From Synechococcales cyanobacterium GL140_1_metabat_312 (GTDB taxonomy: Bacteria > Cyanobacteriota > Cyanobacteriia > Leptolyngbyales > Leptolyngbyaceae): a stretch of 36,967 nucleotides of DNA. The stretch lies in contig JANXWB010000081.1 of assembly GCA_025351345.1 (NCBI GenBank), forward strand, positions 1-36,967. The letters are read 5' to 3'. Position 1 is the stretch's first letter. The number at the start of each line of letters is the position of its first letter. Below the pieces are notes generated by a model, which had not been told where the DNA came from, made no database searches, and saw only the letters and a program-made list of their open reading frames with translations. Below, one piece after another: positions 1 to 36,967 of the stretch. A program made the translations under genes and the position numbers.

Positions 1-139
1 TGGCTCGGCTTCATCGAAAAACGCTTTGCTATTCTAAATGCGTAAAAATGCTGGCACACTCAATTAGATTGCTACTTCACTACTTAAAATTTGAGGATGT
101 CCCAGTCCCACTTCGAGACATACCTTAATTCAGCAACGC
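1..139 (+). mobile_element. Right end of an IS1-like insertion sequence (left part outside window)
   Basis: The window opens inside what looks like an insertion sequence. It contains the C-terminal coding part of an IS1-type transposase (3-128), and just after its stop, near 118-139, a stretch that on the minus strand reads GGCGTTGCTGAATTAAGG. This resembles terminal inverted repeats of cyanobacterial insertion sequences from memory. The matching left repeat and any target duplication lie outside the window, so the exact end at about 139 is inferred. The element stops some 25 bp short of the asnS stop codon. Confidence 0.45.
3..128 (+). CDS. IS1-family transposase, C-terminal 41 residues (partial)
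   Basis: Frame 3 is open from the window edge to a TAA at 126-128. It translates to a basic peptide containing RLHRKTLCYSK, then HSIRLLLHYLKF and a VPVPL tail. This matches, as remembered, the characteristic C-terminus of IS1-family DDE transposases of cyanobacteria, where a Lys/Ser-rich segment follows the last acidic catalytic residue. The catalytic core is not in the window, so activity cannot be judged. It runs convergently toward asnS. A second open frame over positions 1-45 is short and has no recognisable content. Confidence 0.6.
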   Translation, partial: ARLHRKTLCYSKCVKMLAHSIRLLLHYLKFEDVPVPLRDIP

Positions 140-163
140 CAATATTTTTTTAAATACGTTAGT

Positions 164-1570
164 TTAAAACTCGACATTCATCGGAGTACGGGGAAATGGA
201 ATCACATCTCGAATATTGGCCATGCCCGTCATAAACTGGACCAGACGTTCAAAGCCAAGCCCGAAGCCTGCATGAGGGACTGTGCCATAACGCCGTAAGT
301 CCAAATACCACCAGTAAACTTCTGGATCAAGTCCTTGGGCACGAATACGCGATTCCAGCACGTCCAGTCGTTCTTCCCTTTGCGATCCACCGATGATTTC
401 CCCAATCTTCGGAGCTAAGATATCCATGGCTGAAACCGTTTTCCCGCCATCATCCAGACGCATATAAAAGGCTTTAATTTCGGTCGGATAGTTGGTAACA
501 ATCACAGGTTTTTTAAAATATTCCTCTGCTAACCAGCGTTCATGCTCCGATTGCATATCTATGCCCCAAGCGATCGGATACTCAAAAGCTTTGTTAGATT
601 TCTCTAGAAGTGCGATCGCTTCTGTATAGGTCACCCGAGCAAATTCACTATTGATAATATTGTCCGCAGTATCCAAAACACTATCATCAATGCGCTGCTG
701 TAAAAATTCCATATCCTCTTGGCAAGTTTCCATCACATGTTTAAATACATATTTTAGAAATGACTCGGCCAAATCCATATCACCTTTCAGATCACAAAAG
801 GCCATCTCCGGCTCCACCATCCAAAACTCAGCTAAATGCCGAGACGTGTTTGAATTCTCAGCTCGGAAGGTTGGGCCAAAGGTATAGACATCACTAAAGG
901 CCATCGCCATAATTTCGGCTTCAAGTTGACCGCTGACGGTGAGATAAGTCGGTTTACCAAAGAAGTCTTGACTGAAGTCTACTTTCCCTTCTTTAATGGG
1001 CAATTTATTTAAATCAAATCGCGTGACCGAGAACATTTCCCCAGCACCTTCGCAATCACTCGCGGTCAATATCGGCGTATGCACCCACAAAAATCCCCGT
1101 TCTTGGAAGAACTGATGAACCGCCGCTGCACAAGCATTCCGCACTCTGAATACTGCACTTAAGGTATTGGTCCGCGATCGTAAATGCCCAATGTCGCGCA
1201 GAAATTCAAAGGAATGACGTTTCTTCTGTAATGGATAGGTTTCTGGATCAGCCTCGCCATGCACCGTTAGGGCGATCGCTTGCATTTCAAGGCGTTGACC
1301 TTTACCGGGAGACGGCACCAATTTACCTTCAATTTCGACCGAAGCTCCGGTATTAATGCGTTTGATAGATTCGGCATAGCCTACGATCGCATCACTCACC
1401 ACCACTTGCAGCCCCGCCATCGAGGAGCCATCATTCACTTCAATGAATGTAAACGTCTTTTGTTCGCGCTTAGTTCTAACCCAGCCGCGAATAATAACTG
1501 TGGTATCAGGTTCACCACTCCGAAGAACTTGAGAAATACGAAAAACGGAACATTGAGTCGGCTGAGTCAT
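164..1570 (-). CDS. asnS: Asparaginyl-tRNA synthetase
   Basis: Charges tRNA-Asn with asparagine in the cytoplasm; class IIb aminoacyl-tRNA synthetase. The 468 residues are the normal family length. An N-terminal OB-fold anticodon-binding domain (about residues 15-110, with [11 protein letters not shown] and FIEVNDGSS) precedes the class II catalytic core. Motif 2 is visible as [21 protein letters not shown] and motif 3 as [12 protein letters not shown] near the C-terminus. The ATG at 1568-1570 gives the expected start. It is transcribed alone, with an IS1-like element end about 25 bp beyond its stop. No frameshift or missing motif is seen. Confidence 0.97.
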
Positions 1571-1649
1571 GGAAGAACCGCGCTACACATCTACTAGAAG
1601 AGATTATGAATCATAATGTGAAATAGCGATTAATTGGGGAGATTGGAAG

Positions 1650-1865
1650 ATGCAAACGATCGATGCCACGAGGCTGAAGCATTGGAGTGTGCAGGAATAT
1701 CGCCGCATGAGTGAGTTGGGAATTCTCAATCCAGATGAACGAACAGAATTGATTTCAACGCCCACAGGCTATAGTACCCATCTCAACATCAGTCAAACTC
1801 ATTCAATCGCCCTGCTATCCTTTCCCGATCGACTCCTTTGGCTGACCGATATTTTTATACCCTAA
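1650..1865 (+). pseudogene. Uma2 (DUF820) family protein, N-terminal remnant
   Basis: Seventy-one codons. Residues 8-36 (HWSVQEYRRM, then GILNPDERTELI) match the opening of the Uma2/DUF820 proteins, which are PD-(D/E)XK nuclease-fold proteins of about 190 residues found in many copies in cyanobacteria. The sequence departs from the family straight after ELI and stops, so the nuclease core with its acidic and lysine residues is missing. It is therefore read as a truncated relic, probably an internal deletion followed by drift. It is divergent from asnS, 79 bp away. A small functional peptide is possible but has no support. Confidence 0.55.
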
Positions 1866-1876
1866 ATAAAACTGAA

Positions 1877-2287
1877 TTACTTTGGCTGCTCTAAACGGAT
1901 GGGAGACTGATTTGTTGAATCTGTAACCGATCGTATTCCCATCGCCCAGGTCGCGAGTCCCCAACCGACCAAAATGCCCATACCGCCAAAGCGCACAATT
2001 TGCCAAAAGTACTCACGAAGCCCCAACCAAGACACCAATTGACTTTCAAGACGCATTTCCACATCATCCAGTTCAACCGCAAGTCGTTCGAGTTCTGCCT
2101 TTAGCTCGGGTCGGCTTGTTTTCAGATCTTGACATTTTGCTTGCAATTGATCTCTAAGGGCTTCGTCGGCCTGCACTTGATCATACCGATCGCGAAATTG
2201 AGCAATGGTTTCCTCTAGCTCCAGAAGAGCCGTACCGATTTCATCAGAATTGGGCGCGATCGGCAAAGGGGCAGAGTCAGACGGCAT
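1877..2287 (-). CDS. Conserved cyanobacterial protein, coiled coil plus one C-terminal membrane segment
   Basis: I do not recognise a function. About 136 residues: an acidic, Pro/Ser-rich start, a long charged helix with heptad character (about residues 20-95, many Glu/Leu/Gln, e.g. LELEETIAQF and LKAELERLAVELDDVEMRLES), then a hydrophobic segment (FGGMGILVGWGLATWAMG) that should cross the membrane near the C-terminus. The frame extends 27 codons further upstream, but that would overlap the divergent gene at 2322. The ATG at 2285-2287 leaves a 34-bp shared promoter gap and is preferred. Probably a tail-anchored coiled-coil protein. Confidence 0.7.
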   Translation of the reverse strand: MPSDSAPLPIAPNSDEIGTALLELEETIAQFRDRYDQVQADEALRDQLQAKCQDLKTSRPELKAELERLAVELDDVEMRLESQLVSWLGLREYFWQIVRFGGMGILVGWGLATWAMGIRSVTDSTNQSPIRLEQPK

Positions 2288-2321
2288 AATAGAAGAAGAA
2301 TTAAGAGCTTGATTAAAATCT

Positions 2322-2588
2322 ATGACACAATCCATAACTAGCAACGCTGTCAACCTCGATTTAGGCATAGAACCTCTTGAACTGGCTCAAGCCCTAGCCC
2401 AGACCTTAGCAATAGGCCATAAAGACTGGCATCGTCTCCAAGCCAATCGTTCAGCTCGGGCTAAGGAGCAAACGGCGGCGGCATTAGTTTATTTGCTTAA
2501 GGGAGACAATGACCAAGCCCTAGCCCATCTTCAACAAGCGGCGGGATGGCTCGATCGATCGATTTCGTCTCCTGGCTGTCCGCATTAG
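2322..2588 (+). CDS. Small conserved cyanobacterial protein (DUF6439-like)
   Basis: Eighty-eight residues, no signal peptide. The region from about residue 18 (ELAQALAQTLAIG, DWHRLQANRSARAKEQ) to residue 80 (LVYLLKGDNDQALAHLQQAAGWLD) forms helical, TPR-like repeats. It matches from memory a short protein conserved across cyanobacteria and annotated as DUF6439. No catalytic residues are evident and the function is unknown. It is divergently paired with the coiled-coil gene on the other strand, 34 bp away, so the two probably share a promoter region. Confidence 0.75.
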   Translation: MTQSITSNAVNLDLGIEPLELAQALAQTLAIGHKDWHRLQANRSARAKEQTAAALVYLLKGDNDQALAHLQQAAGWLDRSISSPGCPH

Positions 2589-2603
2589 ATGTCGAAAAAT
2601 AAT

Positions 2604-2843
2604 CTATGCTTTTCGACCCAGAAGAATTTTGCGGCTATTACGGGTTTGCTGCTGATGGCAGACCATGACGCAAGACACATTGGCAATTCGCGCAGAATAG
2701 GTGGTGGGTGCTGTTGAATTGGACGTTGCACCCGCCATAGGCTGACAAAGCAGCGTTAGTAAGCACGAACAACCAGCTAACAAGACTAAATCCAGCTGAC
2801 GATGATTAAAGGACATGAAATGATGCGCTAACCGATGGGTCAT
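2604..2843 (-). CDS. Possible small secreted protein (uncertain)
   Basis: Seventy-nine codons in the 345-bp gap between 2588 and 2934. From the internal Met at residue 10 the product starts like a signal peptide: a basic residue, then the hydrophobic run LVLLAGCSCLLTLLCQPMAGA. The remainder is short, Thr/Ser-rich then basic, and unlike anything I recognise. It has no convincing ribosome-binding site. It may be a chance reading frame; it is listed because nothing else explains the gap. Confidence 0.3.
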   Translation of the reverse strand: MTHRLAHHFMSFNHRQLDLVLLAGCSCLLTLLCQPMAGATSNSTAPTTYSARIANVSCVMVCHQQQTRNSRKILLGRKA

Positions 2844-2933
2844 GGACGAGTACGGATTGGGGACGTTTCTGGAGACAAGATACCCTAATTTTAGCTAATT
2901 CGCTCAGATATTAAAAGATGATTAAATCGTCAT

Positions 2934-3380
2934 TTAGGTAAAAAGAGGAGATCGCGACGTAAATCGCATCTTCTTACAAAGACGTAACTGGGTACCGCAT
3001 GGGTTCCATTGAACTTGATCAAATACTTGATGCAATATAAACAAGCCGCGCCCCGATTCAGTGTCATCATGGAGCGTTTCTTCTAGGTTAGATTTGAAAG
3101 CATCGGGCGGCGTAAAGCCAGAACCTTGGTCGCAAATGAGCCACTCACATCGATCGTCGCTATGGGAAAATAATACTGAAATACTTTTGCCTGGATCGAG
3201 CTTGTTTCCATGTTTTGCTGCATTTACTAATGCTTCTTGTAGCCCCAAATGCACCTCGGCGTGCCAATGGGATGGGATACAATCGAGCAACAGCTCTAAA
3301 ACAGGTAACAAATACAGCGTTGACGTAAAACTAACCGTCATTGCCGATCGCCCAGTTATTCGAGGTAATTTCGCAAACAC
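2934..3380 (-). CDS. RsbW-type anti-sigma regulatory factor (GHKL serine kinase)
   Basis: Small cytoplasmic ATP-binding protein of the HATPase_c_2 family. In partner-switching systems such proteins bind a sigma factor or phosphorylate an anti-anti-sigma STAS protein. The N box is seen as E49-A-L-V-N53-A-A-K-H-G-N, the G1 box as D84-Q-G-S-G-F and the G2 box as G110-R-G-L. At about 148 residues it has the stand-alone length, with no sensor domain. The start used is a GTG at 3378-3380; an ATG at 3341 would give 135 residues but cut into the first conserved strand. It lies 140 bp downstream of the J-domain gene on the same strand. No partner STAS or PP2C gene is in the window. Confidence 0.85.
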   Translation of the reverse strand: MFAKLPRITGRSAMTVSFTSTLYLLPVLELLLDCIPSHWHAEVHLGLQEALVNAAKHGNKLDPGKSISVLFSHSDDRCEWLICDQGSGFTPPDAFKSNLEETLHDDTESGRGLFILHQVFDQVQWNPCGTQLRLCKKMRFTSRSPLFT

Positions 3381-3520
3381 AGTAAACCCCGTATCGTTGA
3401 ATCAACAATGTGTGTATCTACTTATCTACGTACATACCTTAACTCTACATGAACTTTAGGAATACATTTGATGTTTTTTGGGGATCGCATTTTTACTTTC
3501 AAAACAATATTAAATGAAAC

Positions 3521-4096
3521 TTACATCGATCGAAATGATGTTTCCTGGACTTGACGTTTCAACGATCGGAGGTCTTGATGAAGCTTGGCCACAAGATCGC
3601 GGTTAGTTGGGTTGGTGGCGAGGGCTTTTTGCAGATAGCGTAGGGCTTGAGGGTAATGACGATCGCGCATAAGACGGCGACCCTGTTGCTGGTAGGCGAT
3701 GGCACACCACTGCTGGACTTCAAGATCGTCGGGAAGTTTAGAGGTTAGCGCCTCGACTAGAGCGATCGCACTGGCAAAGCGCTGCTGAGCAAATAGATGC
3801 CGCAACCGTTCATAGGCATTATATTTCAGTAGATTTTCTGGAGTTTTAGGAACGTTCGCAGAAACGGGATTTTGTGAGGGGCTTGCGGCTTGGCTCGGGG
3901 CAGTATGGGCTAGAAGATATTTATAGGCGATCGTGATCGTGAGAAAAATATCTGACGTATTTTGATTAGATGTACTTTGATGAGCTGTGGTATCAGGATG
4001 ATGTTGACGTGCCAAAATCCGGTAAGCCTGTTTGACTTGTTCACGGGACGCACCGGGTTTTAGTCCAAGCGATCGATAATAATCCTCCAATTTCAT
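3521..4096 (-). CDS. J-domain protein with TPR-like C-terminus
   Basis: A DnaJ-family co-chaperone that should stimulate a DnaK ATPase. The J domain occupies residues 1-70 with the diagnostic H33-P34-D35 motif inside QHHPDT. There is no Gly/Phe region, zinc finger or C-terminal substrate domain, so it is a type III J protein. Residues 95-185 (AYERLRHLFAQQRFASAIALVEAL, ALRYLQKALATNPTNRDLVAKL) form about two tetratricopeptide-like helix pairs, probably for client or membrane-partner binding. The ATG at 4094-4096 is clear. It follows the clpR-clpP3 operon but is separated from it by a strong terminator, so it needs its own promoter. Confidence 0.88.
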   Translation of the reverse strand: MKLEDYYRSLGLKPGASREQVKQAYRILARQHHPDTTAHQSTSNQNTSDIFLTITIAYKYLLAHTAPSQAASPSQNPVSANVPKTPENLLKYNAYERLRHLFAQQRFASAIALVEALTSKLPDDLEVQQWCAIAYQQQGRRLMRDRHYPQALRYLQKALATNPTNRDLVAKLHQDLRSLKRQVQETSFRSM

Positions 4097-4119
4097 AGCT
4101 AACCTTAAACCCTGATCAA

Positions 4120-4157
4120 AACAAAAGTGGCAGAACTCAATCTATGAATTCTGCCAC
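4120..4157 (-). terminator. Rho-independent terminator of the clpR-clpP3 operon
   Basis: On the minus strand a perfect 9-bp stem GTGGCAGAA/TTCTGCCAC (arms 4149-4157 and 4127-4135) with a 13-nt loop is followed by TTTTGTTTT. This is a textbook intrinsic terminator, 26 bp after the clpP3 stop codon and 24 bp before the J-domain gene start. Confidence 0.85.
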
Positions 4158-4182
4158 CTCTTTCTAGATTTGGACGGAAACC

Positions 4183-4779
4183 CTATTTCAAGGTTTCAAT
4201 CACTTGGTCAATCAGACCATAATCTCGGGCTTCGGCTGCCGACATAAAGTAGTCCCGATCGGTATCTTTCTCAATTTTCTCAACGGTCTGACCACTGCGC
4301 TTAGCTAGAATCTCATTCAGCAAGGTCTTGATGCGAAGAATTTCTCGCGCCTCAATTTCAATGTCCGTTGCTTGACGACGGCCTGTTCCACCGAGCGGTT
4401 GGTGAATCATGATGCGGGCGTGGGGCAAGGCAAGACGCTTTCCTTTACTGCCCGCTGACAATAAAAATGCGCCCATACTAGCGGCCAGACCGACACAAAT
4501 GGTGATCACTTCTGACTTGATGTATTGCATCGTGTCATAAATTGCCATTCCAGCGGTGACGGATCCGCCAGGGGAATTGATATACAGATAAATCGGCTTG
4601 GACGGATCCTCGGAATCGAGATATAACATCGCCGCAATAATAGAGTTCGCTAGGGAGTCGGTCACTTCCTGGCCTAGGAAAATAATCCGCTCTTGGCTCA
4701 GGCGAGTGTAGATACTGACCCATTGCTCGTAGGTGCTACCGGGTAGGCGGTATGGGACTTTTGGCTCGCCGATAGGCAT
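4183..4779 (-). CDS. clpP: ATP-dependent Clp protease proteolytic subunit, active (ClpP3 type)
   Basis: Serine peptidase subunit of the Clp degradation chamber. At 198 residues it has the normal length. By alignment with E. coli ClpP the triad is S101 (in GLAASMGAF), H126 (in MIHQP) and D176 (in DTDRDYF), all present. In cyanobacteria a clpP gene directly behind clpR encodes ClpP3, which joins ClpR in a mixed heptamer-based core working with ClpC. The gene lies 43 bp behind clpR and ends in a strong terminator, so the two form an operon. The name ClpP3 rests on this context. Confidence 0.96.
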
Positions 4780-4822
4780 GGGGAAATCGCTCCAATTGAT
4801 GATAAATATTCAGATCCAGACT

Positions 4823-5491
4823 TTAGATTCCAGCAGGAATGGGTGTGGGTAAGTCTTTGGTGCTTTCGAGAACGCGATCGATCAGGCCATATTCTTTCGC
4901 TTCGTGGGGCGTTAGATAAAACATCCGATCGGTGTCTTTAGCGATTTTTTCCACCGTTTGCCCGGTGTTTCTGGCCATAATATCAAGGACGGCAGTCTTG
5001 TTAATAATCGCTTCCTTAGCCCGGATTTGAATGTCTGTCGCTTGACCTTGAGCACCCGTACGCGATTGGCTCAAGGTAATGGTCGCATGGGGCAAACTCG
5101 CCCGAAAGCCTTTTGCACCGGACGACAGAATCATCGCTGCTGTCCCCATAGCCTGACCGAGACAGATGGTGTGGATGGGTGGTTTGATGTACTGCATGGT
5201 GTCGCAGATGGCGAAGGCTTCAGTTTCATAACCGATCGTCTCGCCGTCGTACCAAGAGGTTCCGGTGGAGTTGATGTAAAAGAAGATAGGCTTCTCAGGG
5301 TCATCAAACTGCAAGTAGAGCAATTGCGCGATGATCAGTTCCGTGACATCAATTCCGATGCGACGTTTGACATCATCTGAAGAATAAAGCGGTAAACCCA
5401 GATAAACAATACGCTCCTTCAGCAGAAGCGATGCAATATCCGGGGGCGGAGTGCGATAGGACTGGTCGCCGTAATACTGTGTCTGACTCAT
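4823..5491 (-). CDS. clpR: ClpR, proteolytically inactive Clp subunit
   Basis: ClpP paralogue with all three catalytic positions lost. Hand alignment to the neighbouring ClpP gives Gly for the nucleophile Ser (LGQAMGTAAM against [10 protein letters not shown]), Ser for His (TLSQS against MIHQP) and Met for Asp (DRMFY against DRDYF). This is the hallmark of ClpR in cyanobacteria and plastids, where it forms a mixed core with ClpP3. It also has the extra loop NSTGTSWYDGETIGYETE where ClpP has NSPGGSV. The frame runs to 5566, but the ATG at 5489-5491 (MSQTQYYGDQ) gives 222 residues and fits ClpR better; the longer form would add 25 residues without obvious conservation. Confidence 0.94.
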   Translation of the reverse strand: MSQTQYYGDQSYRTPPPDIASLLLKERIVYLGLPLYSSDDVKRRIGIDVTELIIAQLLYLQFDDPEKPIFFYINSTGTSWYDGETIGYETEAFAICDTMQYIKPPIHTICLGQAMGTAAMILSSGAKGFRASLPHATITLSQSRTGAQGQATDIQIRAKEAIINKTAVLDIMARNTGQTVEKIAKDTDRMFYLTPHEAKEYGLIDRVLESTKDLPTPIPAGI

Positions 5492-5592
5492 AGCGTTTAA
5501 TCTCGGGTTGCCTGAACCTGTAACAACAATCTGCGCACCCACAGGTTTTATGGCCTGCCTGAACACCCTCAGCTACAGGAGCGAGTTTCTTT

Positions 5593-5598
5593 ATAATA
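5593..5598 (-). promoter_or_regulatory. Candidate -10 box for clpR-clpP3
   Basis: On the minus strand TATTAT lies about 100 bp upstream of the clpR ATG, with TTCACT-like sequence further upstream at slightly off-standard spacing. The opposite strand here reads TATAAT, so the site could equally serve rightward transcription into the long intergenic region. Confidence 0.3.
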
Positions 5599-5707
5599 CA
5601 GCGCTGTGTGAAGTGAAGTGGGATTTTTCGGTGGGGAGAACCGTATTTTTGTGATATCGGAGGAGCGGCGGTGGGAACGAGCTAGTCCTAAGTCAAAAAA
5701 TATCAAA

Positions 5708-5745
5708 AAATAAGGCGTAACCTTAGTGGCTACACCCTTATTTAC
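5708..5745 (-). terminator. Terminator-like hairpin on the minus strand inside the clpR upstream region
   Basis: On the minus strand AATAAGG(GTGT) pairs with (ACG)CCTTATT around a loop of about 13 nt, with a small internal bulge, and is followed by TTTTTTGATATTTTTT. The shape and the U-rich tail fit an intrinsic terminator for a leftward transcript starting somewhere between 5750 and 6200. No protein gene there would use it, which implies a short non-coding transcript or a block on leftward read-through. Confidence 0.45.
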
Positions 5746-6208
5746 ACCTAATTGAACCGCTCAAAGCAACGCTCGGTTTCAAAACTCTTTGCATCCTGCG
5801 TCTAATGTATTAATCAGCATTGAGGACAAAGAATCCGGAAGGTTGATAAGAAATTAGGAGAGGGATCGATTCGATCGCCTCCCTAATCTCGATTCATAAT
5901 GCAGTCTCGTAACTGAGATAGAGTTTCTGTATAAGAGAAAATTGGGACTTGAATAAATGTTCTGTATAAGTTCGGTCTGGATATGTCCCTACAATAGCGA
6001 GTGAAAACACTGGGGTCATCTAGTACAGGTCGTTTTTTACAGTGATTTTACAGAAGCGTTCTTGAGATGAAGAAGATGTGTACCTTTCGGTAGAGAATCC
6101 GGAAGAGTGGTAAGTCCAAAGGGTAGATATACGATCGTCTGCCTAAAGACCTATAGACTAGCAAGGGTATGGTGAGAATTGTATTGATGAGTTGAGGAGT
6201 GGCGCGTA

Positions 6209-6844
6209 ATGAGTGATGAGACACAGGATTTTGTGATTTGTGATGGTGATTTGGCGCTCGATCGTCTGGAGACCTATTTGACGGGTTCGACTATTGCTGT
6301 CGATACGGAAACCATGGGATTGCTGCCTCAGCGCGATCGGTTGTGTTTGATACAGCTTTGTGACGACCAAAACCGAGTGACGGTGGTGCGGATTCTGAAG
6401 GGCCAAACCCATGCGCCTAATTTAAGAACGTTAATGGAAGCAACTCAGGTCACAAAGATTTTTCACTTTGCCCGCTTCGACATCACAACTCTGAAGTATC
6501 ACCTAGGCATTTCCGTTAGCCCGATTTTTTGCACTAAGATTGCAAGCAAACTGGCCCGAACCTACTCGCCACGGCATGGATTGAAAGATTTGATTAAGGA
6601 AGTGGTGGGTGTGGAACTCGACAAAACCGCCCAGAGTTCGGACTGGGGGAATGCGGCGAATTTATCTGATGAGCAACTGCGCTATGCGGCGAACGATGTA
6701 CGGTATTTGATTGAGGCTCGCGAGAAACTGATGATAATGTTGGAGCGAGAAGAACGCTTATTGTTAGCAGAGGAATGTTTTGGATGTTTGCCAACGTTTG
6801 CGGAGTTGGACATCGCACAGTACAACAACGTCTTTGAGCACTAG
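6209..6844 (+). CDS. RNase D-like 3'-5' exonuclease (DEDDy)
   Basis: Single-domain 211-residue exonuclease of the RNase D/DnaQ superfamily, expected to trim RNA 3' ends with two metal ions. Exo I is D32-T-E34 (AVDTETMG), Exo II contains D91 (HFARFDITTL), and Exo III is Y159-x3-D163 (YAANDVRYL). It lacks the C-terminal HRDC domains of full-length RNase D, as is usual for the short cyanobacterial version. GAGGAG lies a little far upstream of the ATG at 6209. Its 5' flank is the long structured intergenic region, and a hairpin follows at 6890-6927. Confidence 0.9.
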   Translation: MSDETQDFVICDGDLALDRLETYLTGSTIAVDTETMGLLPQRDRLCLIQLCDDQNRVTVVRILKGQTHAPNLRTLMEATQVTKIFHFARFDITTLKYHLGISVSPIFCTKIASKLARTYSPRHGLKDLIKEVVGVELDKTAQSSDWGNAANLSDEQLRYAANDVRYLIEAREKLMIMLEREERLLLAEECFGCLPTFAELDIAQYNNVFEH

Positions 6845-6889
6845 CGTCTTAAAGGGGTCTAAGTTTTTGTAATCAAATCATAAAAAGCT

Positions 6890-6927
6890 GGGCATTACGC
6901 ACGAAGTAACGATCGTGAATAATGCTC
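6890..6927 (+). terminator. Hairpin downstream of the RNase D-like gene
   Basis: GGGCATTA (6890-6897) pairs with TAATGCTC (6920-6927) with one G-U, and CACGA pairs with TCGTG inside. This gives a two-tier stem-loop 46 bp after the stop codon. There is no T-run behind it, so it may be a weak terminator or an mRNA-stabilising 3' structure. Confidence 0.4.
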
Positions 6928-6984
6928 AACATCGTCGATGAAATTTAAGAGTGCGATTCAACCCGGTGATTCACAGAGAATAAC

Positions 6985-7257
6985 TTAAGCCACTTCTAAG
7001 CTAGAACGAAACGACTGAAAGAACGACCGGACTGCTTTAACAATGGGGGATTTTGAAGTAATGGCCGATCGCATTTCAACGGCATTAGAAGTTGAGGCTA
7101 CCCCCCAAGTTGCAGCTAGAATGTCAGACCATTCAGCACCGGGAGCAATTTCTTCAAGGCTCATGAAGTCATCCATCAAGCCAGAGACTTCGATGCAGAT
7201 GGGTTCTGGAAGGTAAGCAGATTGGAGGGAGGTGTTGAAAGAAAGAGTATTGAACAT
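6985..7257 (-). CDS. Hypothetical protein
   Basis: I do not recognise this. Taking the ATG at 7255-7257, which has GGAG about 15 nt upstream, gives 90 residues: an acidic middle part (GLMDDFMSLEEIAPGAEWSD) and a basic end (KAVRSFFQSFRSSLEVA). There is no signal peptide or membrane segment. The frame stays open to 7455, adding 66 residues without obvious character. It is convergent with the RNase D-like gene. It could be a real lineage-specific gene or a chance frame. Confidence 0.4.
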   Translation of the reverse strand: MFNTLSFNTSLQSAYLPEPICIEVSGLMDDFMSLEEIAPGAEWSDILAATWGVASTSNAVEMRSAITSKSPIVKAVRSFFQSFRSSLEVA

Positions 7258-7544
7258 GACGGCTTGGACTCCATCGACAAAGTTTAGTATTAGTAAAGTC
7301 GAATCAAGGACGAAACTTCTGCGATCGGAACTTAATGAAAGACTTACAAAGATAGGGGTGGGGGAAATCCAGGAAACTCGGTGAAACTCACGGGCAAGTG
7401 AATCAGTAGTTTTCGTTCTTGATGTCCAAAGATTATCATATATCTCCGTAGACATACGCAGGTATTCTGGAATGGTTTAATAAAGGTTTACATAAACTTT
7501 GCAGAATTCTACGCGTACCTTCATCCCTTTTAAGGATCAAAATA

Positions 7545-7901
7545 ATGGCTCCCTCGCACCTACTCAGACTATTGAAACGAATTGAGGTTAATAAATGGGC
7601 GATCGGGATGTTTCTATTGACTTTCATTTCTATGGGGAACACACGAGTTCAGGCCGCCGAAGCGACGACGACCGAGCCTGATTTACCTGAAGAAGTGCTG
7701 CGATCGGAAATTTTGCTGGATGGTCGCTCGCCATTCGATGGAAAACGGCTGACGGCGACAGAATATGCGGAGCTACAACAGGAAATTGAAAAGGCTAACG
7801 TGGTGGAGCCTCAGATCGCTCTGAAGATTCGGAGATTAGTGGGAATGATTAAACTTCGTAAATTTATTAAGCGGGTTTTACCGATCGTGCCTATTAAATA
7901 A
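7545..7901 (+). CDS. Conserved cyanobacterial secreted protein
   Basis: 118 residues with a signal peptide: basic start, hydrophobic WAIGMFLLTFISMG, and likely cleavage after VQA (about residue 37). The mature part holds a conserved-looking block PEEVLRSEILLDGRSPFDGK followed by LTATEYAELQ, which I recall from a family of short exported proteins found across cyanobacteria, and ends in a basic, hydrophobic tail. No enzymatic motif is visible; function unknown, probably periplasmic or thylakoid-lumenal. AAGGA at 7532-7536 is a reasonable ribosome-binding site for the ATG at 7545. Confidence 0.75.
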   Translation: MAPSHLLRLLKRIEVNKWAIGMFLLTFISMGNTRVQAAEATTTEPDLPEEVLRSEILLDGRSPFDGKRLTATEYAELQQEIEKANVVEPQIALKIRRLVGMIKLRKFIKRVLPIVPIK

Positions 7902-7921
7902 TTTTACGTACTCGGCAGGGT

Positions 7922-8041
7922 TTGAAACGGAAGAGATGGGAAGAGATTTCCCTAAATCGCCATGATGCAGAATCTCACAGCATGAAAGGATCTACTGCTC
8001 CGATCGCGGTTCCAGAAGCTATTAAACAGATTTCCAACTGA
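7922..8041 (+). CDS. Possible 39-residue peptide
   Basis: Directly after the preceding secreted-protein gene, a frame opens that reads LKRKRWEEISLNRHDAESHS and then MKGSTAPIAVPEAIKQISN before a TGA at 8039-8041. The composition is protein-like (charged helix, then a Pro/Ala-rich linker). The only start options are TTG at 7922 or an internal ATG at 7982 giving 19 residues. It could be a real small gene translated from TTG, or the degraded tail of something longer. It has no recognised family. Confidence 0.3.
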   Translation: MKRKRWEEISLNRHDAESHSMKGSTAPIAVPEAIKQISN

Positions 8042-8104
8042 AAACCCAGCCAGTCCAATTAGGATAGCTAGGTTTCAATTCATATTGATAAGTAGAACTG
8101 AGGA

Positions 8105-8260
8105 TTAGAGAGCCGATCGGCCCGTGATTAAGTTGTAGACGACCCCAATCACCGCCAAAACAAGTAATAGATGAATTAATCCGCCACCAATATGAACTGA
8201 TATTCCTAAAATCCAGAGAAGAAAGAGAATGACAGCGCCTGTCCAAATAATATTAATCAT
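8105..8260 (-). CDS. Lmo0937/DUF5670-family small membrane protein
   Basis: A 51-residue gene. The minus strand reads MINIIWTGAVILFLLWILG, then a Gly-rich turn GGGLIHLLLVLAVIGVVY and ends NLITGRSAL. Two membrane helices joined by HIGGGLIH and the terminal TGR are the signature of the lmo0937 (DUF5670) family, tiny membrane proteins often found among general stress genes. AGAGGT lies just upstream of the ATG at 8258-8260. It is the third of three short minus-strand genes (8691-8948, 8349-8567, 8105-8260). The family's molecular role is unknown. Confidence 0.85.
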   Translation of the reverse strand: MINIIWTGAVILFLLWILGISVHIGGGLIHLLLVLAVIGVVYNLITGRSAL

Positions 8261-8348
8261 GATTTACCTCTAACTGGTGTTTACTTCTTGGATTTGATGG
8301 CTTCTAATAAATTGAATTTTTTTTCTTCACATTAACTCGAAGTATCGA

Positions 8349-8567
8349 TCAATTTGTCTTTGTATTTCCCGAGATATTTCGAGCCATCTCTTGAAGTCTG
8401 CCTTCAACATTTTTGGCTACAACCTGCGCCTTATTCCGGCCCCAGCCTCCGCTTTGATGTGGAGCCAAGCTACGATCGATGTTAATCCCAAATAACGTAA
8501 TGCTCATCACCAAAAAAACAATGTTGAACGCAACAAAGATCTGACGAACTCCATAATGTGAAATCAT
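8349..8567 (-). CDS. Small membrane protein with a CsbD-like tail
   Basis: 72 residues. GGAGG 8 nt upstream makes the ATG at 8565-8567 the clear start; the frame itself extends to 8615. Residues 8-27 (RQIFVAFNIVFLVMSITLFG) form one membrane segment. The C-terminal KAQVVAKNVEGRLQEMARNISGN resembles the repeating segment of CsbD-like stress proteins, which are normally soluble and about 60-70 residues. It therefore looks like a membrane-tethered CsbD relative. The gap to the 51-residue membrane protein gene downstream is 88 bp. A stress role is inferred. Confidence 0.65.
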   Translation of the reverse strand: MISHYGVRQIFVAFNIVFLVMSITLFGINIDRSLAPHQSGGWGRNKAQVVAKNVEGRLQEMARNISGNTKTN

Positions 8568-8690
8568 GAAAACCTCCAAATTTCGATGTGGTTTTTGTAG
8601 ATCTAAATTAATCAAGAATTAATTAATTTTATCTTCAACAAGAGTTTGAATGCTTATTGTGGCATCGAAACTTGTGACTTTAAATATCGA

Positions 8691-8948
8691 TTAAGTATCA
8701 GAATTTGATACATCGCCTGGAACCTCATAATACATTTCAGGTTCGATCGCATAGTTATTGGCTAATCCTTCAGAATCCATAGTGTGACCACCTGATGCAT
8801 TAACCTCATCAGTTGAGTCATTCTCATGAACAATTTTCTTAAATTCATTGCCTTCTCGCGCTTTTCGAGCAGCCGTTTCTGCTGGGACTAGATGGGCATC
8901 ATAACTGTCATTACTGATATTGTGAGGTGTTGGAGTTTCGCCTTTCAT
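8691..8948 (-). CDS. Small acidic conserved cyanobacterial protein
   Basis: 85 residues, hydrophilic and acidic, with no membrane segment. The second half (GGHTMDSEGLANNYAIEPEMYY, then EVPGD) matches from memory a short protein conserved in cyanobacteria and often beside stress genes. The first half is charged and probably disordered. AGGTGA lies 7 nt before the ATG at 8946-8948. It leads the group of three short minus-strand genes. No function is assigned. Confidence 0.65.
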   Translation of the reverse strand: MKGETPTPHNISNDSYDAHLVPAETAARKAREGNEFKKIVHENDSTDEVNASGGHTMDSEGLANNYAIEPEMYYEVPGDVSNSDT

Positions 8949-9402
8949 TTTGTCACCTATAGACTATTAAAAGTTTATCTATTTGTCATGTTCTTGACTA
9001 TGAATTTTGTAAGCTTTATCCTAAAACCTAAAGCACAGACCCTAATGAAGGTTGTATTTCAGATAATAAATTGAATGATGGGCAGAATTAACTACTTATT
9101 AACCAATACTGTAGAAAGAATCAGCGCAATCACTCAACCCCGAGGGAAATATTACAAGAAACCAATTATTGGATAACTCATAGTATAAAGTACGATAACC
9201 TTACTTTTAAAAATAAGCATCTTCATTTAGAATTTTGTTTGCACTACTTTAGGTAGAATAATTAATTCCACTTTATGATTCAGATTGACGATCCCTTAGC
9301 TTCAACAGCTTCGCGATCGTATAATCTAAGATTACCCCACTGATTTGAACCAAACAATAATGGGTGGGGAAATCTTGAAAGCTAGACATCCATTTCATCC
9401 GA
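8949..9402. other. AT-rich intergenic region between stress genes and ATPase relic
   Basis: No gene is supported here. It should contain the promoter of the three short minus-strand genes, but no convincing -35/-10 pair stands out. An imperfect inverted repeat GATTACCCCAC (9330-9340) / GTGGGGAAATC (9364-9374) lies just before the ATPase relic, whose own lost N-terminal coding sequence probably decayed in this stretch. Confidence 0.4.
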
Positions 9403-10594
9403 ATGTTCAACGATCGCCGGATAGAAGTCCAGAATAGAATGATCTTGCAGTCGGTAAAATACATGTTGTTCTTGCTAACGACAGTTCTACATAATGCTGA
9501 TTGCCGCATCATAACAATTCTCGGAATGGGTGGTATGGGTAAAACCTCTTTTGCGATCAAACTTGCCCAAGAGATTCAAGAAGAATTTGATTTTGTGATT
9601 TGGCGATCGCTACGAGATACTATGCCCATTGACGAATATCTAATAACATTAATTAAGTTTTTTTCACAGCAACAGGAAACCGAACTTCCTGATAACATCG
9701 GCGGTAAAATCTCGCGATTAATCGAACTATTAAAGCGATCGCGTTGTTTGATGATCCTCGATAATTTTGAAACTATCTTACAAGATGGCAAACAGTCGGG
9801 AACCTATCGCAAAGGCTATGAGATGTATGGCGAACTGCTGAAGCGAGTGGGGGAAATTGCTCATCAAAGCTGCCTAATAGTCACTAGTCGCGAAAAACCT
9901 CAAGAAATTGCCTTAATGGAAGGCGATCGTTTGTTCGTACGGACGATGCCTCTGGCGGGATTAGACCTAGACGCAGGACAGCATATTCTCGATGACAAGG
10001 GATTGCATACAGTCGGAGATGATCTGGAACGGTTGAGAGTTCATTATCGTGGTAATCCCTTAGCCCTGAAGATGGCAGCGAATGCAATTCAAGATTTATT
10101 TGCGGGGGATATTTCTCAATTTCTGCAACAGGGCAATTTTGCTTTTAATGGTATTGGAGCGTTAATTCAGCAACAATGCGATCGCCTGTCAAAGCTTTGG
10201 AGCGTTAATTCAGCAACAATGCGATCGCCTGTCAAAGCTAGAGCGATCTATTATGAATTGGCTAGCTATTAACCGCGAACCTGTCACTGTCGCAGAGTTA
10301 AAACTGGATTTGGCGATCGAACTTCCTCTATCAAAACTGATCGAAGCAATAGAATCTCTGCTTTGGCGGAGTTTGATTGAGAACAGTGCGCTTGGTTTCA
10401 CGCTACAGCCTGTAGTAATGGAATCCGTGACAGAATCTCTAATTGAAGGTGTTGTCTAAGAAATATTATCAGAACAACCGCAGTTATTTCTTAGTCATGC
10501 ATTGATTAAGGATGAGTCAAAAGACTATATTCGCGACAGTCAGATTCGAGTGATTCTCAAGCCACTCTGCGATCGTCTGATTAAATCTGATTAA
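9403..10594 (+). pseudogene. NB-ARC (STAND) ATPase relic, disrupted
   Basis: Remnant of an NB-ARC/WD40-type signalling ATPase. Still visible are the P-loop ILGMGGMGKTSF (about nt 9521), the Walker B-like LMILDNFE, a VTSREKP sensor segment and the GNPLALKM motif. Three lesions are seen: a 43-bp perfect tandem duplication (10154-10196 = 10197-10239) that shifts the frame; an in-frame TAA at 10457-10459, after which matching sequence continues (HALIKD..KDYIRDSQIRVILKP) to 10594; and loss of both the N-terminal domain and the whole WD40 part. Deleting one duplicate copy restores a single frame from 9403 to 10459. Intact relatives exceed 1000 residues. Confidence 0.88.
10154..10239 (+). repeat. 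43-bp perfect tandem duplication
   Basis: Positions 10154-10196 and 10197-10239 are identical, back to back, starting TTGGAGCGTTAATTCAG and including a GCGATCGC-type site. The unit length is not a multiple of three, so it frameshifts the ATPase relic. The perfect identity suggests a recent event. Confidence 0.97.
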
Positions 10595-10862
10595 CAAACG
10601 TGTTCAACGAAATTCTCACTAGCCACCGAATAACGATCGTTGATTGGATGCTGTTAGAAATTTATATTTAGAGATTAATACAGAAGCTAATTTTCTCCAA
10701 AAGTCATCATTATGATTCTGTTTACTAGAGTTTAAATCTACTTTTGAGAGAGAAGTTTATAGTGATTTTAAGATACCATTTTTGTAATTCACATTATCGA
10801 GAATTCAATTCGATATATGCCCTTGAAGATCAAAAACATATCTCTATCTGAGCGAGTTTACT
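10595..10862. other. AT-rich gap with a dispersed 25-nt repeat
   Basis: No gene seen. At 10647-10671 lies a 25-nt sequence beginning GATGCTGTTA and ending TTTATATTTAG that recurs with one mismatch at 27642-27666. The rest is AT-rich and probably carries the promoter for the following small gene. Confidence 0.5.
10647..10671 (+). repeat. Dispersed 25-nt repeat, copy 1
   Basis: Begins GATGCTGTTAG and ends TTTATATTTAG. Identical in 24 of 25 positions to 27642-27666. It lies just behind the NB-ARC ATPase relic. Confidence 0.7.
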
Positions 10863-11243
10863 ATGATCAGTTTAATTTCCAAGACAATTTCAAAGATTAG
10901 TTACTTTATTAGCAAGTTTCAGGTAAAGCAGTTCTTACCGATCGTCATTGTAGGTCTGATGCTGTCGGCGACCAATAGAAGCCCGTCTCTATCTAACCCA
11001 GATTTGTCAAGTAAAAAATCGGTCGATCGAATAAACGATCTAGTCCAGACAGAAAACTCTGAAAGACCTAAAACAACTAATGAATGGGATAAGCAGGCTG
11101 ACGAAACTAAAGATCGTCCTGGCGAAAAAATGAAGAGAATTGGCGAACAGTCGGCAGATGCAGTTAAAGAATTTGGTTCAATGTATGGAGACGTAGTTGA
11201 AAGAAGTAGTACTGAATTGCGTAACAATACTGAAAAACGTTAG
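10863..11243 (+). CDS. Small membrane-anchored hydrophilic protein, probable stress protein
   Basis: 126 residues. The N-terminus (to about residue 38) carries a basic stretch then FLPIVIVGLMLSA, a signal or anchor segment. The rest is a charged, probably helical tail: ERPKTTNEWDKQADETKDRP, GEKMKRIGEQSADAVKEFGS, then YGDVVERSSTELRNNTEKR. This style (Glu/Lys/Ala-rich amphipathic repeats behind a signal) resembles cyanobacterial low-temperature-induced or LEA-like proteins, but I cannot name the family. It lies 152 bp upstream of the glycosyltransferase cassette and is followed by a hairpin, so it is probably a separate transcript. Confidence 0.65.
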   Translation: MISLISKTISKISYFISKFQVKQFLPIVIVGLMLSATNRSPSLSNPDLSSKKSVDRINDLVQTENSERPKTTNEWDKQADETKDRPGEKMKRIGEQSADAVKEFGSMYGDVVERSSTELRNNTEKR

Positions 11244-11261
11244 GTCTCATAAGCCCACATG

Positions 11262-11299
11262 GAGTTACTGGACACTGTAATTTAACACTCCAGTAACTC
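11262..11299 (+). terminator. Hairpin after the small membrane-anchored protein gene
   Basis: A perfect 11-bp stem GAGTTACTGGA (11262-11272) / TCCAGTAACTC (11289-11299) with a 16-nt loop, 18 bp beyond the stop codon. There is no T-run, so termination would be weak; it may instead protect the mRNA end. It separates this gene from the four-gene cassette. Confidence 0.5.
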
Positions 11300-11395
11300 T
11301 AGATTGATTATAAGGATTTCACTATAGTCTATCAGTTCCACAGCTGACTATATTTTTAGTCATACATAAAATTTAGCGGAAAGGATACAGTTGTT

Positions 11396-12916
11396 ATGAA
11401 CCAAAAAGGGAAGAGACATTCTGCGCCAAACAGTGTTAATCCAGGTGTTAATTCAACCGTGGGATCGATTGCGAGTTTGTCAACTTCAACAGAAAGCAGT
11501 CAAAACCATCCGTCACCGAAATCTTGGACTACGACAACACATCACCCATTAAAATCCCTAAATTTTCTACCTGACGATGAGCTTTCAAACTTCAACAACT
11601 CTTCCCTAGGCTGTAATCAATCTCATAGTAATGTCGCAATCAGCAGTACTCCCGCGAAAATAGAACTTTATCGCCCTCTAGTTCAAGTTCCACCCCTGCC
11701 TGAATGTGAAATATGTGTGGTTCTTCCTGTCCGAAATGAGTCTCAATTACTAGAAAAATGTTTGTTGAGTTTAGCTAATCAAACTGATTTTCAAGGACAG
11801 CCACTAGATTCAAACACATATGAGATTATATTACTAGCAAACAACTGTACAGATGATTCAGTTACGATCGCCCAGCGATTTTCAGAGCAGCACCCAAGCT
11901 CAAGGCTTCATATTGTTGAACAAGTATTTCCTCCTTCAGAGTCATATATTGGTCATGTACGACAAATTTTAATGGACGAAGCTTACCATCGTCTCGCAAG
12001 CCTAGGGTTGGCTGGCTTAACGGGGGAGCAAGGTGTTATTGCTTCGACCGATAGTGATTCGATTGTTTCATTCAATTGGATTGCCGCAACGCGTTTAGAA
12101 ATCTCACGGGGTGCTGATGCGGTAGGAGGACGAATCGTAGCAGATACTACAAGCTGTAAAGCCTTAGATCCTAAGGTGAGAATGCGCTATCTGCTGGGCG
12201 ATCGTTATCATCAGTTAATTGCTGAACTAGAATCCTATTTAGATCCTAATCCTAATGACTGCTGGCCTCGCCATACTCAACACTACGGCGCAAGTCTAGC
12301 GGTTACTGCCCAAATGTATTACCAAGCGGGTGGAATGCCAAAGGTCAGGACTCCAGAAGATGTGGCGTTTTATCGAGCTTTACTTAGGGTCGGTGCTCGG
12401 TTTCGCCATAGCCCACTGGTACAGGTGACGACTTCGGCTCGGCAGACCGTCCGAACAGCGGGCGGTTTTGCTGAACAGCTTAATCAATGGGAATCGATCG
12501 GATCTCAGCAAGCATTTTTGGTAGAGTCTGCTGCTGCAATTGAAACTCGACTCCAAACTCGACAGCAACTGCGTGCCCTATGGCAAAGTATTCTCCAGGG
12601 ATATCAACCTATAACTAAAGATGTCGCTGTTTATGCCAATAGCCTAGGCATTAATGAACAATGGCTATGGGAAGAACTAAAACGACCTCAGACGTTTGAC
12701 TTACTGTTTGAAACTATTAAAGAGAAGCAGCACTTTGGAGTGTGGCAAAAAAAATGGCCGTTGGTAGATTTAAAACTGGCCCTCTTTGATCTTAATAGCC
12801 GCTTAAAATTCCTGCGATCGCAGCCTCTATTAGACGAGTTCAATGAGTTTAGGGATAGGGATCCTTTATATTCAGAACACAGTGATGTTCATCATACAAC
12901 CCAGAGCTGGAGATAA
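11396..12916 (+). CDS. Glycosyltransferase family 2 (first gene of the four-gene cassette)
   Basis: 506 residues, predicted cytoplasmic, GT-A fold; transfers a sugar from a nucleotide donor to an unknown acceptor. After an unusual, disordered Ser/Asn/Thr-rich N-terminal extension of about 100 residues, the GT2 core begins with ICVVLPVRNESQLLEKCL (about 105) and IILLANNCTDDS. The metal/donor site is probably STDSDS (about 217-222), and HYGASLAVTAQMY followed by TPEDVAFYRAL (about 318) gives the acceptor-side acidic motif. No membrane helices, so it is not a processive synthase. AAAGGA precedes the ATG by about 10 nt. The next gene starts 6 bp after its stop, so the genes are cotranscribed. Confidence 0.9.
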   Translation: MNQKGKRHSAPNSVNPGVNSTVGSIASLSTSTESSQNHPSPKSWTTTTHHPLKSLNFLPDDELSNFNNSSLGCNQSHSNVAISSTPAKIELYRPLVQVPPLPECEICVVLPVRNESQLLEKCLLSLANQTDFQGQPLDSNTYEIILLANNCTDDSVTIAQRFSEQHPSSRLHIVEQVFPPSESYIGHVRQILMDEAYHRLASLGLAGLTGEQGVIASTDSDSIVSFNWIAATRLEISRGADAVGGRIVADTTSCKALDPKVRMRYLLGDRYHQLIAELESYLDPNPNDCWPRHTQHYGASLAVTAQMYYQAGGMPKVRTPEDVAFYRALLRVGARFRHSPLVQVTTSARQTVRTAGGFAEQLNQWESIGSQQAFLVESAAAIETRLQTRQQLRALWQSILQGYQPITKDVAVYANSLGINEQWLWEELKRPQTFDLLFETIKEKQHFGVWQKKWPLVDLKLALFDLNSRLKFLRSQPLLDEFNEFRDRDPLYSEHSDVHHTTQSWR

Positions 12917-12922
12917 TTAACT

Positions 12923-14197
12923 ATGACGTTTGTAGCAGGAAACTTTAATGCAAAATCTATAAATACATCTAACCTATCTTACCGAATTACCCCGCAGCCC
13001 CAAACCGTAAATGTTTCAGGCTGTTCCTCTTTAGCTAAAGCATTTGCCTGTGTCGATGCGATCGCTGATTATTGCACAGTCAACGCTGCTGAGATTGATT
13101 GTGAGGGAGCGTTTCCAATTCAGGAATTTAAGCAGATTGCGGAGGCAGGATTATTAGCTGTTCCTCTTATGCCTAATTTGGGGGGACTTGGTTTAGGCAT
13201 TGATGCGAGATTTACCCATGAACTTTTGCTAATGCTCAAAAGAATGGGGTGGGGAAACCTAGTGGTGGGACGAATTTTTGAAGGTCATGTCAATGCGCTC
13301 CAGTTGATTCAAACTTTTGCCACAAAAGAGCAAATCGAACAGTTTGCCCAAGATGCGCGCGATCGTCACAAAATTTTTGGAGTTTGGAACGCGGAAGCTA
13401 ATGATGGCGTTAAAGTGATTCCTCTAGATACCGATCGGTATCAACTTCAGGGCAGCAAAACATTTTGTTCGGGTTCAGGGTTTGTGGAGCGACCCTTTGT
13501 GAATGGGATTTTGCCTGATGGCGGTTGGCAAATGTGCATTGTCCCCATGGAACAGGTCACTACTATCAGTGATCCAAGCTGGTGGAACCCTTCAGGAATG
13601 CAGGCTACTGCTAGCTATAAAGTTGATTTTAGTCAGGTAGAGCTGAGTAAACAATTCATCGTTGCTGCACCCGGAGACTACAATCGTCAGCCTTGGTTAA
13701 CGGTCGGTTCAATTCGCTTTGTGGCTGTTCAGTTGGGGGGCGCAGAGGCATTGTTTGATGCAACCCGTCGCTATCTTCACAGTCTAGGCCGGACTAACGA
13801 TCCCTATCAGGAGAATAGATTAGGACAAATGGCGATCGCAATTGAAAGCGGTAATCTTTGGCTTAAGGGCGCATCGGACCGAATTGCTACCTACGCTCCG
13901 ACGTTTGGGGGAGACTGTAACCAAACCCATTCAGACTGCGATCGTTTGGTTACTTATATCAATATGGCCCGCACTGCAATTGAAGAAATCTGTATGGATG
14001 TGATTCAACTCTGTCAACGATCGGTCGGAACGCGGGGTTTACTGCCGCCTTATCCCATGGAACGGATCATTCGAGATTTGAGCCTTTATCTGCGTCAGCC
14101 TGGATTTGATTCATCGCTTCAATCGGTTGGAAAGTACGCATTTTCGCAGCCTCCTGAACGATTCATCAATTGGGATAAACGCGATCATGATGAATAG
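12923..14197 (+). CDS. Acyl-CoA-dehydrogenase-fold flavoprotein lacking the usual catalytic Glu
   Basis: 424 residues with the three-part ACAD layout: N-terminal helices (about 30-140), a beta domain (FGVWNAEANDGVKV, GSKTFCSGSGFVERPFVNG) and C-terminal helices. Where classical acyl-CoA dehydrogenases carry the catalytic YEG motif after a conserved RD, this protein reads RDLSLYLRQPGFDSS; by hand alignment the Glu position is Pro. It may be an ACAD-fold oxygenase or N-oxidase instead, as in amino-sugar nitrososynthases, but this is inference. It follows the glycosyltransferase by 6 bp and its last codons overlap the start of the deacetylase gene (ATG at 14187). Confidence 0.85.
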   Translation: MTFVAGNFNAKSINTSNLSYRITPQPQTVNVSGCSSLAKAFACVDAIADYCTVNAAEIDCEGAFPIQEFKQIAEAGLLAVPLMPNLGGLGLGIDARFTHELLLMLKRMGWGNLVVGRIFEGHVNALQLIQTFATKEQIEQFAQDARDRHKIFGVWNAEANDGVKVIPLDTDRYQLQGSKTFCSGSGFVERPFVNGILPDGGWQMCIVPMEQVTTISDPSWWNPSGMQATASYKVDFSQVELSKQFIVAAPGDYNRQPWLTVGSIRFVAVQLGGAEALFDATRRYLHSLGRTNDPYQENRLGQMAIAIESGNLWLKGASDRIATYAPTFGGDCNQTHSDCDRLVTYINMARTAIEEICMDVIQLCQRSVGTRGLLPPYPMERIIRDLSLYLRQPGFDSSLQSVGKYAFSQPPERFINWDKRDHDE

Positions 14198-14934
14198 CAA
14201 TCCTTTTGCCTGTCCTCAGTTCTTACCTGTGCTATCGATCGCCGATATTTCGGTTGAACCCGTTTTAATAGTTGCACCCCATCCTGATGATGAATGTTTA
14301 GGCTGTGGTGGCGCAATTGCATTGTTACGATCGCACCGATATCAAGTCCAAATTTTAGTGATGAGTGATGGCACAAAATCTCATCCCAATTCAATCCATT
14401 ACGCTGCACCGCGTTTAAAGCAATTGCGCGAATCAGAAACCCTCGCTGCTATCTATGGCCCACTTGAATGTTGGTCAGTCTTGTATTAGATTTATGCAAA
14501 TGCCAGATGGCGCAATCCCAACTGCTGGATCAACAGACTTTGAGACATCAGTGAATGAATGCCAAAAGTATTTGATAAGTGTAAATCCAAAAATCATTTT
14601 TGTGCCCTATCGATATGATCCCCATCCTGATCACCGAGCGACTTGGGAAATTATTCAGACTGCGATTCTGCGATCGGGACTTTTCCCAAGATGGCTAGAG
14701 TATCCTATCTGGGACTGGGATCCAACTCAGCGGCAGAACCATACCTTAAGCGGTATGAAGACGTGGTGTTTGGATATTTCTGAAGTAGTGGAGCTAAAAC
14801 AGCAATCGATCGACTTATACCGCTCTCAGACTTCTAGCTTAATTGATGATGATCCAGGTGGCTTTCAATTAACTTCAGGAATGTTAAACAAACTTTGCCA
14901 GCCTTTTGAAATTTACTTTGAAATGGAGCAATAA
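14187..14934 (+). pseudogene. PIG-L family deacetylase, split by one frameshift
   Basis: Zinc-dependent N-deacetylase family (relatives: MshB, BshB, PIG-L), acting on N-acetyl amino sugars. The first part (from ATG 14187 or 14190, overlapping the flavoprotein gene) carries the metal motif APHPDDECLGCGG. Homology leaves that frame at about 14453 (ESETLAAI) and resumes one base later, at 14455, with LNVGQSCIRFMQMPDGAIP, continuing through FVPYRYDPHPDHRATW (second metal motif) to the stop at 14934. Dropping one base, for example T14454, gives one smooth protein of about 248 residues. No slippery run is seen, so this is either a true inactivating indel or a sequencing error. Confidence 0.88.
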
Positions 14935-14938
14935 ATTA

Positions 14939-15523
14939 ATGCAACCCTCGCAATCTCTACCCGCTAGTTATTTTGATGCGCTTTATCAAACGGATATTGA
15001 TCCCTGGAAATTTGCCACCAGTGACTATGAGGCTGAGAAATACAGCACCACGATCGCAGCGTTACCCAATGCCCATTACTGTTCTGCGCTAGAAATTGGT
15101 GGTTCGATCGGTGTTCTAACCCAAAAGCTTGCCCTGTACTGCGATTCACTCCTGTCGATTGAGGTGTCTCAATTAGCTCAAAACGAAGCAATTCAAAGAT
15201 GTCAAGCGTTGCCACAGGTTCGCTTCGAGATTATGAGTTTTCCGCAACAGTTTCCAGAGGAATTGTTTGATTTGATTTTAGTCTCGGAAGTCGGATATTA
15301 CTGGGGCCGGGAAGATTTGGAGATCGCACAGCAGCGCATACTGCAACTACTAGAAATCGGCGGTCATTTGCTATTGGTGCATTGGTTGCCGCGATCGCCG
15401 GATTATCCTTTGACGGGCGATGAAGTGCATGAATCATTTTTAAATTTTAGCCCAGCGCAGCTTCAGCATTTAAAGAGTATAAACAATGCTCAGTATCGGC
15501 TGGATTTGTTTCAACGGAAATAA
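14939..15523 (+). CDS. NodS-like SAM-dependent methyltransferase
   Basis: 194 residues from the ATG at 14939, 4 bp after the deacetylase stop. Class I methyltransferase of the NodS type: SYFDALYQTDIDPWKFATSDYE is the family's opening, motif I is ALEIGGSIGVLT (the usual Cys/Gly between the glycines is Gly here), then SIEVSQLA, FDLILVSEVGYYWG and GGHLLLVHWLPRSPDYPLTGDE. NodS N-methylates the deacetylated end sugar of rhizobial Nod factors, so its place behind a deacetylase suggests N-methylation of the amine that the deacetylase exposes. The actual substrate is unknown. Last gene of the cassette. Confidence 0.9.
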   Translation: MQPSQSLPASYFDALYQTDIDPWKFATSDYEAEKYSTTIAALPNAHYCSALEIGGSIGVLTQKLALYCDSLLSIEVSQLAQNEAIQRCQALPQVRFEIMSFPQQFPEELFDLILVSEVGYYWGREDLEIAQQRILQLLEIGGHLLLVHWLPRSPDYPLTGDEVHESFLNFSPAQLQHLKSINNAQYRLDLFQRK

Positions 15524-16006
15524 TTGAGATACGATCGAAGGCTAACCCGTCAATCACATCATAATCACATCATTTTTGTCCAGGGTTACAAGGGACGGGC
15601 AAAGGGTTGCGGACAAATGGCTTTTAGTGACGAACGAATAACTAGAGATATTTCTCAGGTATGGAAAATTTAATTAATATAATTTAAAATTCTCTCTCAC
15701 AATTCGAGCTTGAGATTAAAATTTAGCAAAACAACATTGGATATGATTGAATATGTTAATATCTCATGCAATTTAAGAGTTTAATCAAAGCAAGTTAATA
15801 CGCAGTACCAAACCTCAAAGCTTTGCTGGGCAAGTTAGATGGTTTCCCTAAGTTCCAGTATTCTAATAATTACGAATTTTAGGAAGAATAAATTTGCAAC
15901 ATCACAATTATTTTCGATCGGTAAGCTGTGTGGACAGTTTTTCGATTGTCACATTGATAGTTGATTAGTTCTGCAAGACAATATTGAAGCTGTTGCTGTA
16001 AGCGAT
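15524..16006. other. Intergenic region between the cassette and the histidine kinase
   Basis: About 480 bp, AT-rich, with no gene seen on either strand. AATCACATCAT occurs twice in direct tandem (15552-15562 and 15563-15573). No clear terminator for the cassette was found. The kinase promoter is presumably in the last 200 bp. Confidence 0.45.
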
Positions 16007-19000
16007 ATGGATATGACTGACGTATTGGCTCCAAAGCTGCCGACCTCCCTGTTTCCAGCCAATGAACCAGAGCGCTTGGAAGCATTGCATCGCTACCACA
16101 TTCTCGATACACCCGCTGAAGTCGCCTTCGATCGGGTCACCAGTCTGGCGGCGCGACTGTTCCAGATGCCCACTGTGCTGATTTCACTAGTAGATGAGTC
16201 GAGAGCTTGGTTTAAGTCGAGCATTGGCTTTGATGCCAGTGAAGTTCCCCGTGATGCCACGCTATGCAGCTTTGCCGTGTTGACCGACGAACTGCTAGTC
16301 GTGTCCGATACCCAACTCGATGAGCGGTTTTTAGGGAATCCCTTCGTGCGGTGCGACCCAGGATTGCGGTTTTATGCAGGTGCGCCCCTGCTCAGTTATG
16401 ACGGCTTCAATCTGGGTACGCTCTGTATGCTCGATACGGTCCCCCACGCCCCCCTCACCCCCGAGCAAGAAGCGACCTTAGTGGATCTGGCTGCGATCGT
16501 GGTAGACGAACTAGAACTCAGGTTGGCAGCGCGGCAGATCGCAAAAGTCGATAGCGCACTGCTAGAAATTACACGCGGCCTATCTACGGTCACGGGTGGC
16601 GAATTTATGAATGCGCTAGTACAGCACCTAGCCAAAATACTCAACACAGATTATGCATACATTGGCTTAATCGGAGGCGACAACCTAAAAATGATGCGAA
16701 CGGTTGCCACTTGCGCTGGTGGTCAGATCGTCGATAATCTGGAATACGCACTCGAAGATACGCCTTGCTGGGAAGTAATCAAACAACGGAGAATTTGCTC
16801 TTACCCGCGTAATGTCCAGTCTTATTTTCCCGATGCTCCGCTGCTTAAACCGCTCCTTGTCGAAAGTTATGTGGCAACGTCCTTCTTTGATGCTCAGGGT
16901 GAGGTGCTGGGAGTATTAGGGGTAATGGATAGTAAACCCTTACAAGATGTGCATCTGGCAGAATCGTTATTGCTGGTTTTTAGCGATCGGATTGCGACGG
17001 AAATCGATCGTCAGCAGGCCAAGCAAGCCCTAGTAGACAGTGAGGAACGGCTGCAACTCGCGATCGGGGGAGCGCACCTAGGCACGTATGATTGGGACTT
17101 AAGTACCGCTCAATTTCTCACGAGTGCTTACTTTAATCAATTGATGGGGCTGGTGCCGGATGAAGAGTTTACCGTAGCAAAGTGGCAAAGCATCCTACAT
17201 CCCGACGATTTGGTCGAGGTCACTACCGGAGTTGAACGAGCACTCTTGGATTCCTCAGATATTACTCAAGAGTATCGGGTAATCTGGCCGGATGGGAGTA
17301 CCCACTGGATTGGTGGTTTCGGACGATTTTATTATGATGATGCAGGTCGGGCCGTGCGGCTGGCGGGCGGGAATATAGAAATTACTGAACGCAAACAAGC
17401 GGAACTAGCCTTAAGAGCCAGTGAAGAACGGTATAAAGCGCTGATTGAGATGACCTCTCAAATTGTGTGGAACACTACTCCTGAGGGAAAGATCCTCCAC
17501 GCCAATGTAGTGCCATTTACCGGAGAGAACCCAGACGAATCTGAGACTAGTGGAGGAGGCTGGATGTGGGCAATCCATCCTGACGATCGCCAGCGGACGG
17601 CTGAGTTATGGGCGTTAGCAGTTACCAATCTGACCCCATTCGAGATCGAACATCGAGTGCGCCGCTGGGATGGCGAATATCGATTGATGAGTGGTCGTGC
17701 CATTCCATTATTCAATGATGATGGGAGCCTGGGCGAATGGGTTGGGATGCATACCGATATTACTGAAATTAGGAAAGATGAGCAAAATCTCCGACGCAGT
17801 GAGGAATTCAATCGGCGAATTTTGGAAAATAATCAAGATTGTATCAAAGTGATAGATCGTGAGGGTCGGCTATTATACATGAACGATGGCGGCAAACGGC
17901 TGTTAGAGATCGATAATTTTGCCGACTACGATCGATCTCTATGGACGAATTTTTGGAATGGGAACGAGCAGGAGCTAGCTCAAGCTGCTTTTAACTCGGC
18001 TCTAGCCGGAACTAGCAGTAGTTTTGAAGGGCAATGTCCGACCGTGACAGGGATCCCAAAATGGTGGGAAGTGAATGTGATTCCCTTGCATGACGAAGAT
18101 GGAAATGTCGATCAAATTCTCTTGATTTCTCACAATTTGACCGAACGGCGAGAAGCAGAAGAGGAACTGCGTCAGAGTCAGCTACTCGCTCAATCCCAAC
18201 TACGGGAAATTGAAGCCATCTATCAGACGGCACCCGTTGGTCTGGCAATTATTGGTGCTGACCTCCGTTTTCAGCGCATCAATGAAAAACTGGCCGAAAT
18301 TAACGGTGTTTCGATCGCCGATCACATCGGGCGTACCGTGCGCGATGTCGTCCCAGATTTAGCCGATGATGCCGAACCGCTACTGCGACAAGTATTAGAG
18401 ACCGGAAAGCCACTCCTGAATCTAGAAATTTGCGGTGAAACGAGTGCTCAGCCAGGAGTTTATCGGACTTGGAACGAAAACTTTTATCCACTTAAGGATA
18501 TCCTTGGACACAGTGTCAGCGTTAGCGTCGTCGTGGAAGAAATTACCGATCGTAAAATTTCCGAAGCAGTTTTAAAAGAAAGTGAAGAGCGATTTCGGAA
18601 TACGTTTGAGCAAGCTGCCGTCGGTATTGCTCATGTTGCGCTAGATGGTCGGTGGTTGCTGGTTAATCCTAAACTCTGCGAAATTTTTGGCTATACAAAA
18701 GCTGAAATCCTCTACGGTTACTTCCAAGATATTACCCATCCTGACGATCTAGCTCAGGATCAGGAAAGCATTCGCCAGATTCTGGCCGATGAAATTCAGG
18801 TAGTCGACTTAGATAAACGGTATATTCATAAACTTGGTCATATCGTCTGGGTTAACGTAAAAGGAATGCTCCGACACGAGGCTTCAGGTGCTCCGGTCTA
18901 TTTTATTGTGTCGATCGAGGATATTACCTATCGTAAACAGGCAGAATTTACCCTCCAATCCCAAGCGGTTCAACTCGCTGAGACTAGCGCCATAGTTGAA

Positions 19001-19669
19001 CTTCGCAATCAAGAGTTAGATCGTTTCTCATATATAGTCTCTCACGATCTAAAAGCCCCATTACGTGGAATTTCTAATCTCGCCACCTGGATTAGTGATG
19101 ACTTACCAGAAACAGTTGATCCAGATGTTCAAGCAAATTTAGAATTGATGCGATCGCGCGTATCCCGTATGGACGGCTTGATCGATGGTTTGCTCAATTA
19201 TGCCAAGGTGGGTAATACTGAGGCAAATTTAGAAACATTTTGTGTCGAGCAGCTACTTTCAGAGATCGTCGATTCGTTGAGCATTCCCGATAGTTTCGTC
19301 GTCGAGCTACCTGCCAAGTTACCGTCCATTACGACCAATCGGGTCTTATTAAGTCAAGTTTTAACAAATTTAATTGGGAATGCTTATAAACATCACGATC
19401 GTCCAGACGGCAAAATTCAAGTCCTTGTTAAGCCTGACGCTGAGATATGGGAGTTTAGTGTCATCGATGATGGTCGGGGGATTGCCCCAGAAAACCAAGC
19501 AAAAGTGTTTGAAATTTTTAAAACAGTGTCGGAGAGCAATAAAAATAATTCTGGAATCGGGCTATCGATCGTCAAGAAGCTCGTGGAAAATCAGGGCGGC
19601 CAAATTAAGCTCGAATCTCAAATCGGCATAGGGACGACGTTTAACTTTACTTGGATCCTTAAGAGTTAA
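16007..19669 (+). CDS. Hybrid-sensor-type histidine kinase, 2 GAF + about 5 PAS domains
   Basis: 1220-residue soluble sensor kinase with no membrane segments, so it senses cytoplasmic signals. Order: GAF1 (about 20-180, beginning ERLEALHRYHILDTPAE), GAF2 (about 190-340), PAS/PAC repeats at about 345-470, 470-595, 600-720, 735-860 and 865-985 (each ending in an ITERKQAE-like linker), a HisKA dimerisation helix with the phospho-acceptor H1013 in YIVSHDLKAPLRG, and a HATPase domain with N box NLIGNAYKHH, DDGRGI and NNSGIGLSI. No receiver domain is present and no response regulator gene lies nearby. No chromophore Cys motif typical of phytochromes was seen. It stands alone as a transcription unit. 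Confidence 0.93.
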   Translation: MDMTDVLAPKLPTSLFPANEPERLEALHRYHILDTPAEVAFDRVTSLAARLFQMPTVLISLVDESRAWFKSSIGFDASEVPRDATLCSFAVLTDELLVVSDTQLDERFLGNPFVRCDPGLRFYAGAPLLSYDGFNLGTLCMLDTVPHAPLTPEQEATLVDLAAIVVDELELRLAARQIAKVDSALLEITRGLSTVTGGEFMNALVQHLAKILNTDYAYIGLIGGDNLKMMRTVATCAGGQIVDNLEYALEDTPCWEVIKQRRICSYPRNVQSYFPDAPLLKPLLVESYVATSFFDAQGEVLGVLGVMDSKPLQDVHLAESLLLVFSDRIATEIDRQQAKQALVDSEERLQLAIGGAHLGTYDWDLSTAQFLTSAYFNQLMGLVPDEEFTVAKWQSILHPDDLVEVTTGVERALLDSSDITQEYRVIWPDGSTHWIGGFGRFYYDDAGRAVRLAGGNIEITERKQAELALRASEERYKALIEMTSQIVWNTTPEGKILHANVVPFTGENPDESETSGGGWMWAIHPDDRQRTAELWALAVTNLTPFEIEHRVRRWDGEYRLMSGRAIPLFNDDGSLGEWVGMHTDITEIRKDEQNLRRSEEFNRRILENNQDCIKVIDREGRLLYMNDGGKRLLEIDNFADYDRSLWTNFWNGNEQELAQAAFNSALAGTSSSFEGQCPTVTGIPKWWEVNVIPLHDEDGNVDQILLISHNLTERREAEEELRQSQLLAQSQLREIEAIYQTAPVGLAIIGADLRFQRINEKLAEINGVSIADHIGRTVRDVVPDLADDAEPLLRQVLETGKPLLNLEICGETSAQPGVYRTWNENFYPLKDILGHSVSVSVVVEEITDRKISEAVLKESEERFRNTFEQAAVGIAHVALDGRWLLVNPKLCEIFGYTKAEILYGYFQDITHPDDLAQDQESIRQILADEIQVVDLDKRYIHKLGHIVWVNVKGMLRHEASGAPVYFIVSIEDITYRKQAEFTLQSQAVQLAETSAIVELRNQELDRFSYIVSHDLKAPLRGISNLATWISDDLPETVDPDVQANLELMRSRVSRMDGLIDGLLNYAKVGNTEANLETFCVEQLLSEIVDSLSIPDSFVVELPAKLPSITTNRVLLSQVLTNLIGNAYKHHDRPDGKIQVLVKPDAEIWEFSVIDDGRGIAPENQAKVFEIFKTVSESNKNNSGIGLSIVKKLVENQGGQIKLESQIGIGTTFNFTWILKS

Positions 19670-19770
19670 ATCTACGCCTAGAGATTACCGCTCATAAATG
19701 GGGTGCTTTCTGGAGTGCAATTTATTCACGCGGTCTGTCAGCCAGTCTCAATTTTATAGAATCCTCATTC

Positions 19771-20574
19771 TTAAATGGCCTTCGGCAATTGCCACCAAGC
19801 CAGATTTGGATACTGATGATGTTCGTGATGATAGCCAAAGTGATAACAGGTGAGAAATGACCAAAATAAAGGCAAGTATGTACTCTGAGTCCGAAAGGAA
19901 TCGGGATATCCTGCCTCTGGTTCTCGGTGTGGCAAAAAAGTACCAAAATAGAAAAGTTGTATTGAACTCATCAAGGACGGAACAATCCAAAATAGAATCA
20001 GATTAATCGTAGGAATATGAAATAAACTATGCATAACGCAGAAAATTATTATTAGACCCAAAAATCGCCACCAACTCCAATATCGCTGCATAAAACAAAA
20101 GTACCAACCGATCGCGCCTGTAGATTTACTATTATGAAAATCCGGATCTAAGTCGCTGGCTGGATACCGATGATGATTTAAATGAGCTTCTAAAAGTTGT
20201 TTGTAGGAAAATAAGCCATAGGCTAGCAACGCAAAAGAGCCGATCGCTGCATTGATTTTTGTCTGTTTTGGCAGAACTACGCCATGCATCGCATCGTGAG
20301 CTGTAATAAACAGTCCAGTGTAAAGAAAAGTTTGCCACAGTACAGCGATCGCCTTCCCAGGTAGGGAGATTTGCGACACATTTACTCCCGTTAATAGCAG
20401 TCCTAAACTAATTGCCCAAGTTAAGATAATGATCAGGGCAATGACTAGACCCTTCAGCCCAATTTCTGAACTGTTGAGTATTCTAGAAGTGGGTGGAGCA
20501 ATATCTTGTAGTGACAAACTCATTGGGTGATCCTGAGCAATAACAGGTAAATCAATTTCTAATTTCAAACTCAT
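19771..20574 (-). CDS. crtW: Beta-carotene ketolase CrtW
   Basis: Adds 4-keto groups to beta-carotene (echinenone/canthaxanthin) in the membrane; di-iron fatty-acid-hydroxylase superfamily. The histidine boxes are H93-D-A-M-H97 (FITAHDAMHGV), H131-x2-H134-H135 (HLNHHRYP) and H249-H250-E-H252-H253, with H245 upstream in CYHFGYHH. FYFGTFLPHREP and the C-terminal WWQLP match the Nostoc-type CrtW. At 267 residues it has the expected length. Its ATG overlaps the stop of the upstream methyltransferase gene (TTATGA), so translation is probably coupled. Confidence 0.95.
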   Translation of the reverse strand: MSLKLEIDLPVIAQDHPMSLSLQDIAPPTSRILNSSEIGLKGLVIALIIILTWAISLGLLLTGVNVSQISLPGKAIAVLWQTFLYTGLFITAHDAMHGVVLPKQTKINAAIGSFALLAYGLFSYKQLLEAHLNHHRYPASDLDPDFHNSKSTGAIGWYFCFMQRYWSWWRFLGLIIIFCVMHSLFHIPTINLILFWIVPSLMSSIQLFYFGTFLPHREPEAGYPDSFRTQSTYLPLFWSFLTCYHFGYHHEHHQYPNLAWWQLPKAI

Positions 20575-21262
20575 AATGTATTCATTACTTTAATCAGTTC
20601 GGCGGACAAATCTTGCTTAGCGCTATGGCTCTTTTTGAAGAGAACCCCTGCAAGAATGTAAATGTTTCTAGAATAGAAGGCTTTATGCTGATTGCGTAGC
20701 TCAATGATTTGCTGCTTTACCTTAGGTTCAGAACTGTAATAGCCAAAATGCATCGGAGACGTCATAAAATCTTCTACCACATATCCCTGATCGATCGCGT
20801 ATTCGATCGTACCAATTGGATCAGAATAGGCAGAAATCATGAGCATTGCATTGGGTATTCCTCTAGTTAAGAGCTGTTTTGTCATATCTGCTCCATCCCT
20901 ACCGCCATATAACGAAGGCATATAAATATCGTCATCCATTGCTGGAATATAGGGAGGATTTGCAATTATATAATCTGCTGAAGGACTATCAAAAAAGTTC
21001 TCATTGTGAATCACATACTTGTTTTGGAGATTCTGGCGTTTAATAATGTTTTGTGCAATGTGGCAAGCGGTTGGATTAAGTTCATAACCGTTAATCAGGC
21101 CATTAAACTGGGTCTTGAGTAAACTGTTAATAATGGGGCTACCGTCTCCTGCACCAAACTCGACAATGGAAACGATTGAAAATTATTAGATTCCTTATCA
21201 GATTCCAGTAATAGAGCATCTAATCTTTCTTTGAGTAATTCAGGCTTTAAAGTAAGTAGCAT
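20571..21262 (-). pseudogene. Class I methyltransferase (NPPY type), frameshifted, upstream of crtW
   Basis: Two frames join into one protein of about 230 residues. The first part, from the ATG at 21262, reads MLLTLKPELLKERLDALLLE; then near 21165-21170 the homology moves to the frame reading IVEFGAGDGSPIINSLL (SAM motif I), GYELNPTACHIAQN, and ADYIIANPPYIP (NPPY catalytic loop), ending at 20571. One missing base explains the shift. The NPPY motif is that of amine/amide methyltransferases such as HemK or N6-adenine types; the substrate is unknown. The stop overlaps the crtW start by 4 bp. Either decaying or a base-call error; the downstream part is intact. Confidence 0.75.
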
Positions 21263-21295
21263 AATATAACCATCAATTATTCTTAAGTAATTCAA

Positions 21296-21626
21296 TGGCT
21301 AAAAATTTACGCCGTTTTTCAACAATATTCATCTATCAAAAGGGAGCAATCTAATTAATCCACCTACACTAGGATGAATGATTAATCAACTTAAGCCTGA
21401 AAAAACCATATACTGCGAGATCTGACGAATTCATACTTTACTCTTTTGCAAGATTCTTATCATCAATTACCAATCACCACTTAAGATTTTATGACTCCTT
21501 CTACTTTTGGGAGATTTGATTATATAAGAATTTACTTAATGTTATTGAGGGAACGACAGTTTTGTATTTCGATCGCTACTACTCATAATTCGCTACTACT
21601 CATAACATTTAAGGAGCTTCAAAGCT
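21296..21626. other. Divergent regulatory region upstream of the hemerythrin-domain gene
   Basis: About 330 bp with no gene. It must hold promoters for the leftward methyltransferase-crtW unit and the rightward hemerythrin gene. A 16-nt motif TCGCTACTACTCATAA is repeated at 21573-21588 and 21590-21605, 22 nt before the hemerythrin ATG, overlapping the likely 5' leader. ATTATATAA near 21519 is a possible -10 region. Confidence 0.45.
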
Positions 21627-22667
21627 ATGCCTATACAATTAGAGAACAATAAGCGCACTGCGATCGCTGGTAAACTCGCTGAAATGAAGGCTTATCAGAA
21701 TCTGATCATTGCGAATGAGGAAATTTTGATTCAAGCTTGTTCTGATCGAGAGCTATCAAATCGCCTTGAAGATTTCATTCGCGACGATCGTAAAAATCTA
21801 GGCATTCTTGATACTGTCATTGTTCAATATGGTGTTAAAGCTGAACCTAGCCCAAAAGTTCAGAAGGAAATTGAAACAGTGGGCGAAATGATGCAAGATC
21901 CAGAATTCACTTTATTTGAAAAGGTGACAAAGCACGAACTACTGAAGCATAAGCAAGCTATGTCCGGGATTCTGGTTCATAAAGCGGCTCAAGTTGTAGG
22001 TGCCGACATTGAAGTAGCGATCGCGCCTCTTAATACCGTTAATGTTGAAAATCGTGCCCACCAAGAGCAGCTCAAAGGCATGATGGAATCCTTAAGTACT
22101 CTAGAACTGACGGGTCAGCCAGCCGATCAAGGGCTTTGGGCAAGGGTTCAAGATGGCATGGCGGCATTGAGTGGCATCGCGGGGAGCGTGGTCAGCCGTA
22201 CTGACGATGAGATTAGTATTCGTGATGTGATCCGTATGGATCATTTGAAGGTAAAGACTTTGTTCAGACAGATTAAGGATACTGAAGATCCTCAGAAGCT
22301 AGAAGAATATTTTGGTCAAGTTTATCAGGATTTGTCTATTCATTCTGAAGCAGAAGAGGAAGTTCTCTATCCAGCAGTTCGTCCTTACTACAACGATACT
22401 CAAAAGTTGTACGACGAACAGGCAGAAATGAAGAAAATGCTGGATCAGATTAAAGCGATGGATCCTAACAATACGGTTGAATTTAAGGCCGCTATAGCCC
22501 GTGTGAGGGAGGCTGCTAATGCTCACATGGACGAGGAGGAAAGAGATGTATTCTCCTACCTTAAAGATAGCTTTGGAGACGAACAGCAGAAACAATTAGC
22601 GACAGATTTCAAGACCGCTAAAAGTAAGCTTCAGGACAAACCGCTATCGACCACTTCATCCAAATAG
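21627..22667 (+). CDS. Hemerythrin HHE-domain protein with N-terminal helical domain
   Basis: 346 residues, soluble, all-helical. The C-terminal half (about 195-340) is a hemerythrin-like HHE bundle with ligands H206 (RMDHLKVK), H239 and E243/E244 (IHSEAEEEVLYP) and H300/E304 (AHMDEEERDV), consistent with a non-heme di-iron site. Such domains handle oxygen, nitric oxide or iron. The N-terminal half (1-165) is a four-helix-like region with its own His residues (H103, H108, H118), reminiscent of DUF2383/ferritin-like folds, but I cannot assign it firmly. A strong AAGGAG lies 10 nt before the ATG. Followed by a structured 3' region. Confidence 0.9.
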   Translation: MPIQLENNKRTAIAGKLAEMKAYQNLIIANEEILIQACSDRELSNRLEDFIRDDRKNLGILDTVIVQYGVKAEPSPKVQKEIETVGEMMQDPEFTLFEKVTKHELLKHKQAMSGILVHKAAQVVGADIEVAIAPLNTVNVENRAHQEQLKGMMESLSTLELTGQPADQGLWARVQDGMAALSGIAGSVVSRTDDEISIRDVIRMDHLKVKTLFRQIKDTEDPQKLEEYFGQVYQDLSIHSEAEEEVLYPAVRPYYNDTQKLYDEQAEMKKMLDQIKAMDPNNTVEFKAAIARVREAANAHMDEEERDVFSYLKDSFGDEQQKQLATDFKTAKSKLQDKPLSTTSSK

Positions 22668-22678
22668 TTTAGTCAATA

Positions 22679-22752
22679 CTACTTTGAAGGGAAAGAATAT
22701 CTTAAGAACACTATTCTGTGAGGTTCTAAAGAAAACTTGGTCTTCAAAGTAG
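22679..22752 (+). other. Long-range hairpin in the 3' region of the hemerythrin-domain gene
   Basis: A perfect 11-bp inverted repeat CTACTTTGAAG (22679-22689) / CTTCAAAGTAG (22742-22752), with an inner stem CTTAAGAAC/GTTCTAAAG (one mismatch), forms a two-tier structure directly behind the stop codon. Nested pairing makes an RNA element likely; the role is unknown. Confidence 0.5.
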
Positions 22753-22787
22753 GTCTTACAGAATTACGTCCTTCTGGTGCGATATTC

Positions 22788-22827
22788 AAGGGCTATTTCT
22801 TCCTAGTGATAGAAGTAAATAGCCCTT
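22788..22827 (+). terminator. Terminator-like hairpin behind the hemerythrin-domain gene
   Basis: AAGGGCTATTTCTTC (22788-22802) pairs with GAAGTAAATAGCCCTT (22812-22827) apart from one bulged T, giving a 15-bp stem with a 9-nt loop. It is followed by TACTTAAATT, which is only moderately T-rich. It probably ends the hemerythrin transcript. Confidence 0.6.
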
Positions 22828-22836
22828 TACTTAAAT

Positions 22837-22880
22837 TACAATTCAATTAGAATCAATTAGAATTCAATTAGAAAATTGTA
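22837..22880. promoter_or_regulatory. Short iterated AT motif upstream of the alcohol dehydrogenase
   Basis: Three near-identical copies of CAATTAGAAT at 22844, 22854 and 22865 are enclosed by inverted TACAATT (22837-22843) / AATTGTA (22874-22880). The array ends 18 bp before the dehydrogenase ATG, where an operator or promoter would sit. Could also be simple AT-rich sequence slippage. Confidence 0.35.
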
Positions 22881-22898
22881 CTCCCAATTAAAAAAATT

Positions 22899-23942
22899 AT
22901 GAAAGCAACAGTATTTTATGCACAGGGTGATGTTCGGGTCGAAAACGTTCCCGATCCTCAGATTCAGTGCCCTACAGATGCGATCGTACGAATCACTCAT
23001 GCCTGTATTTGTGGTTCAGATCTATGGTTTTACACAGGTAAGGATAAATGGAAGCCTGGTTCGCGGACGGGCCATGAGTGGATGGGCGTGATTGAAGACG
23101 TCGGATCAGAAGTGCGAAACTTCAAAAAGGGCGATCGAGTTTTATCGCCGTTCTCATTCTCTGATGGAGATTGTGAGTTTTGTAATAAAGGTCTGCAAAC
23201 CTCTTGCTTACAGAGTGGTTTTTGGGGCGGTGAAAATGAAGGTGGCCAAGCAGAAGCCATTACAGCCCGGTTTGCGGATGCCACGCTGATAAAAATTCCC
23301 GAGGAAGTGGCTAACGATGATGGGATGCTTACCAAAATTCTGCCCCTGACTGATGTTATGGCCACTGGCCATCATGCTGCTATTTCAGCGGGCGTAAAAG
23401 TGGGCAGCACGGTTGCCGTGATTGGCGATGGTGCAGTGGGACTCTGTGGGGTATTAGCTGCTAAACGACTGGGTGCAGAGCGAATTATTATGATGGGTCG
23501 GCATGAAAATCGATTGGCGATCGCGCGTAAGTTTGGGGCCACAGATGTGGTGAGCAGTCGTGATGAAGCAGCAATTCAGGCGGTGCAAGAACTCACTAAA
23601 GGTGGTGCGGAATGCGTTCTGGAATGTGTTGGAACCGAGTCTTCTATGCAAACAGCAATTGGGATTACTCGACCGGGGGGCACGATCGGTTACGTTGGGG
23701 TGCCCCATGGCAATGGCACGATTAACTTGAGCCGAATGTTCCGCTCTAATTTGGCATTATGCGGCGGTGTAGCTCCATCGCGGGCTTATATTCCAGAGCT
23801 TTTGAGTGACGTGATTGCTCTAAAAATTGACCCATCGCCAGTGCTAGATATGGTGGTGGACTTAGAGGGCGTTCCTGCGGGTTACAAAGCCATGAACGAT
23901 CGGGCTGCGATCAAGGTAATGGTGAAACTTTCCAGTGGTTAA
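22899..23942 (+). CDS. Zinc-dependent alcohol dehydrogenase (medium-chain, SDGxCxFC subfamily)
   Basis: 347-residue NAD(P)-dependent MDR dehydrogenase. Catalytic zinc ligands C38 (ACICGSDLW) and H59-E60 (TGHEWMG) are present. The structural-zinc loop reads FSDGDCEFCNKGLQTSC, with Asp where classical enzymes have the first Cys, as in the subfamily with the SDGxCEFC motif. The Rossmann glycines are in VIGDGAVGLCG (about 174-184). The substrate is unknown; relatives are annotated as alcohol or threonine-type dehydrogenases and often sit among stress genes. It lies 231 bp behind the hemerythrin gene with a terminator-like hairpin between, so it probably has its own promoter. Convergent with the ABC exporter genes. 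Confidence 0.9.
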   Translation: MKATVFYAQGDVRVENVPDPQIQCPTDAIVRITHACICGSDLWFYTGKDKWKPGSRTGHEWMGVIEDVGSEVRNFKKGDRVLSPFSFSDGDCEFCNKGLQTSCLQSGFWGGENEGGQAEAITARFADATLIKIPEEVANDDGMLTKILPLTDVMATGHHAAISAGVKVGSTVAVIGDGAVGLCGVLAAKRLGAERIIMMGRHENRLAIARKFGATDVVSSRDEAAIQAVQELTKGGAECVLECVGTESSMQTAIGITRPGGTIGYVGVPHGNGTINLSRMFRSNLALCGGVAPSRAYIPELLSDVIALKIDPSPVLDMVVDLEGVPAGYKAMNDRAAIKVMVKLSSG

Positions 23943-24004
23943 CAACTCAATAATCTAATTAAAAGAAACAGAAAGCAAAATTTTAATAACTCAAATTCAT
24001 TTTA

Positions 24005-25774
24005 CTAACTTAAACTCATAGCATAGAGATTCGCATAGATACCTTGCTGAAGAAGTAACTCTGTATGAGTCCCCTGTTCGGCAATTTGTCCTTGCTGAAT
24101 TACCAATACTCGATCGGCTTTGGTGACAGTACTAAGCCGATGGGCAATGACAAAACTAGTGCGATTTAATAACAATTTATCGATCGCTTCTTGGACTAAA
24201 ACTTCGGTTCGAGTATCGATACTACTTGTTGCTTCATCCAAAATTAAAATACGCGGATTGACCAACACAGCGCGAGCGATACTAATTAATTGTCGTTGTC
24301 CTTGGCTGAGATTAACGCCCCGTTCGCCTAATGGGGTTCGATATCCTTGGGGTAATTGGACAATAAACTCATGAACATTGGCAACTTGTGCTGCTGTTTC
24401 AATCTCTACTTGAGTTGCATTGGAACGACCAAACGCAATATTTTCGGCGACTGTTCCGCTAAATAAAACATTCTCCTGTAGCACTAATCCAATCTGACGA
24501 TGCAAACTTGCCTGAGTGACGCTGCGGACATCAATGCCATCAATTTTAACTGAGCCAGACGTTACATCATAAAAGCGTAAAATTAAATTAATAATCGTAC
24601 TTTTTCCCGCCCCTGTGGCCCCAACTAAAGCGATCGTCTGTCCGGGTTTAGTGTGGAGGGTAATATCTTTGAGAATAAGTCTATTGGTATCATAGCCAAA
24701 ATCGACTCGATCGAATGTAATGGCTCCTTGAATGGGGGGCATTTCGATCGCATCTTCCGCATCTTGCAACACTACAGGTTCATCTAATAGAGCAAAAATT
24801 CGTTCGGCTCCCGCTAATGCGGATTGAGCTTGGGTATAAAATTGACTTAAAATTTGAATGGGTCGAAAGAACTGTTGGACATAAATCAAGAAAGAAGTCA
24901 CTATTCCTACGGTAGTAGTGCCGACAACTGCAAAGTAACCACCACAGGCTAATACTGCTGCTGTCGCTAAGGTGTTGAGGAGATCGATCGAGGGTAAAAA
25001 AGCGGAGGTAATGGCCACTGCTTGAACATTTGCATCACGATTAGCTGCATTCAAAACCATGAATTCTTGAATATCTAGCGGTACATGATTGAAGGCTTGG
25101 GCTTCTCGGACACCACCAATTCCTTCTTCTAATTTAATGGACATCTCACTAATAGTCTGGCGAGTAATACGAAATTTACTCCTTGCCCATCGTGCAAATA
25201 AACCTGTAGTAATCAACATTAATGGGATAATTAAATTACTAATCAAACCCAATCGCAGATCGATCGAGAGCATAGCAATAATAATGCCGATTAGGGTAAA
25301 TAGTTGCCCCAACATTTGCGCTACAGTTTGTCCAAAGGCTTGATTGAGTGTACTGACATCATTAATCAATCGACTCATCAAATCTCCGGCTTCACTGCGA
25401 TCGAAGAAGCTAATGGGCAGGCTCTGAATCTTAGTAAAAATGTCGTGGCGAAATTGTGCTAGCACCTGCTGCATAATATGACCAACCCGATAAATCTGTT
25501 CACGAATGGCGATGACACCACTGATGTAAATAATTGCTAGTATTACCAATATTTGCATTAATTCGGCTTCACTACCATTATCGACTAATCTGTCGATCGA
25601 TCGTCCGATTAAAAATGGCCCGATTGCCTGAGTTGCCGAACCATATAAAACAAACATTAAGGCGATCGGAATTTGTTTTCGATAAGGTTTCAAATATGCA
25701 AGTAATCTGAATAAAGTTGAAAGTTGTTTAGTGGCTTTATGGTCTGCACCAACGAGGGGTGTAACTGCTCTCAT
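24005..25774 (-). CDS. ABC exporter half-transporter, catalytically competent subunit
   Basis: 589 residues: a six-helix type IV exporter membrane domain (about 25-330) fused to a nucleotide-binding domain. Walker A is GATGAGKST (about 384), the signature is LSQGQ (a variant of LSGGQ), and Walker B is ILILDEATSSID with the catalytic Glu, followed by the switch His in IAHRLST. Its catalytic site is therefore intact, while its signature loop is non-canonical. The partner gene is directly upstream with one base between stop and start, and has the complementary defect. Together they should form a heterodimer of the TM287/288 or BmrCD kind. The substrate is unknown (lipid or drug). Confidence 0.93.
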   Translation of the reverse strand: MRAVTPLVGADHKATKQLSTLFRLLAYLKPYRKQIPIALMFVLYGSATQAIGPFLIGRSIDRLVDNGSEAELMQILVILAIIYISGVIAIREQIYRVGHIMQQVLAQFRHDIFTKIQSLPISFFDRSEAGDLMSRLINDVSTLNQAFGQTVAQMLGQLFTLIGIIIAMLSIDLRLGLISNLIIPLMLITTGLFARWARSKFRITRQTISEMSIKLEEGIGGVREAQAFNHVPLDIQEFMVLNAANRDANVQAVAITSAFLPSIDLLNTLATAAVLACGGYFAVVGTTTVGIVTSFLIYVQQFFRPIQILSQFYTQAQSALAGAERIFALLDEPVVLQDAEDAIEMPPIQGAITFDRVDFGYDTNRLILKDITLHTKPGQTIALVGATGAGKSTIINLILRFYDVTSGSVKIDGIDVRSVTQASLHRQIGLVLQENVLFSGTVAENIAFGRSNATQVEIETAAQVANVHEFIVQLPQGYRTPLGERGVNLSQGQRQLISIARAVLVNPRILILDEATSSIDTRTEVLVQEAIDKLLLNRTSFVIAHRLSTVTKADRVLVIQQGQIAEQGTHTELLLQQGIYANLYAMSLS

Positions 25775-25775
25775 A

Positions 25776-27512
25776 TCATTCTCCTCTCTGCATTTGCGAT
25801 TCTAAAATTGATCCATAGAGCGGACTATTAATCATCAGTTCTTCATGGGTTCCTTGGGCGATTAAGTGTCCTTTATCCATCAAAATGATTCGATCGGCAT
25901 AACGGACAGTACTAATCCGTTGAGCGATGACCAATGCGGTACATTTTTTGAGGTGCATTAAATCATCTAAAGCCGCTTGAATTTGACGAGCAGTTTGAGC
26001 ATCGACAGCGGAGGTACTATCATCAAGGATGAGTAATTTATAGTCGGTAAGCAGGGTTCTGGCGATCGCGATTCTTTGCCGTTGTCCGCCTGATAATCCG
26101 ACTCCACGTTCGGCAACTACTGTATTGTAACCATCGGGTAAATCGTTAATAAAATCATGAATTTGAGCAGATTTGGCCGCGATAATTACTTGATCTAACG
26201 TAGCATTTGGCAACCCGTAAGAAATATTTTCGCGAATACTTCCTGAAAATAATCTAGTTTCTTGTAATACAATACCAATCTGCGATCGCAGACTCGATAA
26301 TTGAAGATCTCGCACATCACAACCATCAATTCTGACGGCGCCTTCGGTGACCTCATAAAAGCGAGGAATTAAGTTAACGATCGTACTTTTGCCAGAACCC
26401 GTCATTCCTAATAGAGCGATTAATTCATTAGGTTTGGTCTCAAATGAAATTCCCTCAATGGCGAATGTTTCTGAGCCAGGATAACGAAACTGAACATTCT
26501 CAAAGGAAATTCGACCAATACACCCTTTCAAGGGAATGGCATTTTGACTATCTTTAATTTCGATCGGCGTATCAATTACTTCATAAATTCGTTCGGCTGA
26601 CGCTGCGGCTTGAGCGATTACTGGGGCTGCAAAACCGATCAATAGAATGGGTTGTAAAATAAATAATAGATAGGTATTAAAAGCGACTAATTCACCGATG
26701 GTCGATCGCTTATTAATGACTTCAATTCCTGCATATCCAACAACGGCGATGGTGATTAAGTTACTCAGGAAAAACAGAAGTGGAAATGTATTCCGAATTG
26801 CTGAGATTGTCCGCATATTGACCTGAATTAGGTCGCGATTAATCGCCTCATATCGGAACATTTCTAAGGATTCTCGCACAAAGGCTTTGACAATCCGCAC
26901 ACCAGAAATATTTTCTTGTAAGACCCCATTGAGATCGCCTAAGCGTTCTTGAGCTAAACCAAATACTTTTTGATTTTTAATCAGGAAATTTCCCAGAATT
27001 AAGGCCGCTAATGGCACAAGGGCCAAACTAATTAAGGCTAATCGCCAATTCATTAATATCAAAATAAAGGAAGTCGCGAGTAAGGTTACGATCGAACTCA
27101 CGACCTGAACCAAACTAGTCCCGAGAAACAAGCGAATCTGCTCCACATCGCTGGTAATCCGCGTCAAAAGTTGGGATGTTTGGGCACGATCGTGATAACT
27201 AAAACTGAGATTTTCAATTTTATCAAAGATTTTATTTCGCAGATCATAGGCAACGCCTTGGGATGCTTTTTCTGCCCAAAAACTCTGTCCAAAATTGAAC
27301 AAGCCGCGTCCTATGGCAACTAATAGCATTGCTCCCGCACTATATAGCACCACTTGAAGATTCTTTTCAGTAATCCCCCGATCGATGGCAAGGCGAAATA
27401 ATTGCGGTGTAATGGCATTGGTCACTGTGAGGAGTAATACGCTAATCAATGCCCCAGTGACAATGAGCCAGTAAGTCTGGAGATTGCATAAAACACGATT
27501 TAGGGCTTGCAT
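25776..27512 (-). CDS. ABC exporter half-transporter, degenerate-site subunit
   Basis: 578 residues with the same fused layout. Walker A GMTGSGKST and a canonical LSGGQ signature are present, but Walker B reads LLILDDSTSAVD (Asp for the catalytic Glu) and the switch reads IAQRIST (Gln for His). These are the two substitutions that mark the degenerate site in asymmetric heterodimeric exporters. Its intact LSGGQ completes the competent site of the partner encoded at 24005-25774. First gene of the two-gene operon; the partner begins one base after its stop. The ATG at 27510-27512 is preceded by a roughly 480-bp gap with possible operators. Confidence 0.93.
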   Translation of the reverse strand: MQALNRVLCNLQTYWLIVTGALISVLLLTVTNAITPQLFRLAIDRGITEKNLQVVLYSAGAMLLVAIGRGLFNFGQSFWAEKASQGVAYDLRNKIFDKIENLSFSYHDRAQTSQLLTRITSDVEQIRLFLGTSLVQVVSSIVTLLATSFILILMNWRLALISLALVPLAALILGNFLIKNQKVFGLAQERLGDLNGVLQENISGVRIVKAFVRESLEMFRYEAINRDLIQVNMRTISAIRNTFPLLFFLSNLITIAVVGYAGIEVINKRSTIGELVAFNTYLLFILQPILLIGFAAPVIAQAAASAERIYEVIDTPIEIKDSQNAIPLKGCIGRISFENVQFRYPGSETFAIEGISFETKPNELIALLGMTGSGKSTIVNLIPRFYEVTEGAVRIDGCDVRDLQLSSLRSQIGIVLQETRLFSGSIRENISYGLPNATLDQVIIAAKSAQIHDFINDLPDGYNTVVAERGVGLSGGQRQRIAIARTLLTDYKLLILDDSTSAVDAQTARQIQAALDDLMHLKKCTALVIAQRISTVRYADRIILMDKGHLIAQGTHEELMINSPLYGSILESQMQRGE

Positions 27513-27988
27513 AAATTACCTAGATATCGACAATTCCTAATTTTCTCTAGCATGGCATTATAGACCGATCGGCTTAGCGATCGAATAGTGGCTATTTTGA
27601 TCGAATAGATATCAAGTTAGATCAGTATAGAGGATGGGTTAGATGCTGTTAAAAATTTATATTTAGGATGTATTTCCCCAGAATAATTTAGGGTCTGCGG
27701 CGATCGCTACACTAGATCGCTAGAATACGGTAATTACGGCACAAAACTAGATAACTGGATTCGATCGTTGCAGTAAATTATGATTATTCATACAATGAAT
27801 ATTTAGATCAAGCGATCGAGTCGTGTTCCCCAGTCATGACAGAGGCAACCCGATCGGTAAATCTAAACTAAAGCCATTCAAAATATTCTTACCTGCTTAG
27901 TTCAAAAATTAAGTTTGCTTAGTTTATTTTTGGGCGTATCTAAATTGATAAGTTGTAGGATTTTTAAATCAATAGGAAAATAAGAGAG
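27513..27988. other. Divergent intergenic region between ABC exporter and lipid kinase
   Basis: No gene is supported in about 475 bp. GATCGAATAG occurs twice exactly 20 bp apart (27579 and 27599), 67-96 bp before the exporter start, a spacing of two helix turns that suits an operator. At 27642-27666 is the second copy of the 25-nt repeat also found at 10647. ATTCAT-ACA-ATGAAT near 27788 is a short palindrome. Confidence 0.45.
27642..27666 (+). repeat. Dispersed 25-nt repeat, copy 2
   Basis: Begins GATGCTGTTAA and ends TTTATATTTAG; one mismatch to the copy at 10647-10671. Sequence outside the 25 nt does not match, so this is a short unit and not a duplicated larger block. Confidence 0.7.
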
Positions 27989-28975
27989 ATGTATACCCGA
28001 CTTATTATCAATCCCACTGCTGGCCCTGCTGATAAACCCGATCTGTTAACTGAAATTGTTGATGGTTTGCAAAATCAGGGCATTGAAGCTGAACTCTGTA
28101 CGACTACACCGGATGAAGATGGAGAAGGGCTTGCGGCTGAAGCTGCCAAAGCGGGCGCTGGACTTGTGATTGTGGCGGGAGGCGATGGCACGATCGAAGC
28201 CGTAGCGCGGGGATTAATGCATACTCAAACTGTGATGGGCATTATTCCGCTAGGAACACGAAATAACATTGCTGCTAGCTTAGATATTCCCTGCGACTTA
28301 ACCCAAGCCATCCAGACCCTAGTAGAGGGAGAATCTGGTCGGTTTGATATGGGCAAAGCAAACAATCATTACTTTGTAGAAGTAGTAGGCGTGGGTCTAG
28401 AAGCCACACTCTTTCCTTGTGGGGACGAAGTCAAAGAAGGAATTAAGAAAAATTATTTAACCGCTTTTAAAAGTGCCTTCTCAGGTATCCAAACTTTTTT
28501 ACAGTTTAAACCGCACCGCTTGGTCTTACGCTTGGACGGCGGACGGATGCGTCGTTTACGCACTTTGCAAGTCAACATCTGCAACAGTCCTCGCTATGGG
28601 GTGCAATTTTCCTTAGCGCCTGATGCAAAAATGAATGATGGCAAGCTGGACGTAATATATATTGATAAACCTTCCAAATGGGATTATCTGCGTCACTTCT
28701 TTAAAGCTATGCGGGGTGAACGATTGCCCCATAAACGGCTCAATATTCATCGAGCCGCTAAGGTTGAGATTAGAAGCTATCCATCGCTAGAAGTTCATGC
28801 AGATGGACAATGTTTAGGCACCACCCCAATCACGGTTGAAGTGGTGCCAAAAGCCCTTTTAATTTGCGTCCCTACGCCCGAATTGCTGGCAAAGTTCGTT
28901 GACGAAAGCTACATTCATGGTTGGACTCAGCAAGCTGAAACCGTTTCTACTGATTACCCATCCATATCATTTTAA
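27989..28975 (+). CDS. YegS/DGK-type lipid kinase
   Basis: 328 residues, soluble or peripheral-membrane kinase of the diacylglycerol-kinase catalytic family (Pfam DAGK_cat). It opens with LIINPTAGPAD; the nucleotide-binding loop is G64-G65-D66-G67-T68 in VAGGDGTIEAVARGL, followed by GIIPLGTRNNIA, where most relatives have GTGND. The C-terminal domain ends with the conserved VHADGQCLG motif. It phosphorylates a lipid or sphingoid-type alcohol from ATP; the exact substrate cannot be told. Its last 4 bases overlap, tail to tail, the end of the PAP2 phosphatase gene, which performs the reverse type of reaction. Confidence 0.93.
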   Translation: MYTRLIINPTAGPADKPDLLTEIVDGLQNQGIEAELCTTTPDEDGEGLAAEAAKAGAGLVIVAGGDGTIEAVARGLMHTQTVMGIIPLGTRNNIAASLDIPCDLTQAIQTLVEGESGRFDMGKANNHYFVEVVGVGLEATLFPCGDEVKEGIKKNYLTAFKSAFSGIQTFLQFKPHRLVLRLDGGRMRRLRTLQVNICNSPRYGVQFSLAPDAKMNDGKLDVIYIDKPSKWDYLRHFFKAMRGERLPHKRLNIHRAAKVEIRSYPSLEVHADGQCLGTTPITVEVVPKALLICVPTPELLAKFVDESYIHGWTQQAETVSTDYPSISF

Positions 28976-29685
28976 ATTCCACTAATTTGAACTAGTCCGT
29001 ACAAGCATGAGGCAAGCCATATGCCACCCGCGATCCATCCACTCAGGACATCTGTCGGCCAATGCACACCAAAATACATTCGACTAAAGCCTACTCCTAA
29101 GGTTAAAAATGCTGCGCAGGGCGCAGTCAACAATAAAGGAATGCTTAGAGATTGCGTCAAGATTGCTGCTAACAGACCGTAAAAGGAAATTGCGCTCATG
29201 GAATGACCGCTGGGATAACTGTAATCCATTGGACGCTTAGAAGATTCCCATAAATCGGGTCGTTTGCGTTTAAAGAAAGACTTGAAAATGCCGTTAAGCA
29301 ACCATGACCCACTCAGCCCGATCGCCAAGATTAGAGCTTGAAATGACTCGTGGCGATAAACCAAAATTCCTGCGATCGCAATGAGTATCGGAATGGTAAT
29401 TTCACCCTGAGCCATCCAAGTTAGAGCGGTCATGTACCGATCTAGAGTGGGGTTAGACCATTTTTTGAGAGTTAACAACCATGACTCTTCCAAAGGGAGC
29501 AGCCAATCCCATAGAAGGAAACGAGCGATGAAAACACCCAGCGCTAGAACGATCGCACCCGCTAGCAAACCTGCCAGCAGATAGGGAATAAAAGCAATGA
29601 GTGATTGGAACAACCAGTAAAGGCGAGTGCTAATCTGCGCCATCAACAATCTCTTATAAAGGGCATGACTGTAACCTTTAAACAT
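28972..29685 (-). CDS. PAP2-family membrane phosphatase
   Basis: 237 residues, about six membrane helices. The three PAP2 signature blocks are complete: K135-x6-R142-P143 (KSFFKRKRPDL), P158-S-G-H161 (YPSGHSMSA), and S201-R-x5-H208-x3-D212 (SRMYFGVHWPTD). It removes phosphate from lipid phosphates (phosphatidate, undecaprenyl-pyrophosphate or similar) at the membrane face. The ATG at 29683-29685 is used; an ATG 14 codons later (29643) is also possible. The gene is convergent with, and overlaps by 4 bp, the lipid kinase gene. Confidence 0.93.
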   Translation of the reverse strand: MFKGYSHALYKRLLMAQISTRLYWLFQSLIAFIPYLLAGLLAGAIVLALGVFIARFLLWDWLLPLEESWLLTLKKWSNPTLDRYMTALTWMAQGEITIPILIAIAGILVYRHESFQALILAIGLSGSWLLNGIFKSFFKRKRPDLWESSKRPMDYSYPSGHSMSAISFYGLLAAILTQSLSIPLLLTAPCAAFLTLGVGFSRMYFGVHWPTDVLSGWIAGGIWLASCLYGLVQISGI

Positions 29686-29832
29686 TCTAAACTGTTCTCT
29701 GTCTACGTGGAAGCATTGCTAGTTGGAAATTAGTTAGAAGAATAGATGTTACGCACAGAAAAAATAGCTAATTCTCCAACTGATTTTTTATCCGATTGAA
29801 TTGCCATCTATGTTCTGGAAATCGTCAGAGAA

Positions 29833-31875
29833 TTAGCAGCCTACCGATCGGTTTTGCCATGCGATAGCGCTTGCTTTGATAAGCCCAAAGTAGGGTTCTT
29901 GAGTCACATCAATTGCGCGTGCTGATTGAAAGCGTTTCCCTAAAGTTCCTGTGCGAGATCCTTTTTGAATAGATAGAATTTCACCTTTTGAATTACGAAT
30001 TCTCAATTCATCTATGCCATTGTTTATGATCATTTGACATACATAGTCCCGATCGTTATGCCTAAATTCTGTGCCTAAAAAATCATCCTGGGGATATCGC
30101 GCTCCAATCACTTCAAGCTGCATGGATACATCCCCCTTCCATTCATTGCTTTTGATCCGATAGGCGAGATCTAGAACCTTTGGTAAAGGGTAATAATCGC
30201 CCCAACGCCATGCTATTGCTGCAAGTTTTTTACTGGGTTCGCCCGTGGCTAAATCATCTTGAGCTAGGGTAAGTTTTAAATGGCCTTTCCCTACGAGTTT
30301 TTGCTGCAAAATATGAACATTGCGGGTCCAGAATACGGGTTCGGGATTTTCCATACCACAGGGATGAAGTGCGTCAAGTTCAAGGTATAAGTCATAGTCG
30401 ATGTCATTCAAACATGCTTCTGCATCAACCGTAACGAGTGGTTTTAAATGCTCTGGTTCGAGGCAAGTGTGGGCATAGCTTGATAAACGATCGGCGATCG
30501 TATCTAAGTTTTCAGCTAAGAATGAAAACCCACCCGCCGCTTTGTGCCCGCCGTGTTTTAAGGTTAGTCCCCGGCAGCATTCTAGGGCTTCAAAGACATT
30601 GAATTCAGGAATTCCTCTGGCGGATCCTCGAATGTGGCTCTGGTCATCATTTTCGTAGGTTCCAATGAATACTGGAACTCCATATCGTTCAATTAATCGA
30701 GAAGCGACAATGCCAATTACGCCATGATGCCAATGGGGTTGTACGAGTAATAAAACCCGATCGTTTTTAGCATCAATTTCACTATTTTCATAGTATTGAA
30801 CGGCTTCATATTCAATTTGTTCACAAAGCTGTTGACGCTGTTTGTTTACAGCTTCGCATTGCATAGCGCGTTCTAATGCAATACCTTCGTCATCCGTGGT
30901 CAACAATTCAATGACGGTGACAGGATCGCCAATTCGTCCGATCGCATTAATACGAGGTCCAAGGCGAAATCCGATCGCATCAGGTTTAATATTTTTATCG
31001 CCGACTACGCCGGAAATTTGCATTAGGGCTTGGATGCCGAGGATTTGGGAATGGGGTAATAGATGAAGTCCTCGGCGTACCCAACGGCGATTAACTCCGC
31101 GCAAGGGTGCGAGATCTGCGATTGTTCCAAGGGTAAACAATTCTAATAACGTATTGCGTAACTCTTGACCGCGCCCTAAGGTTTCGGCTAGACATAATGC
31201 CAAAATGTATGCAACGCCTACGCCTGCCATGGTGTAATAAGGCGAAGATGGATCAATTAATTTGGGATTGAGGATTGCATTAGCAGGCGGTATTTCTGGC
31301 GGAATGTCGTGGTGATCTGTGATGATTACAGTGAGTCCGAGTTTGCGGGCTAGGGCGATCGGTTGGTAGGCTGCGATGCCGTTGTCAACGGTAATTACAA
31401 CGCGAATGCCGTCGGCGTGAAACTCTTCGATAATGCGTTCATTAAGACCGTAGCCTTCGCTCATGCGGCTGGGAATGGCATATTCAACGATGGCCCCGAG
31501 CGATCGTAATGATCGTAATAATAGGGCGGTGCTGGTCATTCCATCTGCGTCGTAGTCACCACAAATTGCGATCGGTTCACTATTTTGAATAGCCTGCACT
31601 AGTATTTCTAAACTTAAGGCCAAATCTGGAAAGTCGTCTAGTGGTGAGGGTAATGCTTGGAGGTCTGGATCTAAAAAGTTTTGTGCGTCTTCAATGCTGG
31701 TAATGCCACGATTGATTAAAACCTGGGCAATCATGGGAGAAATTCCGATCGTCTTGGCCATGGAGCGGGCTAGTGATTGATTAGCTGGATGGAGTTTCCA
31801 GCGTTGATGGGGAATGCTAGGACGATCGGTGAAGGCTGACACAGGGGTTTGGTTTGAAAATGGTGATTGCATCAT
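29833..31875 (-). CDS. recJ: Single-stranded-DNA-specific exonuclease RecJ
   Basis: 680 residues, DHH/DHHA1 phosphoesterase; degrades single-stranded DNA 5' to 3' in recombination and repair. Motifs: C105-G-D107-Y-D-A-D-G (motif I), ITVDNG (D164), D187-H188-H189 (motif III), a RGSARG segment, and the DHHA1 block LKHGGHKAAGGFS, followed by the OB fold. Length is slightly above the bacterial standard, mainly from a variable C-terminus. Start at ATG 31873-31875, with a second ATG immediately following. Divergent from rimM, about 205 bp apart. Confidence 0.96.
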   Translation of the reverse strand: MMQSPFSNQTPVSAFTDRPSIPHQRWKLHPANQSLARSMAKTIGISPMIAQVLINRGITSIEDAQNFLDPDLQALPSPLDDFPDLALSLEILVQAIQNSEPIAICGDYDADGMTSTALLLRSLRSLGAIVEYAIPSRMSEGYGLNERIIEEFHADGIRVVITVDNGIAAYQPIALARKLGLTVIITDHHDIPPEIPPANAILNPKLIDPSSPYYTMAGVGVAYILALCLAETLGRGQELRNTLLELFTLGTIADLAPLRGVNRRWVRRGLHLLPHSQILGIQALMQISGVVGDKNIKPDAIGFRLGPRINAIGRIGDPVTVIELLTTDDEGIALERAMQCEAVNKQRQQLCEQIEYEAVQYYENSEIDAKNDRVLLLVQPHWHHGVIGIVASRLIERYGVPVFIGTYENDDQSHIRGSARGIPEFNVFEALECCRGLTLKHGGHKAAGGFSFLAENLDTIADRLSSYAHTCLEPEHLKPLVTVDAEACLNDIDYDLYLELDALHPCGMENPEPVFWTRNVHILQQKLVGKGHLKLTLAQDDLATGEPSKKLAAIAWRWGDYYPLPKVLDLAYRIKSNEWKGDVSMQLEVIGARYPQDDFLGTEFRHNDRDYVCQMIINNGIDELRIRNSKGEILSIQKGSRTGTLGKRFQSARAIDVTQEPYFGLIKASAIAWQNRSVGC

Positions 31876-32080
31876 ACCGCGAGTCTTAGCCTGGGAGGAT
31901 TAGCCGATCGGTTTTTCTGGATTCGATCGCAGTACTAATGTGATGACCATAATCTACCGGACGTTTTAGGGATTTGTAGGTTGCTAAGGCGATCGTTGTT
32001 AGATAATAGAAAACCTGAGGCTGAGATGCAGTAGGTTTTGCTAAACCCTGTTTTATCCGTAGCCTTTTCATAACCTTTAG

Positions 32081-32683
32081 ATGTTTTCTATGAGTATCGC
32101 CGAACCTGTGTTGCTAAATGATTTGATGGAAGTGGGAAAGATTGTTTCAGCCCACGGGATTCGTGGTGAAATGCGGGTCTATCCGAGTACTGATTTTCCA
32201 GAGCGGTTTGAAAAAAAAGGAGTCCGTTGGCTGTTGCGTCCGGGGCAACCTCAGGCGGAAGAAATCAAGCTCTTAAAGGGATATTTTCAAGAGGGCAAGG
32301 GACTTTATGTTATTCAAGTTCAAGGTGTCACCGATCGCAATGGCGCGGAAGCACTTCGTGGCTGTACTATTTGGGTCCCGAAGAACGATCGGCCTAGTTT
32401 AGATAAGGGTGAATTTCATATTTCGGATTTGATTGGCTTGACGGTTTATATGCAAGATTCACAAGTATTACTTGGGATGGTGACGAGTGTATTGTCTGCC
32501 GGGAATGATTTGTTGGAAGTGAAGGTTGAGGGGCAAAAGATGCCTGTGTTAATTCCATTTGTAAATCAGATTGTTCCGATCGTTGATTTAAAGAATAAAC
32601 GGATTGAAATCACTCCCCCACCGGGTTTACTTGAGTTGTCTGCAACAAGTTCAACTGAAGAACGTGATGATGCCGATGGATAA
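32081..32683 (+). CDS. rimM: Ribosome maturation factor RimM
   Basis: 200 residues. RimM binds S19 and helps mature the head of the 30S subunit (16S rRNA processing). The N-terminal RimM domain starts VGKIVSAHGIRGEMRVYPSTDFPERF, and the C-terminal PRC-barrel domain holds DLIGLTVYMQDSQVLLGMV and VLIPFVNQIVPIVDLKNKRIEI. A few hydrophilic residues after PPPGLLEL end the protein. ATG at 32081 or, three codons on, 32090. Convergent with cobA, 74 bp apart. Confidence 0.95.
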   Translation: MFSMSIAEPVLLNDLMEVGKIVSAHGIRGEMRVYPSTDFPERFEKKGVRWLLRPGQPQAEEIKLLKGYFQEGKGLYVIQVQGVTDRNGAEALRGCTIWVPKNDRPSLDKGEFHISDLIGLTVYMQDSQVLLGMVTSVLSAGNDLLEVKVEGQKMPVLIPFVNQIVPIVDLKNKRIEITPPPGLLELSATSSTEERDDADG

Positions 32684-32757
32684 AGATGAATGGGTATTTC
32701 AATAGCAAATCAATCACCAAAAACCCGAAGTCCATCGATCGCTCAACGCCTAAAAAC

Positions 32758-33546
32758 TTACTTACATTCCGAGTCCCTTGAAAGGAGGATGTCGGTGGGG
32801 AAGTTAACGATCGTGCCAATAACGACGATCGCAGGGGCGGTGAATTTAGTCGCTTCGATTTGGTCCAAGATAGTCTTGAGTGTGCCGATAAGTTGGGATT
32901 GGTCGGGGTGAGTTCCCCAGCGAATTAGAGCGATCGGGGTTTCGGGGCTGAGTCCGGCGGTGATGAGTTGGGGAAGAATTTGGGGGAGGTTGTGGATACC
33001 CATGTAGATAACGAGGGTTTCGGCGCTTTGGGCGATGGCGGTCCAGTTAACGGCGGGGCGATATTTTTCGGCGCTTTCGTGGCCTGTAACAAAGGTGACG
33101 CTAGAGCTATAGTTGCGGTGGGTGAGGGGGATGCCTGCGTAGGCTGGGGCGGCAATGCCGGAGGTGATACCGGGGACGATTTCGACAGGGATGCCGAGTT
33201 TGGCAAGATCTTCAAGTTCTTCGCCGCCGCGCCCAAAGATAAACGGATCTCCCCCTTTCAGTCGGACGATACGATCGTATTGGTGGGCTTTTTGGATTAT
33301 GAGTTTGGTGGTGTCTTCTTGTTTTAGCGAATGTTGGCCTTTGCGTTTGCCTGCGTGGATTTTTTCGGCGGTGGGGTTGATCATTGCGAGGATGGGCGGA
33401 CTGACTAGAGCGTCGTAGATTACGCAGTCAGCAGTTTCGAGGAGGGTTTTGCCTTTGAGGGTGAAGAGTCCAGGATCCCCAGGTCCAGCGCCCACCAGGT
33501 AGACGGTTCCAAAGGAGTTAAGGGAATTAGATTCGGGGTTCTGCAT
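32758..33546 (-). CDS. cobA: Uroporphyrinogen-III C-methyltransferase
   Basis: Transfers two methyl groups from SAM to uroporphyrinogen III to make precorrin-2, entry point to siroheme and B12. 262 residues, single SUMT domain (no CysG-type fusion). The Gly-rich start VGAGPGDPGLFTLKGK, the core RLKGGDPFIFGRGGEE, and the VTGH and YMG segments are all present. It overlaps the end of sirB by 20 bp, so the two are translated together and act in consecutive steps of siroheme synthesis. The coding strand is markedly C/A-rich. Confidence 0.95.
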   Translation of the reverse strand: MQNPESNSLNSFGTVYLVGAGPGDPGLFTLKGKTLLETADCVIYDALVSPPILAMINPTAEKIHAGKRKGQHSLKQEDTTKLIIQKAHQYDRIVRLKGGDPFIFGRGGEELEDLAKLGIPVEIVPGITSGIAAPAYAGIPLTHRNYSSSVTFVTGHESAEKYRPAVNWTAIAQSAETLVIYMGIHNLPQILPQLITAGLSPETPIALIRWGTHPDQSQLIGTLKTILDQIEATKFTAPAIVVIGTIVNFPTDILLSRDSECK

Positions 33547-34267
33547 GACTATTGGTTTCTAGAATCTGAGCGACGAGGGATTGGAACGCTGGAAGGCTGG
33601 CGAAAGGGACCGTGGTGGTGATGGTTTGATTTGGATTTTGCTGAATGTGGGTTTGGATGATGTCGGTGAGCTTGTCGGTGATGGTGCCGGGGAATAGGAA
33701 GTTAAAGAGGATGTGGATGTCGTGGTGGCCTTGTTGAGTGAGGGTTTGAAGTTGAGTGCGTAGGCTGGGTTCGATCGACCAGTAAGCGGGGGTAGCATTC
33801 ACGGTTTGGGCGAGGGTTTCGATGACCTTGAGGCTTTCTGGGCGATTGCTTCCGTGGGTGAGGAGTAGGCGTTGTGCGCTTGAAGTGGGAAATAGGTCGG
33901 GATGGTGTTGGAGGTGTTGGCCGAGATAGGGGAGAGTGGAGAGTTTGAAGCTTGGGTCGGTGAGGGCGAGGGTTTGTTGGGCGAGGGCGACTTCTTGGGG
34001 GAGGTCTTCCATGATGTGAACGCCGGGGATGAGGAAGAGGGGAAGAATGTAGAGCCGATCGGTGCCTTGGGTGCGACTTTGTTGGGTGAAGTGCAGAATT
34101 TGTTGATGAAGGGGTTGATCTACGCCTTCAAGCTGGGCATGGAAAAGTTGGGCGTTGAGTAAGTGGGATTGAAGAATTTGCAGGAAGGTCTGGGTGGAAG
34201 CCTGGGATTTTGGATTACTGCTTCCGTGGGTAATGATGAGGTAGGCAGGTCTGCTCAAGGGATTCAC
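33527..34267 (-). CDS. sirB: Sirohydrochlorin ferrochelatase, two-domain type
   Basis: 246 residues, CbiX-fold twice in tandem. The N-terminal half has ITHGSSNPKS with the metal His, and LPLFLIPGVHIMEDLP; the C-terminal half has LLTHGSNRPES and ILFNFLFPGTITDKL. Plant and short bacterial enzymes have one such domain; cyanobacterial ones have two. It inserts Fe2+ into sirohydrochlorin to give siroheme for sulfite and nitrite reductases (cobalt use is also possible for the family). The only nearby start is GTG at 34265-34267. Its end overlaps cobA by 20 bp. Confidence 0.9.
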   Translation of the reverse strand: MNPLSRPAYLIITHGSSNPKSQASTQTFLQILQSHLLNAQLFHAQLEGVDQPLHQQILHFTQQSRTQGTDRLYILPLFLIPGVHIMEDLPQEVALAQQTLALTDPSFKLSTLPYLGQHLQHHPDLFPTSSAQRLLLTHGSNRPESLKVIETLAQTVNATPAYWSIEPSLRTQLQTLTQQGHHDIHILFNFLFPGTITDKLTDIIQTHIQQNPNQTITTTVPFASLPAFQSLVAQILETNSHAEPRI

Positions 34268-34540
34268 TAGATGGCGCTTTTATGGTTTAACCACGGCTAA
34301 GGATAACGCTTTGTGCTGAGGGATACAAGAACTAGCGTTTCAGGCCCTGAGATTTCTGAATTTGTAATTGCAGGTGGTTTACTGAAGCTGAATCGATCGG
34401 TTCAACAATTTATGATTCAAGTTAGCATAATGACGCTATTCACCCGCTGCTAGTAACCTTTCGGACTTGCCAACCAACTTGATACGGTTTGCGTGCAACG
34501 GGATTGTTCGACTGCGCTCATCTCTCACCGTGGTTTGATG
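34268..34540. other. Intergenic region between sirB and the UDG-like gene
   Basis: About 270 bp with no gene that can be supported; only a 23-codon frame (MSAVEQSRCTQTVSS) on the minus strand, judged chance. No terminator-like hairpin was found. Confidence 0.4.
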
Positions 34541-35290
34541 CTACCGCAAAAAAGCGCGTAACTTTTCCAGCTCATCACTCTGTAAACACTTAGCAAAAGA
34601 ACGATAACTGTGAGCATTTGGATGGGGGAGAAATGCAAAAAGTCTTTCACGATTCCCTATCTCAATGGACTCGGATATTGAATTTTTCGTCGAGATATTG
34701 AATTGGCTTTGAATCACTTGCCTTGCGCGTGCCCCCAGAACTACGATTACTTTTGCGCTTGCTAGTTCTAAAACTCTCAACAAGTAGGTTTGCACACATT
34801 GCTCCTGTGATTGCTCTACGCCGATTTCGGCATGAGACTTACAATGCACTATCTCGGTAAGCGCATAATCAGTGCCTGGACTAACGTTCTCCCGTTCAAG
34901 TAGCTCAATAGCACGTTGCCTAACCGATGCCCAGAATTGAGTGGAGCCACTATATTTTCCATCTAGTAGCAAGGATTTCTTACCATCAATGATCCACTGC
35001 TTACGTCCTCCCCCAAAACGATAATTGAAATAATCGTGTACTTCGCTATGTGACCAATCCCAAGTTGGGTAGTCTTCATCAGAGCCAATTGATGGATTTG
35101 AACTCAGGAAAAGGATAGGTGCTTGCTCTATCTGCCCACTCCAAGGTTCAGGCACTTGAAATTTTTCTAGTTTAAGTTGACTTTGATAATTAACAATTTT
35201 ACGACATGGGTTTTTAGCATCAGGATCCTCTCGACACTCTCGTGCGTGAGGACAATGAACAATTTCACTTAGCAGAGTTCTTTCAAGCAT
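34541..35290 (-). CDS. Uracil-DNA-glycosylase superfamily protein with Fe-S cysteines
   Basis: 249 residues from the ATG at 35288-35290. Middle part matches UDG families 4/5: APILFLSSNPSIGSD (substrate-pocket strand), TDYALTEIVHCKSH, a second Cys in EQSQEQCVQTYLL, VIVVLGARARQVI, and LPHPNAHSYRSF near the end. Two further Cys in the N-terminal stretch EIVHCPHARECRED could complete a [4Fe-4S] cluster. It probably removes or recognises a damaged base, but the catalytic Asp is uncertain. Its base composition differs from the C/A-rich neighbours on both sides, suggesting later insertion. Confidence 0.7.
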   Translation of the reverse strand: MLERTLLSEIVHCPHARECREDPDAKNPCRKIVNYQSQLKLEKFQVPEPWSGQIEQAPILFLSSNPSIGSDEDYPTWDWSHSEVHDYFNYRFGGGRKQWIIDGKKSLLLDGKYSGSTQFWASVRQRAIELLERENVSPGTDYALTEIVHCKSHAEIGVEQSQEQCVQTYLLRVLELASAKVIVVLGARARQVIQSQFNISTKNSISESIEIGNRERLFAFLPHPNAHSYRSFAKCLQSDELEKLRAFLR

Positions 35291-35339
35291 TACCAAAATA
35301 TATCAATTTATTACAAATTTATAAAAATCTAGCAGTCGA

Positions 35340-35500
35340 ACAATTATATAAACAGACAATTTTCTACCTAAGTACCCAGATTAGCCTCTTAGCCTGAATT
35401 GTTTCCGCATAAGTCCGACTTTTAGGATCTTAGACCGACAGATTATCCGCTTAAGTGCCGAAATTTGGATTTTATACTAACAGTATCAGTATATTCCATG
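35340..35500. repeat. Three degenerate tandem repeats of about 41 bp
   Basis: The units share AAGT at 35370, 35411 and 35453 with spacings of 41 and 42 bp, followed by a CCxA, TT-rich and CTTAG-like pattern (e.g. AAGTCCGACTTTTAGGATCT against AAGTGCCGAAATTTGGATTT). The array lies upstream of the UDG-like gene and ends in nested palindromes (ATACT-AAC-AGTAT at 35474-35486; TATACT..AGTATA to 35493). The unit length is not a multiple of three, so it is not coding. Confidence 0.5.
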
Positions 35501-35564
35501 ACAAAGAATCTCACTACTCTGCCTAAGATTCCACAACGATTCCAAATTCGGAGCGGATTAGCAG

Positions 35565-36731
35565 TTAGCGCGGGTCGATTTTGGCGAGTTTAGTATTTTG
35601 GAAAAAGTGAAGGGCGATCTGTTGATAATTGAGTCCTTTTTCTGCCATGCCTTTAGCTCCGTATTGGCTCATGCCGAGTCCGTGACCGAAGCCTTTACCT
35701 TGGATAATGAATGATGTGGTGCTTTGGTCTTTGGTGCTGCTTTTAGTGGTGATAATTTGGGGGACGATCGTAATCTTGGCGCTGCGGAGATTTAGAGTGT
35801 CGCGGAGGTTTTCGGTAGTGACTCGTTTTCTGCTGCCGTTGCTGATGAATTCGAGTTGGCGATAGCTGCCTCCGGCTGTTGGTTGACCGACAGGATTAAC
35901 GGCTGTAATCGGTCCGAGGCCGACAATATTACCGAGTTCGGTTCGGCTGATGATTTTGTTCCAGCTATAGACGGGGGCATTTTGATCATAGTCTTGGACG
36001 GCGCGGAGGTAGGGGACGCGGGTGCCCCAAACATCTTCGACATTTTCGGTGTGGCCGCCAGAAGAGGAATGAAAGAGGGCTTCGATGATGGTGCCGTTAT
36101 AGGTGAGAACTTGTCCGGTCGTGGCATTAACAGCGGCTTGGGTTCCGGTGGATTCGTCTTGGACTCCCCGATAGACTTGGCAGCGGGCGGTGTCGCAGAG
36201 ATCGAAGTTGCTATTACCGTCTCGGTTCCGACGGAAGAGGGCATAGGACCGGGCGGCGACGGCTTGGGCTTTGAGGGCTTCTTGGGGCCAGTTGCCGTTC
36301 ATTTCACCACCGAGAACGCTGTAGAGATAGCTTTCGAGGTCTACGTAGTTTATGGCGCTGAGTCCTCCGTTGGTGGGCGTGATGACGGTGCGACCTCGGT
36401 ACCAACGATCGCCGATCCAGACGACTCCGTTGGGGTCTTTGGGGTTGATAGCGATTCGGGGGGCACTGAACTTATCTAGGGCGATGCCACGTCCGCCTGT
36501 TGTGGCAGTGAAGCCATTCATGCCTTGGATTTCGCCGAGGGTTTGGTTGGTGCTTGCGTCGGTGATAGTTGCGTTGACGGAGCTACCGATGCGCACTTGA
36601 GAGACGTTTTCTTCGATCGCGACCCGGAGTTCGAGGCTGGCAGCTAGGGCATTTTTGGGGCTGAAAAGGCTGAGAGCGGCTATGGTGAGAAGTAGGGTTT
36701 TGGCGGCGTTGGACGTGATTGCGTTGGGCAT
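35565..36731 (-). CDS. SpoIID/LytB-domain secreted protein
   Basis: 388 residues with a signal peptide (AAKTLLLTIAALSLFSPKNALA, cleavage near 31). The rest is a SpoIID/LytB module: YVDLESYLYSVLGGEMNGNWP holds the catalytic Glu after Gly-Gly, QALKAQAVAARSYAL follows, then the C-terminal GHGLGMSQYGAKGMA block. SpoIID is a lytic transglycosylase that cleaves denuded glycan strands of peptidoglycan. In cyanobacteria such proteins are probably periplasmic wall-remodelling factors; they do not imply sporulation. The ATG at 36729-36731 is clear. Coding strand C/A-rich like cobA-sirB. Confidence 0.92.
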   Translation of the reverse strand: MPNAITSNAAKTLLLTIAALSLFSPKNALAASLELRVAIEENVSQVRIGSSVNATITDASTNQTLGEIQGMNGFTATTGGRGIALDKFSAPRIAINPKDPNGVVWIGDRWYRGRTVITPTNGGLSAINYVDLESYLYSVLGGEMNGNWPQEALKAQAVAARSYALFRRNRDGNSNFDLCDTARCQVYRGVQDESTGTQAAVNATTGQVLTYNGTIIEALFHSSSGGHTENVEDVWGTRVPYLRAVQDYDQNAPVYSWNKIISRTELGNIVGLGPITAVNPVGQPTAGGSYRQLEFISNGSRKRVTTENLRDTLNLRSAKITIVPQIITTKSSTKDQSTTSFIIQGKGFGHGLGMSQYGAKGMAEKGLNYQQIALHFFQNTKLAKIDPR

Positions 36732-36967
36732 GGGTTAGGAGGAGAATCTAGGGGTTGAGTTCTGTGAATGCTTTTTGCTTTGAGCGAAGGGTAAGCGTAT
36801 CAATCCAGATCGCGGCTTAATTGTTGTCGTGGCGTTAACGTTTTTCCCGTTGCTAGGATAGACGAGTTTGAGGGTTTTTGTTTCATTTTATTTCGGAAGT
36901 TTGGGAAATCTATAGGCAATATGGCTTAAGTGTGTGGTTTTGTGTTGGGGACTTATAGTGGTTTTGC
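36732..36967. other. Right-edge upstream region of the SpoIID-like gene
   Basis: Presumed promoter region; AT/GT-rich with no gene or hairpin recognised up to the window end. Confidence 0.35.

Follow-up and report, generated by a model that had tools for sequence, protein, structure and literature searches.

Four genes of a cyanobacterial contig lie in a tight run in the same direction and encode, in order, a GT2-type glycosyltransferase (GT2), an ACAD-fold flavoprotein, a PIG-L-type deacetylase and a NodS-like methyltransferase (MT), raising the question of whether they form a genuine biosynthetic unit and what such a unit would make. The window, the whole stretch of 36,967 nucleotides that was analysed, is contig C84 of a 3.85 Mb genome in 100 contigs whose relatives mark it as cyanobacterial, and the cassette occupies positions 11396–15523 of its forward strand.

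The cassette and its broken deacetylase gene

The features of the cassette are as follows:

11396..12916, + strand: GT2-type glycosyltransferase, 506 aa (PF00535, 5.7e-10)
12923..14197, + strand: ACAD-fold flavoprotein, 424 aa, group D flavin-monooxygenase-like (Pfam PF08028/PF02771; DszC relatedness)
14187..14489, + strand: broken PIG-L, N-terminal part with the zinc motif AHPDDE (PF02585, 1.3e-13, profile 1–62; alignment A5)
14449..14456, + strand: CTATCTAT, apparent 4-bp tandem duplication at the PIG-L frameshift (DNA comparison with L067)
14455..14934, + strand: broken PIG-L, C-terminal part with the HPDHR motif, in another frame (PF02585, 3.1e-7, profile 65–128)
14939..15523, + strand: NodS-like SAM-dependent methyltransferase, 194 aa (PF05401, 4.4e-15)

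A preliminary description of this DNA, made without database searches, had named the four families and read them as one transcript. Pfam matches confirmed the families and their coordinates, and the spacing was exactly as described, with a gap of 6 bp between GT2 and ACAD, an overlap of 11 bp between ACAD and PIG-L (14187–14197) and a gap of 4 bp between PIG-L and the methyltransferase. Such spacing makes a single transcript likely, although promoter and terminator scans of the cassette revealed nothing beyond chance expectation. A small protein encoded upstream (10863–11243) had no relatives in the fetched loci.

The PIG-L gene, previously taken as a single gene, is split by a frameshift into two parts that lie in different frames, the N-terminal half running into a stop at 14489 after the frameshift and the C-terminal half stopping at 14934. 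At the junction, CTATCTAT is 4 bases longer than the DNA of the nearest relative, L067, and these extra bases account for the frame change; the gene is one open frame in all relatives examined. The two halves score 52 and 31.4 bits against a PF02585 gathering score of 28.2 and carry PHPDDE/HPDHR-type motifs, placing the protein in the PIG-L family, and the profile of alignment A5 matched the C-terminal region at 14443–14928 with 226.7 bits. The PIG-L protein has diverged slightly more than the remaining three genes would predict (rank 5 of 53, ~1.5 sd), and this mild excess indicates that the break is either recent or an assembly error. An assembly error, which would leave PIG-L intact and working in this genome, is compatible with the low excess divergence and with the zinc motifs that both halves retain in alignment A5; however, perfect tandem duplications of 4 bp are typical of slippage and unusual as short-read errors, and we regard this explanation as unlikely, though serious. 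Judging from the sequence, the frameshift has probably switched the pathway off in this cyanobacterium, whose cassette copy would be dead or damaged unless the assembly is wrong, and the notion of a functional cassette in this organism is not supported. Two further PIG-L genes elsewhere in the genome are more distant, with 171 and 163 bits against the cassette profile.

Recurrence of the gene set across phyla

The occurrence of the four families together was examined from two anchors. For the ACAD anchor, one genome per species was scanned and the best 80 of at least 565 confirmed relatives were used, mostly from Cyanobacteria together with Hymenobacter, Methylobacterium, a Beijerinckiaceae and a Puniceicoccaceae genome. 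Among these best 80 of at least 565, the methyltransferase was found in 78 loci (within 3.5 kb in 77), PIG-L in 70 and GT2 in 54, within ~20 kb. Some absent partners fall at contig ends. For the methyltransferase anchor, a separate search in evenly drawn genomes gave matches in 7 of 194 Cyanobacteria (4%), 49 of 398 Pseudomonadota (E ≤ 1e-15), 10 of 247 Bacteroidota, 5 of them strong (2%), and 1 of 145 Verrucomicrobiota, this last being the search's centre genome itself. In the 34 Pseudomonadota loci analysed, taken from the top of the 49-match list, ACAD was adjacent (≤6 kb, E ≤ 1e-57) in 32, with PIG-L in 27 and GT2 in 26; these counts come from non-iterated profiles, and profiles iterated on the loci themselves gave nearly equal ones. 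The module is present in ~8% of the sampled Pseudomonadota (32–34/398). All four high-scoring Bacteroidota loci that were fetched proved complete, while two weak methyltransferase matches from that phylum had no partner at all. The methyltransferase genes of L127 and L145 were solitary.

A plasmid search added loci from Deinococcus, Acinetobacter, Legionella, Pandoraea, Bradyrhizobium, Streptomyces, Kitasatospora and Rubrobacter, and the module now extends over at least six phyla (Cyanobacteria, Pseudomonadota, Bacteroidota, Verrucomicrobiota, Deinococcota and Actinomycetota). It is plasmid-borne in Deinococcus, Acinetobacter and Actinomycetota. The preliminary description had proposed as its check a repeated co-occurrence in the same order in unrelated phyla. 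Co-occurrence held from both anchors; as for order, ACAD–PIG-L–MT is nearly constant, but the glycosyltransferase gene moves, lying upstream, downstream or convergent. Methylobacterium is an exception, with PIG-L ~10 kb away from ACAD and MT or on another contig. Pairwise protein distances among the four genes correlated strongly over 98 loci (r 0.90–0.96), as expected for co-inheritance, with shared species history contributing too. Apart from the four genes themselves, families in the flanks recurred in at most 13 of 97 loci, at scattered positions. The four genes almost certainly constitute a true, widespread and uncharacterised biosynthetic module. The open-access literature searched contained no paper on the gene set or its product, which is weak evidence of absence; a module lacking a product in that literature points to an unrecognised metabolite.

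Enzyme families and the chemistry they suggest

The GT2 protein consists of a disordered N-terminus (~1–85), a soluble GT-A domain and a helical C-terminal part. It carries a DxD motif (STDSDS, D219/D221) and an ED motif (E321 D322), and both are invariant across 30 aligned sequences together with N149-N150-C151. The AlphaFold model (mean pLDDT 80.2) matched GT-A folds, with Z 22.1 for WrtF and Z 21.1 for TarS. Since the enzyme is predicted to be soluble and to have no NodC-like membrane region, the comparison with NodC drawn earlier is not supported. Against the mycofactocin glycosyltransferase model (MftF, TIGR03965), GT2 reached 26.4 bits, with a cut-off of 280.

Among solved structures, diacetylchitobiose deacetylase is closest to the cassette PIG-L, and the zinc motifs are conserved between them, but the cassette enzyme sits in a biosynthetic-looking gene set. 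For the methyltransferase, the closest solved structure is 4ISC, an uncharacterised methyltransferase (6e-41), followed by NodS (3OFJ/3OFK, 1e-26). The protein is nearest to NodS and phosphoethanolamine N-methyltransferases and scores well above the threshold of the superfamily model PF05401 (56.5 vs 24 bits), while its 62.5 bits (4e-17) against the NodS equivalog NF041650 of NCBIfam fall short of the cut-off of 300.

Variation among the loci bears on this chemistry. PIG-L and MT are fused into one protein in a Gloeobacterales (L023), a Pseudomonadota (L152) and a Bacteroidota (L158) locus, and 11 of the 80 ACAD-anchored loci, all 11 cyanobacterial, encode an MT that carries a fused HAD-phosphatase-like domain. 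In Rubrobacter, a polysaccharide deacetylase replaces PIG-L; among NCBIfam models it scores best with NodB (113 bits, cut-off 240), and its gene is closely packed with those of ACAD, MT, a ferredoxin-reductase-like flavoprotein and a glycosyltransferase. This is the single case of such a replacement among the fetched loci, and the ferredoxin-reductase-like gene occurs in the Rubrobacter cassette only. An apparent glycosyltransferase/ACAD fusion in D. radiodurans was dropped, because Pfam had no match for its fused N-terminal half and the glycosidase matches of this half were weak. The fusions, the NodB-type replacement and the closest solved relatives of MT and PIG-L speak for an amino sugar that is deacetylated and N-methylated, and we consider amino-sugar N-methylation by the module reasonably likely.

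The flavoprotein has the DszC/TdsC/MsuC group as its closest solved relatives by both sequence and fold, DszC being the best (6e-30), which places it nearest to the group D flavin monooxygenases. Its fold superimposes on that of DszC with Z 39.2 and an rmsd of 2.6 over 366 residues, and on KijD3 with Z 36.5; true dehydrogenases, however, give Z ~35–37, so the fold by itself is not decisive. Conserved residues include H122, W155, K179-x(3)-S183-G184 and R384-D385 ... R391-Q392. We compared the protein with the reference motifs of MCAD (Glu376) and IVD (Glu254), which we take to be the catalytic glutamates of acyl-CoA dehydrogenases. At the Glu376 place (motif alignment PMERIIRDLSLYLRQP / PVEKLMRDAKIYQIYE), the protein has Pro393, its close relatives have Pro or Ala, and no Glu occurs in alignment A8; at the Glu254 place, beside R265, it has Ile264, with no Glu in alignment A1 or A8. 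An acyl-CoA dehydrogenase proper was rejected because of the absent glutamates and the nearest relatives, and for the same two reasons a monooxygenase is the better reading. On this sequence evidence, we lean slightly away from a dehydrogenase and towards a monooxygenase of group D that would oxidise the product or a precursor. Identity to the closest solved relatives is ~20%, making the chemistry assigned by homology weak, and the protein stayed far below the cut-offs for DszC (51.8 bits, cut-off 850) and SfnB (58, cut-off 431). It resembles the group D enzymes DszC, TdsC, MsuC, KijD3 and DnmZ over its full-length fold; in contrast to these systems, which use O2 and reduced flavin supplied by a reductase, the cassette has no fixed flavin reductase partner.

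Candidate product and its alternatives

In the proposed pathway, the soluble GT-A glycosyltransferase would transfer HexNAc, the putative donor moiety, to an acceptor. The PIG-L deacetylase, once replaced by a NodB-type enzyme, would then take off the N-acetyl group and free an amine, the NodS-like enzyme would methylate this amine, and the flavoprotein, as a group D monooxygenase, may oxidise the product or a precursor, perhaps in this order. We marginally favour the view that the cassette is a self-contained, horizontally spread module making a small modified amino-sugar glycoside that may be stress-protective. The preliminary description had suggested an N-methylated, possibly oxidised amino-sugar conjugate; the fusions and the Rubrobacter swap strengthen the N-methylated part and the monooxygenase-like flavoprotein fits the oxidised one, leaving the conjugate a candidate product.

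The cassette resembles Nod-factor synthesis (NodC, NodB, NodS) in combining a GT2-type enzyme, a GlcNAc deacetylase and a NodS-family N-methyltransferase, and in Rubrobacter even the deacetylase is NodB-like. However, its glycosyltransferase is predicted to be soluble whereas NodC is membrane-bound, nearly all copies have the PIG-L fold in place of NodB, the methyltransferase lies far under the NodS equivalog cut-off and a flavin monooxygenase-like gene is added; of the window ORFs put through a Pfam scan, none was a NodA-type acyltransferase, a NodB or a membrane NodC. The MshA/MshB route of mycothiol uses a glycosyltransferase, a phosphatase step and a PIG-L-type deacetylase, and the order of glycosyltransferase then PIG-L here, shared also with BshA/BshB of bacillithiol, together with the phosphatase-like domain fused in some copies, recalls it. 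Nevertheless, a low-molecular-weight thiol pathway is very improbable: scored apart, the PIG-L halves reach at most 40.5 bits against the BshB1/BshB2 deacetylase models (TIGR04001, cut-off 182.5; TIGR04000, 195.25), a gene for a cysteine ligase is not a recurrent neighbour of the cassette, and the N-methyltransferase and monooxygenase would be superfluous.

Tailoring of a cell-surface glycan or glycolipid, with the glycosyltransferase adding a sugar to a lipid or polymer and the other three enzymes deacetylating, methylating and oxidising that sugar in situ, would agree with TarS and WrtF, enzymes of wall and lipid glycans, among the best fold matches of the glycosyltransferase, and with the additional glycosyltransferases (GT4, GT-A) that adjoin several alphaproteobacterial-type loci, among them a Novosphingobium and a Sphingobium plasmid. 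These extra genes occur, however, in just 5–7 of 49 non-cyanobacterial loci, all four enzymes look soluble, and the flanks contain no recurrent gene for export, a polymerase or a lipid carrier, which makes this reading improbable. In cyanobacteria, nothing beyond the four genes is conserved beside the cassette, so that it is not a known exopolysaccharide or glycolipid locus there; membership of such a locus was what the preliminary description had named as speaking against its proposal. PIG-L proteins can act on other amides, which counts against the amino-sugar reading, and their relatives include glycopeptide and other tailoring deacetylases; with the ACAD-fold oxygenases KijD3 and DnmZ tailoring antibiotics, the product might be an antibiotic or signal whose amine part is not an amino sugar. 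The NodB-type deacetylase in the PIG-L place of Rubrobacter argues otherwise, and the module has no recurrent PKS, NRPS, resistance or regulator genes as neighbours, leaving such a secondary metabolite quite improbable, somewhat more so than the surface glycan.

For the favoured amino-sugar glycoside, a more specific and speculative version, less likely than not, is a flavin-oxidised glucosamine glycoside that is N-methylated, perhaps to a trimethylated, betaine-like form. It would represent a stress metabolite of a class not described before, might act alongside trehalose, catalase and NHEJ repair as an antioxidant or compatible solute, and would be made by a mobile pathway of four genes in bacteria from at least six phyla that tolerate desiccation and radiation. 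Nothing relevant on trimethylglucosamine biosynthesis was found in the open-access literature searched. Whether the product aids survival of drying or oxidative stress, as its neighbours hint, is in our estimate evenly balanced. Fixed stress markers lay beside 1 of the 80 ACAD-anchored, mostly cyanobacterial cassettes, and no recurrent stress gene was found near cyanobacterial cassettes; the stress role thus rests on Pseudomonadota and plasmids. The markers (catalase, Ku, LigD, OtsA/B) were fixed from plasmid loci and then tested on the separate Pseudomonadota loci, where they adjoined the cassette in 9 of 32 loci, compared with 1 of 40 arbitrary windows of these genomes (Fisher p 0.004). Association with catalase, trehalose and NHEJ genes makes the role directly testable in standard laboratory strains, and the fusions and NodB-type replacement indicate the chemistry to seek. 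When the marker set was enlarged post hoc with TreY, GlgX, MalQ, Mn-catalase, sucrose-phosphate synthase, DUF892 and DUF421, the counts, biased by this choice of markers, became 19 of 32 and 1 of 40.

Genes flanking the cassette

Around the cassette, the window carries the following genes:

9403-10272: STAND/NB-ARC-NACHT NTPase, short at 289 aa and lacking additional domains
10863-11243: small 126-aa protein, ending 152 bp before the cassette starts
16007-19669: large histidine kinase of the GAF/multi-PAS type, 1220 aa, shortly downstream of the cassette

The NTPase gene may be decayed. The N-terminus of the 126-aa protein is signal-like, and its C-terminal half is charged and resembles hydrophilins; Pfam and NCBIfam returned no matches for it, and no relative was found in the loci fetched for comparison with the cassette. 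Large GAF/multi-PAS histidine kinases are a common type, and they are not a conserved neighbour of the cassette.

Cassette on a D. radiodurans plasmid

The flavoprotein (ACAD) encoded at this plasmid locus (L016) is extended:

L016:6765-9104: ACAD with an additional N-terminal domain of ~395 aa

This domain showed no more than a weak resemblance to glycosidases. A gene for a DEAD/DEAH helicase, encoded on the other strand, interrupts the plasmid cassette.

Further PIG-L genes

In the Pseudomonadota loci L129, L130, L133 and L134, the glycosyltransferase (GT) gene is followed by a second PIG-L gene within the cassette, and these cassettes adjoin maltooligosyl-trehalose-type genes, TreY and MalQ. 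Within the genome that contains the window, another locus (L001, contig G000:C77, ~8.9 kb) has a GT2-like gene followed directly by another PIG-L gene, possibly a second GT/deacetylase pair.
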